Positions 1 through 64,000 of a stretch of DNA of 64,000 nucleotides are shown in pieces. This DNA comes from Blastomonas sp. GTDB taxonomy: Bacteria > Pseudomonadota > Alphaproteobacteria > Sphingomonadales > Sphingomonadaceae. The translations under genes were made by a program, and so were the position numbers. The notes under the pieces were generated by a model. The model was not told where the DNA came from, searched no databases, and saw only the letters and a list, made by a program, of their open reading frames with translations. Positions within the stretch are counted from its first letter, which is position 1; every line of letters starts with the position of its first letter. The stretch spans positions 62,001 to 126,000 of the forward strand of contig NZ_JAUCZC010000005.1 of NCBI RefSeq assembly GCF_030373265.1. The letters are read 5' to 3'.

Positions 1-504
1 ATCGAAGAACGCCAGCGCATCCTCGCCGGTGGCCGCGCCGATCGACTGCGCCAGGGTCATCGCGGTGAGCGGCCCGGTGGCGACGATCGTCGGTCCGGCG
101 TCGGGCAGGCTGTCAACCCGCTCGCGCACAATCTGGATATTCGGATGGTTCTCCAGTGCCTTGGTCACATGATCGGAGAAGATATCGCGGTCCACCGCCA
201 GCGCCGATCCGGCGGGAACCTTGGATTTCTCCGCCGAAGCCATGATCAGCGATCCAAGCGTCCGCATCTCCTGGTGCAGCAGGCCGACGGCATTGCGGTC
301 GGCGTCGTCCGAGCGGAAGCTGTTCGAGCAGACCAGTTCGGCAAGACCGTCGGTCTGGTGCGCGGGCGTCATCTCGCCGGTGCCGCGCATCTCGGACAGC
401 CGCACCTTGATGCCGGCTTCTGCGAGTTGCCATGCCGCCTCGGATCCGGCGAGTCCGCCGCCGATGATGTGAATCTGATGTTCGAATGTGTGTGCTTTGC
501 TCAT
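1..504 (-). CDS. trmFO: TrmFO, tRNA m5U54 methyltransferase (partial)
   Basis: Folate- and FAD-dependent enzyme that makes 5-methyluridine at position 54 of the tRNA T-loop. Only the first 168 codons are present; the frame stays open to the left edge. The N-terminus carries the FAD-binding Rossmann motif ([19 protein letters not shown]) followed by [17 protein letters not shown] and [11 protein letters not shown], which are typical of TrmFO/Gid and separate it from MnmG. The start is the ATG at 504, directly before the beta strand of the dinucleotide fold. The family is usually about 440-470 aa, so roughly 290 residues lie outside. Confidence is high for the family. Confidence 0.93.
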
Positions 505-615
505 GCCGGTGCAAATAGCGTGGTGGACGGCTTTTGCACAGGGTGCGTTGCACAGCTTGCGTTCGCGCGGCGATCAATGCCATCACGCAAGCGTATCGCA
601 AGGGGCAGGGGCAGC

Positions 616-1287
616 ATGGTCGTAAAACGCGCATTGGTCGAATCGCGGCCCTGGCTGTTGCTCAGCCTCGTTGCTGCGATCAGCTATTATTTCGTCAGCG
701 ATGCGCCGATTCCTGGCCTGTATCTGATGCTGTGGAAGGGGCTCGGGGTCGCGTTCCTCGGCGTGTTCGCACTGGCGCGGCATCATTCGGTCGATGCGCG
801 GCTGATAAGCGGCGTCATGGCGCTGGGCGCGGTCGGCGACATGCTGATCGAGATAGATCTGATTTACGGCGCTGTCGCCTTCCTGCTCGGGCATATCGTC
901 GCGGTCGTGCTGTATGCGCGGCACCGGCGGCGAGCGACGACCGCCAGTCAGCGGCTTTTTGCGATCGTGCTGGTGCCCGCCGTGGTGCTGATCGCCTGGG
1001 CGTTGCCGATCGACCGTGCGGGCGCGACCGGGATTGCGGTCTACAGCCTGTTTCTCGCCGTCATGGCGGCGATGGCATGGACCAGCGACTTTCCGCGCTA
1101 CCGCGTCGGCACCGGCGCGTTGATGTTCGTGGTCTCCGATCTGCTGATCTTTGCGCGGTTCGGGCCACTCGAGGGATCGGTGATTCCAGATTGGCTGATC
1201 TGGCCGTTGTACTATTTTGGCCAGTTCCTGATCTGCACCGGCGTCATCCAGTCGCTGCGCCACCGCGACCCGCGCGCGGCAGGTTGA
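616..1287 (+). CDS. YhhN-family membrane protein (lysoplasmalogenase-like)
   Basis: A 223-residue integral membrane protein with about eight hydrophobic segments, matching the YhhN/TMEM86 family, some members of which hydrolyse the vinyl-ether bond of lysoplasmalogens. Visible family features are the GDMLIEID motif near the middle, the MAWTSDFPRYRVGTGALMF stretch and a C-terminal YYFGQFLI helix. The ATG at 616 is chosen because a purine-rich AGGGGCAGGGG lies just upstream; the in-frame ATG at 580 is less well supported. It is transcribed away from trmFO. The substrate is not shown by the sequence. Confidence 0.8.
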   Translation: MVVKRALVESRPWLLLSLVAAISYYFVSDAPIPGLYLMLWKGLGVAFLGVFALARHHSVDARLISGVMALGAVGDMLIEIDLIYGAVAFLLGHIVAVVLYARHRRRATTASQRLFAIVLVPAVVLIAWALPIDRAGATGIAVYSLFLAVMAAMAWTSDFPRYRVGTGALMFVVSDLLIFARFGPLEGSVIPDWLIWPLYYFGQFLICTGVIQSLRHRDPRAAG

Positions 1288-1304
1288 GACGGATCGGCGA
1301 ATCT

Positions 1305-1312
1305 GTTATAAC
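1305..1312 (+). promoter_or_regulatory. Palindromic promoter element of the toxin-antitoxin pair
   Basis: The octamer GTTATAAC is a perfect palindrome and contains TATAAC, a good -10 hexamer (1307-1312). It lies six bases before the antitoxin ATG at 1319, so a transcript starting at normal spacing would begin at or next to the start codon. There is no Shine-Dalgarno sequence. The palindrome would also suit autorepression by the dimeric AbrB-fold antitoxin. Both roles are inferred. Confidence 0.5.
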
Positions 1313-1318
1313 ATCTGT

Positions 1319-1546
1319 ATGAACAAGCCCCTCAAGCTCATCAAGATCGGCAACTCGACCGGCGTCATCCTGCCCAAGGACGTGCTCGCGCACCTCAACC
1401 TAGCGCAGGGGGACGAGGTGTCCGTGATCAAGCAGGCCGATGGCATCGCCCTCAAATCTGCTGACCCGGATTTCGACAAGCAGATGGCGACGGCCCGCGA
1501 CGTGATGGGCCGCTATCGCAACGCATTGCGCGAACTGGCCAAGTGA
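1319..1546 (+). CDS. AbrB/MazE-type antitoxin
   Basis: A 75-residue protein with a SpoVT-AbrB swapped-hairpin DNA-binding domain in residues 1-45 (motif LIKIGNSTGVILPKDVL) and a charged C-terminal tail that would wrap and inhibit the toxin. It precedes a Doc-type toxin by one base, the usual antitoxin-first order. Doc in phage P1 is partnered by Phd; here the partner is an AbrB-fold protein, a combination known from alphaproteobacteria. It probably represses its own promoter through the palindrome at 1305-1312. No ribosome binding site is visible, so translation may be leaderless. Confidence 0.85.
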   Translation: MNKPLKLIKIGNSTGVILPKDVLAHLNLAQGDEVSVIKQADGIALKSADPDFDKQMATARDVMGRYRNALRELAK

Positions 1547-1547
1547 G

Positions 1548-1937
1548 ATGTCGGACTGGATCTGGCTGCGGCAGGACGTCGTCCTCGCGCTGCATGACGA
1601 ACAGATTGCCGAGCACGGCGGCCTAGGCGGAATTCGCGATCTGGCGTTGGTCGAGAGTGCGCTTGGGCGCCCGATGAACCTTGCCGCCTATGGCGACCCG
1701 GATGCGGCTGACCTTGCGGCTGCCTATGCGTTCGGCTTGGCGCGCAACCACCCGTTCAACGACGGCAACAAACGCACCGCAGCAGTCGTCGCGCTGACTT
1801 TCCTGCTGCTCAACGATGTCGAGTTTGCCATAAGCGAAGCCGAGTTGGTGGTGATGACTCTCGCGCTCGCCGCAGGCGACCTGTCCGAAGACGAGGTCGC
1901 CCGCTGGTTTCGCGATCACATCATAGTCGCAACGTAG
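1548..1937 (+). CDS. doc: Death-on-curing (Doc/Fic) family toxin
   Basis: A 129-residue Fic-fold toxin. The core motif HPFNDGNKR (His68 to Arg76) fits the Doc signature HxFx[DN][AG]NKR; P1 Doc phosphorylates EF-Tu and stops translation, while Fic enzymes with GNGR transfer AMP. Here GNKR points to the Doc-like reaction, but HPF and Asp72 are also Fic-like, so the chemistry is inferred. The gene starts one base after the antitoxin stop and ends three bases from the convergent gyrA stop, leaving no room for a terminator. Length is normal for Doc (126 aa in P1). Confidence 0.88.
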   Translation: MSDWIWLRQDVVLALHDEQIAEHGGLGGIRDLALVESALGRPMNLAAYGDPDAADLAAAYAFGLARNHPFNDGNKRTAAVVALTFLLLNDVEFAISEAELVVMTLALAAGDLSEDEVARWFRDHIIVAT

Positions 1938-1940
1938 GTC

Positions 1941-4673
1941 TTATTCGGCCGTTTCGGGCGGACCATCCTGTTCGCCAGCGCCATCCTGGGCCGCGCCATC
2001 TGCCTCTGCCTCGTCCACTGCGTTTTCTTCCTCGGCAATCCGCGCTGCACTGACCACATGTTCGTTGTCGGCGACGTTGAACAGCCGCACGCCGGCCGAA
2101 TTGCGCCCGATCACCCGCATGGTCGACAGGCCCAGGCGGATCAGCTTGGCCTGATCGGTCACCAGCATCAGCTGATCGCTGCGGTGTGCGGGGAAGCTCG
2201 CCAGCACCGGGCCGTTGCGGCCGATGTTGTCGATATTGGTGATCCCCTGACCGCCGCGGTTGGTGCGCCGGTAATCATAGGCTGACGACAGTTTGCCATA
2301 GCCGTTGGCGCATACGGTGAGCAGGAACTGCTCGGCCAGTGCGAACTCTGCCACCCGGTCGGGCGACAGCGTCGGTTCGGCCTCGTTGCCCTTCCACGGC
2401 GCAGCGCGCAGATAGTTGTCGCGCTCTTCGGTCGAGGCGTCGAACCCTGACAGGATCGAGAGCGAGATCACCTCGTCGCCGGACTTGAGCGTCATCCCGC
2501 GCACACCGGTCGAGGTGCGGCTCTGGAACTCGCGGACATCGGTGGCGGCAAAGCGGATCGCCTTGCCCTGGCGCGTGGCGAGCAGCACGTCGTCGCCTTC
2601 GGTGAGCAGCGCGACGCCGATCAGCCGGTCGTCGGAACCCTCGTCGAACCGCATCGCGATCTTGCCATTCGACGGGATGTTGGTGAACGCATCCATCGAG
2701 TTGCGGCGCACGGTGCCGTTGGCGGTGGCGAACATCACGTGCAGATCGGCCCAGGTGCTCTCGTCCTCGGGAAGCGGTAGCACGGTCTGGATGGTCTCGC
2801 CCTGCGCCAGCGGCAGCAGGTTGATCATCGGGCGTCCGCGCGTCGCAGGCCCGCCTTCGGGCAGGCGCCACACCTTCTTGCGATAGACCTTGCCGTGGGT
2901 CGAGAAGAACAGCACCGGGGTGTGCGTCGAAGTGACGAACATGCTGGTGACGGCATCCTCGTCCTTGGTCGCCATGCCCGAACGGCCCTTGCCGCCGCGC
3001 GCCTGTTCGCGGAACGCATCGAGCGGGGTGCGCTTGATATAGCCTTGCAAGGTGACGGTGACGACCATCTCCTCGCGCTCGATCAGGTCTTCGTCCTCGA
3101 TGCCGTCCCAGGCGGGCGCTATCACCGACAGGCGCGGCGTGGCGAACTCGTCGCGCACCGCGATCAGCTCTTCCTGCAACACCGCGTAAAGCTTCCCGCG
3201 GTCGCTGAGGATCGCCAGGTATTCCTCAATTGCAAGCGCCAAGGCACTGAGTTCCTTGCCGATTTCATCACGGCCCAGTGCCGTCAGGCGGTGCAGGCGC
3301 AGGTCGAGGATGGCGCGGACCTGCAGGTCGCTGAGGCGGTAGATATCGCCTTCCAGTTCGCCCTCGATTGCCTCGACCAGCTTGATGTACTGGGCGATCT
3401 CGCCGATCGGCCATTCGCGCGCGAGCAGCGCGGCGCGGGCTTCGGCCGGCGAAACCGAGCCGCGGATGATCCGTACGACCTCGTCCATGTTGGTGACGGC
3501 GACCACCAGACCAAGCAAGATGTGCGCGCGGTCGCGCGCCTTGGCGAGTTCGAACTTGGTGCGGCGGGTGATGACCTGCTCGCGGAACTGGACGAACGCC
3601 TCGATGATGTCCTTGAGGCCGAGCACTTCGGGACGGCCGCCGCGGATGGCGAGCATGTTCGCGGGAAAGCTCGACTGCGCCGGGCTGTAGCGCCAGATCT
3701 GGTTGAGCACGACCTCGGGCGAGGCATCGCGCTTGAGATCGATGACGATCCGCACGCCCAGGCGGTTGGATTCGTCGCGGATGTCGCTGACGCCCTCGAT
3801 CCGCGCTTCCTTGCCCTTGGCGGCTTCGGCGATGGTTTCGACCAGCGCGTTCTTGCCGACCTGATAGGGGATCGAGGTCAGAACGATCGACCGGCGGTCG
3901 CCGCGGCCTTCCTCGATCGTGTGGCGCGCGCGCATGATGATCGATCCGCGGCCCTTGAGGTACGCGTTGCGCGCGCCCGACTGACCCAGGATCAGAGGTG
4001 CGGTGGGGAAATCGGGGCCCGGGATGATCTTCATCAGATCGTCGAGCTCGATCATCGGATCGGCGATCCACGCCAGGCATCCGTCGATCACTTCGCCGAG
4101 ATTATGCGGCGGAATGTTGGTCGCCATGCCGACCGCGATGCCGCCCGCGCCGTTGACCAGAAGATTGGGGAATCGCGCCGGCAGAACCTGCGGCTCCTGG
4201 CGCGATCCGTCATAGTTGGGGATGAAGTCGACAGTATCTTTTTCGATGTCTTCCAGCAGCTTGAGCGCGACTTTGCTCAACCTTGCTTCGGTGTACCGCA
4301 TCGATGCAGGCGCATCCGGATCCATCGATCCGAAGTTGCCCTGGCCATCGATCAGCGGCACGCGCATCGCCCAATCCTGCGACATGCGCGCCAAGGCCAT
4401 GTAGATCGAGCTGTCGCCGTGCGGGTGATAGTTACCCATCACATCACCGACGATCTTGGCCGACTTGCGATAGGGCTTGCCGGCGACAAAGCCGCCCTCG
4501 TGGCTGGCGTACAGAATGCGGCGGTGGACGGGCTTGAGGCCATCGCGGACGTCGGGCAGGGCACGGCTGACGATCACCGACATCGCATAGTCCAGATAGC
4601 TGGACCGCATCTCGTCGACGATGTCGATGCGTTCGATTTCGGAGGGTTCCGCGGTTGCGGTTTCGTCGGTCAT
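1941..4673 (-). CDS. gyrA: DNA gyrase subunit A
   Basis: A 910-residue type IIA topoisomerase subunit that cleaves and rejoins DNA during negative supercoiling with GyrB. Catalytic Tyr127 lies in SMRYTEAR, and the C-terminal DNA-wrapping domain has the GyrA box QARGGKG, which separates it from ParC. The tail after about residue 880 is acidic and rich in Asp/Glu. In the quinolone-resistance region the sequence is [10 protein letters not shown]: Ser88 equals E. coli Ser83, but Met92 occupies the position of Asp87. The start ATG follows AAAAGGCGC, and the leader contains a small GACGC/GCGTC hairpin (4698-4711). Confidence 0.98.
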
Positions 4674-4813
4674 TCCATGCGCCTTTTATGCCTTTGTGAC
4701 GCTTTTGCGTCTGGGTTCGGCTCTAGGCGAAGGGGGGCCGAAATGCCAGCTTTTGCGGGCTTTCAGCGGGTATTTTTCAACAACAAAATCAGAAGCTTGA
4801 GCAGTTCTGATGC

Positions 4814-5509
4814 TCAGGGCCGGATCGCGGTGCCATCCCAGGCGAATATCCCGCCCGAATCGGATGGATTCAGGCCGTCCAGAACGTCCAGCAGGCAGGC
4901 TGCGCTGTGGTCGGCATCGAACAGGCGACCTTCGGCGACATTGCCCTGAAAAGGCTTGCTGAGCCCCGTATCGACGGTTCCTGGGTGCAGCGCGACGCAG
5001 ATCGACTGGTCGTTGCGACGCGACCATTCGATCGAGATATTGCGGATGGTCATATGCAAGGCGGCCTTTGCAGCCCGATAGCCATACCATCCTCCCAGGC
5101 GATTATCCGATATGCTGCCCACCCGCGCGCCGATCGCCGCGAACCGTGCCGGTGCCTTGCGCGGCATTAGCGGGATGAAGTGCTTGGCGACCAGCGCCGG
5201 ACCGATCGTGTTGACCGCGAAATTGCGCGCCATCCAAGCCGGGTCGATGTCCTTGAGGCTCTTTTCTGGCCCCTTGCCATCGATGTGCAGCAATCCTGTG
5301 GCGACGATCAGGCAGGTCGGCTCAAGGCCCTGGGCTCTCACCCGCTCTGCTCCGGCCGCGATACTGGCTTCGTCTTCGAGGTCGAGATAGCCATCGCCGG
5401 TAAGGCTGCGCGCCAATGCGATGACATTTTCGCCGCGCGCGTTCGACCGGCGCACCATGGCCGCGCCGATGCCGCCCGATGCCCCGATGATGACCGTACA
5501 AGGGGTCAT
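4814..5509 (-). CDS. Short-chain dehydrogenase/reductase (SDR)
   Basis: A 231-residue NAD(P)-dependent oxidoreductase of the classical SDR fold. The cofactor motif GASGGIG is at residues 9-15, the structural Asn is Asn100, and the catalytic YxxxK is Tyr144-Lys148. The short length and the sequence around LIVATGLLHIDG resemble the CsgA/sniffer-like subgroup often annotated as cell-cell signalling SDR. Its ATG overlaps the yaaA stop by four bases (ATGA), so the two are translationally coupled. The substrate cannot be read from the sequence. Confidence 0.85.
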   Translation of the reverse strand: MTPCTVIIGASGGIGAAMVRRSNARGENVIALARSLTGDGYLDLEDEASIAAGAERVRAQGLEPTCLIVATGLLHIDGKGPEKSLKDIDPAWMARNFAVNTIGPALVAKHFIPLMPRKAPARFAAIGARVGSISDNRLGGWYGYRAAKAALHMTIRNISIEWSRRNDQSICVALHPGTVDTGLSKPFQGNVAEGRLFDADHSAACLLDVLDGLNPSDSGGIFAWDGTAIRP

Positions 5510-6264
5510 GCGCGGATGAATCGCCAGATGGTCTCGTCGCTGCTGTCGGGATCGAATCGATAGCCGTCAGCGTCAAAGCCTTTCAGCGCGTCTGGATCGG
5601 TGTGGCGATGTTCGCACAGGAACCGGGCCGCCATGCCCCGCGCGCGCTTGGCCTCGAAGCTTATAAATCTCGGACCATTGGGCCCCTGTTGGCGAAAATC
5701 CGCGGTGACAATACGGAGCCCGCGCTTTTTCAAGCCCTTGTCCGCCGCTGCGAAATATTCTTGGCTCGCCAAGTTGATGACTGTATCGGCGCCGGTCGCC
5801 GCGAGATCATCCGCAATCGCACCAGCGATCCGGTCTCCCCAAAAGGCGACCAATGAAGCATGCCGTGGTGCCCAGCGTGTTCCCATTTCAAGGCGATAGG
5901 GGCGAATATTGTCCAGCGGTCTCAACAACCCATACAGGCCGGACAGGATCCGGACATGGTCCTGAGCATAGGCAAGCGCGGGTGCCTCCAGAGTGCGTGC
6001 CGTGAGGCCCGAATACACATCCCCGTTGAAAGCGAAGGCGGCCGGGCGCTCGGGCTGGTCGTAAAACCCCCGATAACGGCCGTAATTGAGATCGATCAGG
6101 GAATCCGATACCGGCATGATCTGCTTCATTCGGGCCTTGGACAGCCGTGCAGCCGATTTCACCAGCCTGTCGGATTCGTGTTCGAAGCGAAGGCTGCTCG
6201 GCTCGACATCAGGGACGGGCGAATCAAAATCGAGCGATTTGGCGGGGGAAAGCAAAATGATCAT
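5506..6264 (-). CDS. yaaA: Peroxide stress protein YaaA (DUF328)
   Basis: A 252-residue homologue of E. coli YaaA (258 aa), which binds DNA and limits iron-driven damage during hydrogen peroxide stress. Family hallmarks are the N-terminal MIILLSPAKSLDF, the central LNYGRYRGFYD, AFNGDVYSGL, LSGLYGLLRPLD and PYRLEMGTRW, and the C-terminal INLASQEYF. I take the ATG at 6264 because the family begins exactly with MIILLSPAK; an upstream in-frame ATG would add 16 unconserved residues. It is the first gene of a two-gene unit with the SDR. Confidence 0.95.
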   Translation of the reverse strand: MIILLSPAKSLDFDSPVPDVEPSSLRFEHESDRLVKSAARLSKARMKQIMPVSDSLIDLNYGRYRGFYDQPERPAAFAFNGDVYSGLTARTLEAPALAYAQDHVRILSGLYGLLRPLDNIRPYRLEMGTRWAPRHASLVAFWGDRIAGAIADDLAATGADTVINLASQEYFAAADKGLKKRGLRIVTADFRQQGPNGPRFISFEAKRARGMAARFLCEHRHTDPDALKGFDADGYRFDPDSSDETIWRFIRA

Positions 6265-6453
6265 ACAGCAAGTCGCATAGACCAGCGGCCGGGGGATTGC
6301 CAAGCGCTTCACGGTGCCGGAAACCCTGGCTGCGGCCGAGAATCGGCGGACGTTGCGGGGTAATTGCGCGGGAACCGTAGAGCCAGGTTGTTCGTTTCTG
6401 CCAGAGTCATTAAGGACGGCTTCAGCAACAGACCGGCAAAGAGGTCGTCACAC

Positions 6454-6472
6454 CCGGCATCCAAGATGCCGG
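6454..6472 (+). promoter_or_regulatory. Hairpin in the leader of the TPR protein gene
   Basis: CCGGCATC, a CAA loop and GATGCCGG form a perfect 8-bp stem 20 bases before the ATG at 6493 and just ahead of the GGAGG ribosome binding site (6483-6487). It could influence mRNA stability or initiation. No poly-T run follows, so it is not a terminator. Function is inferred only from position. Confidence 0.35.
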
Positions 6473-6492
6473 CATTTAGTTCGGAGGATTAC

Positions 6493-7827
6493 ATGCGTCG
6501 CATTTCCCGTTTCCCTTTGGCCCTCGCACTGGCGTTGGCTACCACCACGGTCGTTTCGCTGGCGCTGCCCGTCGATTCCGCGCTTGCCCAGAAGAAGGGC
6601 AAGAAGGGCCAGGAGGCCGCTCCCGAGATGGAGCTGAGCGCAGAGTTTCGTAAGCCATTCGTGGATTCGCAGACCGCTTTCGGCGCTAATGATTTCGCGA
6701 CCGCCGAAGCAAAGCTGAACGAGGCGGCCGCGATTGCCACCAGCGCGGACGAAAAATACCTCGTCAGCAAGATGATGCTGCAGATCGGGCTGAAGACGAA
6801 CAACGACGCCATGCAGACCAAGAGAATCCAGGACGCTTTGGCAACCGGCAAGTCGCCGCCGGCCGAAGCCGTTACGTTCAACAGCTATTTGGGCGAGAAG
6901 GCGTTGGTCGCGAAGGATTTCGCCGGCGCCCGTACCTATCTGTCGGCCGCCGAGCAGGCTGGGCAGAACAATCCGGTGAACCTGTTCCAGTTGGCTGAGG
7001 CGCACTTCGGTGAAGCCATTGCAAAGTCGGGTGGCCGCAGCATTGACGCTGCCAACTCGCCGCTGGCGGCGCAGGGCCTGCCTTATCTGCAGCGCGCCGT
7101 GGAAGCGCAGCTCGCGGGCGACAAGCAGTATGCCGCAAGCTGGTCGAAGCGCGGTTTCCAGATTGCGCGCGCGACCAAGAGCGACAGCACCACTTGGGCG
7201 CAGTTGCTGCTGCGCTCGGATACCGGCAACGGCGCGTGGAACGAGGTGATTCGCGCGGTGCAGAGCGACAACCGCAACCTTACCTCCGACCAGAGCCTTG
7301 ACGCGTTGCGGCTGATGCGCATGGCAGGCGCGCTGAGCAGCGCGAACGACTACCGCGAGTATATCGATGCCGCCGGTGCTGCCCGGCGTCCGACCGAAGT
7401 GCTGGCCTTGATCGAGGAAGGTCAGGCGTCCGGCGTCGTGTCGTCCAGCGATGCATACATCAAGGAGCAGGCGCAGCTGGCGAGCAGCAGCCGTGCGGAA
7501 TACGTCGCGACGCTGCCGGATTCGGTGCGCGATTCACGGGGCAGTGCCAACGCCACGATCACTCTTGCCACCGCCGACGCGCTGCTTGCCAACAAGCAGT
7601 ATGCGGAAGCGGAAGAGCTGGCCGCCTTGGCGCTGACCAAGAACGTCGCCGACAAGGATCGCGCGATGATGGTGCAGGCGATCGCTCAGGTCGCGCAGGG
7701 CAAATATGACCCTGCCAAGCAGACCCTGACTGGGGTGACCGGCCCGCGGGCACCGATCGCCAAACTGTGGACGCTTTATGCCGACCAGAAGTCGGGCGCA
7801 GGTGCTGCAGCAGCGCCCGACTTCTGA
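6493..7827 (+). CDS. Secreted TPR-like hypothetical protein
   Basis: A 444-residue exported protein of unknown function. The ATG at 6493 follows a strong GGAGG and opens a signal peptide (MRRISRFPLALALALATTT... ending near SALAQ). A lysine-rich KKGKKGQE segment comes next, then alanine-rich paired helices with the look of tetratricopeptide repeats, for example around FGANDFATAEAKLNEAAAIA and LLANKQYAEAEELAALAL. The tail is Gly/Ala-rich and ends APDF. It is a single-gene unit with its own terminator. A periplasmic scaffolding role is plausible but unproven. Confidence 0.7.
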   Translation: MRRISRFPLALALALATTTVVSLALPVDSALAQKKGKKGQEAAPEMELSAEFRKPFVDSQTAFGANDFATAEAKLNEAAAIATSADEKYLVSKMMLQIGLKTNNDAMQTKRIQDALATGKSPPAEAVTFNSYLGEKALVAKDFAGARTYLSAAEQAGQNNPVNLFQLAEAHFGEAIAKSGGRSIDAANSPLAAQGLPYLQRAVEAQLAGDKQYAASWSKRGFQIARATKSDSTTWAQLLLRSDTGNGAWNEVIRAVQSDNRNLTSDQSLDALRLMRMAGALSSANDYREYIDAAGAARRPTEVLALIEEGQASGVVSSSDAYIKEQAQLASSSRAEYVATLPDSVRDSRGSANATITLATADALLANKQYAEAEELAALALTKNVADKDRAMMVQAIAQVAQGKYDPAKQTLTGVTGPRAPIAKLWTLYADQKSGAGAAAAPDF

Positions 7828-7851
7828 CAGCGATTGGATTGAAAACGAATG

Positions 7852-7886
7852 GCGGGCCGGAAGCAATTCTGGCCCGCTATTTTTTT
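7852..7886 (+). terminator. Rho-independent terminator of the TPR gene
   Basis: GCGGGCC (7852-7858) and GGCCCGC (7871-7877) form a 7-bp GC stem followed by TATTTTTTT, 25 bases after the stop codon. It also separates this gene from the convergent Lrp gene. Confidence 0.85.
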
Positions 7887-7900
7887 GGCCGCCCGCGGGC

Positions 7901-8368
7901 CTATTCGTCGAGGGGAACGCCTGGCTGCTGCTTGGACGTGCGGATGGTCAGCGAGGTCTTGACGCTGGCGACATTGGCGGCCGGGGTCAGCTTGGAGGTG
8001 AGGAATGCCTGAAATTCCTGGAGGTCGCGCGCGACGATCTTGAGAATAAAGTCAATCTCGCCGTTGAGCATATGACATTCGCGGACCTCGGGAAGCGTGC
8101 TGACATGATCCTCGAACGCCTTGAGGTCGCTCTCGGCCTGGCTTTTCAGGCTGACCATGGCGAACACGGTGATGGCGAAGCCCAGTTTCTGAGGATCGAT
8201 ATCAGCGTGATAACCGCGGATGATCCCGGCTTCTTCAAGCGCGCGAACACGACGCAGGCAAGGTGGCGCGGTCAGGCCGACACGGCTGGCCAACTCGACA
8301 TTGGTGATGCGGCCTTCGTCCTGCAGCCTGGTCAGCAACTGGCGATCGATATGGTCCAGACTTGACAC
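7901..8368 (-). CDS. Lrp/AsnC-family transcriptional regulator
   Basis: A 155-residue regulator with an N-terminal winged HTH (LDHIDRQLLTRLQDEGRITN, then ELASRVGLTAPPCLRRVRAL) and a C-terminal RAM/ligand-binding domain (GEIDFILKIVARDLQEFQAF). Lrp-type proteins respond to amino acids or other small ligands and control metabolism. It is transcribed divergently from the histidine kinase gene; the AT-rich stretch at about 8485-8515 between them is the likely shared promoter region. The ligand cannot be predicted. Confidence 0.92.
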   Translation of the reverse strand: MSSLDHIDRQLLTRLQDEGRITNVELASRVGLTAPPCLRRVRALEEAGIIRGYHADIDPQKLGFAITVFAMVSLKSQAESDLKAFEDHVSTLPEVRECHMLNGEIDFILKIVARDLQEFQAFLTSKLTPAANVASVKTSLTIRTSKQQPGVPLDE

Positions 8369-8661
8369 TCTTTTTCCCCTGCCATGCCGTGGATTAGAGG
8401 AGATTGGCCTTGATTTGAGCCTATGCGCCCCCGAACCAGCGGAAAATCAGCTTCCTGCAGACACTTTCCGCAACAAGACGATGCCTTCATATAATATAAT
8501 TGTTCTGTAACGCAATTGTCCCACATTGCGACGTGGAAAAAACCCTACTTCCGCTCACGTCCTTCACTGGCTATCCCTGTCGTTCGACATTCGGTATGCC
8601 CTCCTGCAATCGCTTGCCGATCGCGCCTCCGCTATCTGTGACCTTGGGACTATTGGCACCT

Positions 8662-10557
8662 ATGCATTTCGACGATCGCCTGGCCACAGTTCTTGCAGGT
8701 GACGTGCCCAGCGGGGGCGGTGCAGTGGCGCAATATCGGCAACTGGTGGATATTCTTGGTCAGGTCGGCGCAGGGTCGGCCGACGAGCGTCATGCCCTAG
8801 CGCTGGCGCGGATTCATGTGCTGCGCAGCATGGTGAGCGAGGCGGATCGGCTGTCGACGGTCCAGTGTCTATCGGGCCGACTGGTGTCACCGGTGGTGGT
8901 CCAGTATCTCGCAGCGGAATCGCCAGCCGTCGCCAGCGCGGCCGTCCGAGCAGCGCGGCTGTCCGATGATCAATGGGCACGGCTGGTGCCTGCGATGCCC
9001 ACCCGAGCCCGTGGATTCCTGCGTCATCGCCGCGACCTTGGCCCCCGCACGCGCGCGCTGCTCGACCAGTTGGGGCTATACGACACCGCGTTGCCGGATG
9101 CTGCTGCCGGTGCGGCCTATGCTGCAGACCCGGTGGCTGACCTTGCGCCCGCCAAGGCTGAGCCTGCCGAACCGGAGCATCCCGAGCCGGAGGCTGGCGA
9201 ACCTCAGTCTATCGAACCGGGCTTTGCCGAACAGGAGCTTGGTGTTGCAGTTGCCGCCGAGGTGCTCGGCGTATCGTCCGCAGACCCCGATGCCTCGGCA
9301 TCACAGCCTGAAATAGTCGCCGCGCCTGCCGAGCCCGAAACGGGTGGACCGCAAAGCATCGGCGAAATCGTCAAGCGGATCGAGGCGCTGCAGGAAGTTC
9401 GTTTCAGACAGGCCTTGGAAGACCGCCCCTCCACGGGAATAGAAGACTGGAACAGGCTGGGCACGACGCTACAGCCCGATCCGCCGGTTGCGACCGAGGT
9501 CTCCGCTGAGCCTGCGGCCGAACGCCCTGCTGTCGAAGATTTCCAGTTTTCGACCGGGGTCGACGGAGCCATTTCCAGCGTCAGCGGCGTGGCGCTCGGG
9601 GCCGTATTCGGGCTGTCGCTGGCGCTGCCGGCCATGGCCAGGTTTCGCGGCGTGGATGCAGCGGTGGCAACCGCCTTCAGCCGGCGGGTGCCGGTGCGCG
9701 GAGGGCGCGCCCATCTGGGGAGCGCAGCGGGCCTTACCGGCGAATGGCGGGTGGATGCCGACCCCGCATTCGATCGGGCGAGCGGGCGGTTCATCGGCTA
9801 TCATGGTACGGTCCGCCGACCGATGGCGTGGGAGAGCGCCGGGCCACAGGACGAAGGCGCCATGCTCGCGGGCCGTGATGGTCTGCGCCAGATCGTTCAT
9901 GAACTGCGCACACCGCTCAACGCCATCATGGGCTTTTCAGAAATCATCGAGCAGCAGCTGTTCGGACCGGTGGCGGCTGAATACCGCAACATGGCGCTAC
10001 GCATCCGCCAGGACGCGCGGCAGCTGCTCAGTGGCTTTGACGACCTGGACACCGCGCTGCGGCTGGACCGCAATGCCATCGACGATCCTTCGGGCCATAT
10101 CGACCTTTCCGAGGTCCTCGCCAGGCTGAAGGGCCGGGTGCAGCCGCTGATCGAGCATTCAGGCGCCAGCCTGATGCTGGACAGCGCTCCAGCAGCCGTC
10201 ATTGCCATGTCGCCTCAAGCGATCGATCGCATCGTGCCCAGGCTTGCCGGTGCGCTGATCGGCAGCTGCGAGCCTGGCGAAGTGCTGTATCTGTCGTTTG
10301 CACCGCACGCCGACGCGCTGGATATGCGTTTCACTCGTCCATTGTCCCTCACCGGCCAGGACGAGGACGCGCTGTTCGATGTCGACCGGGTGGGGGCAGG
10401 GCAGGATACCGGCGGCCCGCTGCTGGGGCTTGGGTTCTGCCTTCGGCTGGTGCGAAACCTGCTGTCTGCTCAGGGCGGCGAGCTGGCGATCGAGCCCGAT
10501 GCTCTGCGCTTGACGTTGCCCTGCACGCGGATTAGCGCAGAAGCCGCGCGATCCTAG
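8662..10557 (+). CDS. Soluble histidine kinase with degenerate ATPase domain
   Basis: A 631-residue protein without a signal peptide or membrane span. The N-terminal 150 residues are helical and of unknown function. Residues about 155-300 are a Pro/Glu/Ala-rich low-complexity linker. A HisKA dimerisation helix carries the phospho-acceptor His413 (QIVHELRTPLNAIMGFSEI). The C-terminal ATP-binding domain keeps an LGLGFCLRLVRNLLSAQGG box, but a clear N box is missing, so activity is uncertain. I choose the ATG at 8662; earlier in-frame starts would add an unconserved Cys-rich leader. No response regulator is adjacent. Confidence 0.72.
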   Translation: MHFDDRLATVLAGDVPSGGGAVAQYRQLVDILGQVGAGSADERHALALARIHVLRSMVSEADRLSTVQCLSGRLVSPVVVQYLAAESPAVASAAVRAARLSDDQWARLVPAMPTRARGFLRHRRDLGPRTRALLDQLGLYDTALPDAAAGAAYAADPVADLAPAKAEPAEPEHPEPEAGEPQSIEPGFAEQELGVAVAAEVLGVSSADPDASASQPEIVAAPAEPETGGPQSIGEIVKRIEALQEVRFRQALEDRPSTGIEDWNRLGTTLQPDPPVATEVSAEPAAERPAVEDFQFSTGVDGAISSVSGVALGAVFGLSLALPAMARFRGVDAAVATAFSRRVPVRGGRAHLGSAAGLTGEWRVDADPAFDRASGRFIGYHGTVRRPMAWESAGPQDEGAMLAGRDGLRQIVHELRTPLNAIMGFSEIIEQQLFGPVAAEYRNMALRIRQDARQLLSGFDDLDTALRLDRNAIDDPSGHIDLSEVLARLKGRVQPLIEHSGASLMLDSAPAAVIAMSPQAIDRIVPRLAGALIGSCEPGEVLYLSFAPHADALDMRFTRPLSLTGQDEDALFDVDRVGAGQDTGGPLLGLGFCLRLVRNLLSAQGGELAIEPDALRLTLPCTRISAEAARS

Positions 10558-10628
10558 CCTGAGGGTGCGCGCAGGTCGGGATGCCGGGGGGCGCCTGCCT
10601 GCGGACTGCGACCCCGTTAACCAAGGCG

Positions 10629-11624
10629 ATGTGGATGACCTTTGCAAGATTGCCGGGCAAGGACGATTTCGTCCGGTTCTCTCCCGATTTCGGGCAACGG
10701 TATCTGGTCACCATCGATGTCGAGGAAGAGTTCGACTGGAGTCGCCCCATCCAGCGCGATGGCTATTCGCTCGATGCGCTCGACGCGATCATCGACTTTC
10801 AGACCCTGTGTGAACAATATGGCGTAACGCCGCTGTATCTCGTTGACTGGCCGATCATCTCGGACCCGCGCGGCAAGGAAATCTATGGGTCTCTGGTGCG
10901 CGAAGGGCGCGCCGAGGTGGGGATCCAGTTGCACCCCTGGGTCAACCCGCCCTTCGAGGAAGAGGTCACCCAGCGCAACACGTATGCTGGCAACCTCCCG
11001 CCCGAACTGGAGCGCGCAAAGTTTCTGGCGTTGCGCGATGCCATCGCCGATGCCACCGGCAGGCAGCCGATCGCCTATCGCGCGGGGCGGTATGGTATCG
11101 GCGCGCAAACGCTCAACCTGTTGCGCGAAACCGGTGTGCGGTTCGATACGTCGGTACGGTCCAATTTCGACTACAGCCAGGCCGAAGGCCCCGATTTCTC
11201 GCACTATCCGCTCGAGCCCTATTGGCTGGACAAGGCGCTTGATATCGTCGAACTGCCGGTGACGTCGGTCTATTGGGGGCTGTTGCGCAGGCAGGGGACC
11301 AGCTTCCCATTGGCGCACATGGCGGGCTTCACCAAATCGCTGATGGCGCGCGGACGCCTGCTCGAGCGCATTTCCCTGACGCCCGAAGGCATATCGGTCA
11401 CCGAGGTCATCCGCGGCATCGATATTGCGCTCGACGACGGACTGCCGGTGCTCAACTTCTCGTTCCATTCGCCCTCGTTGCGGCCGGGCCACACGCCCTA
11501 TGTGCGCGGTCCGGAAGATGTCGAAGCATTTTTCGACTGGTGGCATCAGGTGTTGTCCTATCTCGCCCATCGCGAGATCCGGCCGACATGTATCGCCGAG
11601 ATAGACACTGCCATCGTCCGCTGA
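10629..11624 (+). CDS. Polysaccharide-deacetylase-like protein (WalW-type)
   Basis: A 331-residue protein related to the NodB/polysaccharide deacetylase fold. TIDVEEEFDW near the N-terminus matches the Asp-bearing first motif, GIQLHPWVNPPFEE resembles the His motif of the fold, and FSFHSPSLRPGHTPY near residue 280 resembles the late His motif. It lacks a signal peptide, so it acts in the cytoplasm or its substrate is a precursor. The start is ATG 10629 (ATG 10635 is equally possible). It lies 71 bp after the histidine kinase on the same strand and may be cotranscribed. Confidence 0.72.
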   Translation: MWMTFARLPGKDDFVRFSPDFGQRYLVTIDVEEEFDWSRPIQRDGYSLDALDAIIDFQTLCEQYGVTPLYLVDWPIISDPRGKEIYGSLVREGRAEVGIQLHPWVNPPFEEEVTQRNTYAGNLPPELERAKFLALRDAIADATGRQPIAYRAGRYGIGAQTLNLLRETGVRFDTSVRSNFDYSQAEGPDFSHYPLEPYWLDKALDIVELPVTSVYWGLLRRQGTSFPLAHMAGFTKSLMARGRLLERISLTPEGISVTEVIRGIDIALDDGLPVLNFSFHSPSLRPGHTPYVRGPEDVEAFFDWWHQVLSYLAHREIRPTCIAEIDTAIVR

Positions 11625-11719
11625 TTGCCAACCTGCATATCGCGAGCGATCCGCCACGTTTTTCCCGCTTGCATTGCCGCCCTGCGCTGGGGTAACCGCG
11701 CGGATGGCACAGCCAGGAC

Positions 11720-11796
11720 GGGCCTGTAGCTCAGTTGGTTAGAGCTGGCCGCTCATAACGGCTAGGTCGGGGGTTCGAGTCCCTCCGGGCCCACCA
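11720..11796 (+). tRNA. tRNA with CAU anticodon, probably tRNA-Ile2
   Basis: A 77-nt cloverleaf with encoded CCA end. The anticodon CAT is at 11754-11756. CAU serves initiator Met, elongator Met and lysidine-modified Ile2. The acceptor stem GGGCCTG has C4-G69 and C5-G68, the pairs that favour recognition by the lysidine synthetase TilS in E. coli; elongator Met there has U4-A69 and A5-U68. The fully paired 1-72 end argues against initiator Met. Ile2 is therefore preferred, by inference. Confidence 0.9.
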
Positions 11797-11875
11797 TTTC
11801 CCCGATCGGGATCATGCGGTATCGATGCCGCCGCGTGCTTCGGATGCGGCTAGCGAACCGGAAGAAGGTGCTGAG

Positions 11876-12391
11876 GTGATCCGATCCATTTTGCTCTCGG
11901 CTGCAGTGCTGTGCGCATGTCCGCAGGCTCTGGCCCAAGTCCAGGCAGATCAGCCTCCGGCAGGGACGGTCGAGCGCCACCTCAATCCGGCGCCATCGAT
12001 CATTCTCGACAGCGTGACCATTCCGTCCGGTGCCGAGATTCTGATGCTCAGCGGCCAGATCGCCGACCCCATCGACCCTGCCAGCACAAACAGCCTTGCA
12101 GCTTTTGGCGACACCCGGACGCAGACGATCAGCACGCTCCGCAAGATCGAGGCGGCGCTGGGACGGCGGGGTTATGCCCTGTCGGATGTCGTCAAGCTTA
12201 CGGTGTTCGTGGTCGCCGACCCCCGCCTCGAAGGCCGCATGGACTTTGCCGGGTTCAATGCGGGATATCGCGAATTTTTCGGCACGGCGGCAAACCCCAA
12301 TCTCGTGGCGCGCTCGACCGTCCAGGTTGCCGGGCTGGCGGGACCGCATTATCTGATCGAAATCGAGGCGATCGCGGCCAAGGCTCGATAG
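11876..12391 (+). CDS. Exported RidA/YjgF-family protein
   Basis: A 171-residue protein with a signal peptide (IRSILLSAAVLCACPQALAQ) and a RidA domain: LMLSGQIAD, QTISTLRKIEAALGRRGYAL, DVVKLTVFVV and NLVARSTVQVAGLAGPHYL, including the conserved Arg of the ARSTV strand. Cytosolic RidA hydrolyses reactive enamines; this version should act in the periplasm on an unknown imine or related compound. The GTG start at 11876 is preferred since GAAGAAGG lies seven bases upstream; an ATG at 11825 would put 17 acidic residues ahead of the signal peptide. Confidence 0.82.
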   Translation: MIRSILLSAAVLCACPQALAQVQADQPPAGTVERHLNPAPSIILDSVTIPSGAEILMLSGQIADPIDPASTNSLAAFGDTRTQTISTLRKIEAALGRRGYALSDVVKLTVFVVADPRLEGRMDFAGFNAGYREFFGTAANPNLVARSTVQVAGLAGPHYLIEIEAIAAKAR

Positions 12392-12634
12392 GTGCTCTGT
12401 CGCTTGGTAGGCTGCACACCCGGCACGCCGCCAGCCCGAAAAGTGCAAACGTGACGCCGGGGCGTTTCATGGGTTGCAATCCGGCGACAACGGGCTAGAC
12501 ACCCGGCTCGGCAAACTGCTCATGCAGATGAGACTGGCCGCCAAGGGCCCGGAGCGATCCCGGCTTATGGCGTGCCAAGATCATCACACGCAGTTGTCAG
12601 CAGCGATCGGCTCAACGGCCGGTCGATCCAGGAT

Positions 12635-12714
<80 letters not shown>

Positions 12715-12764
12715 TTTTCGCGAACAGCGTTGTATTCGCCGGCGCCTTATCGCCTGCGCGCCGG

Positions 12765-13487
12765 TCAGTGATAGCGGCGCAGCAGACCTGCGAGCTTGCC
12801 TTGGACCTGGACTTCGTGCGGAGCATAAAACTGCGGGTCATAGGCAGCATTGGCCGGATCGAGCCGGATGCGACCGTTTTCGCGGCGCAGGTATTTGAGC
12901 GTTGCCTCCTCGCCGCGGACCAGTGCCACGACAATTTCCCCATCGCGCGCGGACTCGGTGCGCAGGATGAGCGCAAAATCGCCATCCAGGATGCCTGCCT
13001 CGATCATCGAATCACCCGAAACCTCAAGCGCATAATGCTCTCCGCTGCCCAGCAAGGCTGCGGGTACGGGCAGGATTTCGGTGCCTTCGAAGGCTTCGAT
13101 CGGGGCGCCGGCGGCAATGCGGCCATGCAGCGGGATCTCGAGCACATTGTAGTTGGCGGGCGCCGGAACCGGTACTTTGCGCGCGGCCTTCAGGCTGACG
13201 ACGTTGCTCTTGGCAGCGTCCGACTTCGCCCCGGCCGCTGCGACCAGTTCCTTGGCGCGCGGCTTGACGCTCGCTTCGGGCAGCTTGAGGATTTCCAGCG
13301 CACGCGCCCGATTGGGCAGGCGCCGGATAAAGCCGCGTTCTTCGAGCGCGCTGATCAGCCGGTGGACGCCGGACTTGGACTTCAGATCGAGCGCTTCCTT
13401 CATTTCCTCGAACGAGGGGGAAATTCCATTTTCCTCCAGCCGTTCCTGGATAAAGCGGATCAGATCGTGTTGTTTGCGGGTCAGCAT
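12765..13487 (-). CDS. lexA: LexA repressor
   Basis: A 240-residue SOS repressor. The winged HTH is at residues 1-65 ([37 protein letters not shown]). Self-cleavage occurs between Ala126 and Gly127 ([10 protein letters not shown]), with Ser160 (SGDSM) and Lys198 (ATLKYL) as the catalytic pair. The linker of about 40 residues is longer than in E. coli (202 aa), as is usual in alphaproteobacteria. The ATG at 13487 begins the conserved MLTRKQ; an upstream start would overlap the operator. It follows moeA after 89 bp and is controlled by its own LexA box. Confidence 0.97.
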
Positions 13488-13524
13488 GCCGAATGTTCCT
13501 TTCTGCGCCGGTCGGTCGGCGGTC

Positions 13525-13539
13525 GAACGAATACGGAAC
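13525..13539 (-). promoter_or_regulatory. LexA (SOS) box of lexA
   Basis: On the coding strand the site reads GTTCCGTATTCGTTC, an exact match to the alphaproteobacterial SOS box GTTC-N7-GTTC. It lies 37 bp upstream of the lexA start, as expected for autorepression. Confidence 0.93.
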
Positions 13540-13576
13540 AATTACGAAACAAAGCCGGTCAGGTCAAGAGATTGTG

Positions 13577-14779
13577 TCAGCGATGGCGATCGAGCGCAAT
13601 ATAGTCGATCGGCTCGCCTGTCTGCGCTTCGGGCTGGAACGGCGCGCGGATCACCAAGGCGTTGGCGGTCTGAAGCGACGACAGGGCTCCGCTGTCCTGG
13701 CTGCGGACCGGCTCGAGCACGCCGTCCGATAGAACCGCCCGGACATAATCCTGCCGCGCGCCGTTGGCGGGGAACGGCCCGCCTGCAGGTGCCCGCAGGA
13801 CGTCGGGCAGAACCTGTCGAAAGCCGGCAAACGTCTTCACAAGCGGCAGCAGCAGGAGCAGCGCGGTGACATAGGCGGACACCGGGTTTCCTGGCAGGCC
13901 AAGAACGACGGCATTGCCGAGGCGGCCCACCATCACCGGCTTGCCCGGGCGCATTGCGATCCGCCAGAAATCAACCGTTCCACCGCAATCGATCAACGCA
14001 GGCTGGATCAGGTCATGATCGCCGACCGATGCGCCGCCGGTGGTGACGATGATGTCGGCACCGCGATGTTCCTGCAAGGCTGCAGCGATCGGCTCGAGCC
14101 GGTCGGGCAGCAAAGCCGGCATGGTGACGTCTACCGGCAGGCCCTGCAGCATGGCAGCCAGCATGATGCCGTTGCTGGCAGGGATATGCGCCGTGCTGGG
14201 CAGGGGGGCGCCTGGCGGCATAAGTTCGTCGCCGGTGCTGAGGATGGTCACGCGCACCGGGGCATGCACGTTGAGGTGGCCATGCCCCGCCATCGCCGCG
14301 AGCGCGAGCAGCCGCGCATCGACCCGCGTTGCCGCCGACGCCAGCTCAGCGCCTTGAGCGAAATCATGCCCTGCCCGCCGGATGTGCGCGCCGGGGCGGG
14401 GCGGGCCATCTCCGATGAGGGTGAGCGTGGCGCGCTCGACCGACGTGTCTTCCTGCACCACGACCGTATCGGCACCATCGGGCACGATCGCGCCGGTCGA
14501 GATGCGGATTGCCTCTTGGCTGGCCAGCTTGCCGGTGAACGGTCGTCCCGCTGCGCTTTCGCCGGTGATCGTCCAAGGGCCCGGCAGGTCTGCGGCGCGC
14601 ACGGCATAGCCGTCCATCGCGGAAAGATCAGCCGCAGGCTGGCTGCGCAGGGCGATCAACGGCTCGGCGATGACATGGCCGTTGGCCTTGAGCAGTTCGA
14701 CCGAAATGGCAGGTTTTGGCGAAGCGAGCGCGAGCAACCGGGCCTGTGCTTCGGCCAGCGGGATCAGCCCGCCCGCCAT
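13577..14779 (-). CDS. moeA: Molybdopterin molybdotransferase MoeA
   Basis: A 400-residue enzyme that inserts molybdate into adenylylated molybdopterin. Typical features are SAMDGYAV near residue 55, STGDELMPPG, TTGGASVGDHDL in the MPT-binding domain and LPGNPVSAYVT. Length is normal (E. coli 411). Its start codon overlaps the moaC stop by one base. The molybdenum cofactor would feed the xanthine-oxidase-type hydroxylase encoded at 40.7-44.5 kb among other enzymes. Confidence 0.96.
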   Translation of the reverse strand: MAGGLIPLAEAQARLLALASPKPAISVELLKANGHVIAEPLIALRSQPAADLSAMDGYAVRAADLPGPWTITGESAAGRPFTGKLASQEAIRISTGAIVPDGADTVVVQEDTSVERATLTLIGDGPPRPGAHIRRAGHDFAQGAELASAATRVDARLLALAAMAGHGHLNVHAPVRVTILSTGDELMPPGAPLPSTAHIPASNGIMLAAMLQGLPVDVTMPALLPDRLEPIAAALQEHRGADIIVTTGGASVGDHDLIQPALIDCGGTVDFWRIAMRPGKPVMVGRLGNAVVLGLPGNPVSAYVTALLLLLPLVKTFAGFRQVLPDVLRAPAGGPFPANGARQDYVRAVLSDGVLEPVRSQDSGALSSLQTANALVIRAPFQPEAQTGEPIDYIALDRHR

Positions 14780-15249
14780 CAGGATGCGGCCCAGTCGCCC
14801 GACTTGCCGCCGCTCTTGGCGAGCAGCCGGACAGGCCCGATCACCATGGCCTTGTCGAGCGCCTTGGCCATGTCGTAGATGGTGAGCAGCGCGATGCTGG
14901 CGGCGGTCAGCGCCTCCATCTCCACCCCGGTCTTGCCGGTCGTGCGCACCCGGGTTTCGACGCGGACGCCGCTATCGGTGTAATCGAAATCGACCGAGAC
15001 GCTGCTGATCGGCAGCGGATGACACAGGGGTATGAGGCTGCTGGTCTGCTTGGCCGCCATGATACCCGCGATGCGCGCCGTGCCCAGGACATCGCCTTTC
15101 TTGATATCACCCGCGCGGATGGCGGCGATCACTTCGGGCGCCATGCTGATCGCCCCTTCGGCCACCGCTTCGCGCACCGTATCGGCCTTGGCGGAGACAT
15201 CCACCATGTGCGCCGCGCCGCTGGCGTCGAGATGGGTGAGGCCGGCCAT
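14779..15249 (-). CDS. moaC: Cyclic pyranopterin monophosphate synthase MoaC
   Basis: A 156-residue enzyme that forms cPMP, the first committed pterin of the molybdenum cofactor pathway, after MoaA. Hallmarks: [44 protein letters not shown] and [19 protein letters not shown]. It overlaps trpC by one base upstream and moeA by one base downstream. moaA is not in the window. Confidence 0.97.
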
Positions 15250-16043
15250 CAGTTGCCCGAGCCGGTGAGCAATTCGCGTGTTGCGCGGGTAATGTCATCC
15301 TGTCGCATCAGCGATTCCCCGACGAGGAAACTGCGCACGCCGTGCCGGCTCAGCCGCACGCAATCGTCATGCGTGTAGATTCCACTTTCCGAGACCGGAA
15401 TATAGCCTTCGGGGATCAGCTTCACCAGCCGCTCGGTATTGGCGATGTCGGTCTCGAAGCTGCGCAGGTCGCGGTTGTTGACGCCGATCAGCGGCGAGCG
15501 CAGCTTGAGCGCGCGTTCGAGTTCGTCCTCGTCGTGCACCTCGATCAGCACGTCCATCCCCAAGTCGAGCGCGGCAGTTTCGATATCTGCCATTGTCGAA
15601 TCGTCTAGCGCGGCGACGATGATCAGCACCGCATCGGCGCCCAAGGCGCGGCTTTCGGCCACCTGCCAGACATCGACCATGAAATCCTTGCGCAGGCAGG
15701 GCAGGTCGCACGCGGCGCGCGCAGCGAGCAGGAAATCGTCATGCCCCTCGAAATAGGGCACATCGGTGAGCACCGAAAGGCACGCAGCGCCGCCTGCCTG
15801 ATAGGCCGCCGCGTGCGCTGCAGGATCGAAATCGGCGCGGATCAGCCCCTTGGACGGGCTGGCGCGCTTGATCTCGGCGATCAGACCGAAGCCGCTTTCC
15901 GAGGCCCGCACCAGCGCCTTGGCAAAACCGCGCGGTGCGCTGGCGTCAGCGGCGCGCTTTTCCATCTCGGCAAGCGAGGCAAGGCCCTTGCGCCGCTCGA
16001 CCTCGATCGCTTTGACCGAGCAGATTTCTTCCAGCTTGTTCAT
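15249..16043 (-). CDS. trpC: Indole-3-glycerol-phosphate synthase
   Basis: A 264-residue TIM-barrel enzyme of tryptophan synthesis that converts CdRP to indole-3-glycerol phosphate. Key motifs are [15 protein letters not shown] with the catalytic Lys, [23 protein letters not shown] and VSESGI. It is monofunctional, unlike E. coli TrpC-TrpF; trpF is not present here. It overlaps trpD by four bases. Confidence 0.98.
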
Positions 16044-17041
16044 GCGGCGGCTTTCGTAAAATCGATCCAGCAGTTGAGCAGCGCATTGGCGAGCCCCTTG
16101 TCGATTGCTTCGGCCGCTTCTTCCGCGCCATCGGCAAGCGAGTCGACTTCGCCCGCGATCAACAGCGCGGCCGCAGCGTTGAACAGCACCGCATCACGAT
16201 AGGCACCGGTTTCGCCTTGCAGCAGCCGCCGCAGCGCGGCTGCGTTGAAAGCCGCATCGCCGCCACGAATCGCCTCGATCGGGTGCACGGGGAGCCCGGC
16301 ATCCGCGGCCTGCCAGCGTTTCATGATCACGCCGTCGGCGCCGATATCGGCGACCTCGTTGCCGCCTGCCAACGACAGCTCGTCAAGCCCTTCGTCGCCC
16401 GAGACGATCAGCGAATGCTCGGTGCCCAGCATGTCGAGCGCCTCGGCATAGACATGGACATAGCCCGGGCGCGCGATGCCGATCAGCTGGCGGTTGACCC
16501 GCGCCGGGTTGGCGAGCGGTCCCATCAGGTTGAAGATCGTGCGCTTGCCGATCTTCTGGCGGATCGGCTGGATCCGCCGCATCGCCGGGTGGTGATTGAC
16601 CGCGAACAGGAAGCAGATGCCGATCTCGGCGAGCGACTGCTCGGCGGTCGCGCCTGCCGCCGTCATGTCCATGCCCAGCGCCTTGAGCGTATCGGCGGCG
16701 CCCGCCTTGGATGACGCTGCGCGGTTGCCATGCTTGGCGACCGGCACATCGCACGCGGCGACCACCAGCGACACGGCGGTCGAGACGTTGAGGCTGTGAT
16801 GACCGTCGCCGCCGGTGCCGCAGACATCGATGGCGTTGGCAGGCGCGGCAATCGGGATCAGCCGGTCGCGCAACGCCTGCGCCGCGGCGGCGATCTCGAT
16901 CGCGGTTTCGCCGCGCTCGGACAAAGCGATCAGGAACTGCGCGATCGCTTCGTCTTCGACTGTTCCGTCGAGGATGGCGGCAAAGGCATCGGCGGCGGCG
17001 TCACGGCCGAGCGGATGGCTGGTGTCGGGCAGGCGGGTCAT
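16040..17041 (-). CDS. trpD: Anthranilate phosphoribosyltransferase
   Basis: A 333-residue enzyme that joins anthranilate to PRPP. The PRPP site [15 protein letters not shown] is near residue 73, with [15 protein letters not shown] and MGPLANPA further on, as usual in the family. It is separate from trpG rather than fused. Four-base overlaps on both sides indicate translational coupling. Confidence 0.98.
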
Positions 17042-17658
17042 GCGAGCAACTCCGCGCGCATCGGCTTCACCTCGATCCCGGCGATCTCCAGGAAATTGGC
17101 GAGCATCCGGTGGCCGAACTGGGTGGCAATGCTTTCCGGGTGGAACTGGACCCCGTGGATCGGCAGGCTGGCATGGCGGAAGCCCATGACATGCGCCGTC
17201 GAGCCGTCGTCCACCGCGATGCGGGCATTGACCTGCAGGCTGGACGGCAGGCTCGCCTCGGGCACCACCAGCGAGTGATAGCGCGTCGCCTGGAAGGGCG
17301 AGGGCAGCCCGGCGAACATGCCGCTGTCGTCATGCACCACCGGCGATGTCTTGCCGTGCATCAGCCCGCCGCGAACGACCTCGCCGCCGAAATGCTGGCC
17401 GATCGACTGGTGCCCGAGGCATACGCCGAGCAGCGGCCGCTGCGCATCGGCGCAGGCTGCGACCAGATCGAGCGAAATCCCCGCCTCGTTGGGCGTGCAC
17501 GGTCCGGGCGAAATCAGGAACGCCTGCGCGTTGGTTGCGATCGCCTCGCGCGCGGTCAATGCATCGTTGCGCTCGACACGGACCTCCGCCCCAAGTTCCA
17601 TCAGATAATGGACCAGATTGTAGGTGAAGCTGTCGTAGTTATCGATAACCAGGATCAC
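17038..17658 (-). CDS. trpG: Anthranilate synthase glutamine amidotransferase subunit
   Basis: A 206-residue class I glutamine amidotransferase that supplies ammonia to TrpE. The nucleophile is the Cys in [17 protein letters not shown], and the catalytic His-Glu is in [10 protein letters not shown]. The N-terminus begins [15 protein letters not shown]. The start is a GTG at 17658 overlapping the trpE stop (GTGA), chosen because the conserved fold begins immediately. A pabA role is also possible, but the trp context decides for trpG. Confidence 0.95.
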
Positions 17659-19178
17659 TGCCCGTACCCCGCTTCGCTGGCCAGCCGCAATGCCTCGCGC
17701 GCGGCAGCGAACAGCGCGCCGGCCTTGGCTTCGCATTCGCGCTGTTCGTATTCGGGAACGCTGTCGGCGACGATGCCTGCGCCCGCCTGGACGTGCATCG
17801 TGCCATCGCGGACGATCGCGGTGCGCAGCACGATGCAGCTGTCGACCGAGCCGTCGGGCGCGAAATAGCCGACACCACCTGCGTAAGCCCCGCGCGTTTC
17901 CGGCTCGAGCGAGGCAATGATTTCGCATGCGCGCACCTTGGGCGCGCCGCTGACCGTGCCTGCAGGAAAGCCTGCGAACAGGGCATCGATGGCGTCGCGG
18001 TCGGGCACCAGCTCACCGACGACATTGCTGACGATATGCATCACATGGCTGTACTGTTCGACGGTGAAGCTGTCGGTGACGCGCACCGTGCCGGCTTTCG
18101 CCACGCGCCCGACATCGTTGCGGCCCAGATCGAGCAGCATCTGGTGTTCGGCGAGCTCCTTGGGGTCGGCGAGCAGGCTGGTGCGGTTCTCGATATCTTC
18201 GGCAGGCGTCTTGCCGCGCGGGCGGGTCCCGGCGATCGGGCGGATGGTGACCTCGCCGTCGCGCACCCGCACCAGAATCTCGGGGCTCGATCCGATCAGC
18301 GCGAGACCGGGCAGATCGAGAAAATAGAGGAACGGCGAGGGGTTCACCCGCCGCAGCGCGCGATAAAGCTCGATCGGCGGCAGCGCAAACGGCGCGGTGA
18401 AGCGCTGGGCGAGCACCACCTGGAACACGTCGCCGGCCTCGATATAGTCCTTGGCCTTGAGCACCATGTCGCGATAGCGCCCGGGTGCCAGCACCGGCGA
18501 CGGCGTCAGCGCCAGCGGGTTCGCATCGGAATCGCGCGACGGCGCGGGCAGCGCGGCCTGCAGCGCGCGTTCGGCGGCATCGAGGCGCTCTTCAGCCAAG
18601 GCGATCACCCGATCCGGGTCGGTCTCGCCTTCGGCCCAGACCGGCGCGATCAGGAACAGCTCGTCCTTCAGCCGATCGAAGATCAGCAGCACCGTCGGCC
18701 GCACGAACAGCATGTCGGGCAGGGCAAGGTCGGACTGCGGCGCGCGGGGCAGATCCTCGACCAGACCGATCGTCTCATAGCCGAAATAGCCCACCAGGAA
18801 CGCCAGCGCGCGCGGCAGTTCGGGCGGAACATCCATCCGGCAGCGTTCTGAGAGCGTGCGCAACGCGTGCATCGATCCTTCCGAGCAGGGCGCAAAGGCC
18901 GCGCGGTCCGCGGACCAGGCAGCATTGATCTCAGCGCGCTCGGCAGAGGCGCGGAACACCAGATCGGGCGCGATGCCGACGAAGCTGTGCCGTGCGCGCG
19001 TCTCGCCACCCTCGACCGACTCGAGCAGGAAATCACCGCGCTCGGGCTCGATCAGCTTGAGCGCTGCGGACACGGGGGTTTCGGTATCGGCGATACGCCG
19101 CCGCCAGATCAATGCCGATCGGCCATCCGCCAGAGCGGTTCGCGCCGCTGCGACATTCTGGCTCGCGGTGCCGCGCAT
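17655..19178 (-). CDS. trpE: Anthranilate synthase component I
   Basis: A 507-residue chorismate-utilising enzyme, the first step to tryptophan. The N-terminal [10 protein letters not shown] matches the LLES element of the tryptophan feedback site, and the C-terminal half has the chorismate-binding core: [37 protein letters not shown] and [20 protein letters not shown]. The ATG at 19178 overlaps the ppiD stop by one base (TGATG); frame upstream of it is only ppiD antiframe. No leader peptide or attenuator is seen, since ppiD directly precedes it. Confidence 0.97.
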
Positions 19179-21151
19179 CAATTCTCTCGGGTACGGCCGG
19201 TGAGCTGGTCCTTGACGCGCTTGATCGCCGCCGGATTGCGCTTCACATTGGTTTCCGCCTTCATCGCGGCGATGAGCTGCTGCCCGTATTCGTTGGCCAG
19301 CACCTGGCCAAGCTGAACGCGGGTCACCTGCAACAGTTCGGGTACGCTGCTCGCGTCGCCGCGATTGATCTTGCTCAGGTGAACAACGAACCATCCCGAG
19401 CGGTTGGGGCCTTCCAGCACCTTGGTGGTGCCTTCGGCCATGCTGAACAGCAAGGCCACCGGCGGCGGGACGCGACCCTGCTGCTGCATGATCGTCTGGC
19501 GGTTGGTGGCGATGTCCTCGATGCCTGGCAGGGGCACCTTGGCACTGCTCACCGCCTTGGCCAGATCAGCGCTGGTGCGCGAGGACTTGGCAATGCTGTC
19601 CGCGAGCGACTTGGCACCGGTCAGGCCCTGAGCCAGCGCCCAATCCCGTGCAACCTGATCGCGAATGCTGGCGAGCGGCGGGGGCGCGGAGCGTTTGATG
19701 TCCTGGACCTCGAAAAGCGCGAATTCGGTCGCCTGCTGAACCTCGACCAATTGGGGACCGGCGTCCTCCTCGACGCTGAAGGCCAGCGGCAGCATCGCCT
19801 GATACGCGCCAATCGGCACGAAGTCGGGGCGGTTGGGCGACTGGCCGTTGGCGAGCAGCTCGGGGCTGACCTCAAGCGTCAAACCCTCGTCCTTGGCGAT
19901 GTCGGCGAGCGATGCGCCGTCGGCAATGCGGTCTTCAAGGCTGGCGGTGAAATCGGCGACGGTCTGACGCAGCTTTTCCTGCGCAAGTTCATTTTCCAGT
20001 GTCGCGCGCACCTGCGCCAGGCTGCGACCGGCAATCGCAGAAACGCTGGTGATGCGGATGACATGCCAACCGAGCGCCGAACGCGCCGGCGTGGCGACCT
20101 TGCCGACTGCGCCTGCGAACACCGCGTTGGCGACCGCGGGCGATGCGGCGCGGGTCAGTTCGGCCTTGGATTGCAAGCCGAGGTCGACGGGTTCGAGTCC
20201 TGCCTCCCTTGCCGCTGCGGCCATGCTGGCGCCACCATTGACCTTGGCAGCGATGGCCCTGGCGGCCGCTTCGGTGGGGACGATCAGCTGTTCCAGGTCA
20301 CGCTTTTCGGTCGCGGCAAATTCTGCCGAGCGCTGCTTGTAGAGCGCGGCAATTTCCGCATCGCTGATCTGGACCTGGTCGCGGAAGCGATCCGCCATGA
20401 AGGTCGCGTAGCGCAGCACGCGGCGCTCGGGGACGCGATAGCGCGTGCCATTGCGGGTGAAATAGGCCTGCAATTGGGCATCGCTGGGCGCTGCCTTTGG
20501 GGCAAAGGCTGCCGACGGGACGAAGGCGATCTTGCCTTCGCGGCCTTCCAGCACCAGCCCGGCATAGGGCAACGCCATTTGCGTCGACATTTTCGATCCA
20601 AAGGTGGCCGGAACCATGAGCTGGTCGCTCAACAGCCCGCGCTCGATATCGCCGCGCACCCGGGCCTCGGTCAGCCCCTGCTGCGCCAGAGCATTGCGGA
20701 ACAGCGTTTCATCGAAGCGGCCGTCCGCGCCCTTGAAGGCCTGAATCCCGGCAATCTCGCTGTCCACCAGCCGCTTGCTCGCACCCAGCCCGATGCTTTC
20801 CCCGAAAGCTGAGGCTGCATAGCTTCCGATCATCTGCTCCAGGAGGCTATCGATACCGCCCTGCTGGTCGAACGCGACCATGTCGAGCTCGGGATTCTCC
20901 TGGCGAAACTGGTTGAAGGCATTGGTGACCGTGGACGAAAACTCGGCCGTGCCGATGCCATCGCCGTCGATTTCCGCCACGCTTTCGCTGCTGACGCCAC
21001 CAAAGGTCGCACCCCCGGTCACGTCGGAGGCGGCAAAGGCGACGGCGATCAGTCCCAGGAAAATGAAGCTGATGGCCAGGCCGATCTTGGACTGGAAGAA
21101 CGAACGGAAAAAGCTGATCATCAAGAAGCCCGCAATAAGAGGCGCGGCCAT
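19178..21151 (-). CDS. ppiD: SurA/PpiD-type periplasmic peptidyl-prolyl isomerase
   Basis: A protein of about 657 residues anchored in the inner membrane by one N-terminal helix (SKIGLAISFIFLGLIAVAFA), with the rest in the periplasm. It has the SurA-like chaperone N-domain and a parvulin-type rotamase region (residues about 260-380). PpiD assists folding of exported proteins near the Sec translocon. The ATG at 21151 has GAGGTG eight bases upstream; the ATG at 21121 (MISFFRSFFQ) matches common family starts but lacks a Shine-Dalgarno. It heads the overlapping ppiD-trpEGDC-moaC-moeA run. Confidence 0.9.
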   Translation of the reverse strand: MAAPLIAGFLMISFFRSFFQSKIGLAISFIFLGLIAVAFAASDVTGGATFGGVSSESVAEIDGDGIGTAEFSSTVTNAFNQFRQENPELDMVAFDQQGGIDSLLEQMIGSYAASAFGESIGLGASKRLVDSEIAGIQAFKGADGRFDETLFRNALAQQGLTEARVRGDIERGLLSDQLMVPATFGSKMSTQMALPYAGLVLEGREGKIAFVPSAAFAPKAAPSDAQLQAYFTRNGTRYRVPERRVLRYATFMADRFRDQVQISDAEIAALYKQRSAEFAATEKRDLEQLIVPTEAAARAIAAKVNGGASMAAAAREAGLEPVDLGLQSKAELTRAASPAVANAVFAGAVGKVATPARSALGWHVIRITSVSAIAGRSLAQVRATLENELAQEKLRQTVADFTASLEDRIADGASLADIAKDEGLTLEVSPELLANGQSPNRPDFVPIGAYQAMLPLAFSVEEDAGPQLVEVQQATEFALFEVQDIKRSAPPPLASIRDQVARDWALAQGLTGAKSLADSIAKSSRTSADLAKAVSSAKVPLPGIEDIATNRQTIMQQQGRVPPPVALLFSMAEGTTKVLEGPNRSGWFVVHLSKINRGDASSVPELLQVTRVQLGQVLANEYGQQLIAAMKAETNVKRNPAAIKRVKDQLTGRTREN

Positions 21152-21312
21152 GCAGGCTACACCTCGTGAAAACGCGGGCAGGCTTTAGGAGGCTTTGACG
21201 CAGGCTTCAAGCCTTCCCCGAGGGGCCGATACCCGGCCACTGGTCAAGCCCGGCATGATTTGCTAGCCGCCGCGCATTATTGGCAATCAGCCCATACCGA
21301 AGGACGGTCAGT

Positions 21313-22059
21313 GTGACGCAGCAAAAATCCTATATCGTCGGCAACTGGAAGATGAACGGCACGCAGGCCGATATCGCGATATTGAAGGCGATTGCCGATG
21401 CCGCAGCCAGCGATATGACGGTCGATGTCGGCATTTGTCCGCCTGCGACGCTGATCGCGGCGTTTGCGCAAGGCGCAGGCGGTATCGGCGTCGGCGGGCA
21501 GGATTGTCACGCTAAGGCCACAGGCGCACACACCGGTTGTGTGTCAGCCGCGATGCTTAAAGAGGCAGGCGCAACATTTTCCATCGTCGGTCATTCCGAG
21601 CGCCGCGCTGACCAGCATGAAACCGACGCCGATGTCCTCGGCAAGGCGCAAGCCCTGCATGAGGCTGGTATGAGTGCGATCCTGTGCGTCGGCGAAACGC
21701 TGGACGAACGTGATTCCGGCAATGCCATCGCGATCGTCACCGGCCAGCTTGCCGCTTCCTTGCCGGACTCCGCATCGGCGGACTGGCTGTCGGTGGCGTA
21801 TGAACCGGTGTGGGCAATCGGGACGGGCCGCGTCCCGGTGTCTGAGGATATTGCCGCGATGCACGCAGCATTGCGGGGCACGCTGGTCGACCTGCTCGGC
21901 GCGGCAGGCGCGAGCGTGCGCATTCTGTATGGCGGATCGGTCAATCCCGGCAATGCGCAGGAAATTCTGACCATTCCCGATGTCGGCGGTGCGCTGGTCG
22001 GCGGCGCCAGCCTGAAAGCGGAAACCTTCCTGCCCATCATCCAGGCCGCACCGCGCTAA
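21313..22059 (+). CDS. tpiA: Triose-phosphate isomerase
   Basis: A 248-residue glycolytic enzyme. Catalytic residues are visible in VGNWKMNG (Asn/Lys), VGHSERR (His) and AYEPVWAIGTG (Glu), with the phosphate-loop YGGSVNPGNA and GALVGGASL at the end. The GTG at 21313 is chosen since AAGGAC stands eight bases upstream and the protein then begins next to the first strand. It is divergent from ppiD. Confidence 0.97.
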   Translation: MTQQKSYIVGNWKMNGTQADIAILKAIADAAASDMTVDVGICPPATLIAAFAQGAGGIGVGGQDCHAKATGAHTGCVSAAMLKEAGATFSIVGHSERRADQHETDADVLGKAQALHEAGMSAILCVGETLDERDSGNAIAIVTGQLAASLPDSASADWLSVAYEPVWAIGTGRVPVSEDIAAMHAALRGTLVDLLGAAGASVRILYGGSVNPGNAQEILTIPDVGGALVGGASLKAETFLPIIQAAPR

Positions 22060-22211
22060 CGGTCGCGGCTGCGCCAGTTGCGCTGGCGTTGTCCAGTCGC
22101 CCCCGCCAGCGCCAGTTGCGCTGGTGAAGTCTAATCGCCCCCGCCAGCGCCGGTTGCGCTGGCGAAGTCTAATCGCCCCCGCCAGCGCCGGTTGCGCTGG
22201 CGAAGTCTAAT
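22060..22211. repeat. Four tandem 38-bp hairpin units
   Basis: Four adjoining 38-bp units at 22060-22097, 22098-22135, 22136-22173 and 22174-22211 begin at the first base after the tpiA stop codon. Units 3 and 4 are identical, unit 2 differs at two positions, and unit 1 is more diverged. Units 2-4 contain CCAGCGC and GCGCTGG around a 5-base loop, giving a perfect 7-bp stem. There are no spacers and no poly-T runs. Possible roles are mRNA 3'-end protection or dampening of read-through to secG. Confidence 0.9.
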
Positions 22212-22260
22212 CGCTATGTGCGCGCCAACACGTTTCCTTTTATCTTGGGTCTGACCGTTC

Positions 22261-22695
22261 ATGTCGTCGATTTTCCTGTTCATCACCATCGTGCAGACGC
22301 TGATTGCCGCTGCCATGGTGGGAGTCATCCTGATGCAGCGTTCGGAAGGCGGCGCGCTGGGTGTGGGCGGCAGCCCCAACGGCTTGATGTCCGCTCGCGG
22401 GGCTGGTGACCTGCTCACCCGGATGACCGCGATCCTGGCAACGATCTTTGTCGTGCTCAGCATCGTTCTGGCGGTGATGGCGGCCAACATGCACTCCACC
22501 GGCAACATCGACACCTCGCTGCAGCGGGGCGCAGAAGCGCCGCTCGATCCGCTGGCGGCGCCGGCTCCTGCTACCCCGGGCATGCCTTCGAGCGGCGATC
22601 CGCTGTCGGCGGCTGGCGCGCAGACCACAGCGCCTGCCGATGCTGCACCTGCCCAGACCGCGCCTGCACCGGCTGGCGAGGCTCCCGCGAACTGA
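22261..22695 (+). CDS. secG: Preprotein translocase subunit SecG
   Basis: A 144-residue inner-membrane subunit of the SecYEG channel. Two hydrophobic helices (residues about 3-22 and 58-78) flank the conserved MQRSEGGALGVGG...GLMSARGAGDLLTRMT loop. The C-terminal half is a Pro/Ala-rich tail, longer than in E. coli (110 aa) and common in alphaproteobacteria. It lies between tpiA and pyrG, a conserved order in the group. Confidence 0.95.
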   Translation: MSSIFLFITIVQTLIAAAMVGVILMQRSEGGALGVGGSPNGLMSARGAGDLLTRMTAILATIFVVLSIVLAVMAANMHSTGNIDTSLQRGAEAPLDPLAAPAPATPGMPSSGDPLSAAGAQTTAPADAAPAQTAPAPAGEAPAN

Positions 22696-22796
22696 TCTGC
22701 TCGCCGCACTTTGGCGGCATGTGCACAGTTTTTTGTTTTCCATGCGGATTCGCGCGCTTGTCAGCCTTGCGCGCGAACGGCTAACGGATTTCTCCC

Positions 22797-24434
22797 ATGG
22801 CGCGTTTCATTTTCATCACCGGCGGCGTGGTATCATCGCTAGGCAAGGGCCTCATGGCCGCAAGCCTTGGGGCACTGCTGCAGGCACGCGGATACCGCGT
22901 GCGCATCCGCAAGTTCGATCCCTATCTCAACGTCGATCCGGGCACGATGTCGCCGTATCAGCACGGCGAGGTTTATGTCACCGATGACGGAGCCGAGACC
23001 GACCTCGATCTGGGCCATTACGAGCGCTTCACCGGTGTCTCGGCGCGCCAGTCGGACAACGTCACCTCGGGCCGCATCTATCAGACGATCATCCAGCGCG
23101 AGCGCCGCGGCGATTATCTGGGTGCGACGGTCCAGGTGATCCCGCACGTCACCGATGCGATCAAGGAATTCGCCCAGGCGGAAACCGAAGACCTCGATTT
23201 TGTGTTGTGCGAAATCGGCGGCACCGTCGGCGACATCGAAAGCCTGCCGTTCATCGAGGCGATCCGCCAGCTGCGCAACGATATCGGCCGCGAAAACACC
23301 GTTTTCGTGCACGTCACGCTCGTGCCGTATATCGCGGCGGCCGGCGAGCTCAAGACCAAGCCGACCCAGCACAGCGTGCGCGAGTTGACCTCGCTGGGCA
23401 TCCAGCCGGATATCCTGCTGTGCCGGTGCGAAAAGCCGTTGCCCGAATCGGACCGCGCCAAGATCGCGTTGTTCTGCAACGTCCGCAAGGAAGCGGTCAT
23501 TCCCGCACTCGACGCCAAGAGCATTTACGCCGTGCCGATGCAGTATCATGCCGAGGGCCTCGACGACGAAGTGCTGCGCGCGTTCGGCATCCACGATGCC
23601 CGCCAGCCCGACCTGGCGCGCTGGACCGACATCATGGACCGGCATGACCACCCTGAGGGTGAGGTCACCATCGGCGTGGTCGGCAAATATGTCGGCCTTC
23701 AGGACGCGTACAAGTCGCTGCACGAAGCCCTGACGCACGGCGGTCTTGCCAACCGGGTCAAGGTTCACGTCAAATGGCTCGATGCCGAACTGTTCGAGAA
23801 ACTGCCCGATGACGAACTGGCTGCGATGCTCGAACCGATGCACGGCATCCTGGTTCCGGGCGGTTTCGGCGAGCGCGGCAGCGAGGGCAAGATTTCCTCG
23901 GTCCGTTTCGCCCGCGAACGCAACGTCCCGTTCTTTGGCATCTGCCTGGGCATGCAGATGGCGTGCATCGAGGCAGCGCGCAACACCTCCGGGATCATCA
24001 CCGCGTCGACCACAGAGTTCGGTACGACCGATGAGCCGATCGTCGGCTTGATCACCGAATGGATGGGCGAGACCGGCTTGCAGAAGCGCAGTGCCGAGGG
24101 CGATCTTGGCGGCACCATGCGGCTGGGAGCATTTCCGGCTAAGCTTTCGGGCAACAGCCGGGTTCGCGGAATCTATGGCAGCGACACGATCAGCGAGCGC
24201 CACCGGCATCGCTATGAGGTCAACACCGCCTATCACGACCGGCTCGAACAGGGCGGTCTTGTGTTTTCCGGTATGTCGCCCGACGGCGTGTTGCCTGAGA
24301 TTGTCGAACGGCCAGATCACAGCTGGTTCGTTGGCGTGCAATACCATCCCGAGCTCAAGAGCAAGCCGTTCGATCCGCATCCGCTTTTTGCAAGCTTCAT
24401 CCAGGCAGCGGTCGCCCAAAGTCGCCTGGTCTGA
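22797..24434 (+). CDS. pyrG: CTP synthase
   Basis: A 545-residue enzyme that aminates UTP to CTP with ATP and glutamine. The N-terminal synthetase domain begins [17 protein letters not shown]; the C-terminal amidotransferase has Cys in [15 protein letters not shown] and His-Glu in [11 protein letters not shown]. Length equals E. coli PyrG. It follows secG after 101 bp. Confidence 0.98.
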
Positions 24435-24697
24435 TTATGCCTGGTCGGCGCCGACTCGCCTGACGCCTTTTTACCCAGATCAAGTTTGATGCGGCCGGAC
24501 CGCAAAAGGCTTCGTCGTGCGCCAATTTACCACACCGCGTCATCGGAAATTTACGCTATTTGACAGAGTTGTGCGGTGGCGCACAGCGGCGTAAGGCGAT
24601 TCGTGGGAATTGAAATCTGTCGGCAGCGAAGGGGCGGTTGAAGCAAAGTTGCTCAACATGTTCGATGGCTGACAGAAAGGAAGGGGTAGAGCCAAAC

Positions 24698-25381
24698 ATG
24701 CATGCGAACGAGCTTGCCGAATTGCTGGCCAGCCACAGCCTGTTCGCCGATTGCGAAACCGACGAGCTTTCTGACATCATCCTGCGCGGGCACTTCGTGC
24801 GCTATCGCAAGGGCCAGGAAATCATCGGGCAGGGGGATGATGGCGACAATCTGCTGATCATTCTGACCGGCTTTGCCAGAGTCAGCATGGTCGCCAGCAA
24901 CGGCCACGAGATTGTGCTGGATTATGCAGAGCCCGGCTATGTCATCGGCGAGATCGCGTTTCTGGACGGCGGGCCGCGCACCGCATCGATCGAGGCTTTG
25001 ACCGAGCTGACCGCGCTGTCGCTGTCCCGCCCGGCCTTCGAGGAGATCGCCGAGCGGCATGTGGCCCTGCCGCGGCGGATGTTGCGGGTGATGGCGAAGC
25101 GGTTGCGGCAGGCTAACGATGTGATCGAGGCAGACCGGGCCTTTACGTCCGGACCCAGGCTGGCGCGCTATCTGCTGCGCCTGATGGTGTCGGGGGCAAA
25201 AGAGGGTAAGCTCAAGCTGGACTTGAGCCAGAGCGAGCTGGGTACGTTCGCCGGATTGTCACGCGAACAGATTAACAGGCAGCTTTCCGCCTGGTCCGAT
25301 GCCGGGTTGATCGAGCTGGAGCAGGGCAGGGTGAAGATTGTCGATCGCGATACGCTGCTGGAGATATCCGAGGCTGCGTGA
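24698..25381 (+). CDS. Crp/Fnr-family transcriptional regulator
   Basis: A 227-residue regulator with a cyclic-nucleotide-type sensor domain (residues about 10-125, including GDNLLIILTGFARVSM and VIGEIAFLDGGPRTAS) and a C-terminal Crp-type HTH (LGTFAGLSREQINRQLSAWS). The N-terminus has no Fnr-type Cys cluster; the two Cys codons upstream belong to an extension I do not include. The Gly-Glu-Ile-Ala and Arg-Thr-Ala-Ser residues resemble a cAMP pocket, but the ligand is not proven. ATG 24698 is preferred; AAGGAAGGGG lies about 11 bases upstream. Confidence 0.88.
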   Translation: MHANELAELLASHSLFADCETDELSDIILRGHFVRYRKGQEIIGQGDDGDNLLIILTGFARVSMVASNGHEIVLDYAEPGYVIGEIAFLDGGPRTASIEALTELTALSLSRPAFEEIAERHVALPRRMLRVMAKRLRQANDVIEADRAFTSGPRLARYLLRLMVSGAKEGKLKLDLSQSELGTFAGLSREQINRQLSAWSDAGLIELEQGRVKIVDRDTLLEISEAA

Positions 25382-25410
25382 TCCGCTGACACTGCGACGA
25401 GTTTTTTAGT

Positions 25411-25560
25411 TTTCCGGGGTTGGGCAAGGTTAATGCGACCCGGCCGAACCCGGCCCCGGAGAAAACCCCGCGCCTTCGCGGCGCGGGGTCACAATATCGG
25501 TTTTTCCGAGGATGGGTGCGGTAAATGCGACCCGGCCAATCCTGTCACCGGAAAATGCAG
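25411..25560. repeat. Imperfect direct repeat, 92-bp period, around a 10-bp hairpin
   Basis: The stretch starting TTTCCGGGG at 25411 recurs as TTTCCGAGG at 25503, with ATGCGACCCGGCC shared at 25433 and 25525. Between the copies, ACCCCGCGCC (25465-25474) and GGCGCGGGGT (25480-25489) form a perfect 10-bp GC stem with a TTCGC loop. The hairpin could end Crp/Fnr gene transcription, but the poly-T run comes about 10 bases late. Confidence 0.65.
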
Positions 25561-25623
25561 CGTCCTGAGCGGGCGCGGGGGGCGGGCCTGCAAAGGTCCG
25601 CCCTCTTCTTTTGGGGGTGCCTG

Positions 25624-25755
25624 CTTCTCCCCTCCGCTTGCGGAAGGGGCAGGCTCAGCTTGCTGAACCGGGGGTAGGCCTGAAAAAAATTTGGAAGACC
25701 TGAACAGGCCCACCCCGGCCTGCGGCCACCCCTCCCGCGAGCGGTAGGGGAGAAG
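25624..25755. repeat. 132-bp palindromic intergenic element, copy 1
   Basis: The element starts CTTCTCCCCT and ends AGGGGAGAAG, with long imperfect inverted arms. Each arm carries a small palindrome of the CTCC-GCTTGC-GGAG type and, toward the middle, a GGGGTGGGCCTG-like block. A second copy of the same plan and nearly the same length is at 34946-35078. It codes for nothing. Confidence 0.85.
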
Positions 25756-25767
25756 AAATGCCAACGC

Positions 25768-25796
25768 AAAAAGGGTGGGCCGTTTCCGACCCACCC
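25768..25796 (-). terminator. Rho-independent terminator of hsp20
   Basis: On the minus strand GGGTGGG and CCCACCC (25790-25796 and 25773-25779) form a 7-bp stem followed by TTTTT, 34 bases after the hsp20 stop codon. Confidence 0.8.
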
Positions 25797-25830
25797 CGTT
25801 GCTTGTCTACCCTGGGATAACGCGGCGGCA

Positions 25831-26316
25831 TCAGGCCGCCTTGATGTCACCCTCGTCCTTGGCATTGCCCTCGACCACCGACAGCTTGGGCGTGCTGTTG
25901 TTGATCGTGATCTTCTTGGGCTTCATTGCCTCGGGCACTTCGCGGACCAGATCGATGGTCAGCAGGCCATCCTCGAGCCCCGCGTCGCTGACCCGCACGA
26001 AATCGGCGAGTTCGAAGCGCCGCTCGAAGTTGCGGTTGGCGATGCCCATGTGCAGGAAGTTGCCGCGCGATTCGGCTTCTGCAGCCTTGCGACCCGACAC
26101 CACCAGCAGGTTCTGCTGGGCCGTGATGTCGATCTCTTCAGCCTTGAAGCCGGCGACCGCAATGGTGACGCGATAGGCGTCCTCGCTGTTGCGCTCGATG
26201 TTGAACGGCGGGTAGTTATCGCCCTGCGCGGCCCGCGCCTGATTTTCCAGCAAGTCGAACAGCCGGTCGAAGCCAACGGTCGTGCGGCGATAAGGGGTAA
26301 AGTCAAAACGGTTCAT
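25831..26316 (-). CDS. Small heat-shock protein (Hsp20/alpha-crystallin)
   Basis: A 161-residue ATP-independent holdase of the IbpA type. The N-terminus MNRFDFTPYRRTTVGFDRLF resembles IbpA. The alpha-crystallin domain spans about residues 35-130 (YPPFNIERNSEDAYRVTIAV, then LLVVSGRK and FERRFELADFVRV), followed by the conserved LEDGLLTIDLVREVPE and a C-terminal extension. The ATG at 26316 has AAAGGA upstream; a TTG two codons earlier is less likely. A heat-shock-like promoter lies about 100 bp upstream. Confidence 0.95.
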   Translation of the reverse strand: MNRFDFTPYRRTTVGFDRLFDLLENQARAAQGDNYPPFNIERNSEDAYRVTIAVAGFKAEEIDITAQQNLLVVSGRKAAEAESRGNFLHMGIANRNFERRFELADFVRVSDAGLEDGLLTIDLVREVPEAMKPKKITINNSTPKLSVVEGNAKDEGDIKAA

Positions 26317-26414
26317 CTTCAAAATCCTTTAAATAAGCGATTTCATAGGTTTGAAGCCCGCGTTTGCGGCGCTTCGCATGTCGCGACCCACCCGGTTGGC
26401 GTGGATCACATCGC

Positions 26415-26444
26415 AAATTTAGGATATCGGTCGGAGGTTTCAAG
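26415..26444 (-). promoter_or_regulatory. Sigma-32 (RpoH)-like promoter of hsp20
   Basis: On the minus strand CTTGAAA (26438-26444) is followed after 14 bases by CCTAAATTT (26415-26423), close to the heat-shock -35 CTTGAAA and -10 CCTATNT/CCCCATNT patterns. The predicted start is near 26408, giving a leader of about 90 nt. I looked for a ROSE or FourU thermometer in this leader and found no convincing one. Confidence 0.65.
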
Positions 26445-26496
26445 ATGGATTTTTTACAATCCTGGCAGCCGGGACCTACATGGATTGCAGACGAAA

Positions 26497-26532
26497 AAAG
26501 AGCGTCCGGCCCCCAAGACCCGGACGCTCTTT
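26497..26532 (-). terminator. Strong intrinsic terminator without a visible gene
   Basis: AAAGAGCGTCCGG (26497-26509) and CCGGACGCTCTTT (26520-26532) form a perfect 13-bp stem with a 10-base loop. Read leftward it is followed by a run of six T, so it is efficient on the minus strand; rightward there are only three T. No gene on the minus strand precedes it. The remaining DNA at 26533-26866 shows no supported gene. Confidence 0.85.
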
Positions 26533-26866
26533 ATCAGATCCGTTCGTCGCGCGCAGATGGCGATGTCGCCATGATCGCAACGTTTGGACCCTGGTAACCG
26601 CCGCTTTCCCCAAAACGACGGAAACTATCCCCGAACCCATGGCCGTAGCCGCTTGATCCGCGCTGTCATGATTCCGTAATGCGGCCGCCGACGCTAGGGT
26701 TATTCGCGACTTGCCACCATTCTTGATCCATTCTGTGTTCATTGTGCAACACGCATGGCGCGCTTCGGCCATTGTCAGTTCCTTGCGGGCTGGCTAGAGC
26801 CTTAACCCAATTGCCACGGCAGCCGACATGGTCCTGCCAGCCATCCGAAAGGTCCGGTGCACCTCT

Positions 26867-28105
26867 ATGCTGTCCACTTTTGAATGGACGATCGCCAAAC
26901 GTTATCTGCTGCCTGGCCGAGGCGAGGCGTTCATCTTTCTGGTCGCAGGCATCAGCCTGATTGCGGTGATGCTGGGCGTTGCTGCACTGATCATCGTGAT
27001 GAGCGTGATGAACGGCTTTCGTGCCGAGCTGCTCGACAAGATCGTGGGTTTGAACGGTCACGCGGTGGTGCAAGGCTATGGCGGTCGGCTGAAGAACTGG
27101 CAGGAAATCCTTGCTGAGACGCGCAAGATCGAAGGCGTCGTGGCGGCATCGCCGCTGATCGAGCAGCCGTTGCTGGTCAATTACGACGGCCGGGTCGAGG
27201 CGATCCTGGTGCGCGGCACCGACGCGCCGGATATTGCGGCACTCAAGGACAAGACGGTGCTGGGCTCCATCTCGGCGCTCAAGGCTGGGGCATCGAAGGT
27301 CGCGATCGGGTCGCGGCTGGCGCAGAACCTGGGCGTGCGCATCGGCGACAGCATCACCATCATCAATCCGGCAGGCCGGTCGACCCCGTTCGGTACCGTG
27401 CCACGCGAAATTCTCTACGAGGTCGCCGCCATCGTCGAGATCGGCATCTATGATTACGACAAGGCCTTTGTGATCATGCCGATGCGCGATGCGCAGCTTC
27501 TGCTGCTGCTCGGCGACGAGGTCGGGATGATCGAGGTGACCACCCGCGATGCCGACAAGGTCCGGGAGATTCTCGCGCCGCTCGAAGAGCGACTGCGCGG
27601 CCAGGCGATCATTTCCGATTGGCGCACGATCAACGCTTCGCTGTTCGAGGCGCTGGCGGTCGAGCGGGTGGCGATGTTCATCGTGCTGTCGATCATCATC
27701 CTGGTGGCGGTGTTCAATATCCTCTCCTCGCTGATCATGCTGGTGCGCGCCAAGACCCGCGACATCGCGATCCTGCGCACGATGGGGGCGAGCCGAAAGT
27801 CGCTGCTCAAGATCTTCATCACCGTGGGTCTGATCATCGGATCGCTCGGCACGCTCGCCGGGCTGGGGCTGGGGTTTGTCTTCCTCCATTTCCGCCAGAG
27901 CATCGTCATGTTCGTGCAGCTAATCACCGGGCAGGAGCTGTGGGATCCCTCGATCCGCTTCCTCACCGAACTGCCCAGCCGCACCGATCCGATGGAAGTG
28001 CTGGGCATCACCGCGATGGCGCTGATCTTCAGCTTCCTGGCCACGCTCTATCCGGCGCTCAAGGCTTCGAGCACCGATCCTGTTCAGGTGTTGCGCTATG
28101 AGTGA
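26867..28105 (+). CDS. lolC: Lipoprotein-releasing ABC transporter permease (LolC/E)
   Basis: A 412-residue inner-membrane permease that with LolD extracts lipoproteins for transfer to LolA. One N-terminal transmembrane helix ([22 protein letters not shown]), a large periplasmic domain (residues about 45-265) and three C-terminal helices form the usual LolC/E topology; FtsX-type motifs include [20 protein letters not shown] and [13 protein letters not shown]. Alphaproteobacteria usually have a single LolC/E protein working as a homodimer. ATG 26867 is chosen at the conserved [15 protein letters not shown]. It overlaps lolD by eight bases. Confidence 0.94.
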
Positions 28106-28772
28106 TGCGGTCATCCATCTTACCGACGTGCGCCGCAGCTTCGTGCAGGGCGGGGTCACCATCGATGTGCTCAAGGGTATCGATCTGGCGGTGCAGCCCG
28201 GCGAGATCGTCGGACTGCTGGGGCCGTCGGGATCGGGCAAGTCGACGATGCTGCAGGCGGTCGGGCTGCTCGAGGGCGGCTTTACCGGCTCCATCCGGAT
28301 CGCAGGCGAAGAGGCGGCACAGCTGAACAGCAATGGCCGCACCTTGCTGCGCAAGACGGCTTTGGGCTTCATCTACCAGTTCCACCACCTGCTGCCCGAT
28401 TTCACCGCGCGCGAAAATGTGGTGCTGCCGCAATTGATCATGGGCCAGTCGCGCGACGTGGCGTCGGATCGTGCGGCGGAACTGCTCACGCGGCTGGGTC
28501 TGGGCCAGCGGCTTGACCACAGGCCCACCCAGCTTTCGGGCGGCGAGCAGCAACGGGTGGCCGTCGCCAGGGCACTGGCCAACCGGCCAAAGGTGGTTCT
28601 GGCCGACGAACCGACCGGAAATCTGGACGAGGCGACAGCAGACATAGTGTTCCAGGAGTTCCTCCATCTTGTAAGGGAGGAGGGCAGCGCGGCATTGGTG
28701 GCCACCCATAACGAAAGACTGGCCACACGCATGGACCGGGTTGTCCGCCTGCACGATGGAAGGATCGCATGA
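28098..28772 (+). CDS. lolD: Lipoprotein-releasing ABC transporter ATPase LolD
   Basis: A 224-residue cytoplasmic ATPase driving LolC/E. Walker A is GPSGSGKST, the signature [15 protein letters not shown] and Walker [14 protein letters not shown]. The LolD-type [18 protein letters not shown] is present. It is coupled to lolC/E upstream and overlaps the peroxidase gene by four bases. Confidence 0.97.
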
Positions 28773-29245
28773 CCGTTTTCGAATACACGATGCCGCTGCC
28801 CGATGGCAGCGCCAAGCCACTCTCCGACTATCAGGGGCAAGTGCTGCTGATCGTCAATACCGCATCCAAATGCGGATTTACGCCTCAATATGAGGGGCTT
28901 GAAGCGTTGCACCGCGAGTTCAAGGACCGCGGGTTCGAAGTGCTGGGATATCCGTGCAATCAGTTCGGCGCGCAGGAACCGGGCGATGCGGAAGAGATCA
29001 AGAATTTCTGTTCGCTGACCTATGACGTCACTTTCCCGCTGTCCGCCAAGATCGCGGTCAATGGGGAAGAGGCCGATCCGCTGTGGAAGTACCTCAAGAG
29101 CCAGCAGGCCGGCCTGATGGGCAGCCGCACGATCAAATGGAATTTCACCAAGTTCCTGATCGATCGCAAGGGCACCGTGGTCGCGCGTTTTGGGTCGATG
29201 GTGAAGCCCGAGCAGCTCAAGGCGGATATCGAAAAGCTGCTGTAA
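28769..29245 (+). CDS. Glutathione peroxidase family protein
   Basis: A 158-residue thiol peroxidase of the BtuE/GPx family that reduces hydroperoxides, often with thioredoxin in bacteria. The peroxidatic residue is Cys35 ([12 protein letters not shown]), not selenocysteine. Gln and Trp of the active site are visible in [13 protein letters not shown] and [11 protein letters not shown]. It overlaps lolD by four bases. Confidence 0.96.
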
Positions 29246-29285
29246 CCCGGGGCGCTCTCAGAGCGAATTTCCTGCTATGCTTTTT

Positions 29286-29365
29286 CGTCATTCCCGCGAA
29301 AGCGGGAATCCCGCTACTTTGGTGCCGGACCGCTGAAGCGGGATCCCGCATGCGCGGGGGTGACG
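29286..29365. repeat. 80-bp REP-like palindromic element
   Basis: The element begins CGTCATTCCCGCGAAAGCGG and ends GCGCGGGGGTGACG, the imperfect inverse of its beginning; inner AATCCCGCT and AGCGGGATC also pair. Elements of this form are scattered between genes in many proteobacteria. It lies between the peroxidase gene and the small membrane protein gene. Confidence 0.8.
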
Positions 29366-29389
29366 GATAAGCGACAGGGGAATACCAAG

Positions 29390-29728
29390 ATGATCGAAGC
29401 CATCAGCACCTGGGCCAACGAACTGGGGGCGCAGTATGGCGTCAATCCGTGGATCTTCGCGTCGATCTATGTCGGCGCGATTCCATTGTTCCTCGCCAGC
29501 ATCGCGTGGCTGGTGCGCAATGCGCGGGCGGGCAAGCCGACGCTGTTGCCGGTGATGTGCGCCGGCGCCTGCTTCGTCTCGGCCTATGTCTATCTGGCGA
29601 TCGTCGGCAAGGATATCCCGCTGTGGGTGTGGTTCTTCCTCGGCGCGCTGATCCTCTACGGGATCTGGTCGACGGTGCGCGATGTGCGGCGCAAGATCGC
29701 GGCCAAGGATTTATCCACCGGCGAGTGA
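29390..29728 (+). CDS. Small membrane protein, unknown function
   Basis: A 112-residue protein with three predicted membrane helices (about residues 17-36, 50-68 and 72-90) and a basic C-terminal tail DVRRKIAAKDLSTGE. The ATG at 29390 has GACAGGGG nine bases upstream. I recognise no family. It precedes dnaE on the same strand by 42 bp, which gives no functional clue. Confidence 0.75.
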   Translation: MIEAISTWANELGAQYGVNPWIFASIYVGAIPLFLASIAWLVRNARAGKPTLLPVMCAGACFVSAYVYLAIVGKDIPLWVWFFLGALILYGIWSTVRDVRRKIAAKDLSTGE

Positions 29729-29770
29729 TCTTGCTTCCAAAAATGACGGTAAAGTCGATAGCTATTTGCC

Positions 29771-32700
29771 ATGGCCTATGAACCCTTCGTCCCGCTTCGT
29801 GTCTTCTCGGCCTACACCATGCTGGAAGGCGCGATCGAGCCCAAGGCGATTTCCAAGACCGCCAATGCGCGGGGCTTTCCCGCCATCGCTTTGGCCGACC
29901 GCAACGGGCTGTATGCGGGCATGCCTTTTGCCGACGGCTGCATGGAAAGCGGCATCCAGCCGGTCATCGGCACATTGCTGTGCGTCGCTCGGCCCGATGT
30001 CGCGGGTTCTGCGCCGGTGCTCGACTGGCTGGCGCTCTACGCGCAGAATGCCACCGGCTACGACAATCTGTGCGATCTTGTGTCGCACGCGCACCTCGAC
30101 CGTCCGCTAGAGCTTCCGGCGCACGTCCCCTTCGAACGGCTCGAGGGGCGCACCGAGGGCGTGATCGCGCTGACCGCAGGCGGCGAGGGCGCGCTGGTGC
30201 GGCTGCTCGCGGCCGGACAGGGCGATGCGGCCGCCAGCTATTGCGACCGGCTGCAAGGCCTGTTCGGCGACCGGCTGTACATCGAACTGTGCCGCCGCGG
30301 CGAGGAGATCGAAACGCTCGCCGAAACCGCGTTGCTCGACCTTGCCTATGACCGAAACCTGCCGATCGTCGCCACCAACCCGGCCTGTTATTCGGACCCC
30401 GGCTTCCACGCCGCGCATGATGCGATGCTGTGCATCGCGCGCGGCGAATATGTGAGCGCCGCCAACCGCGAACGCAGTTCGCCCGAAGCGTGGATCAAGT
30501 CCGCGCCGATGATGCGCGAGCTGTTCAGCGACCTGCCCGAGGCTTTGGTCAACACGCTTGTCGTCGCGCAGCGCTGCGCGTTTGCGCCCCCCAAGCGCAA
30601 GCCGATCCTGCCCAGCCTGGCGGGCGACCTCGAGGGCGAGGCGGCGCAATTGCGCGCGGATGCGTTCGCCGGGCTCGAAATGCGGCTGTCGACCTATGCC
30701 GACCAGAGCGAGGAAGAGCGCAAGAGCTATTTCGAGCGGCTGGAGTTCGAGGTCAACGTCATCGTCGGGATGGGTTTTCCCGGTTATTTTCTGATCGTTG
30801 CCGACTTCATCAAATGGGCCAAGGACCACAACATTCCGGTGGGGCCGGGGCGTGGATCGGGCGCGGGCTCGGTGGTGGCTTGGGCGCTGACGATCACCGA
30901 TCTCGATCCGATCAAATTGGGTCTGCTGTTCGAACGCTTCCTCAACCCCGAACGCGTCTCGATGCCCGACTTCGATATCGACTTCTGCGAAACGCGGCGC
31001 GGCGAGGTGATCCGCTATGTCCAGGCGAAATACGGCCGCGATCATGTCGCGCAGATCATCACCTTCGGAAAGCTGAAGGCGCGCGCGGTGCTGCGCGATA
31101 CCGGACGCGTGCTGCAGATGGGCTATGGCCGGATCGATGGGCTGTGCAAGCTGGTGCCCAACCACCCGACCGATCCGTGGAAGCTCGACCGCGCGCTGGC
31201 AGGCGTCGAGGAACTGCGCCATCAGTATCGCGACGATGCCGAGGTCAAGCGTCTGTTCGATCTTGCGATGCAGCTCGAAGGGCTGCCGCGGCACAGCTCG
31301 ACCCATGCTGCCGGCGTCGTCATCGGCGACCGGCCGCTGGCGCAGCTCGTGCCGCTGTATCGCGATCCGCGTTCGGACATGCCGGTGACCCAGTTCGACA
31401 TGAAATATGTCGAGACTGCCGGTCTGGTGAAGTTCGACTTTCTAGGATTGAAGACGCTTTCGGTGCTGCACAAGGCAACCGAGATGCTGGCCAAGCGCGG
31501 CATCACCGTCGATCTGAGCACGCTGCCCTGGGATGATGCCGGGGTCTACGAACTCCTCAAGCGCGGCGATACCGTCGGGGTGTTCCAGCTCGAATCCGAA
31601 GGCATGCGCCGCACGCTGGCGCAGGTGAAGCCGACCGCGTTCGGCGACATCATCGCGCTGGTCTCGCTCTACCGCCCGGGCCCGATGGACAACATCCCAA
31701 GCTTCGGCGCGCGCAAGAACGGGCGCGAGACGATCACTTACCCGCACGCGTTGCTCGAGGATATCCTCAAGGAAACCTACGGCATCATCGTCTATCAGGA
31801 GCAAGTGATGCAGGCCGCGCAGGTGCTCGCGGGCTATTCGCTCGGCGATGCCGACCTTTTGCGCCGCGCGATGGGCAAGAAGATCAAGGCCGAGATGGAC
31901 CAGCAGCGCGGCCGCTTTGTCGAGGGCGCGGGCCGCAACAATATCGATACCAAGAAGGCCAACGAGCTGTTCGACTTGATCGACAAGTTCGCAGGCTATG
32001 GCTTCAACAAGAGCCACGCCGCGGCCTATGCGCTGCTCGCCTATCAGACCGCCTGGCTGAAGGCGCATCATCCGCACGAATTTTTCGCGGCTTCGATGTG
32101 CTTCGACATGCACCAGAGCGAAAAGCTCAACATTTTCGTCGACGACATGCGGCGGATGGGCGTGGCCTGTCTGCCGCCGTGCATCAACGCCAGCGAGGCC
32201 GAGTTCTCGGTCGAGGAGACAGCGGATGGCCTGGCGGTGCGCTATGCGCTGGCAGGCCTCAAGAACGTCGGTGAAAAGGCGATGGAGGCGGTGGTCGCCT
32301 CGCGGGTTTCGGCCGGTGCATTCGCATCCCTGGGCGAATTTGCCGACCGGGTCGATGCTGGACTGGTTAACAAGCGCCAGATCGAAAGCCTCGCCGCTGC
32401 GGGCGCGTTCGACTGTTTCGAGATCGAGCGCGCGGCGGTACACGGCGGCGCCGATATGGTGCTCGCGGTCGCTGCAGATGCCCATCGCCAGCGCACCAGC
32501 GGGCAGGGCGGCCTGTTCGGTGATGTCCAGCAGCCCGGCCAGTCATTGCGGTTGCCCATGGGCAAGACCTGGGCGATGGGCGAGCGGATGACCGCCGAGC
32601 GCGACGCGTTCGGGTTCTTCTTCTCGGCGCACCCGGTGACGGAGTTTGCCGCCGTTGCCCGATCTCAGGGCGCGCGGCCCTATCAGCAGGTGGTCGAAAC

Positions 32701-33256
32701 GATGGATGTCCGCGTCGGCGAGCGCAAGACCGCCAAGGTCGCCGCCCTGGTCGAGGGCTGTAACCGTCGCCAGAGCAAGCGCGGCAACGCCTTCGTGATG
32801 GTCGATCTTTCGGACGAAAGCGGCCAGTTCTCGGCGAGCTCGTTCGATGACGACATCGTCGCGGCCATGCCCGACTGGGCGAAGGCATCGGCCTGTCTGC
32901 TGATCGAGCTCGAATTCGATCGCTCGAGCGAAGACCAGGCGCCGCGCGCCACCATCCGTCGGGCGACACCGCTCGACGAGATCAAGGTCACGCTGCGCTA
33001 CCGCGCGAAGATCGACGTCCTGCAGCCCGATGCTCTGGCGCGCCTGGCCGATCTGGTGGGGCCTGGCGGCAGCGGCCAGGATGAACTCCACGCACGGCTG
33101 ATCATGGGCGAGGGCCGGGTGATGCCGGTGAAGCTGGGCAATCGCTTCCGGCTTGATGTCGAAACCATCGAAGCGCTGCGGGCGCTCGACGGGATTGCGG
33201 TGCGCAATGTCGAATCCTTTGCTTCCCAGCGCCCCGAACTGCGGCTGGTGAGTTGA
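29771..33256 (+). CDS. dnaE: DNA polymerase III alpha subunit
   Basis: A 1161-residue replicative polymerase (DnaE1 type; E. coli 1160 aa). The catalytic aspartates are Asp402 and Asp404 (PDFDIDF) and Asp556 (VKFDFLGLKTL). The helix-hairpin-helix region (about residues 850-890) and OB domain (about 985-1070) follow. The C-terminal beta-clamp motif is not obvious. The N-terminal PHP domain has lost its metal ligands: at the HxH position it reads RVF (Arg10, Phe12), and E. coli Asp14 is Ala14. Length and full domain set exclude error-prone DnaE2. Confidence 0.97.
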   Translation: MAYEPFVPLRVFSAYTMLEGAIEPKAISKTANARGFPAIALADRNGLYAGMPFADGCMESGIQPVIGTLLCVARPDVAGSAPVLDWLALYAQNATGYDNLCDLVSHAHLDRPLELPAHVPFERLEGRTEGVIALTAGGEGALVRLLAAGQGDAAASYCDRLQGLFGDRLYIELCRRGEEIETLAETALLDLAYDRNLPIVATNPACYSDPGFHAAHDAMLCIARGEYVSAANRERSSPEAWIKSAPMMRELFSDLPEALVNTLVVAQRCAFAPPKRKPILPSLAGDLEGEAAQLRADAFAGLEMRLSTYADQSEEERKSYFERLEFEVNVIVGMGFPGYFLIVADFIKWAKDHNIPVGPGRGSGAGSVVAWALTITDLDPIKLGLLFERFLNPERVSMPDFDIDFCETRRGEVIRYVQAKYGRDHVAQIITFGKLKARAVLRDTGRVLQMGYGRIDGLCKLVPNHPTDPWKLDRALAGVEELRHQYRDDAEVKRLFDLAMQLEGLPRHSSTHAAGVVIGDRPLAQLVPLYRDPRSDMPVTQFDMKYVETAGLVKFDFLGLKTLSVLHKATEMLAKRGITVDLSTLPWDDAGVYELLKRGDTVGVFQLESEGMRRTLAQVKPTAFGDIIALVSLYRPGPMDNIPSFGARKNGRETITYPHALLEDILKETYGIIVYQEQVMQAAQVLAGYSLGDADLLRRAMGKKIKAEMDQQRGRFVEGAGRNNIDTKKANELFDLIDKFAGYGFNKSHAAAYALLAYQTAWLKAHHPHEFFAASMCFDMHQSEKLNIFVDDMRRMGVACLPPCINASEAEFSVEETADGLAVRYALAGLKNVGEKAMEAVVASRVSAGAFASLGEFADRVDAGLVNKRQIESLAAAGAFDCFEIERAAVHGGADMVLAVAADAHRQRTSGQGGLFGDVQQPGQSLRLPMGKTWAMGERMTAERDAFGFFFSAHPVTEFAAVARSQGARPYQQVVETMDVRVGERKTAKVAALVEGCNRRQSKRGNAFVMVDLSDESGQFSASSFDDDIVAAMPDWAKASACLLIELEFDRSSEDQAPRATIRRATPLDEIKVTLRYRAKIDVLQPDALARLADLVGPGGSGQDELHARLIMGEGRVMPVKLGNRFRLDVETIEALRALDGIAVRNVESFASQRPELRLVS

Positions 33257-33331
33257 CTCCAGCGCCGCTTCGGGGTTTCTGACCTGCATACAAGTGCGCC
33301 CCGCAATGTGGGCCATGGTCAGGAGAGACAC

Positions 33332-34936
<1,605 letters not shown>

Positions 34937-34945
34937 GCGGCGACA

Positions 34946-35078
34946 CTTCTCCCCTCCCGCTTGCGGGAGGGGTGGCTGAGCCGCAGGCGAAGACGGGGTG
35001 GGCCTGCGACCGTTTGTGCTCCCAGCCCACCCCGGTCCGACAAGCGGACCTGCCCCTCCCGCAAGCGGGAGGGGAGAG
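34946..35078. repeat. 133-bp palindromic intergenic element, copy 2
   Basis: Same plan as the copy at 25624-25755: it opens CTTCTCCCCTCCCGCTTGCG and closes GCAAGCGGGAGGGGAGAG, with inner GGGGTGGGCCTG and CAGCCCACCCC blocks facing each other. Here the outer CCCTCCCGC/GCGGGAGGG palindromes are perfect. It fills the gap between the convergent ligase and methyltransferase genes and could act as a bidirectional terminator. Confidence 0.88.
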
Positions 35079-35087
35079 GCAGACCGC

Positions 35088-35951
35088 TCAGCGTGGCTTG
35101 GTCTTTCCCAGCACGCCCGCCAGCGACGCGGTCGCGCTGCCGCGCTTGGCAGGCTTGGGCTGGTCGGGCGAGGGGGCCCAGCCGCTTAGATAAATGAGGT
35201 CGAAGCGCTCCGCGGTCTTGCCGTCAACCTCGGCGGCCTCGGCAAAATTCTGCAACGCAGCGATCAGCCCCGCCCGTCCCACAGGCGGCGCGGCGGAGGT
35301 CAGAACATTGGTCCAGCCATGGCAGCGCAGATCGCGCACCAGCGCGGGCAGCGAGGAATAGCGCACCGTCAGTGTGTCGCTGTCCGCCACCGGCATCGCA
35401 AAACGCGCGCGCTGCAGCAGGTCGCCTGCCGCGCGGACATCGATCTGGGGATGGATGTGCGCCGCGACACCGCGTGCGCTTGCCTCGTCGGCCGCCAGCA
35501 TCGCCGCTTTGAGCCGCGGCAGCGAGCCGGCGCCGACCATCGCGGCCATCATAAGCCCATCAGGCCGCAGCGCACGGTTGATCTGGATCAGCGCGCCGGG
35601 GAGGTCGTTGACGCTGTCGAGCGTGCCGATGGCGATCACCAGATCGAACGCGGCTGGCGCAAAAGGCAGGGCATCTTCCTCGCAGGAATGATCCACGCCC
35701 ACCGGCCCCGCGAGCGTGACCTTGACCCCGCGCGAGCCCAGCGCCGCCAGCAGCACCGCGGGCGCATGGCCCAGCACCAGCGCATCGGCGAAGCTGCGGT
35801 TGACCCAGCCCAGCCGCTCGACGATCTCGTCCGCCATGTGCTCGGCCAGAAAGGCGCCGCCATGACGCATCGCCATCTGCTGCCCACGCGCCATCGCTAG
35901 ACGGCGGCGAGGCGGTGAAAACAGGATGCGGGGGGCAGGGTTTTCGGTCAT
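35088..35951 (-). CDS. Class I SAM-dependent methyltransferase (BioC/NDUFAF5-like)
   Basis: A 287-residue protein in which the canonical SAM glycine motif is weak (ADALVLGHAPAVLLAALGSRG) but LPFAPAAFDLVIAIGTLDSVND and PGALIQINRALRPDG match motifs II-III of the BioC-like family. The N-terminal DPRILFSPPRR-type start (here APRILFSPPRRRLAMAR) is shared with NDUFAF5-like proteins of alphaproteobacteria, which act on respiratory complex I. It is divergent from comF with 41 bp between. The substrate is inferred. Confidence 0.8.
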   Translation of the reverse strand: MTENPAPRILFSPPRRRLAMARGQQMAMRHGGAFLAEHMADEIVERLGWVNRSFADALVLGHAPAVLLAALGSRGVKVTLAGPVGVDHSCEEDALPFAPAAFDLVIAIGTLDSVNDLPGALIQINRALRPDGLMMAAMVGAGSLPRLKAAMLAADEASARGVAAHIHPQIDVRAAGDLLQRARFAMPVADSDTLTVRYSSLPALVRDLRCHGWTNVLTSAAPPVGRAGLIAALQNFAEAAEVDGKTAERFDLIYLSGWAPSPDQPKPAKRGSATASLAGVLGKTKPR

Positions 35952-35992
35952 CGCGGCCTTGTGCCGACGTGCGAGGCGCGCGACAAGAGGGC

Positions 35993-36739
35993 ATGGAGCT
36001 TGCCGCCGCCTTCAAGCCGCTGGTCGATCTGGTGCTACCCCCGCGTTGTCCGGGCTGCGGGGTGCTGGTCGAGGATGACATGCAGTTCTGCGGCGACTGC
36101 TGGAGCAAACTGCGCTTCATAAGCGACCCTGCCTGCACATCGTGCGGCAAACCTTTTGCCCAGGGGCGCGACGAGGACCTGGTCTGCGCCGAGTGCCTCG
36201 CCAATCCGCCGCTGCACGACGGCATCAAGGCGGTGGTGCTGTATGACGACCTGTCACGCTCGATCGTGTTGCGGCTCAAGCACGGTGGCAAGATCGGTCT
36301 CGCCCGGCTGGTAGCGAAGCATCTGGCCCGGCATCTGCCGGACGACCTGTCCAATGTCGTACTGGTGCCCGTGCCGCTGCACCGCTGGCGGCTGTGGCGG
36401 CGCGGATTCAACCAGTCGATCCTGATCGCGCGTGCGCTGGCGGCGGGGCGCGGCCTGCCCGTGGAAACCGATGTGCTGCGCCGCACCCGCGCGACCCCTC
36501 CGCTCAAGGGGATGACCCGCAAGCAGCGTGGAATTGCGGTGCGCGGTGTCTTCGACGTCCCCGCCAGCCATCGGGGTCGGATCGCGGGGCGGCACGTGCT
36601 GCTGGTCGATGATGTCTATACCACCGGCGCAACCGCCAACGCCTGTGTGCGGTTGCTGAAGAAGGCGGGCGCGGCGCGGGTAACCATCTTCTGCTGGGCG
36701 CGCGTGCTGCGCGAAGGCGATGAGGCGGATACGCCCTGA
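35993..36739 (+). CDS. comF: ComF-family phosphoribosyltransferase-like protein
   Basis: A 248-residue protein with two N-terminal zinc-binding Cys pairs (CPGCGVL...CGDC and CTSC...CAEC) and a type I PRTase domain with VLLVDDVYTTGATANA. ComF proteins support natural transformation where studied, but many carriers are not known to be competent. The ATG at 35993 follows AAGAGG closely. The order methyltransferase-comF-grxC-nitrilase-DUF1178 is common in alphaproteobacteria. Confidence 0.93.
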   Translation: MELAAAFKPLVDLVLPPRCPGCGVLVEDDMQFCGDCWSKLRFISDPACTSCGKPFAQGRDEDLVCAECLANPPLHDGIKAVVLYDDLSRSIVLRLKHGGKIGLARLVAKHLARHLPDDLSNVVLVPVPLHRWRLWRRGFNQSILIARALAAGRGLPVETDVLRRTRATPPLKGMTRKQRGIAVRGVFDVPASHRGRIAGRHVLLVDDVYTTGATANACVRLLKKAGAARVTIFCWARVLREGDEADTP

Positions 36740-36810
36740 AAGGCCCGCCTCGTGCCAGGAAGGTTGCATTTCTGCGCAATTGCCCCAATTATGGTGCCAA
36801 GGACGGAATG

Positions 36811-37068
36811 ATGCCCAAAATAGAAATCTATACCAAATTCACCTGCCCCTATTGCTACAGGGCCAAATCGCTGCTGAGCGGCAAGGGCGTGGATTTCGAG
36901 GAAGTCGAGATCTCGATGGGCGGTGAGCCGCGTGCCGAGATGATCCGCCGGGCGGGCGGGCGCATGACGGTTCCGCAGATTTTCATCGATGGCAAGCATA
37001 TCGGCGGGTCCGATGAGCTTGCCGCACTCGACCGCGCCGGAAAGCTCGATCCGCTGCTGGGGCAGTAA
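36811..37068 (+). CDS. grxC: Glutaredoxin 3
   Basis: An 85-residue dithiol glutaredoxin with active site CPYC (Cys12, Cys15), TVPQIFIDGKHIGG for glutathione binding, and a GG SDEL end segment typical of GrxC. Reduces disulfides and mixed disulfides with glutathione. ATG 36811 is seven bases after AAGGA; an ATG directly before it is possible. Confidence 0.97.
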   Translation: MPKIEIYTKFTCPYCYRAKSLLSGKGVDFEEVEISMGGEPRAEMIRRAGGRMTVPQIFIDGKHIGGSDELAALDRAGKLDPLLGQ

Positions 37069-37075
37069 GACCGCC

Positions 37076-37903
37076 ATGAAAATCGCGATTCTCCAGATGA
37101 CGGCGGGTTTCGACCCAGCTGCCAATGCGGCTGTGCTGACCGATGCGGTGGCGCAAGCAAAGGCCGGCGGGGCGGAGATGCTGTTCACGCCCGAAATGTC
37201 GAACATGCTCGATCGCAATCGGGTGCGGGCAGAACAGACCATCCGGCATGAGGCTGAGGATCCGGTGCTGGCCGCGGTCCGTAAGGCTGCTGCAGATGTC
37301 GGCCTGTGGGTGCATCTGGGTTCGCTCGCGGTGCGCGGCGAGGGCCGGGCCGACAAATGGCGCAACCGGGCCATCGTGATTGCGCCCGATGGCAGCATTG
37401 CGGCGCGCTATGACAAGATCCACCTGTTCGATGTCGACCTGGCGTCAGGCGAAAGCTGGCGCGAATCGTCGGTCTATCAGGGGGGCGAACAGGCCGTCGC
37501 GGTGCGGTTGCCCCATGCGGTGCTGGGCCTGTCGATCTGTTACGACATTCGGTTTCCTGCGGTCTATGCCGCGCTCAGCCGGGCGGGCGCAGATATCGTC
37601 GCCGTGCCTGCGGCGTTTACCGTCCCTACCGGCGAGGCGCACTGGCATGTGCTTTTGCGCGCGCGTGCGATCGAAAGCGCGTGCTTTGTGGTGGCCGCTG
37701 CGCAGACTGGCACCCACGCCGATGGACGCAGCACCTATGGCCACAGTCTGGTCGTCGACCCATGGGGCGATGTGCTGCTCGACATGGGCGATGCGCCCGG
37801 TCTGGGTTTCGTCGATCTGCCGATCGAGCGGATCGCCGAGGTGCGCAGCCGCGTCCCCGTAATCGCCAACAGGCGGCCCGTTGGCGAGGCGATCGTCGCA
37901 TGA
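37076..37903 (+). CDS. Carbon-nitrogen hydrolase (Nit/omega-amidase-type)
   Basis: A 275-residue nitrilase-superfamily amidase. The catalytic triad is Glu40 (LFTPEMSNM), Lys114 (RYDKIHLFDVD) and Cys155 (GLSICYDIRFP). The Nit-type sequence and length point to deaminated-glutathione amidase or omega-amidase activity, fitting its place directly after a glutaredoxin gene. It overlaps the DUF1178 gene by four bases. Confidence 0.92.
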   Translation: MKIAILQMTAGFDPAANAAVLTDAVAQAKAGGAEMLFTPEMSNMLDRNRVRAEQTIRHEAEDPVLAAVRKAAADVGLWVHLGSLAVRGEGRADKWRNRAIVIAPDGSIAARYDKIHLFDVDLASGESWRESSVYQGGEQAVAVRLPHAVLGLSICYDIRFPAVYAALSRAGADIVAVPAAFTVPTGEAHWHVLLRARAIESACFVVAAAQTGTHADGRSTYGHSLVVDPWGDVLLDMGDAPGLGFVDLPIERIAEVRSRVPVIANRRPVGEAIVA

Positions 37904-38412
37904 TCGTGTTCGATCTGAAATGCGCGAACGATCACGTGTTCGAAATCTGGTTTGCGTCGAGCCAGGCCTATGAGGACCAGCGGGCGCGCGGTCTGGTGGC
38001 CTGCGCGTATTGCGGATCGACCGATGTCGGCAAGGCGGTGATGGCGCCGCGGCTCAACGCCAAGGGAAACCAGCAAGGCGGCGCCGTGTCCGACCGGCAG
38101 GAAAGCGACGCTCCCGTCGCAGGCGCTGCAGCGATGCCCGTTCCCGTCAGCAACGCCCCTGTGCCAACCGATCTGGCCAAGGTGCGCGCGGTGCTTCACG
38201 CGCTTGCCACGGCGCAGACCGAGGCGCTCAGCCGGTCAACCTGGGTCGGCGGAGATTTCGCCGACCGTGCCCGGGCGATGCATTATGGCGAGGAGGACCA
38301 TGCCCCGATCCATGGCGAGGCCGCGCCCCGAGAGGCCGCTGCGCTGATCGAAGAAGGCGTCGCGGTCGCGCCGCTGCCGTTTCCGGTCATCCCGCCCGAA
38401 GCGCAGAATTGA
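37900..38412 (+). CDS. DUF1178 family protein
   Basis: A 170-residue protein of unknown function. It begins MIVFDLKCANDHVFEIWFAS, has a Cys pair in CAYCGSTDVGKAVMAPRL that with Cys8 may bind metal, and a conserved WVGGDFADRARAMHYGE segment. It is translationally coupled to the amidase, as in other alphaproteobacteria. Confidence 0.92.
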   Translation: MIVFDLKCANDHVFEIWFASSQAYEDQRARGLVACAYCGSTDVGKAVMAPRLNAKGNQQGGAVSDRQESDAPVAGAAAMPVPVSNAPVPTDLAKVRAVLHALATAQTEALSRSTWVGGDFADRARAMHYGEEDHAPIHGEAAPREAAALIEEGVAVAPLPFPVIPPEAQN

Positions 38413-38485
38413 ACGCTCTACCGGATAGAGCCAATTGCAAACGCAATTGCCTTGCACCCCAACGCTGGTTAAACAGCCCATCGGC

Positions 38486-38562
38486 GCGCCCGTAGCTCAG
38501 CAGGATAGAGCATCAGATTCCTAATCTGGGGGCCACAGGTTCGAATCCTGTCGGGCGCACCA
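38486..38562 (+). tRNA. tRNA-Arg (CCU)
   Basis: A 77-nt cloverleaf with acceptor GCGCCCG/CGGGCGC, anticodon loop TTCCTAA (anticodon CCT at 38520-38522), T-arm GGTTCGAATCC and encoded CCA. It reads the rare AGG codon. Confidence 0.97.
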
Positions 38563-38668
38563 AGGTCTTCTCGAGATGTCGCAGGAGCGTAGCATCGTGC
38601 GGGTTGCGCGCTTTGCAGCGACCGTGGTCACACCGGTGCAAGATAATGTCGTTGATAACGTCACAGAA

Positions 38669-38686
38669 GTGACACACAACTGACAT
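38669..38686 (+). promoter_or_regulatory. Possible PHO box upstream of the porin
   Basis: GTGACAC-ACAA-CTGACAT resembles two 7-bp PhoB half sites (CTGTCAT) with a 4-base gap; the second half site matches 6 of 7, the first only 4 of 7. It is 57 bp before the porin start. Since the porin is of the phosphate-selective family this is plausible but weak. Confidence 0.35.
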
Positions 38687-38743
38687 AAAGGCGGCGCCAC
38701 TGTCCGTCCCGATCGACGGACTCCCTTCCAAAGGCGCTTTTTG

Positions 38744-40255
38744 ATGTCGTTTGCTTCAGGTGGCGCTTCCACTGGTCTCCTTGCGGCGACATTGATGGTG
38801 GCGGTGAGTGGTCCGGCCCTCGCGCAGGCTGTTCCGGCGGTTGAGCCTCAGCCCGATCAGGCCAGCCTCATTGCCGATCTGCAGCGGCAGATCAACGAAC
38901 TCAAGGCGACGGTCGCAGACCTCAAGGCCGCGCAGACCGCCGCAGCATCGGCGGCGGTCGCTCGGCCGGAGGGTTCGGTCGCGCTAGCGCAGGACGCCTC
39001 GCCGCCCGCCGCTCTGGCCCCGTCGCCCGGGTTGGCCCAGGCAGCGCCGGTGTCCGCAGTGGCATCGCAGGACCCGCTGCAAGCCCCGCCATCGCCTGTG
39101 CGGACGAGCGAACCTTGGTACGAGAAGCTGGCGCTGCGCGGTTACACCCAAATGCGGTTGAACAAGATCGTGTCGGGTGATGCCAATGCGCCTGCGGGCG
39201 TATCGCGGTTGCGATCGATCGGCGACAGCGGCATTCGCGATGATGGCAACTTCACCCTGCGCCGCGTCCGGCTGGTGCTGCAGGGCGACCTCAACGACTA
39301 TGTCTCGCTGTATTTCCAGCCGGATTTTGCCACGGCGGTGTCCAACCAGTCGGGTGGCGAACGGCGCGAAGGTTTTGCGCAATTGCGTGATGCCTATGCC
39401 GATGTGTTCCCCACGGGCGACAAGAGCTTCCGCATCAGGTTGGGCCAGTCGAAGGTGCCCTATGGCTGGGAGAACATGCAGTCCTCGTCGAACCGGCTGG
39501 CGCTCGATCGCAGCGACGGGATCAACAGCGCCGCGCCCGGCGAGCGCGATCTGGGCGTAGTTGCATATTATACGCCCTCGCAAGTTCAGGAGATCTGGGA
39601 CCGGCTGGCGGCCGATGGGCAGAAGCTGTTCGGCAACTACGGCGCGTTCGGCCTCGGCGTGTTCAACGGTCAGGGCCTCAACCGCACCGAAACCAACAAC
39701 AATGTGATGAAGGTTGCATTGGCGACCTGGCCGTTCAAGCTGGATGGCCTGGGTCTTGAAGGACAGGTGCTGGAAGTGGGCGGATCGATGATGCGCAACC
39801 GCATCAACCCGGAAGTGCGCAGTGGCGGGATCAGCCCGATCAGCTATGCGGATAACCGGGTGGGGCTCCACGCCATTTTATACCCGCAGCCCTTCGGCCT
39901 GCAGGCGGAATGGAACTGGGGCAGGGGGCCGCAGTTTGACCCGGTCAACCAGCAGATCGAGACCCGCGCGCTGCGCGGCGGCTATGTCCAGGCGATGGCG
40001 CGGGTCCGCAATTCCCCCGTCGGGTCTTTCTACCCGTTCGCTCGCTGGCAGTATTACCGCGGCGGCTTCAAGGCCGCGACCAATGCGCCGCGGCTGGAAA
40101 CCGAGGAGCTCGAGGTGGGCATCGAGTTTCTGCCCACTTCGGCACTGGAGCTGACGGTCACCTATGGCTGGGCGTCCCGCAGGGAAGCGGACGAGCGCCG
40201 GTTCGGCCAGGCCGAAGGCGAGCTGCTGCGCATTCAGGCGCAGTGGAATTACTGA
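38744..40255 (+). CDS. OprO/OprP-type outer-membrane porin
   Basis: A 503-residue outer-membrane protein with a signal peptide (ending near GPALAQA), a short coiled-coil (SLIADLQRQINELKATVADL) that could trimerise or reach the peptidoglycan, an Ala/Pro-rich linker, and a 16-strand-like barrel ending in the aromatic IQAQWNY. Barrel motifs FTLRRVRLVLQGDLNDYVSL and KSFRIRLGQSKVPYGWENMQ fit the phosphate-selective porin O/P family. ATG 38744 follows AAAGG. Ion choice is not shown by sequence. Confidence 0.88.
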   Translation: MSFASGGASTGLLAATLMVAVSGPALAQAVPAVEPQPDQASLIADLQRQINELKATVADLKAAQTAAASAAVARPEGSVALAQDASPPAALAPSPGLAQAAPVSAVASQDPLQAPPSPVRTSEPWYEKLALRGYTQMRLNKIVSGDANAPAGVSRLRSIGDSGIRDDGNFTLRRVRLVLQGDLNDYVSLYFQPDFATAVSNQSGGERREGFAQLRDAYADVFPTGDKSFRIRLGQSKVPYGWENMQSSSNRLALDRSDGINSAAPGERDLGVVAYYTPSQVQEIWDRLAADGQKLFGNYGAFGLGVFNGQGLNRTETNNNVMKVALATWPFKLDGLGLEGQVLEVGGSMMRNRINPEVRSGGISPISYADNRVGLHAILYPQPFGLQAEWNWGRGPQFDPVNQQIETRALRGGYVQAMARVRNSPVGSFYPFARWQYYRGGFKAATNAPRLETEELEVGIEFLPTSALELTVTYGWASRREADERRFGQAEGELLRIQAQWNY

Positions 40256-40339
40256 CATTTTTCCAATGGATGCGCTTGCCGGAACGACTTGCTGTTGAAC
40301 ACGTAGAGAAATCTACACGAACAAACGACGAGGCGTATC

Positions 40340-40555
40340 ATGATTGGCAAGGTTATTTCTGCACTGGCCGGCAAGCAGATTGCTGCACGGACCCCCGGAA
40401 TGAGCGAAGGACAGGGTGCGCTGGTTGGCCTGGCCGCAGCCACCGTCATGCGCCGCCTTGGCCCCGTGGGCATGGTGGTCGCAGCAGGTGGCGGCTATGT
40501 GGTGTCCCGCTACATGAAAAAGCGTCAGGCTCGCACCAACACCGCTGGCTGGTAA
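40340..40555 (+). CDS. Small Gly/Ala-rich membrane-associated protein
   Basis: A 71-residue hypothetical protein with one long hydrophobic segment (GALVGLAAATVMRRLGPVGM to GYVVSRY) and a basic C-terminus KKRQARTNTAGW. The ATG follows a GAGG. Followed by a strong terminator, it looks like a real, separately transcribed small gene. Family not recognised. Confidence 0.65.
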   Translation: MIGKVISALAGKQIAARTPGMSEGQGALVGLAAATVMRRLGPVGMVVAAGGGYVVSRYMKKRQARTNTAGW

Positions 40556-40596
40556 GCACGCTCCCCGGTGATCGGGGAAGCCGATTGGCTGTTATG

Positions 40597-40637
40597 AAAA
40601 CGCCCCATGGCTCAGACCGAGCCGTGGGGCGTTTTTT
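40597..40637 (+). terminator. Strong bidirectional rho-independent terminator
   Basis: AAAACGCCCCATGGCTC and GAGCCGTGGGGCGTTTT pair with one mismatch around a 5-base loop and continue into TTTTTT, 41 bases after the small gene. The A-run on the other side allows termination leftward as well. Confidence 0.93.
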
Positions 40638-40744
40638 ATGAGGGTCTCCCGCCGTGACGGACCATATTGGTAGCCCGACGACGCGGGCGTTCTCTGCCGC
40701 CATCAGCGGATGTCAGGGCAGACGTCCAAATCCGGCATCCGCCT

Positions 40745-42979
40745 TTACGCGACCTCGGCAAACGGGTCGGGCAGATGCGGAATGACCTTGTCCAGCGTCA
40801 TCGGGAAATTGCGCAGGCGTGCACCGCAGGCGTTGTAGATCGCATTGGTGATCGCACCTGCTGCACCGCAGATCCCGAGTTCACCTACGCCCTTGGCCTG
40901 CAGGGGACTGGCGGCGGCATCGCGTTCTTCGAGCAGAATGACCTCGATTGCCGGTACATCCGCATGCACCGGAACGTGATATTCGGCCAGATCATGGTTG
41001 ACGAGGTGACCGTCGCGCAGGTCGAAGGCGAGTTCCTCGGTCAGCGCGCTGCCGATGCCCCACACCATTCCGCCCAGACACTGCGAGCGCGCGGTCTTGG
41101 CGTTGAGCACCCGTCCGAAGCCGAATGCCCCGGTCATCCGCCGGACCCGCGTCTCTCCGGTAAAGGCGTGGACCGCGACTTCGGCGAAAAAGGCGCCATA
41201 GCTGGCCTGCGAGAAATCCTCGGCAGTCTTGCCGGGTTCGATTTTGCCCGTCTCGACAATGTCATTGCCACCCAGCAGGTCGCTCAAAGATTGGCTCAAA
41301 TCGCCGCTGGTCGCCGTGCCATCCTTGAGATCGAGCGCGTCGGTATCGCATCCCAGCGCCTCGGAGAGCGTCGTCCGGATCGCTTCGCATGCCCGCATCA
41401 CCGCCGAACCCGTCGAGATGGCGCCGAAGCTTCCACCCGACCCGGCCCCTGCGGGCAGGCTGGTATCGCCAAGGACGACGTTGACCCGGTCGATCGGAAG
41501 CCCGAGCATCTCGCCCGCAATCTGGCCGAGAATGGCATAGGAGCCGGTGCCGATATCGGTCTGGTCGGTTTCGACCAGCGCGGCGCCATCCGCCTTCAGC
41601 GTCACCCGCGCTTCGGCGGGCACCAGCATATTGACCCGTGCTGCGCTGGCCATGCCCATTCCGATCCACCAGTCGCCCTCGCGGGTCTGGCACGGACGCG
41701 GCCGGCGTTGATCCCAACCGAATGCCTCGGCGCCCTGGTCGAGCGCCTCGACCAGCATCCGCGACGAATAGGCCGTACCCTCCACCGGCACCTTGGCGGG
41801 AAGGTTGCGCTTGCGCAGTTCGACCGGGTCGATGTCCACCGCCTCGGCGAGCTCGTCCATCGCGGCTTCGAGCACCTGCATGCCCACCGCCTCGCCGGGT
41901 GCGCGCACAGATCCGGCGGTCATGCGACTGATCCGCGCCACTTCCACCTTGAGCAAGCGGTTCTCGCCGCCATACAGAAACTCGGTCGCCTGGGTGACCG
42001 GTTCGGCGAATTCCTCGTCAGGCAGATTGGAGACCAATGCTTCGTGGCCCAGCCCGATGAGCTTGCCGCTGGCATCGGACGCCAGCCGCACGCGCTGGCG
42101 GGTTTCGGAGCGGCGCATGACGGTCTCGAACACCTGCTGGCGGCTCATCACCACACGCACCGGGCGCTTCAACTGCCTAGCCGCGATCGCCGCTGCAACC
42201 GCCTCGTGGGTGATGCCGAGCTTCGATCCGAAACCGCCGCCGACATAAGGCGCGATGATCCGGACCTTTTCAGGGTCGATCGACAGGCAGTCGGCGATCT
42301 CTTTGACGTTGTAGGCCAGCATCTGATAGCTGCCATGCAGTTCCAGCCTGTCGCCATGCCATTGGGCGATGGTCGCATGGGGCTCCATCGCGGCGCTGGC
42401 GTGGCCGGGGGTGCGATATTCGACATCGATGGCGAAGGCGGCGTCGTGCATCGCCTTTTCGAGGTCGCCGCCCTCGACGGTCTCGCTGTTGTCGGGGTCT
42501 TCGACCTCGGCATCGGGACTTTCAGGATCCAGCGCGATCGGTGATTTGCTTTCGACATAGTCCACTTCCAGCGCCAGCGCCGCATCGCGGGCCTGCTCGA
42601 AGGTTTCCGCGACCACGAGCGCGATCGGCTGGGCGAAATAGTCGACCGTGTGCACACCCTGGACGGGCGCTTCGCCTGCGGTGCCTTGTGTCGAACGGCG
42701 GGTCATCGCCTCGTCCGCCAGCACGGCCAGTACGCCGGGCATGTCCAGCACGCGCTGCTTGTGCAGCCTCTGCACGGTGCCCTGCGCAATGGTGGCGAGG
42801 ACCAGCACACCCTCGGCGCAATCATCGAATTTCCATTCGGCAGAATAGGTCGCGCTGCCGCTGACCTTGAGCGGTCCCTCGGGACGGTCGAGCGGCTTGC
42901 CGATCACCCCCTGGCGGGTGTGGTCGAGCAGGTTGCGTGTATCGGGGCTGTCGTACGTAACGGTGTCGGTGCGGCTCAT
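40745..42979 (-). CDS. Molybdenum hydroxylase, molybdopterin-binding subunit (PaoC-like)
   Basis: A 744-residue xanthine-oxidase-family large subunit (PaoC of E. coli is 732 aa). It carries the catalytic Glu700 (GVGELGICGAAGA), the cofactor motifs VGGGFGSKLGI and GSGGSFGAISTGSAV, and the MSRQQVFETVMRRSET segment. With the two genes upstream it would form an aldehyde or N-heterocycle oxidoreductase using water as oxygen donor. The ATG at 42979 is four bases after the FAD subunit stop. It needs molybdopterin cytosine dinucleotide in the Pao group; no mocA-like chaperone gene is nearby. Confidence 0.92.
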   Translation of the reverse strand: MSRTDTVTYDSPDTRNLLDHTRQGVIGKPLDRPEGPLKVSGSATYSAEWKFDDCAEGVLVLATIAQGTVQRLHKQRVLDMPGVLAVLADEAMTRRSTQGTAGEAPVQGVHTVDYFAQPIALVVAETFEQARDAALALEVDYVESKSPIALDPESPDAEVEDPDNSETVEGGDLEKAMHDAAFAIDVEYRTPGHASAAMEPHATIAQWHGDRLELHGSYQMLAYNVKEIADCLSIDPEKVRIIAPYVGGGFGSKLGITHEAVAAAIAARQLKRPVRVVMSRQQVFETVMRRSETRQRVRLASDASGKLIGLGHEALVSNLPDEEFAEPVTQATEFLYGGENRLLKVEVARISRMTAGSVRAPGEAVGMQVLEAAMDELAEAVDIDPVELRKRNLPAKVPVEGTAYSSRMLVEALDQGAEAFGWDQRRPRPCQTREGDWWIGMGMASAARVNMLVPAEARVTLKADGAALVETDQTDIGTGSYAILGQIAGEMLGLPIDRVNVVLGDTSLPAGAGSGGSFGAISTGSAVMRACEAIRTTLSEALGCDTDALDLKDGTATSGDLSQSLSDLLGGNDIVETGKIEPGKTAEDFSQASYGAFFAEVAVHAFTGETRVRRMTGAFGFGRVLNAKTARSQCLGGMVWGIGSALTEELAFDLRDGHLVNHDLAEYHVPVHADVPAIEVILLEERDAAASPLQAKGVGELGICGAAGAITNAIYNACGARLRNFPMTLDKVIPHLPDPFAEVA

Positions 42980-42983
42980 CGGA

Positions 42984-43951
42984 TCAGCCCTGTGTTGCTT
43001 CGTGAAGGGTGGCGGCAAGCGCCCGGGCGGCGAGCGGTATCTTGAAGTCGTTGTGACCGAAGCCGCGCGCATCTTTCAGCAGCAGGTCCGCGGCCTTGGT
43101 GTATAGCGCGGGCGAGGGGGTCTCGCCCACGAGCAATTCCTCGACCGCCCGATCGCGCCATGGCACCGTTCCAAGACTGCCAAAGGCCAGCGAACAGCGT
43201 GCGATGCGGCCGCCTTCCATGCTGACATCGGCCGCCACGGAAACGAGCGCGAAAGCATAGGACGCCCGGTCGCGCACCTTGCGATAGATCTGCACGCCGC
43301 CGGTGGGTGCGGGCAGGCGGACCGCAGTGATCAGTTCGCCTGGCTTCAGGGTGTTGTCGCGCGAGGGATCTTCGCCGGGCATCCGGTGGAACTCGGCTAT
43401 CGGGATTTCCCGCGCGCCATTGGGTCCTTGGGTCAGCACCACGGCATCGAGCGCGAGCATCGCAACGGCCATGTCGCCCGGATAGGTGGCGATGCACGCC
43501 TCGCTTGTACCCAAGACGGCATGAATGCGGTTGAAGCCATCGCGCGCGGCGCAACCGGAACCCGGCTCGCGTTTGTTGCAAGCCTGGCTGGTGTCGTAGA
43601 AATATCCGCACCGTGTGCGCTGGCACAGGTTGCCGCCGGTCGTCGCGCGGTTGCGCAGCTGCGGGCTCGCCCCGGCGAGGATCGCCTTGGCGAGCAGCGG
43701 CCAGGATGTGCGGACGCGCTGATCGGCGGCGCAATCGGCATTGGTCACCAGCGCGCCGACCCGCAGGCCGTCTTGATCTTCGACGATGGTGTCCAGCCCT
43801 GTCCGGCGGATCGAGACCAGCCGGTCGGGCGTCTCGACCTGCAGCTTCATCAGATCGACAAGATTGGTGCCGCCCGCGATGGTCGTCGCGCCGCCGCGCA
43901 GAGCTGAGAGTGCGCTATCGGTATCGGTGGCGTGATCGAGGGTGAAGGATT

Positions 43952-43955
<4 letters not shown>
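42984..43955 (-). CDS. Molybdenum hydroxylase, FAD-binding subunit (PaoB-like)
   Basis: A 323-residue FAD subunit with [15 protein letters not shown] and [15 protein letters not shown]. Cys111, Cys116, Cys126 and Cys135 plus Cys154 lie in an insertion shared with PaoB and 4-hydroxybenzoyl-CoA reductase, where four cysteines hold an extra [4Fe-4S] cluster. The ATG at 43955 overlaps the stop of the iron-sulfur subunit by four bases. Confidence 0.93.
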
Positions 43956-44485
<530 letters not shown>

Positions 44486-44569
44486 GTCCGTGATCGATCC
44501 TTGTTTCGGGGGTTGTCCTTTCCTTACCAACGCCCATCGACAAAGTTCCCCGAACGGCCCAAAATCGGG

Positions 44570-44603
44570 GCGCCCTTTTCACTCCGGGAATGCAAAAGGG
44601 CGC
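44570..44603 (-). terminator. Hairpin after the inactive DUF885 gene
   Basis: GCGCCCTTTT (44570-44579) and AAAAGGGCGC (44594-44603) form a perfect 10-bp stem just after the DUF885 stop and 85 bp before the PaoA-like start. It lacks an immediate poly-T run (CCCCGATTTT follows leftward), so it may only reduce read-through into the hydroxylase genes. Confidence 0.5.
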
Positions 44604-44620
44604 TCTTCATGCTGCGGTGA

Positions 44621-46327
44621 TCAACTGCCTTCTGTCGCCATCGCCGTTGCCAGCGGGACGTGCGCCCAGAGCTTACGGATTTCATCGTCATGCCCGGTCA
44701 GGTCATAGCGCAGCAGTGACACCGGCAGGCGTCCGGTGTTCATCAGATAATCGTGAAATTCCTTGATCGAGAATTTCTCGCCCAACTGCCTGCGGCGGTC
44801 GACCAGCATTTTCTGAAGCTGGATCGCGCCGATGGTATAGGTCATGCCATAGCCCGGGGGGCGGCGGATATAGATGCCCGCGTCGACCCGCGCGACATTG
44901 TCGTCGAGATACGGCGTCCATTCCTTCCAGAACTCCATCGCCCCGCCGACCGTCATCTCGTTGCGCTGCATCTTGACGTCGCCAATGGTGCGGGCGGCCC
45001 GGAACAGGCCGAAGATGTAGATCAGTTCGCGGGTGCGGGGTCGGTCATCGAACAGGCCGAGCTGGATCGCGCTTTCCTCAAGGTAGAACCCCCAGCCTTC
45101 GGTGCGGCCGCTGTCGTTGACATGCCGGCGGATCGGGTGGGTCACCCGCTTGCCGGTCATCCCGTCGAAGCGGTGGCCCGGGAAGGTGGCATGGAGATGG
45201 TCGGGAGAGACATCGCGGAACTGGACCTGCTCCCAGAACATCGGTCCATCGGGCCGCACCACCCAGGGTGCATTAAAGCCGACCTCGGTGTAGCTGTCGG
45301 GGATGTAGTCGGGGATCGTGATGATCTCCTCGTCTTTCAGCCATTTGCGGATCTTCGCGTCTGTTCCGGCCAGCTGCTTTTCATACTCCTCGGCCGACGT
45401 TGCGAGCTGGAGTTCGGGCAGGTTGCGGTTGCGGTGCCGTTCGGTCGCGTAATTCGCCCAGTGGCGTTCGAGCTCGCGCTCGGCCAGCGTCACGATTTCG
45501 TCCGAGTTATAAGGCATCAGCCGCACGTGGTGCAGGAACCAGTCATAGGCCGGTTTGCCCACGCCAGCGGCGGTGGTCATGCCGGGGCGGGCAGTGACCA
45601 GCCAGTCGCGGAAACCTGCGATTGCCTGCTGCGCTGCATCGATATCGGGCAGCAGATCGGGCTGCTGTGTCTCGGCGCGCGCACGCAGGTCCGCAAACCA
45701 CCCGATCAGCCCCGCAGGCTCGACTGCGCGATAGGGCATCCCATGGCCCACGCCGTCGCCGTTCGACAGGCTGTGGATGGCCAGATCGGCATAATCGGCC
45801 GCCACCGAATCCAGGTTGATCCGCGCCTGCGCCAGATAAGCAGGGATCGTGCGCAGCCGGTCCTGGTACCGCGCGCGCTGATCAGCAGCGAGCGGCAAGT
45901 CGACATAGGCCAGCCGCTGCAGTTCATCGACATACATCCCCGGATCGCGCGCCCAGGGCTTGGTGACGGTGAGCGTAAAATCCTGCAGGTCCATCTGCGC
46001 GCGAACGGCCAGGTAATCGACCTGCTGATGCCGGTCCCAGCCTGCCACGCCAAAGTCCGGGAGCCGAGCCTGGAGCGCAGCCAGTTCCGCGCGACGGGCG
46101 GCCATGGTCTGCGGGCTGTAATCGACGATTCCGTTCACCGGTTCGGGAGTTTTCCAGGCATTGAACTGATCGAACAGCTGGACAAGCTCCTGGTAGCTTC
46201 CCTGCCCGGTGGGGGGGCCTGCCGGCTGGGAAGTGCCCACTGTTGGGGAGGGGGCTTGCGCAGCCTGGGCAAGGCTGGCGGGGGCGGCAAGCAGCATCGC
46301 GATCGCTGCGAGAGATACCAGACGCAT
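44621..46327 (-). CDS. DUF885 family exported protein lacking the catalytic Glu
   Basis: A 568-residue protein with a signal peptide (MRLVSLAAIAMLLAAPASLAQ). DUF885 proteins are predicted gluzincin-like metallopeptidases with HExxPGH and a downstream Glu. Here the motif is HATFPGH (His379 to His385) so Ala380 replaces the Glu, while Glu410 in GRTEGWGFYLEE and the rest of the fold remain. It may be a non-catalytic binding protein or use another base. It is divergent from the TonB receptor gene with a shared 17-bp promoter element. Two intact paralogues lie 5.6 and 10.7 kb away. Confidence 0.82.
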   Translation of the reverse strand: MRLVSLAAIAMLLAAPASLAQAAQAPSPTVGTSQPAGPPTGQGSYQELVQLFDQFNAWKTPEPVNGIVDYSPQTMAARRAELAALQARLPDFGVAGWDRHQQVDYLAVRAQMDLQDFTLTVTKPWARDPGMYVDELQRLAYVDLPLAADQRARYQDRLRTIPAYLAQARINLDSVAADYADLAIHSLSNGDGVGHGMPYRAVEPAGLIGWFADLRARAETQQPDLLPDIDAAQQAIAGFRDWLVTARPGMTTAAGVGKPAYDWFLHHVRLMPYNSDEIVTLAERELERHWANYATERHRNRNLPELQLATSAEEYEKQLAGTDAKIRKWLKDEEIITIPDYIPDSYTEVGFNAPWVVRPDGPMFWEQVQFRDVSPDHLHATFPGHRFDGMTGKRVTHPIRRHVNDSGRTEGWGFYLEESAIQLGLFDDRPRTRELIYIFGLFRAARTIGDVKMQRNEMTVGGAMEFWKEWTPYLDDNVARVDAGIYIRRPPGYGMTYTIGAIQLQKMLVDRRRQLGEKFSIKEFHDYLMNTGRLPVSLLRYDLTGHDDEIRKLWAHVPLATAMATEGS

Positions 46328-46414
46328 TGAGCTGTTCTCCTCGTAATGGACTGAATGGGCGGGTTTGGAAACTACCGACTCAGTGTTCGGAACGTATCAT
46401 TTGAAACGAAAAAA

Positions 46415-46431
46415 GCGTGATTTTGAGCATA
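46415..46431 (-). promoter_or_regulatory. 17-bp promoter/operator element of the DUF885 gene
   Basis: Read toward the gene the sequence is TATGCTCAAAATCACGC, identical to the site before the TonB receptor gene (46707-46723) on the opposite strand. It ends 87 bases before the start codon. TATGCT may serve as a -10 element with the conserved rest acting as operator or initial transcribed region. A TTGACC lies 20 bp upstream of TATGCT. Confidence 0.6.
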
Positions 46432-46706
46432 GTGTTGCGCCGGGGGCGTGCGGTCAAGTGTCAAACGGGGCGATGCAGGCGGTGCCGCAGGTCGCAGGCA
46501 GGGCCCGCTTGTCCAGGACGAGAAGACCCCAAGGCGATAACGGTGGCCAGTGAAGGAAAGAACTAAAACAGATAAAAAACAAATGCTTAAAGCGGCGTAT
46601 TTGACCGTCGAGCGCGCTGTCGGATGCCGATGCAGTCTGTTTGGCGAGGCGCGATATGACGGAGATCATATTTTTTTATGACACGGAATTGACGCCATCC
46701 CCACAA

Positions 46707-46723
46707 TATGCTCAAAATCACGC
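46707..46723 (+). promoter_or_regulatory. 17-bp promoter/operator element of the TonB receptor gene
   Basis: TATGCTCAAAATCACGC ends 82 bases before the receptor ATG and is the exact inverse copy of the site at 46415-46431. The 275 bp between the two sites (46432-46706) hold no supported gene; the part at 46550-46610 is A-rich. Confidence 0.6.
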
Positions 46724-46805
46724 AACTGTTCACGGGAATGATCAACAGGAAAATGTTGGCTCCCGTGGCCTTCGCAGGTGAGCGTTTAACTCAGGGAGTA
46801 GAAAA

Positions 46806-49643
46806 ATGGTTTTGAGGCGGGTTGGGTTTAATCGTGCAGCATTGAAGTGCGGATCGGCGCTTCTGCTTTCCATGGCCGTGACTGGAACTGCGTTCGCGCA
46901 GGACCAGGCAGATAGCGAAGAAGGCGGTTCGATCGTGGTGACCGGTTCGCGCATTCCGCGTCCGGACGTTGAATCCAACAGCCCGGTGAACGTCATCGGC
47001 GAAGAGGAAATCAAGCTTTCGGTGACTGTCGAAAGCGAGCAGCTGCTCAATGCGCTGCCGCAAGCGGTCGCAGGCGCCGGTGCACAGTCCAACTCGGGCA
47101 ACCTCTCGGCAACCGTCAACCTGCGTGGCCTTGGACCGGTGCGCACCCTGGTGCTGCAGAACGGCCGCCGCGTTGTCGGCGCGTCGCAGGACGGCGTGGT
47201 CGATCTCAACATGATCCCGCCCTCGCTGGTGTCTCGCATTGAAGTCGTGACGGGTGGCGCTTCGGCGGTGTACGGTTCGGACGCGATGGCCGGTGTCGTC
47301 AACTTCGTGATGAAGGATGACTTCGAGGGCTTTGAGATCGGCGGCTTTTACGGCATCAGCGACGAAGGCGATGCCGCGCGCTACAATGTGGAATTCACCG
47401 CTGGTGGCAACTTCGCCGATGGACGCGGCAACATCGTGTTCCATGGCAGCTATTTTGATCGCGCTCAGGTGCGGGGCGCGCAGCGCGACCACGCGACCGT
47501 GTTCCTCGCCGATGCCATCGTCAACGGCCAGCCGACGCTGGTTCCGGCCGGCAATGGCGTAACGCCGCAGGGCACCATCTTCAGCCCTCAGCTCGTCGGA
47601 TTGCGCGACCGTGCCGGGACCGCGATCGGCACCGCAGGCATCTTCTTCGCACCCGAAGGCTGGCGCGCCTATCGTGGGTCCGATGGGTTCAACGACCGTC
47701 CGTTCACCAACCTGCAGATGCCGATGCAGCGCTGGCAGGCGTCGGTGCTGGGTCATTATGAAATGACCGATGCGATCACCGCGTTCTGGGAAGGCTCCTA
47801 CGTCCGCAGCAAGATCAATTCGACCCTGGGCGCGGTGCCGATGAGCAGCTCGGGCTTCATCCCCGGTTTCCAGCTCGATCTGCGCAATCCCTATCTCGAT
47901 CCCTCGTTGCGCGAGTTCCTGCGCGTCAACCTCGATGCTGACGGCAACAACCTGGTCCCGGTCAACATCAACCGGCGCCTGCTCGATGCCGGCGATCGCA
48001 CCAGCGACCAGACCCGCGATTTCTATCGCTTCGTGCTGGGCCTGAAGGGCGACCTGACCAGCCAGCTGAAGTGGGAAGTGTTCTACAATCAGGGCGAAAA
48101 CACGATCACCGACGTCCAGGGCGGCGGCGTGCTGATCGACAACTTCGCCAACAGCTTCCTGACCAACCCGGCCAACCCTTTCGATTGCGCTGTTGCCGAT
48201 CCGCGGTGCGTCACGATCAATCCCTTTGGCTTCGGTTCGCTGACCCCTCAAATGATCGACTATATCTCGACCGAGCTGACCAACATCACCAACGTCAAGC
48301 AGAGGCAGATCGGCGGCAGCATCACCGGTTCGCTGTTCTCGCTGCCTGCCGGCGATGTCGGCATTTCGGTGGGTGCGGAATATCGCAAGGAAAGTTCGCA
48401 GTTCGATCCTGACCAGCTCTACGTGCAGGGCAAGGCGCTGTCGCGTTCGGCGGGTCTCAGCCCCACGGGCGGTTCGTTCGACGTCGCCGAAGTCTATGGC
48501 GAAGTCTATGTGCCGATCCTCGCCGACACCCCCGGCTTCGAGTTGGTGGCCTTTGAAGGCGGCGCACGCTATTCGGATTACTCGACCGCGGGCAAGGTCT
48601 TCTCGTACAAACTGGGCGGCGAATATTCGCCTTTCGAAGGCCTGAAGTTCCGCGGCCTTTACCAGCGTGCGGTGCGCGCGCCGAACGTGGTCGAATTGTT
48701 CTCGGGAGCCACCAACACTGCGCCGCAGGCGGTCGATTTCTGCAACGCCGATGCCGGTCGTACCGCTGCAGAACGAGACTTCTGCATCACCGCGCTGCGT
48801 GTTCCGGCCAGCGTTATCGATGTGTTCCAGCAGGAGAACCAGCAGATCCGCGCGGTGACGGGCGGAAACCCCAATCTGCAGGAAGAAACGTCGGATACCT
48901 GGTCGGTCGGTGCAGTGATCCGCCCGGCCTTCATCCCCAATCTGCAGCTCACGGTCGATTACTACAACATCAAGATCGACCAGGCGATCGGATCGTTCGG
49001 CGGTGGTCTCCAGGCGGTGATCACGGCGTGCAACGCCAATCTGTCGCTCACCAACATCTTCTGTCAGCCGCTGGCCAATCGCACGCCAGACGGTCAGCTG
49101 ATCGATGTGCCGCTGCTCAACGCCAATATCGCCAAGCTGGAAACCTCGGGCGTCGATTTCCGTCTCGATTACCGGCACCAGATCGGGGAAGCGGGCAGCA
49201 TCAATTACTTCATCGCGGGGAGCTATCTCATCGATGCGATCACGCAGGGAAGCCCGGCAGTCAACCCGGTCAACTGCGCGGGCTATATCGGCGGCGGCAG
49301 CTGCACCACGGCGAACCCGACCTGGCGCTTCACCCAGCGCCTAACTTGGGCCACGGATTCGTTGCAGGTCTCGCTCCGGCATCGTTACCTGGGGTCGACC
49401 ACGGATGGCCGCATTGCCGGTGCGATCGCGTCAGGCATCACGCCTCCGCGGCTGGCTCGTCCAGAAACCGGTGATGTGCATTACTTCGACCTCAGCGCCA
49501 ATCTGGACGTGACCGAAACGTTCAGCTTCTTCGGGTCGATCGACAACCTGCTGGATCGTGATCCGCCGTTCTATCTCTTCGAGCGGGAAACCTTCGATGC
49601 GATCGGTCGTCGCTTCACGGTTGGTTTCAGGGCCAACTTCTGA
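46806..49643 (+). CDS. TonB-dependent outer-membrane receptor
   Basis: A 945-residue receptor. After a signal peptide (ending near GTAFAQ) comes the TonB-box/plug region (GGSIVVTGSRIPRPDVESNS, then SATVNLRGLG, VLQNGRRVVG and RIEVVTGGASAVYGSDAMAG) and a 22-strand barrel ending in the aromatic GRRFTVGFRANF. It resembles oligopeptide/saccharide receptors of sphingomonads and Caulobacter rather than siderophore receptors, but the ligand is inferred only from the downstream peptidases. GGGAG precedes the ATG. Confidence 0.95.
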   Translation: MVLRRVGFNRAALKCGSALLLSMAVTGTAFAQDQADSEEGGSIVVTGSRIPRPDVESNSPVNVIGEEEIKLSVTVESEQLLNALPQAVAGAGAQSNSGNLSATVNLRGLGPVRTLVLQNGRRVVGASQDGVVDLNMIPPSLVSRIEVVTGGASAVYGSDAMAGVVNFVMKDDFEGFEIGGFYGISDEGDAARYNVEFTAGGNFADGRGNIVFHGSYFDRAQVRGAQRDHATVFLADAIVNGQPTLVPAGNGVTPQGTIFSPQLVGLRDRAGTAIGTAGIFFAPEGWRAYRGSDGFNDRPFTNLQMPMQRWQASVLGHYEMTDAITAFWEGSYVRSKINSTLGAVPMSSSGFIPGFQLDLRNPYLDPSLREFLRVNLDADGNNLVPVNINRRLLDAGDRTSDQTRDFYRFVLGLKGDLTSQLKWEVFYNQGENTITDVQGGGVLIDNFANSFLTNPANPFDCAVADPRCVTINPFGFGSLTPQMIDYISTELTNITNVKQRQIGGSITGSLFSLPAGDVGISVGAEYRKESSQFDPDQLYVQGKALSRSAGLSPTGGSFDVAEVYGEVYVPILADTPGFELVAFEGGARYSDYSTAGKVFSYKLGGEYSPFEGLKFRGLYQRAVRAPNVVELFSGATNTAPQAVDFCNADAGRTAAERDFCITALRVPASVIDVFQQENQQIRAVTGGNPNLQEETSDTWSVGAVIRPAFIPNLQLTVDYYNIKIDQAIGSFGGGLQAVITACNANLSLTNIFCQPLANRTPDGQLIDVPLLNANIAKLETSGVDFRLDYRHQIGEAGSINYFIAGSYLIDAITQGSPAVNPVNCAGYIGGGSCTTANPTWRFTQRLTWATDSLQVSLRHRYLGSTTDGRIAGAIASGITPPRLARPETGDVHYFDLSANLDVTETFSFFGSIDNLLDRDPPFYLFERETFDAIGRRFTVGFRANF

Positions 49644-49652
49644 GTGGTAACG

Positions 49653-49689
49653 CGTGGACCGCGGCGGCATTGTGTCGTCGCGGTCCACG
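49653..49689 (+). promoter_or_regulatory. Intercistronic hairpin between receptor and S9 peptidase genes
   Basis: CGTGGACCGCG and CGCGGTCCACG form a perfect 11-bp stem 10 bases after the receptor stop. There is no poly-T run, so it probably stabilises the receptor mRNA or partly limits read-through rather than ending transcription. Confidence 0.6.
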
Positions 49690-49728
49690 GGTCGCATTCA
49701 ATGACAAGCAAAGCTGGGGTTGCGTTAC

Positions 49729-51963
49729 ATGAAGAGATCAGGTGTGCTCAGGGTCGCCACGGCAGCGGTGGCGCTGCTGATGTCGACGTCGGTTTTGGCG
49801 CAGGACCGGCCCTGGCCGCACGCTCCTGTCCATGGCGGTGCAGACGTTGCGGGCACCTCGCTATCGATCGATGAACTCTACCAGCCCAAAAGCCTGATCG
49901 GCACCTCGCCCGAAGGATATAGTTGGTCGCGCGACGGCAGCACGGTTCTGTTCCTGTGGAACGACGAGGGCCACAGCTATCGGGACATCTGGTCCTATTC
50001 TCCCAAGACCGGAAAGAAGACCCGGCTCACCTTTCTGGGCCGGGACAGCAAGCCGGAGGCCGAGCAGAAGGGCATCGCACAGGCGGTGCAGCTTAGCGGT
50101 GGTCGGGTCGCCTTCACCCTTGGCGGCCAGTTGCATATCCGCAGCGCGGCGGGAGCCATTACCAAGGTGGAAACCGACAAGCAGGCGATCCGCAAGCTGG
50201 TCGTTTCCCCCGATGGCAGCCGGCTGGCCTTCATCGCGGGCAACACCGCCGACACCCGCAACCGGGTCACCCTTGGCGGTGTGTTGTGGGTCCGTGACGT
50301 AACGGCCACCGACGACAAGACCGCGGTCCGGGTCGCCGGCAACGACGATCCCAAAATCTATATCGATGACTATCACTGGTCGGCGGACGGCAAGGCGATC
50401 GCGTTTCAGCAATCCGACGATCGCGCGATGCCCGAACGCGACATCTTTTATTACGCCAAGGGCGAACTGCAGAACAACCGCGTGATCCGCGCTTTTCCCG
50501 GTGACGAAACCACCAAGGCCAGCGTGGGGGTCGTCGACCTGGCATCGGGCACCATCCGAATGTTCGACCGGCCCGACCCCAAGCATCACGTCTGGGGCTT
50601 TGGACTGTCAAGCGACGGCAAGCGGGTGTTCGTCAGCGGATCGGACATGGAGGCCAACGAGCACACGATCTACGTCTATGACGTGGCCACGGGGGCTCGC
50701 GAAACCTTTTATCAACTGCGCGAGCCCAAGCATCTGCGCCCCGACTGGCAGGTCGCCTGGGCGCCGGGCGATGACGGGCTGATCATTCTCACCGACCGCG
50801 ATGGCTGGCTGCACCTCTATCATCAGCGCGCAGCGGGCGAGACACCGCGGCAGATCACTAGAGGCGAATGGGAAATCGCTTCGTTCGAGGTCGATGACGC
50901 CCGCGGCCAGATCTATTTCACCGCCAACAAGTCCTATCTCTCGGATCGCCAGATCTACCGCGTCCCGGTAGCCGGCGGTGCGGTGCAGCAGATCAGCGGT
51001 CAGGCCGCAGGCACGCATGAGCCGGTCTACTCGCCCGATTTTCGGCATGTCGCCGACTGGTACAGCAACGATACCACGCCGCCCGAACTGTATCTGATCG
51101 ATACCGCCAAGCCGGCCAAGGTTGCGCAGGTGACCAAGTCGCCCTTGCCGGCCTTCTACCGGCAGACCTGGGCGAACGTTGGCTACGCCGAATTTCCGAG
51201 CCACGTCGATGGCGTGAACCTCGTCGCGCGGCTGAGCCTGCCCGCCAATTACGACCCGGCGAAGAAATATCCGGTGATCGTCGGTTCGGTCTATTCGGAT
51301 GCGGTGCGCAACCAGTGGGGCGGTCGCCGGGCCCATCCCACCTGGGGGCTCGACCAGTATTTCGTCGCGCAGGGCTACATCGTGCTCAACGTCAATATTC
51401 GCGGATCGTGGGGGCAGGGGCGCGACCATAACCAGACGCAGCACCACAGCTACGGCGAAACCGACATCAACGATCTGGAAAGCGGCGTGCGTTTTCTGGT
51501 CGACAAGGGCTATGCCGATCCCAAGCGCATCGGCATCTGGGGCTCCAGCTACGGCGGGCTGATGACGATCATGTCGCTGTCCAAGAAGCCCGGCGTCTAT
51601 GCTGCCGGCATCGCGGGCGCGCCGGCCACCAATGTCTGGCACGCGTATCCTGGGCAGATGTGGATCATGGGCCCGCCCACCGGTGATGACATGCCCGGTC
51701 GCTACGAAGCGCAGTCAGCGCTGTATCAGGCCAAGGGGATTCAGGACCCGTTGATGATCATCCATGGCACGCGCGACCCGGTTGTGCTGTATTCGGACAC
51801 GATCGCGCTGGCAGAAGGCATGATCGACCGCGAGCAGATGTTCGAACTGGTGACGCTGCCTGGCGCCAACCACGGCTGGGCCGGCGACAACCTGCGCCAG
51901 ACGCGGTTCGCCTTCAAGAAGATGGTCGATTTCTTCGATCGCAACGTCAAGAACAGGAAATAG
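49729..51963 (+). CDS. Exported S9-family prolyl oligopeptidase-like peptidase
   Basis: A 744-residue periplasmic serine peptidase. Signal peptide MKRSGVLRVATAAVALLMST, then a beta-propeller (DPP IV-type N domain, residues about 50-460) and an alpha/beta-hydrolase domain. The triad is Ser607 (GIWGSSYGG), Asp683 (HGTRDPVV) and His715 (GANHGW). The family removes dipeptides or opens cyclic or lasso peptides; lasso isopeptidases of sphingomonads are S9 enzymes next to TonB receptors, yet no lasso precursor or maturation genes are present. ATG 49729 follows a GGGG. The next gene starts one base after its stop. Confidence 0.93.
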   Translation: MKRSGVLRVATAAVALLMSTSVLAQDRPWPHAPVHGGADVAGTSLSIDELYQPKSLIGTSPEGYSWSRDGSTVLFLWNDEGHSYRDIWSYSPKTGKKTRLTFLGRDSKPEAEQKGIAQAVQLSGGRVAFTLGGQLHIRSAAGAITKVETDKQAIRKLVVSPDGSRLAFIAGNTADTRNRVTLGGVLWVRDVTATDDKTAVRVAGNDDPKIYIDDYHWSADGKAIAFQQSDDRAMPERDIFYYAKGELQNNRVIRAFPGDETTKASVGVVDLASGTIRMFDRPDPKHHVWGFGLSSDGKRVFVSGSDMEANEHTIYVYDVATGARETFYQLREPKHLRPDWQVAWAPGDDGLIILTDRDGWLHLYHQRAAGETPRQITRGEWEIASFEVDDARGQIYFTANKSYLSDRQIYRVPVAGGAVQQISGQAAGTHEPVYSPDFRHVADWYSNDTTPPELYLIDTAKPAKVAQVTKSPLPAFYRQTWANVGYAEFPSHVDGVNLVARLSLPANYDPAKKYPVIVGSVYSDAVRNQWGGRRAHPTWGLDQYFVAQGYIVLNVNIRGSWGQGRDHNQTQHHSYGETDINDLESGVRFLVDKGYADPKRIGIWGSSYGGLMTIMSLSKKPGVYAAGIAGAPATNVWHAYPGQMWIMGPPTGDDMPGRYEAQSALYQAKGIQDPLMIIHGTRDPVVLYSDTIALAEGMIDREQMFELVTLPGANHGWAGDNLRQTRFAFKKMVDFFDRNVKNRK

Positions 51964-51964
51964 A

Positions 51965-53638
51965 ATGCTGAGGCGGGCTATTCTGGGAATGATCGGGGCG
52001 GCAGCATTGGGGTCGGCGCAGTGTGCGCTGGCACAGGCAGAGGTGCAGCAACTCGGCGCGGACTTCTGGACCTGGCGGTCCAAAACCCAGCCTGCGACCA
52101 GCGACGACATTCCCCGCATCGTGCGGCCGCAAGGCTGGACGCCCGACTGGTCGGCCGCCGCGGTGGCCGAACAGCGCAAGACGCTCGCCGGGTTCGAAGC
52201 TAAATGGAAGGCGCTGGCCGACCGGCCGCAGACGGTCAGCGAGAAAGTGGACTACCGCCTGGTGGGTTCGGCCTTTGCGCGCGTCCACTGGGAGCTCGAT
52301 CACGTCGCAGCCTGGCGTCGCCAGCCGCATTTCTATGTCGCACAGGCGCTGACGCCGGTGTTCGAGGTTCTGCTGCCGCCGCCGCCGGTGGAAAGCGCGC
52401 GGGTGGATCAGGTCATCCGATTGCTCGACAATGCGCCAGCGGTGCTGGCGGCAGGGCAGGTCAATCTCGATGACATGCGGGGGCCGTTTGTCGATGCTGC
52501 CTTGGGCCAGATCGCGATCGTTCCGCAGAGCCTGCGCGACATGGAGCGCGGGCTGCAGGCCCATGCCAATGCTGCGCAGCGCAAGCGCCTGAACACGGCG
52601 GTCGAAAAATCGATCACGGCTTTTGCGGCGTTTGGCCGGTTCCTCGAAGCGCAAAAGGGCAAGCTTCCCGGCGAGACGGCGGTCGGTTCCGAAAGCTATC
52701 AGTATTTCCTCAGCAATGTTGCGCTGTACCCTTACACGCCCGACCAGCTTGCGCTGATGGGGCGGCAGGAATGGGCGCGGGCGGTGCAGTTCGAGGAGCT
52801 CGAGCGCAACCGCAACGCCGGGATGGCCGAGCTTCCGATCGGTCCCTCGATCGATGCAGTGATCGGCAAGCTGGCGGAGGACGAGCGCGATATCCGCACT
52901 TTCCTGCGCGACCGCAAGCTGCTGACCGTGCCTGACTGGGCCGGGCACTATAACGCGCTGCCGTTTCCGGCGTATCTCGCGCCGATCGGCTGGCTGGGCC
53001 GCACGTTCGATCTGACGGACCGGACAAGGGTGGGGCAGAATGCCACGGTCTATCTGCCCGAGCCTTCGCCGAACCTGGGCTATTTCAATCTTTCGATCAC
53101 CCGCGATCCGCGGCCGATCATCGTCCATGAAGGCGTTCCGGGGCACTTCTTCCAACTGACCGTGAGCTGGAGGCATCCCAGTCCGCTGCGGCGTCATTAT
53201 TACGACAGCGGGGCCAACGAGGGCACGGGCTTCTATGCCGAAGAGATGATGTTGCAGGCAGGTCTCTGGGCCGATGCCCCCAAAACGCGCGAAGTGATCT
53301 ACAATTTCGCTCGGTTGCGTGCGCTCAGGGTCGAGGTCGATGTCAAGCTGGCAACGGGCGCGTTCACCATCGATCAGGCCGCCGACTATCTCGAGGCGAT
53401 GGTGCCGATGGACCGCGAGACCGCGCACGAGGAAGCGGTGTTTTTCGCAGCCTCGCCGGGACAGGCGATCAGCTATCAGATCGGCAAGCTGCAGACCTCT
53501 GAATTTCTCGCCGAAGCGCGGGTGGCCGAGGGCAAGGCCTTCGACCTGCGCCGCTTTCACGACTTTCTCTGGCTGAACGGCAATGTGCCGATCGCACTCC
53601 AGAAGGAAGAATATCTCGCCACCGTCGGCGGACAGTAA
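51965..53638 (+). CDS. DUF885 family exported metallopeptidase (intact)
   Basis: A 557-residue protein with signal peptide (MLRRAILGMIGAAALGSAQ to ALAQ). The metallopeptidase motif HEGVPGH (His388, Glu389, His394) and the downstream Glu419 (ANEGTGFYAEE) are complete. It is one base after the S9 gene, so the two are cotranscribed and probably act in turn on the same imported peptide in the periplasm. Specificity is unknown. Confidence 0.9.
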   Translation: MLRRAILGMIGAAALGSAQCALAQAEVQQLGADFWTWRSKTQPATSDDIPRIVRPQGWTPDWSAAAVAEQRKTLAGFEAKWKALADRPQTVSEKVDYRLVGSAFARVHWELDHVAAWRRQPHFYVAQALTPVFEVLLPPPPVESARVDQVIRLLDNAPAVLAAGQVNLDDMRGPFVDAALGQIAIVPQSLRDMERGLQAHANAAQRKRLNTAVEKSITAFAAFGRFLEAQKGKLPGETAVGSESYQYFLSNVALYPYTPDQLALMGRQEWARAVQFEELERNRNAGMAELPIGPSIDAVIGKLAEDERDIRTFLRDRKLLTVPDWAGHYNALPFPAYLAPIGWLGRTFDLTDRTRVGQNATVYLPEPSPNLGYFNLSITRDPRPIIVHEGVPGHFFQLTVSWRHPSPLRRHYYDSGANEGTGFYAEEMMLQAGLWADAPKTREVIYNFARLRALRVEVDVKLATGAFTIDQAADYLEAMVPMDRETAHEEAVFFAASPGQAISYQIGKLQTSEFLAEARVAEGKAFDLRRFHDFLWLNGNVPIALQKEEYLATVGGQ

Positions 53639-53647
53639 GGGAACGAC

Positions 53648-54127
53648 ATGCGCATCATCAAACTGGTCGAGCCGCAATCGGGCCTGTCTGCTCGCTGCAG
53701 GCTGCTCGACGATGTAGCTCCGATATCGGCTGCGTTCCTGTGGGATCTGGCCGAACGCAAAGCGGGCTTCGAAGCGCTGCATGCGATCTGGACCGGGCCG
53801 GAAATCTCTGTGCCGATGCCTGCCAGCACTCTGCCTAAAGGCATGGCGCAACCGGTCATTCCGGCAGAAAATGCGACGTCCTATCCCGATAGCGGCGACA
53901 TCGTGCTGGCCTATCTGGGCGCGGGCAGCACCAAGGGGCTGCCGCCGGGCGACTTTTACGACATCGGCCTGTTCTATGGCAGCGGTGGCCGCCTGCTGAT
54001 GCCCTTCGGCTGGATCCAGGCGAACGTCTGTGCGCGCATTCTGGACGAGGATATGGCCAAGGCGCAGGCGGATTGCCGCACGATCCGGCGCAACGGCGCC
54101 TGCACGCTGTCGCTTGAAACCGCATAA
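53648..54127 (+). CDS. DUF3830 family protein (cyclophilin-like fold)
   Basis: A 159-residue cytoplasmic protein of unknown activity. Features shared with DUF3830 are the LLDDVAPISAAFLWDLAE start, the HAIWTGPEISVPMP strand, ENATSYPDSGDIVLAYLG and LLMPFGWIQANVCARI. Some cyclophilin-like small proteins are subunits of amide- or hydantoin-processing enzymes, so a role in amide metabolism is possible. It is nine bases after the DUF885 gene and 13 before the transporter gene. Confidence 0.82.
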   Translation: MRIIKLVEPQSGLSARCRLLDDVAPISAAFLWDLAERKAGFEALHAIWTGPEISVPMPASTLPKGMAQPVIPAENATSYPDSGDIVLAYLGAGSTKGLPPGDFYDIGLFYGSGGRLLMPFGWIQANVCARILDEDMAKAQADCRTIRRNGACTLSLETA

Positions 54128-54140
54128 GGGACGCTGAGCT

Positions 54141-55040
54141 ATGTCCTATGCTGATCTGATGGCGTTGCTGGGCAACTGGCTGCTGCCTGGGTCGCTGGTG
54201 GCGATCATGGCCTCGATGGGGCTGTCGCTGACCGCAGACGATTTTCGCCAGGTGTTTCGCAACCGTCGCGCACTGATTTTCGGCGTGTGCTCGATGCTGA
54301 TCGTTCCTCCGGCGATCGGCATCACCCTGGCGCTGACGGTCGCGCCAACGGCGGCACTGGCGGTGGGCTTCGTCCTGCTGGCAACGACGCCCGGGGGCAT
54401 GCTGTCCAACCTGTTCACCGATATGGCCAAGGGCGATCTGGCGCTGTCGATGTCGATGACGCTGATCCTCAGCATGGTCTACATCTTCGTCGTGCCCTTT
54501 TACGCGCATTTCGCTCTGCTGCATTTCATGGGGCTTGAGGCCGACGTGAAGGTGCCTTTGGCGTCGTTCTTCTGGGATATCTTCTCGATCACGGTGCTTC
54601 CTGCGGCGACCGGCTTTGCCGTGCGCGCGTGGAAGCCTGAGTTTGCCATCTGGTTCAAGCGCTACCTCAAGAACATCGCGACGATCGTGCTGTTCAGCGC
54701 GTTCGGTGTCATTCTGTATGATCAGGTCCCGGTGCTGCGCGAAAATCTGGGTGCGCTGTTCTGGATCACGGTCACCCTCAACGTGGTGATGGTGGCGGTG
54801 GTGATGACCATCGTGCGCTTTGCCGGCTTCACCCATCGCGAGAACGTCGCGATCGGGATCGAGCATCTCATGCGGCAGGAGGGAACCGCGATCTTCATCG
54901 CTGTCTCGATTGTCGGCAACAACGAGATGTCGCTGCCGATGATCATGAACACGCCCGTCGCTTTGTGCGTTGTCATGCTGTTCGTCGCCGTGGCGCGGCG
55001 GACGGCGCGTGACCCGCAGCCCCAACCCGCCGCCATCTGA
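54141..55040 (+). CDS. BASS-family (bile acid:sodium symporter) transporter
   Basis: A 299-residue inner-membrane carrier with about nine to ten helices. ATTPGGMLSNLFTDMAKGDLALSMSMT matches the conserved core of sodium-coupled organic-anion carriers, with crossover GIEHLMRQEGTAIFIAVSI near the end. It would import the small organic product of the periplasmic peptidases. Substrate is inferred; the family moves bile acids, pantoate, pyruvate and other carboxylates. Confidence 0.9.
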   Translation: MSYADLMALLGNWLLPGSLVAIMASMGLSLTADDFRQVFRNRRALIFGVCSMLIVPPAIGITLALTVAPTAALAVGFVLLATTPGGMLSNLFTDMAKGDLALSMSMTLILSMVYIFVVPFYAHFALLHFMGLEADVKVPLASFFWDIFSITVLPAATGFAVRAWKPEFAIWFKRYLKNIATIVLFSAFGVILYDQVPVLRENLGALFWITVTLNVVMVAVVMTIVRFAGFTHRENVAIGIEHLMRQEGTAIFIAVSIVGNNEMSLPMIMNTPVALCVVMLFVAVARRTARDPQPQPAAI

Positions 55041-55180
55041 ACCTTGACGCTTTCACCGCCCATCGATTGGGCGAACAGGATACTCGCCACTATGACCTTG
55101 TCCAAATCGGTGGATGTTGCGGACACGATCCGCTTCCGCCGTGCCTCTGCCGTTACCGTCCTTTTGTCGGCGGGCAGCTG

Positions 55181-56479
55181 ATGAAGCACCAGACAATACC
55201 GCGTCAGCGGCCGAACACCCTGACCAGCCCGGTTTGGGCAGTGAATGCCGGACCCGCGCCCAGGGCCGACGTCCTTTCAGGCACGCACGAGACGGATGTG
55301 CTGGTCATCGGCGGCGGGATAGCAGGCATGACGACCGCGCTGCATCTGGCCGAAAAAGGTGTCGATGTACTGCTGGTGGAGGCGCAGCAGTTCGGGGATG
55401 GCGCGACCGGCCAAAGCGGCGGGATCGTCGCGCCCGATTACATCCGCCATACCCCCGAGACGATTCAGCCGGTCCTGGGCGAAGACGCAGGTGACCGGTT
55501 GACCGCCATGATCGGCGGGTCAGGTCGGCACGTGTTCGACCTGATCCATCGGCACGGCATTGAATGCGATGCGCGGCAGGATGGCTTCTACACCCCCGCG
55601 CACACCGATGCCTTGGCTGCGCAGCAGCAGGATTATGCCCGGCAGTGGAGTTCGCGCGGTCACAAGGTCAGCTTCATCGATGCGGCACACGCGCGCCGGT
55701 TCTTCGGGGCGGAGCGCTATTGCGGAGCGCTGCGGTTCGAGGAGGGCGGTGGTCTCAACCCGCTGGCGTTCGTCCGCGGTCTGGCGCGCGCAGCCCAGCG
55801 CAACGGGGCCCGGCTTCATGCAGGCAGCCCCGTCACGCGGCTTGAACGCAAGGACGGCTACTGGCTCTGCCGGACCCCGATCGGCACGGTCCGCGCCCAA
55901 CGGCTGGTGCTTGCGGCCAATGGCGGCAACGCGGCGCTGCATCCGGCGATGCGCAGGACCTCGCTTCCGCTGCATGTCTTCCAGTTCGCGTCGATGCCGC
56001 TGGATGCCGCCCAGCGCCAGACGATCCTGCCCAGGGGTGGCGCATTCACCGACAAGGTGCCCTATCTGTTCACCGCGCGGCTTGACGGCTTGGGGCACCT
56101 GATCTCGGCATTCCCGATGTCGTTCATGGTCAACGGTGACGCCGGCTATTATCGCGAGGCGCGCCGCCGTCTGAAGCAGCATTTCGGCGTCATGCCCGAG
56201 CCCGAGATCGACTATCTGTGGCGCGGACTGGCGTGGGTGAACACCTCGTTCCTACCCGAAATCTATGACCTCGGCGACCAGGCCATCGCAATCCAGGCCT
56301 GCAACGGGCGCGGCATCGCCACCAATACCGTGATCGGTTCGGAAGTGGCCACCATGCTGGCGACAGGTGACCGCGATGCCCTGTCCGTGCGTCCTCGCGC
56401 GCCGCAGCCAGTGCGTTTCCACGCTGGCGCTGCGCTGCTGCCCAGGTTGCTGATGTCGCTTGCGTATCTGACCAATTGA
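55181..56479 (+). CDS. FAD-dependent amine/amino acid oxidoreductase (DAO family)
   Basis: A 432-residue flavoprotein with dinucleotide motif VLVIGGGIAGMTTALHLAEKG (near residue 43), GDGATGQSGGIVAPD, RFEEGGGLNPLAFVRGLA and the C-terminal IQACNGRGIATNTVIGSEVA. The layout is that of PuuB/gamma-glutamylputrescine oxidase and D-amino acid dehydrogenases, which oxidise C-N bonds. It follows the transporter by 140 bp containing a small CGCCCA/TGGGCG hairpin (55057-55073). It ends 12 bp from the convergent marR gene. Confidence 0.88.
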   Translation: MKHQTIPRQRPNTLTSPVWAVNAGPAPRADVLSGTHETDVLVIGGGIAGMTTALHLAEKGVDVLLVEAQQFGDGATGQSGGIVAPDYIRHTPETIQPVLGEDAGDRLTAMIGGSGRHVFDLIHRHGIECDARQDGFYTPAHTDALAAQQQDYARQWSSRGHKVSFIDAAHARRFFGAERYCGALRFEEGGGLNPLAFVRGLARAAQRNGARLHAGSPVTRLERKDGYWLCRTPIGTVRAQRLVLAANGGNAALHPAMRRTSLPLHVFQFASMPLDAAQRQTILPRGGAFTDKVPYLFTARLDGLGHLISAFPMSFMVNGDAGYYREARRRLKQHFGVMPEPEIDYLWRGLAWVNTSFLPEIYDLGDQAIAIQACNGRGIATNTVIGSEVATMLATGDRDALSVRPRAPQPVRFHAGAALLPRLLMSLAYLTN

Positions 56480-56490
56480 GCGATCTGGGA

Positions 56491-56970
56491 TCAGCCGGTT
56501 CGGGGCGCGATCGGCTCCAGATTGTCGTGCAGGCGATCCAGCAGCGTGATCAGCTTTTCAAAGTCGTCCGGTTCGAGGCCGGTGATCAGATGTGCATAGA
56601 CCGGGGCAGTCGCCTGGCGAGCCTGCGCCAGCTGGCTCTCTCCCAGGGGAGCAATGGCGACCATGGTCACGCGCGCGTCATCGGCGCTGGCCGCCGTGGT
56701 GACCAGCCCGGCAGCGGACATGCGCTGGATGATACGCGTCATCGTGGAAAGGTTGATCACCGCCGCCTCGGCAATTTCTCGCGCGCCGCGCGGCGAATGT
56801 TCGCCCAGGATCATCAGCACCCGCCAGCTTGGTATGTCGAGATCGATCGCCCGCAATCGCTGGTCGATGATGCTGTTGTACCGGCTCACCAGCCGGTTGA
56901 GCAGATAGAACGGGTATCGTTTCACCCGGAAGGCGGAGTCGCCGGGATTTCCCGACATGAAGGCGTCCAT
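56491..56970 (-). CDS. MarR-family transcriptional regulator
   Basis: A 159-residue winged-HTH repressor: YPFYLLNRLVSRYNSIIDQR dimer helix, IPSWRVLMILGE, REIAEAAVINLSTMTRIIQR recognition helix and a DDARVTMVAIAPLGE wing. It is divergent from the third DUF885 gene and probably controls that promoter and perhaps the neighbouring transporter and iorAB units; MarR ligands are often aromatic acids. The start may also be the ATG at 56958. Confidence 0.93.
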   Translation of the reverse strand: MDAFMSGNPGDSAFRVKRYPFYLLNRLVSRYNSIIDQRLRAIDLDIPSWRVLMILGEHSPRGAREIAEAAVINLSTMTRIIQRMSAAGLVTTAASADDARVTMVAIAPLGESQLAQARQATAPVYAHLITGLEPDDFEKLITLLDRLHDNLEPIAPRTG

Positions 56971-56989
56971 CCACGCGCTTTAGCCGAAA

Positions 56990-57005
56990 ATTGCGGCAGT
57001 GCAAT
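56990..57005. promoter_or_regulatory. Candidate MarR operator
   Basis: ATTGC-GGCAGT-GCAAT is a palindrome in the 89-bp gap between marR and the divergent DUF885 gene. Its place and symmetry suit a MarR dimer site. No experiment or second copy supports it. Confidence 0.4.
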
Positions 57006-57059
57006 CGGCCAGCGGGGCATGTGCGCCAACGGCATAAATCTCACGAAAGGCATGGGCTG

Positions 57060-58808
57060 ATGACAGCACAATTCGGGACGGTGTTTGCCCGGCGGGCGCG
57101 CATGTTGGCACTGATGGGGACCGCGCTGCTGCTCGCCGCGGCCGCACCTCCGACTTTCCCCGATCTGGTCGCGGACTATGAGCGCTTCTCTGCCGACTAT
57201 CCGATGGAGGCGGGGCGCTCTGACCCGTCTCGATCGCGCACCGGCTGGCCCGAGGAATCTCCTGCCGCCATGGCATCGCGCCGCGCGGCGCTGGCGCAGA
57301 TCGCCGCCGCGCTCGATGCGCTCGACGGGCAGACGCTGCCCGACGAAGATCGGCTGAACCGCGATTACCTGCGCGAACTGATTGGCTGGCGGATCGAAGG
57401 AATCGATTTCGACGAGCGCCGCTTTGCCTTCGTCGCCCACGAAGGGTTCTACAACACGCCCTATTCGCTGGCGCGCGGTATGGACTTGCGCACCGAGGCC
57501 GAGGCTGTGGCTTGGGTCGAGCGGATGCGCGGCATTCCCGACTACTTCGCGGCCCAGCGCACCAATCTTGAGCGCGGGGTCGCCACCGGCTGGACGCACC
57601 CGAGCGTGGTGATCGACGTCGCCGTCGCGGTGCTGCGCAACCAGATTGCGGTGCCACTGGCCGATGACCCGATGCTCGCTCCGCTCAAGGCCTATCCGAC
57701 GGCACTGACACAAGCGCAGGGCCTGATCGAGCGCGAGATCCGTCCGGCGCAGCGCGCTATGCTCGCTTTTATCGACGGACCCTATCGCACACAGGCGCGC
57801 GCCGATCTGGGCGTTGCGGCGGTCCCCGGCGGGCGGGCCTATTACGACTTTCTGCTGCGCTATTACACCACCACCGATCTCACCGCCGAACAGATCCATG
57901 CGATGGGACTGTCGGAGGTCAAGCGTATCCGCAGCGAGATGGATACGGTGATTGCTTCCACTGGGTTCGAAGGCAGCTTTGCCGAGTGGCTGCGTTTTCT
58001 GCGCACCGATCCGCGCTTCTATGCGACCAGCCGCGAAGGGCTGATCGAGAAATACGCCGCCGCATCCAAGCGGATCGATGGCGTCCTGCCGCGCTATTTC
58101 TCGGTGCTGCCACGCCAGCCCTTTACCATCGTGCCGGTGCCGCGTGATCTGGAGGAAGGCTATACCACCGCGCGCGGTGGCGGCGGCGGGGACTTCGCCA
58201 AGGGGTTCGCCGGGACGTTCGTGGTCAACACCTCTCACCTCGATCAGAGGCCCCTTTACGAGGTTCCGGCCCTGAGCCTGCACGAGGCAGCGCCGGGGCA
58301 TCACACGCATTTTGCCTTGAACAAGGAGAACCAAGCGCTGCCCTCGTTCCGTCGCGCTGGCGACCTGCTGGCGTTTCGCGAGGGATGGGCGCTGTATGCC
58401 GAGCGGCTGGGCCATGAGATGGGCGTGTACCGCGATGCCTATGAGCGTTTCGGTAGCCTCTCGACCGAGATGTGGCGCGCCTGCCGGATGGTGGTCGACA
58501 CCGGCATCCATGTGATGGGCTGGGACTATGCGCGCGCACGGCAATGCTTCGAGGACAACACGGCGCTGGCCGATATCAACATCGATACCGAGCTGGCGCG
58601 CTATATCGGTGCGCCGGCAGGGGCGGTGGCGTACAAGGTGGGCGAGCTCAAGATCATCGAACTGCGCGGCCGCGCCGAGCAGGCGCTGGGTGACCGCTTC
58701 GACATCCGCGCATTCCACGACCTGATCCTGGCGCAGGGCCAGTTGCCGATGACGCTGCTTGAACAGAAGGTCGATGGCTGGATCGCGCTGCAACGCCTGC
58801 CGCGCTGA
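57060..58808 (+). CDS. DUF885 family exported metallopeptidase (third paralogue)
   Basis: A 582-residue protein with a hydrophobic export signal (RRARMLALMGTALLLAAAA). The motif HEAAPGHH (His408, Glu409, His414) and Glu441 (REGWALYAE) are complete and match the canonical DUF885 form more closely than the other two paralogues. GAAAGG lies ten bases before the ATG at 57060. It ends three bases from the convergent iorB gene. Confidence 0.9.
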   Translation: MTAQFGTVFARRARMLALMGTALLLAAAAPPTFPDLVADYERFSADYPMEAGRSDPSRSRTGWPEESPAAMASRRAALAQIAAALDALDGQTLPDEDRLNRDYLRELIGWRIEGIDFDERRFAFVAHEGFYNTPYSLARGMDLRTEAEAVAWVERMRGIPDYFAAQRTNLERGVATGWTHPSVVIDVAVAVLRNQIAVPLADDPMLAPLKAYPTALTQAQGLIEREIRPAQRAMLAFIDGPYRTQARADLGVAAVPGGRAYYDFLLRYYTTTDLTAEQIHAMGLSEVKRIRSEMDTVIASTGFEGSFAEWLRFLRTDPRFYATSREGLIEKYAAASKRIDGVLPRYFSVLPRQPFTIVPVPRDLEEGYTTARGGGGGDFAKGFAGTFVVNTSHLDQRPLYEVPALSLHEAAPGHHTHFALNKENQALPSFRRAGDLLAFREGWALYAERLGHEMGVYRDAYERFGSLSTEMWRACRMVVDTGIHVMGWDYARARQCFEDNTALADINIDTELARYIGAPAGAVAYKVGELKIIELRGRAEQALGDRFDIRAFHDLILAQGQLPMTLLEQKVDGWIALQRLPR

Positions 58809-58811
58809 TCG

Positions 58812-60245
58812 TCAGCCTGCGAGCGCGGCCTGCAGCGCATCGCCCTTTTCATCTGCCAGCGCCGCCTCCCGCAACCGGGCAATTCCGGACGCGCTGAGCC
58901 CGCCTGAGCGATAGCGTTCGATGATCCGGTTGAAATTGTGCAGCCCGCGCTCGAAGGTATCGCCATAGCCCTTGATCAGACGCTGGCATTTGACCAGTTC
59001 GAGTGCAACGTCCGGATCGGCCGAGCGCACGATATCAAGCCACGCTTCGATGCGCGCCTGTTCGGTCTGGTAGCGCAGCGTGCTGCGGCGCCAGCACCGA
59101 CCCGAGGCCAGCACCGACAGCATCAGGAACCAGCGCAGGCTCGTCGTCTCGACATGCCGTCCCTTGGTGAACATGCCGCCCAGCCAGCCCGACAGGCGGG
59201 GGCTGGCCAGGATCGTACGGCCCATCCCAGCAGGCAGGGTTTCGCAGATCTCCTCGAGCCGGGGATGCATATATTCGGTGAGCTGGACGATCTGATCGTC
59301 CTTGGCCTTCACTTCTGCGCGCACCCGCTCGAAGCGGGTTTCGCGAACCTTCAGGTCGGCAACGCGGATCGTATCCTCGTAAGACATCCACAGGGCAAGA
59401 TAGCGGGCTGCCTCCGTGATCAGGTCCGCGTTGCCGGACAGGCTTTCCAGCCTGGCAAGATAGAGGTCCGCATAGGCCGGGTCCTGATAATCCATCAGTC
59501 GGCGTGCGCCCTCAATGGCGAAATACTGTGCCGCCTGCGGCAGGTTGGCCTGAATGCGCGCCTGCAGCGCGCGTCCCTTCTCGGTCGACGCAGTCGGCAT
59601 TTGCTGCGCATCGAGAGGGGTGGCCGAGTCGCACAATGCTGCAGCATGGCCTGCAGCAAAACCACGCAGATTGGCTTCCACCGCCTTGCCGCCCGAGACG
59701 ATCGCCGCCTCGAAGGCATCGCGACCAAAGGGCAGCGCACCGCTGGCGCACAAGGCGCCGAACATCACCGAACTGATCACGCTGCCCGCGCGCTCGGCGG
59801 CGTCCTCCATGTCGAAGCCGATATACCGGCCCGCGCGTTGCTTGGCTGCCGCGATGATCCGCTCGCCGCTGGCGCGGCCGTCGCCCATCGCCGATTTCTC
59901 GTCGATCGCATAGACGCGGTGGGTCGATCCGATCAGCACCGTTCTGTCTGAAACGAAGCCGCGCAGGATAGCGCGGCCTGCCTCCATAAGCTCCGAGGCG
60001 ACGACGATGTCGACATCGCCCGGAACCGGCATCAGCGCGAGCAGCGGCGTTGCTGCCTCGCTGCGGGGCATCATCTCGACATAGTAAACCGTGGCGCCGG
60101 TGCGCTGTGCAACGCCGGGAACCGAGGTGCCTTGGGTTACATAGCCGTTGTTCGCACCCAGCTGGACGATCCAGTCGGCGAGCACGCCGCCGCCTTGGCC
60201 GCCGAGCCCGAGCACCGCGATCGAAATGCGTCCGGATGTGCTCAT
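58812..60245 (-). CDS. iorB: Indolepyruvate oxidoreductase, IorB-type subunit
   Basis: A 477-residue gamma-domain subunit of a 2-oxoacid:acceptor oxidoreductase (SIAVLGLGGQGGGVLADWIV, then TQGTSVPGVAQRTGATVYYV). Archaeal IorB is about 200 residues; this one has an added C-terminal helical domain of about 270 residues, as in other proteobacterial forms. With IorA it converts aryl-pyruvates such as indolepyruvate to aryl-acetyl-CoA, passing electrons to ferredoxin. The ATG at 60245 overlaps the iorA stop by one base. Confidence 0.9.
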   Translation of the reverse strand: MSTSGRISIAVLGLGGQGGGVLADWIVQLGANNGYVTQGTSVPGVAQRTGATVYYVEMMPRSEAATPLLALMPVPGDVDIVVASELMEAGRAILRGFVSDRTVLIGSTHRVYAIDEKSAMGDGRASGERIIAAAKQRAGRYIGFDMEDAAERAGSVISSVMFGALCASGALPFGRDAFEAAIVSGGKAVEANLRGFAAGHAAALCDSATPLDAQQMPTASTEKGRALQARIQANLPQAAQYFAIEGARRLMDYQDPAYADLYLARLESLSGNADLITEAARYLALWMSYEDTIRVADLKVRETRFERVRAEVKAKDDQIVQLTEYMHPRLEEICETLPAGMGRTILASPRLSGWLGGMFTKGRHVETTSLRWFLMLSVLASGRCWRRSTLRYQTEQARIEAWLDIVRSADPDVALELVKCQRLIKGYGDTFERGLHNFNRIIERYRSGGLSASGIARLREAALADEKGDALQAALAG

Positions 60246-62368
60246 CAAAAGGCCCTCGCGGCGATCTTGCGCGCCGAGCGGCGCTGCAGCGCGCTGATCA
60301 CCCAGCCGCGCAGGCGCTGGCGGATGCGGTCGGCACGGTTGGGGTTGGAGATGACATGCGCCTTGTAGAAAGACGGGCACAGCACCGCAGCATGGCTGAC
60401 TTCGCCGCACACGCCGCAGCCGACACAGCTGTTCTCGACATGCGCGACCGGGTCCTGCCGCAGCGGGTCCGGGTTGGCGCGGATGGTGAGCGACGGACAT
60501 CCCGACAGCCGGATACAGCTATGGTCGCCGGTACAGGTGTCGGGATCGACGCCGAAACGCTCGCGCACCACACGCTGGCCCGATTTGAGCGCCTTGGCGA
60601 TCTGCGGCTTGATCCGGCGCTGGCGGTTGAGCTGGCATTCGGACTGCGCGACCAGCACTTTGGGGCCTTTGTCCGGCGAGGTCAGCGCGTCGTGGATCGC
60701 ATCGCGCATCCCGGCGACATCATAGGTGCGCGTGCGGGTCTTGGCCCAGGTAATGCCCACGCCGCGCACCGCCTTTTCGATCGGGTTGTTGGTCTTGCGT
60801 TGCGGTGTCGTGGCTTTGGAAGACAGAATGTCCTGCCCGCCCGTCGCGGCCGAATAGCCGTTGTCGACGATGATCGTCAGATTGTCGTCCTGGTTGAACA
60901 CCGCGTTGCCGATGCCCGAGGTCAGGCCGTTGTGCCAGAAGCCGCCATCGCCCATGATCGCTACCGCACGCTTGCCCTCGGGCTTGAACGCCGATGCGCC
61001 CGCGGTGCCGAGGCCATAGCCCATCGTCGTGTTGCCGATGTGGAACGGCGGCAGGATCGAGAACAGGTGGCATCCGATATCGGCCGACACATGGAGCTCG
61101 CCGATATCCTTCTGCACCAGCTTCATCGCCGAAAAGATCGGGCGCTCGGGGCACCCGGTGCAGAACCCCGCCGGCCGCTGCGGCACGGCGGTCGGGGGCA
61201 GGGCGGGGGGCTGGACCGGCATTTCCGCCGGCGCCCGGTCAGGGGCATGTGCCCGCAGGAACTTTGCGACACCCTGCTTGATGACATCGGCGGTGTACTC
61301 GCCAGAGCGCGGCAGCATGTCCTTGCCCGCAATCCGGGTGTTGAGGTCTGCACGGCGGACCAACGTGTTGAGTTCGTGCTCGATGAACTCGGGCTGGCCT
61401 TCCTCGACGATCAGCACCGCGCTCTTGCCCGCGCAGAACGCCTGTACCTCGTCCGGGATCAGGGGATAAGTGACGTTGAGCACGTAGACCGGCAGCACGG
61501 CGTTGCCATACGCATCCGACAGCCCGATTAGCTCGAGCGCGCGGTTGAGCGAGTTGAACAGCCCGCCCTGCACGATGATTCCGATATCGTCCTGCGCGGT
61601 CCCGAAATGCTCGTTGAGGCCGTGGTCCTGAACATACTTGATCCCGGCAGGCCAGCGCTTTTCGATCTTCTCGACTTCGTGCGCAAAGTTGGCGGGCGGC
61701 AGCACGATCCGGCTGGTGTCGCGGTGCGGCGTCTGCGCCGCCTCGGCGACGGTGAGCGGCGGGCGCCGGTTGTCGCGCGCAACAAAACTACCGGTCATAT
61801 GGCAGGCGCGGACGCGAAGTTCGAGCATCACCGGCGTGTTCGAGGCCTCGGACAGCGCAAAGCCGTGCTCGACCATATCGACCAGCAGCGGCAGGCTGGG
61901 GCGCGGATCGATCAGCCACATCTGCGATTTCATCGCGAAGGCGTGGGTGCGCTCCTGCATGATCGAGGAACCCTCGCCGTAATCTTCGCCGACGATGATC
62001 AGCGCACCACCCGTGACGCCGCCCGAAGCGACGTTGGAGAGCGCGTCGGAGGCGACATTGGTGCCGACCACCGATTTCCACGCGACCGCGCCGCGCAAGG
62101 GGTAGTTCACCGAGGCAGCCAGCATGGCGGCGGCGGTCGCTTCGCTGGCGGAGCTTTCGAAATGAACGCCGAGGCCGGCCATCAGCTCGCTCGCATCGGC
62201 GAACACATCCATCAGATGGCTGATCGGCGAGCCCTGATAGCCCCCGACATAAGCGACCCCCGATTGCAGCAGCGCCTTGGTGACAGCCAGGATGCCTTCG
62301 CCTTCGAAGGCCTCGCCATCGCCGATCTTCAGTCGCTCGACTTCAGCCTTGAAGGACCGTTCGGCCAT
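60245..62368 (-). CDS. iorA: Indolepyruvate ferredoxin oxidoreductase alpha subunit
   Basis: A 707-residue thiamine-diphosphate enzyme. The N-terminal pyrimidine domain has YQGSPISHLMDVFADA and ASEATAAAMLAAS; the PP domain has the TPP site MGDGGFWHNGLTSGIGNAVF followed by DNGYSAATGGQ. The C-terminus has a ferredoxin-like cysteine set (TCTGDHSCIRLSGCP and SCVGCGVCGEVSHAAVLCP) for two [4Fe-4S] clusters. It lies six bases after the cyclase gene and overlaps iorB, giving a cyclase-iorA-iorB operon. Confidence 0.95.
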   Translation of the reverse strand: MAERSFKAEVERLKIGDGEAFEGEGILAVTKALLQSGVAYVGGYQGSPISHLMDVFADASELMAGLGVHFESSASEATAAAMLAASVNYPLRGAVAWKSVVGTNVASDALSNVASGGVTGGALIIVGEDYGEGSSIMQERTHAFAMKSQMWLIDPRPSLPLLVDMVEHGFALSEASNTPVMLELRVRACHMTGSFVARDNRRPPLTVAEAAQTPHRDTSRIVLPPANFAHEVEKIEKRWPAGIKYVQDHGLNEHFGTAQDDIGIIVQGGLFNSLNRALELIGLSDAYGNAVLPVYVLNVTYPLIPDEVQAFCAGKSAVLIVEEGQPEFIEHELNTLVRRADLNTRIAGKDMLPRSGEYTADVIKQGVAKFLRAHAPDRAPAEMPVQPPALPPTAVPQRPAGFCTGCPERPIFSAMKLVQKDIGELHVSADIGCHLFSILPPFHIGNTTMGYGLGTAGASAFKPEGKRAVAIMGDGGFWHNGLTSGIGNAVFNQDDNLTIIVDNGYSAATGGQDILSSKATTPQRKTNNPIEKAVRGVGITWAKTRTRTYDVAGMRDAIHDALTSPDKGPKVLVAQSECQLNRQRRIKPQIAKALKSGQRVVRERFGVDPDTCTGDHSCIRLSGCPSLTIRANPDPLRQDPVAHVENSCVGCGVCGEVSHAAVLCPSFYKAHVISNPNRADRIRQRLRGWVISALQRRSARKIAARAF

Positions 62369-62374
62369 GGTGCG

Positions 62375-63154
62375 TCACGCCGCCACGAGGGCGAGAACGC
62401 GCAACGGGCTGCCCGACCCGCCCTTGATCTTGAGCGGTGCGGAAAAGATAACCGCCCCGGTCGCAGGCAGCTGATCGAGATTTTCGAGACATTGCAGGCC
62501 ATAGCGCCCGGCGGCGTGGAACAATGTGTGCGCAGGATAGGCAGGCTCGAGCAAATGGGCCTGGCCAGCGTCGGTGCCAATGGTTTCGACCCCCAGGCCA
62601 TGCGCATCGCGTTCATCGACGAGAAATTTCACCGCCTCGGCCGAGGGCCCGGGGGTATGCGCGCCATCCTTGCGGCGATTGGTATAGGCATCGACATCGC
62701 GCTTGGACCAATCGGTGCGCAGCATGATCCAGCTGCGCGGAGCAATTCGACCGTGCTCAGCCTCCCAGGCCTCGATATCGGCGACGGTGAGCAGATAGTC
62801 GGGATCGGCAGCGGACTGCTGCGAGATGTCGATCACCACGGCAGGCGCGATGAAGTCGGCAGGGGGTACGGTATCGACCGCATTGTCGGCGAGATCCTTG
62901 CCGGTGATCCAGTGGACCGGCGCATCGAAATGCGTTCCGGTGTGCTCGCTGACGGTGAAGTTGTTCCAGTACCACGCGACACCGCGTTCGTCGTAGCGCG
63001 AGATCTCCTCCTGGCTGAAGGCCGCGCACTGACCGAACTCGGGCGGGAGGACAAGGGTGGGCGTGTCAGGCGACAGCGTCTGGGTCAGATCGACCGTACG
63101 AATGGCGCCCGATGCGACCGCGCCTGCGAGCTGCTGAAGAATCTCGGTGGTCAT
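62375..63154 (-). CDS. Cyclase-family metal hydrolase (kynurenine formamidase/isatin hydrolase-like)
   Basis: A 259-residue hydrolase of the PF04199 cyclase family. The metal-binding motif is HTGTHFDAPVH (His71, His75, Asp77, His81). Relatives include kynurenine formamidase and isatin hydrolase, which open an amide of an aromatic compound, in keeping with the iorAB genes behind it. ATG 63154 is six bases after AAGGGG; an ATG at 63160 touches that site and is less likely. The leader consists of 16-bp tandem repeats. Confidence 0.87.
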   Translation of the reverse strand: MTTEILQQLAGAVASGAIRTVDLTQTLSPDTPTLVLPPEFGQCAAFSQEEISRYDERGVAWYWNNFTVSEHTGTHFDAPVHWITGKDLADNAVDTVPPADFIAPAVVIDISQQSAADPDYLLTVADIEAWEAEHGRIAPRSWIMLRTDWSKRDVDAYTNRRKDGAHTPGPSAEAVKFLVDERDAHGLGVETIGTDAGQAHLLEPAYPAHTLFHAAGRYGLQCLENLDQLPATGAVIFSAPLKIKGGSGSPLRVLALVAA

Positions 63155-63161
63155 GCTCATC

Positions 63162-63241
63162 CCCTTGTATTGGTTGGCCCTTGCATTGGTTGGCCCTTGC
63201 ATTGGTTGGCCCTTGCATTGGTTGGCCCTTGTACTGGTCGG
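63162..63241. repeat. Five tandem 16-bp units in the cyclase leader
   Basis: Units at 63162, 63178, 63194, 63210 and 63226 read, on the coding strand, CCAACCAATGCAAGGG; the three middle ones are identical and the outer two differ by one to three bases. The last unit provides the AAGGGG ribosome binding site of the cyclase gene. Such an array can change copy number by slippage. Confidence 0.95.
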
Positions 63242-63271
63242 CCTTGATCTGGGCGGAATGTGAAAGATTAA

Positions 63272-63287
63272 ACTTGCAGATGCAAGT
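63272..63287. promoter_or_regulatory. 16-bp palindrome upstream of the cyclase-iorAB operon
   Basis: ACTTGCAGATGCAAGT is a perfect inverted repeat (7-bp arms, 2-bp centre) in the gap between the oxygenase and cyclase genes, about 118 bp before the cyclase start. It is a likely operator for a dimeric regulator. Confidence 0.6.
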
Positions 63288-63303
63288 ATATTCGGACGCT
63301 GTT

Positions 63304-64000
63304 TCAGTCTGCCGGAACGATGTCGAAAGCGATGGTGGTGCGATGCGCCGTATCGGCAAACGGAACCGTGCCGTGGTAGAAATAGGATGGAAACAGCACC
63401 AGCAGGCCTGGCTGAGGCCGGACCTGCTGCAGGATCTGTTCGCGCTCGCCCAAATGCATACCGGTCTCGCCGAACTTGAGCCAGCCGCTGTGGCCATCGG
63501 CGACGGCATCGGGAACGGCAACATAATACACAGCGCTGATCCAGCCTTCGGGATGGATATGGTTGGTATGGTGCCCTCCGTCGCTCAGCCGCACCGACCA
63601 CGACCCGGAAAACGCGAAGGCCGTGGTTTTGCGCGAACTGAAGGGGTGGGTGGCGTCGTCTGGCAGCGCCAGAATGTAGCGGCGCACCGCCCGTTCGATC
63701 ATCTCTCGCACCGGTTCGATCTCTGGCAGGGTGCGGGCAAACAGGTCGTCCGTGGTCTGCGTGCCGCCGCGCAGCGTCTGCTCGAGCGGATGGTGCCGAC
63801 CTGTATGCAAGGCATTCAGCGCGGCATCGAGGTCTTGGTTGAATGTATCGGTTTGTCCGTTGTCCGGCACCAGCAATTGCGTCCCGATCAGCGCCGGATC
63901 CATCAGCCATCTTGCCCGCACATCGCCGGTGAGCCGCCAGACCAGGGCCTGCAGCGCCAGCGCCTGCTGGTCTGTCGGGTCGTTCGCAAGCAGGCGTGCG
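63304..64000 (-). CDS. TPR-containing putative 2OG-Fe(II) oxygenase (partial)
   Basis: The frame is open to the right edge, so only the C-terminal 232 codons are present. Residues next to the edge (ARLLANDPTDQQALALQAL) look like a TPR helix pair. The oxygenase domain (PF13759 type) shows NHIHPEGWISAVYYV with the iron-ligand His region and LVLFPSYFYHGTVPF plus HRTTIAFDI with the distal His and 2-oxoglutarate-binding Arg. Members of this group hydroxylate unknown substrates. It is on the same strand as the cyclase operon, 149 bp upstream of it. Confidence 0.82.
   Translation of the reverse strand, partial: ARLLANDPTDQQALALQALVWRLTGDVRARWLMDPALIGTQLLVPDNGQTDTFNQDLDAALNALHTGRHHPLEQTLRGGTQTTDDLFARTLPEIEPVREMIERAVRRYILALPDDATHPFSSRKTTAFAFSGSWSVRLSDGGHHTNHIHPEGWISAVYYVAVPDAVADGHSGWLKFGETGMHLGEREQILQQVRPQPGLLVLFPSYFYHGTVPFADTAHRTTIAFDIVPAD

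Follow-up and report, generated by a model that had tools for sequence, protein, structure and literature searches.

The window, a 64,000-nucleotide stretch of a Blastomonas sp. contig, holds a gene for a DUF885 protein (PF05960; 44621-46327, minus strand) that diverges from a gene for a TonB-dependent receptor (PF00593, PF07715; 46806-49643, plus strand). The receptor gene is followed on the plus strand by genes for a DPP IV-like S9 peptidase (PF00326, PF00930; 49720-51963), a second DUF885 protein (PF05960; 51965-53638) and a DUF3830 protein (PF12903; 53648-54127). The last two are assigned by synteny, the DUF3830 gene being the next gene of the conserved cluster, and receptor, S9 peptidase and second DUF885 gene would form an operon. 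We compared 20 regions, namely our own region and 40 stretches around the cluster from 19 other genomes. The cluster comprises genes for DUF885, TonB receptor, S9 peptidase, second DUF885, DUF3830, an SBF symporter, a DAO oxidase and a third DUF885 protein, and often also an aminotransferase with a fourth DUF885 protein, an oxidoreductase of the indolepyruvate type (PF01558, PF02775, PF20169), a putative cyclase (PF04199) and an M24 peptidase; small clusters contain only part of these genes. The DUF885 protein on the minus strand reads HATFPGH and that of the operon HEGVPGH; the HATFPGH copy lacks the acidic residue of what is likely a metal motif.

Two perfect copies of the 17-bp element TATGCTCAAAATCACGC stand between the divergent genes, at 46415-46431 on the minus strand and at 46707-46723 on the plus strand, with a gap of 275 bp between them. 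From the first copy there are 87 bases to the DUF885 start codon (46327) and from the second 82 bases to the receptor start codon (46806). An earlier note on this DNA had described this mirrored pair, and its positions, strands and distances all agree with the window sequence. No further match with up to three mismatches occurs elsewhere in the window, and the rest of the own genome (3.66 Mb) has three such matches, each with exactly three mismatches. When the 478-bp intergenic region was simulated 400 times with a first-order Markov model, inverted shared words reached at most 12 bases against the 17 observed, bearing out the early view that a perfect 17-mer was very unlikely to arise by chance. 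Conservation across genera is stronger evidence than these simulations that the element is real.

Across genera, the receptor-side copy hardly varies. With duplicate loci counted once (L013=L006, L014=L010, L015=L008, L028=L016, L011=L029), it has no or one mismatch in 18 of 18 distinct loci, our own included. Conservation upstream of orthologues, a check proposed from the sequence alone, proved positive. At a fixed spacer of 12 bp before the element stands TTG in all 18 loci and TTGAC in 16, and the conserved block continues downstream of the element (AACTGTTCAC in the own genus). Receptor orthologues are present in 12 of 397 family genomes. Among named records, which gave eight receptor loci, one of them (L020, receptor 29% identical) left out of the comparison, the closest orthologue is that of Blastomonas aquatica (92%). 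A pattern scan matched 7 of 396 genomes, and every match had a receptor orthologue next to it. With a 53-bp receptor-side model, the genomes that reached E<1e-9 were precisely those 12 of 397 in which a receptor orthologue is present; the model was trained on the loci of those 12, and the informative part is the other 385 genomes, none of which scores below E 0.001. Of these 385, 24 had weak matches only (E 0.001-0.05) and the rest no match; 18 of the 24 were viewed (L053-L070) and the other six left out, and only those in G294 and G357 were related to the cluster. A one-mismatch match in G031 (L012) was set aside as lying within an apparent ABC-transporter coding sequence, the gene being recognised by eye. 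Three members of the genus (G002, G003, G004) have neither the receptor orthologue nor the element, nor the aminotransferase at E<=1e-120, and given these absences the cluster seems to be accessory within the genus.

The DUF885-side copy behaves differently: only our own genome has it perfect, the 14 other loci compared differ from it by 2 to 10 mismatches, and in three of these the element has moved or disappeared. What is kept on this side is TTGACN-N17-CAnnnT, in 15 of 15 loci. In the window it reads TTGACC (46452-46457, minus strand), the predicted -35 of the DUF885 promoter, and CACTAT (46429-46434, minus strand), its predicted -10 at a spacer of 17. For the receptor promoter, the predicted -35 is TTGACG (46689-46694, plus strand), and position and conservation point to CAAAAT (46713-46718, plus strand), inside the element at a spacer of 18, as the -10; GAAAAT takes its place in 3 of 15 loci. 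The earlier note had read TATGCT within the element as the -10 of both genes. Between TTGAC(N) and this hexamer there are 12 bp before the receptor gene and 20 bp before the DUF885 gene, both outside the roughly 16-19 bp of a sigma-70 promoter. It cannot be the -10 of both promoters in one register, and it is probably not the -10; CAAAAT and CACTAT/CAnnnT, whose spacers are of ordinary length, would be better candidates. There is also no need for the alternative sigma factor that had been considered. In one locus with a changed DUF885 side (L019), that promoter has a long palindrome, GGGACATTAT...ATAATGTCCC, where the degenerate element would stand.

Further sites lie elsewhere in the cluster. 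A weight matrix was built from 15 receptor-side and 12 DUF885-side sites, without the DUF885-side sites of L019, L031 and L032, where the element is shifted or lost, and was run over both strands of the 20 regions (1.67 Mb). It gave 29 matches of at least 12 bits outside the training promoters, against 4 matches in all for the reversed matrix. Nine of the 29 fall within 450 bp upstream of the gene for MarR B, a MarR-family regulator encoded about 1.3 kb past the window end (PF01047; G000:C5:127300-127818), in 8 genomes, where about 0.3 would be expected; two of these nine are one site read on both strands. Two more precede the S9 peptidase, in G294 and G357, two genomes of another genus; these sites are directly upstream of the gene and again have TTGACC 12 bp before the element. 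An aminotransferase adjoins this S9 peptidase. The remaining 18 stand before neither gene. Two of them belong to G039 and G160, where an M24-like peptidase gene stands upstream of a TonB receptor gene and the site lies about 25 bp in front of the peptidase's open frame; some others lie before a DUF3830 or a TPR gene, and the remainder fall in coding sequence or in unrelated stretches. The best score upstream of MarR B was at least 12 bits in 8 of 19 genomes, 10-11 bits in 2 and lower in 9, with two of the 19 offering less than 300 bp of upstream sequence. The aminotransferase orthologue of our own genome (C5:137189) has ATCACGCAATTATTCACG upstream, a site that all six genus members with the aminotransferase, our own included, retain in altered form. 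The idea of a shared regulatory site for both transcripts holds in that the element behaves as one and is conserved, but the site is not confined to the DUF885 and receptor genes.

To examine symmetry, 34 sites were collected. In the 16 that belong to neither receptor nor DUF885 promoters, the best dyad axis falls after element position 15 (TCAC|GC), with a pairing of 0.55 (next 0.37, median 0.26). The seven DUF885-side sites have the same best centre (0.54), and in the 11 receptor-side sites alone it is second best (0.40 vs 0.48). When only pairs with the right arm outside the site-picking matrix are counted, the values are 0.55 (next 0.36) for the 16 sites, 0.55 (next 0.40) for the DUF885 side, and 0.40 against 0.41 for the best other centre on the receptor side. 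Because the site sets have this axis in common, the 17-mer appears to make up the left half plus centre of a bigger, imperfect palindrome, with ATAACCAAWATCAC|G as its approximate half-site. The axis would lie between 46721 and 46722 in the receptor-side operator (plus strand) and between 46416 and 46417 in the DUF885-side operator (minus strand), and the proposed full operators would extend, with approximate limits, over 46705-46738 and 46400-46433. Operators of the MarR family are likewise dyads of about 20 bp that overlap the target promoters, a likeness that is weak for the receptor-side sites taken alone.

In our own genome, the sites were scored with a 30-bp model trained on 26 sites of other genera and applied to the 54-kb own region and the window. 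The receptor site (from 46705) reached 40.0 bits, the DUF885 site 30.4, a putative site between MarR B and the M24 peptidase (C5:128083-128112) 27.1 and a putative site before the aminotransferase (C5:137132-137161) 22.1; nothing else exceeded 11.4 bits in the 54 kb or 10.1 bits in the window. Orthologues of the first three sites were part of the training set of 26; the aminotransferase site had no counterpart there. The whole genome was scanned with shorter patterns and models, and with these no wide regulon was found. The third, weak match of the model scan (E 0.585) is the aminotransferase site, and two other weak matches (E 0.7 and 2.9) were read as chance after viewing. One pattern was written with the own sites already in view, so its exact matches to the receptor and MarR B/M24 sites carry no independent weight; a third match of this pattern (C27, 2 mismatches) was read as chance. 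As far as searched, strong sites in our own genome are restricted to the cluster.

MarR B has a MarR winged-helix domain (PF01047, 48.5 bits against a cut-off of 24.6). Of 249 family genomes, apparently the same draw for both genes, 12 have MarR B (E<=1e-40) and 13 have the S9 orthologue (E<=1e-200), and all 12 are among the 13 (Fisher p 1.4e-19, uncorrected for kinship). MarR B is present in 19 of the 20 regions, a favourable sampling since a MarR gene was already known in G260, G039 and G160 when their regions were chosen, and G129 was left out. These four hold the S9 orthologues found outside receptor clusters, three of them with a MarR-family gene beside the S9 gene and the fourth, G129, without. 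In G028, the MarR B gene is on another contig, where its 3.5-kb locus has a single 12.3-bit match, away from its promoter. In small clusters of other genera (G294, G357, G260, G039, G160), MarR B stands directly beside the operon. The compared genomes are related, and counts over them are not independent events. The S9 orthologue of G129 (L083; 54%) has no core-motif match in the 1.5 kb upstream.

Taken as a whole, we put the probability of the following reading at about 0.7. The two 17-mers would be the conserved left halves and centres of two imperfect palindromic operators, which would lie across the core promoters predicted for the receptor-S9-DUF885 operon and for the DUF885 gene that diverges from it. 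MarR B would be the most likely binder of both, blocking RNA polymerase and repressing both promoters until a small ligand linked to the pathway substrate binds MarR B and releases it. Through the MarR B/M24 site and the aminotransferase site, the M24 peptidase and the aminotransferase would join the same regulon. The element appears to span the -10 or start region of both predicted promoters, which is a usual place for a repressor site. It was first taken to switch the genes on; since the site appears as a dyad and both predicted promoters are overlapped, repression is suggested and fits better. A single MarR-type repressor probably governs the outer-membrane receptor jointly with several peptidases and related genes. 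A search of an open-licence collection of papers found no description of such a MarR-type regulon, which is apparently undescribed, with an operator that is itself ordinary in kind.

The same operators could be bound by another protein, such as MarR A (PF01047; 56491-56970, minus strand) or an unlinked one, which we consider unlikely. MarR A is also a MarR protein of the same cluster, linked in 8 of the 20 regions including our own, and related MarR proteins can have similar sites. It is, however, absent from the 35-60 kb compared in G205, G308, G338, G505, G584, G006 and G007, though it may lie elsewhere in those genomes, and all seven have the receptor-side site and MarR B; it is also MarR B, not MarR A, that adjoins the small clusters of other genera. 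More improbable still is that two strong core promoters, or one alternative sigma factor serving both, account for the likeness by themselves and that no specific operator exists. Both sites do overlap conserved TTGAC and -10-like sequences, but their distance to TTGAC differs (12 vs 20 bp), the strong own-genome matches found with the patterns used are at the cluster only rather than at many promoters, and the sites as a set have a common dyad axis.

We give very little credence to the idea that a short leader peptide begins with the receptor-side block, ATG CTC AAA ATC ACG CAA CTG TTC ACG, which over the loci translates as M-L/I-K-I-T-x-L/I/M-F-T. The ATG is kept in 18 of 18 loci, and codons 5 and 9 vary at third bases only. 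Against this, third positions make up 6 of 10 variable columns (counted by eye), a bias that is not significant (p ~0.08), conservation ends with the ninth codon, neither the stop nor the frame with respect to the receptor gene is constant, the ATG has no clear ribosome-binding site in front of it, and it occurs in only 5 of 23 non-receptor sites; the reading was dropped. Chance or local duplication without function, to which the perfect DUF885-side identity in our own genome only could point, is hardly credible as it is contradicted by cross-genus conservation and the simulations. An RNA element in the intergenic region was also dropped, since Rfam gave just one match over 46200-46900, weak and irrelevant. 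Within it, GACGAGAAGACCC (46517-46529) looked to us like a ribosomal RNA motif; Rfam has no rRNA at this place and the likeness is probably chance.

Several known systems resemble the MarR B regulon proposed here. CRP/FNR-type sites have the consensus TGTGA-N6-TCACA, which the S9 site of G357, reading TGTGACCAAAATCACA, resembles, but the left half is not conserved in the other sites. Such a site would have its centre after element position 8, which ranks outside the top five even centres of each of the three site sets, and a CRP/FNR site was rejected on this ground. The best NCBIfam matches of MarR B are HpaR (TIGR02337, 42.8 bits) and BilQ (NF045593, 41.8 bits), far below their curated cut-offs of 121.2 and 125, and MarR B does not qualify as an HpaR equivalog. 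Its best solved match, and closest solved structure, is PDB 7KUA (E 1.1e-26 over residues 18-168), which PMC9613470 gives as MarR_iacR of P. putida. IacR-type regulators of indole-3-acetate catabolism are local regulators of a catabolic cluster, as MarR B would be here, and differ in their targets, since the genes proposed for MarR B encode a TonB receptor, DUF885 proteins, S9 and M24 peptidases and an aminotransferase. According to PMC5343134, the regulons of HutC and HypR include TonB-dependent transporters; there too a regulator joins an outer-membrane transporter with amino-acid utilisation genes, but these regulators are of the GntR family, with histidine or hydroxyproline/proline genes, and the candidate here is of the MarR type.

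Because the best solved match of MarR B is IacR, an aromatic or indolic ligand was considered, which is speculation by analogy. The fuller scheme, in which an IacR-like MarR would sense an aromatic or indolic product and tie uptake across the outer membrane and hydrolysis of peptides or amides by the TonB, DUF885, S9 and M24 proteins to aromatic amino-acid breakdown, is a tentative one that we hold to be doubtful. Also in the neighbourhood are the indolepyruvate-type oxidoreductase, the putative PF04199 cyclase and an enzyme of the salicylyl-CoA 5-hydroxylase family. If the scheme were true, the cluster would serve to scavenge aromatic peptides or conjugates, a system so far undescribed, and the DUF885 proteins, a family listed by Pfam as of unknown function, would act as its hydrolases. 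The comparison has turned a bare sequence repeat into a testable regulon and provides a candidate regulator, an operator and a gene list for sphingomonad clusters rich in DUF885 proteins; knowing which genes respond to the loss of one MarR gene would help to find the substrate of these receptors and peptidases. Divergent from the aminotransferase gene that bears the fourth proposed operator site is a gene of the bifunctional salicylyl-CoA 5-hydroxylase/oxidoreductase family (G000:C5:134747-137152; L099:1747-4152, minus strand), which matches NF006101 with 1268 bits, above the cut-off.
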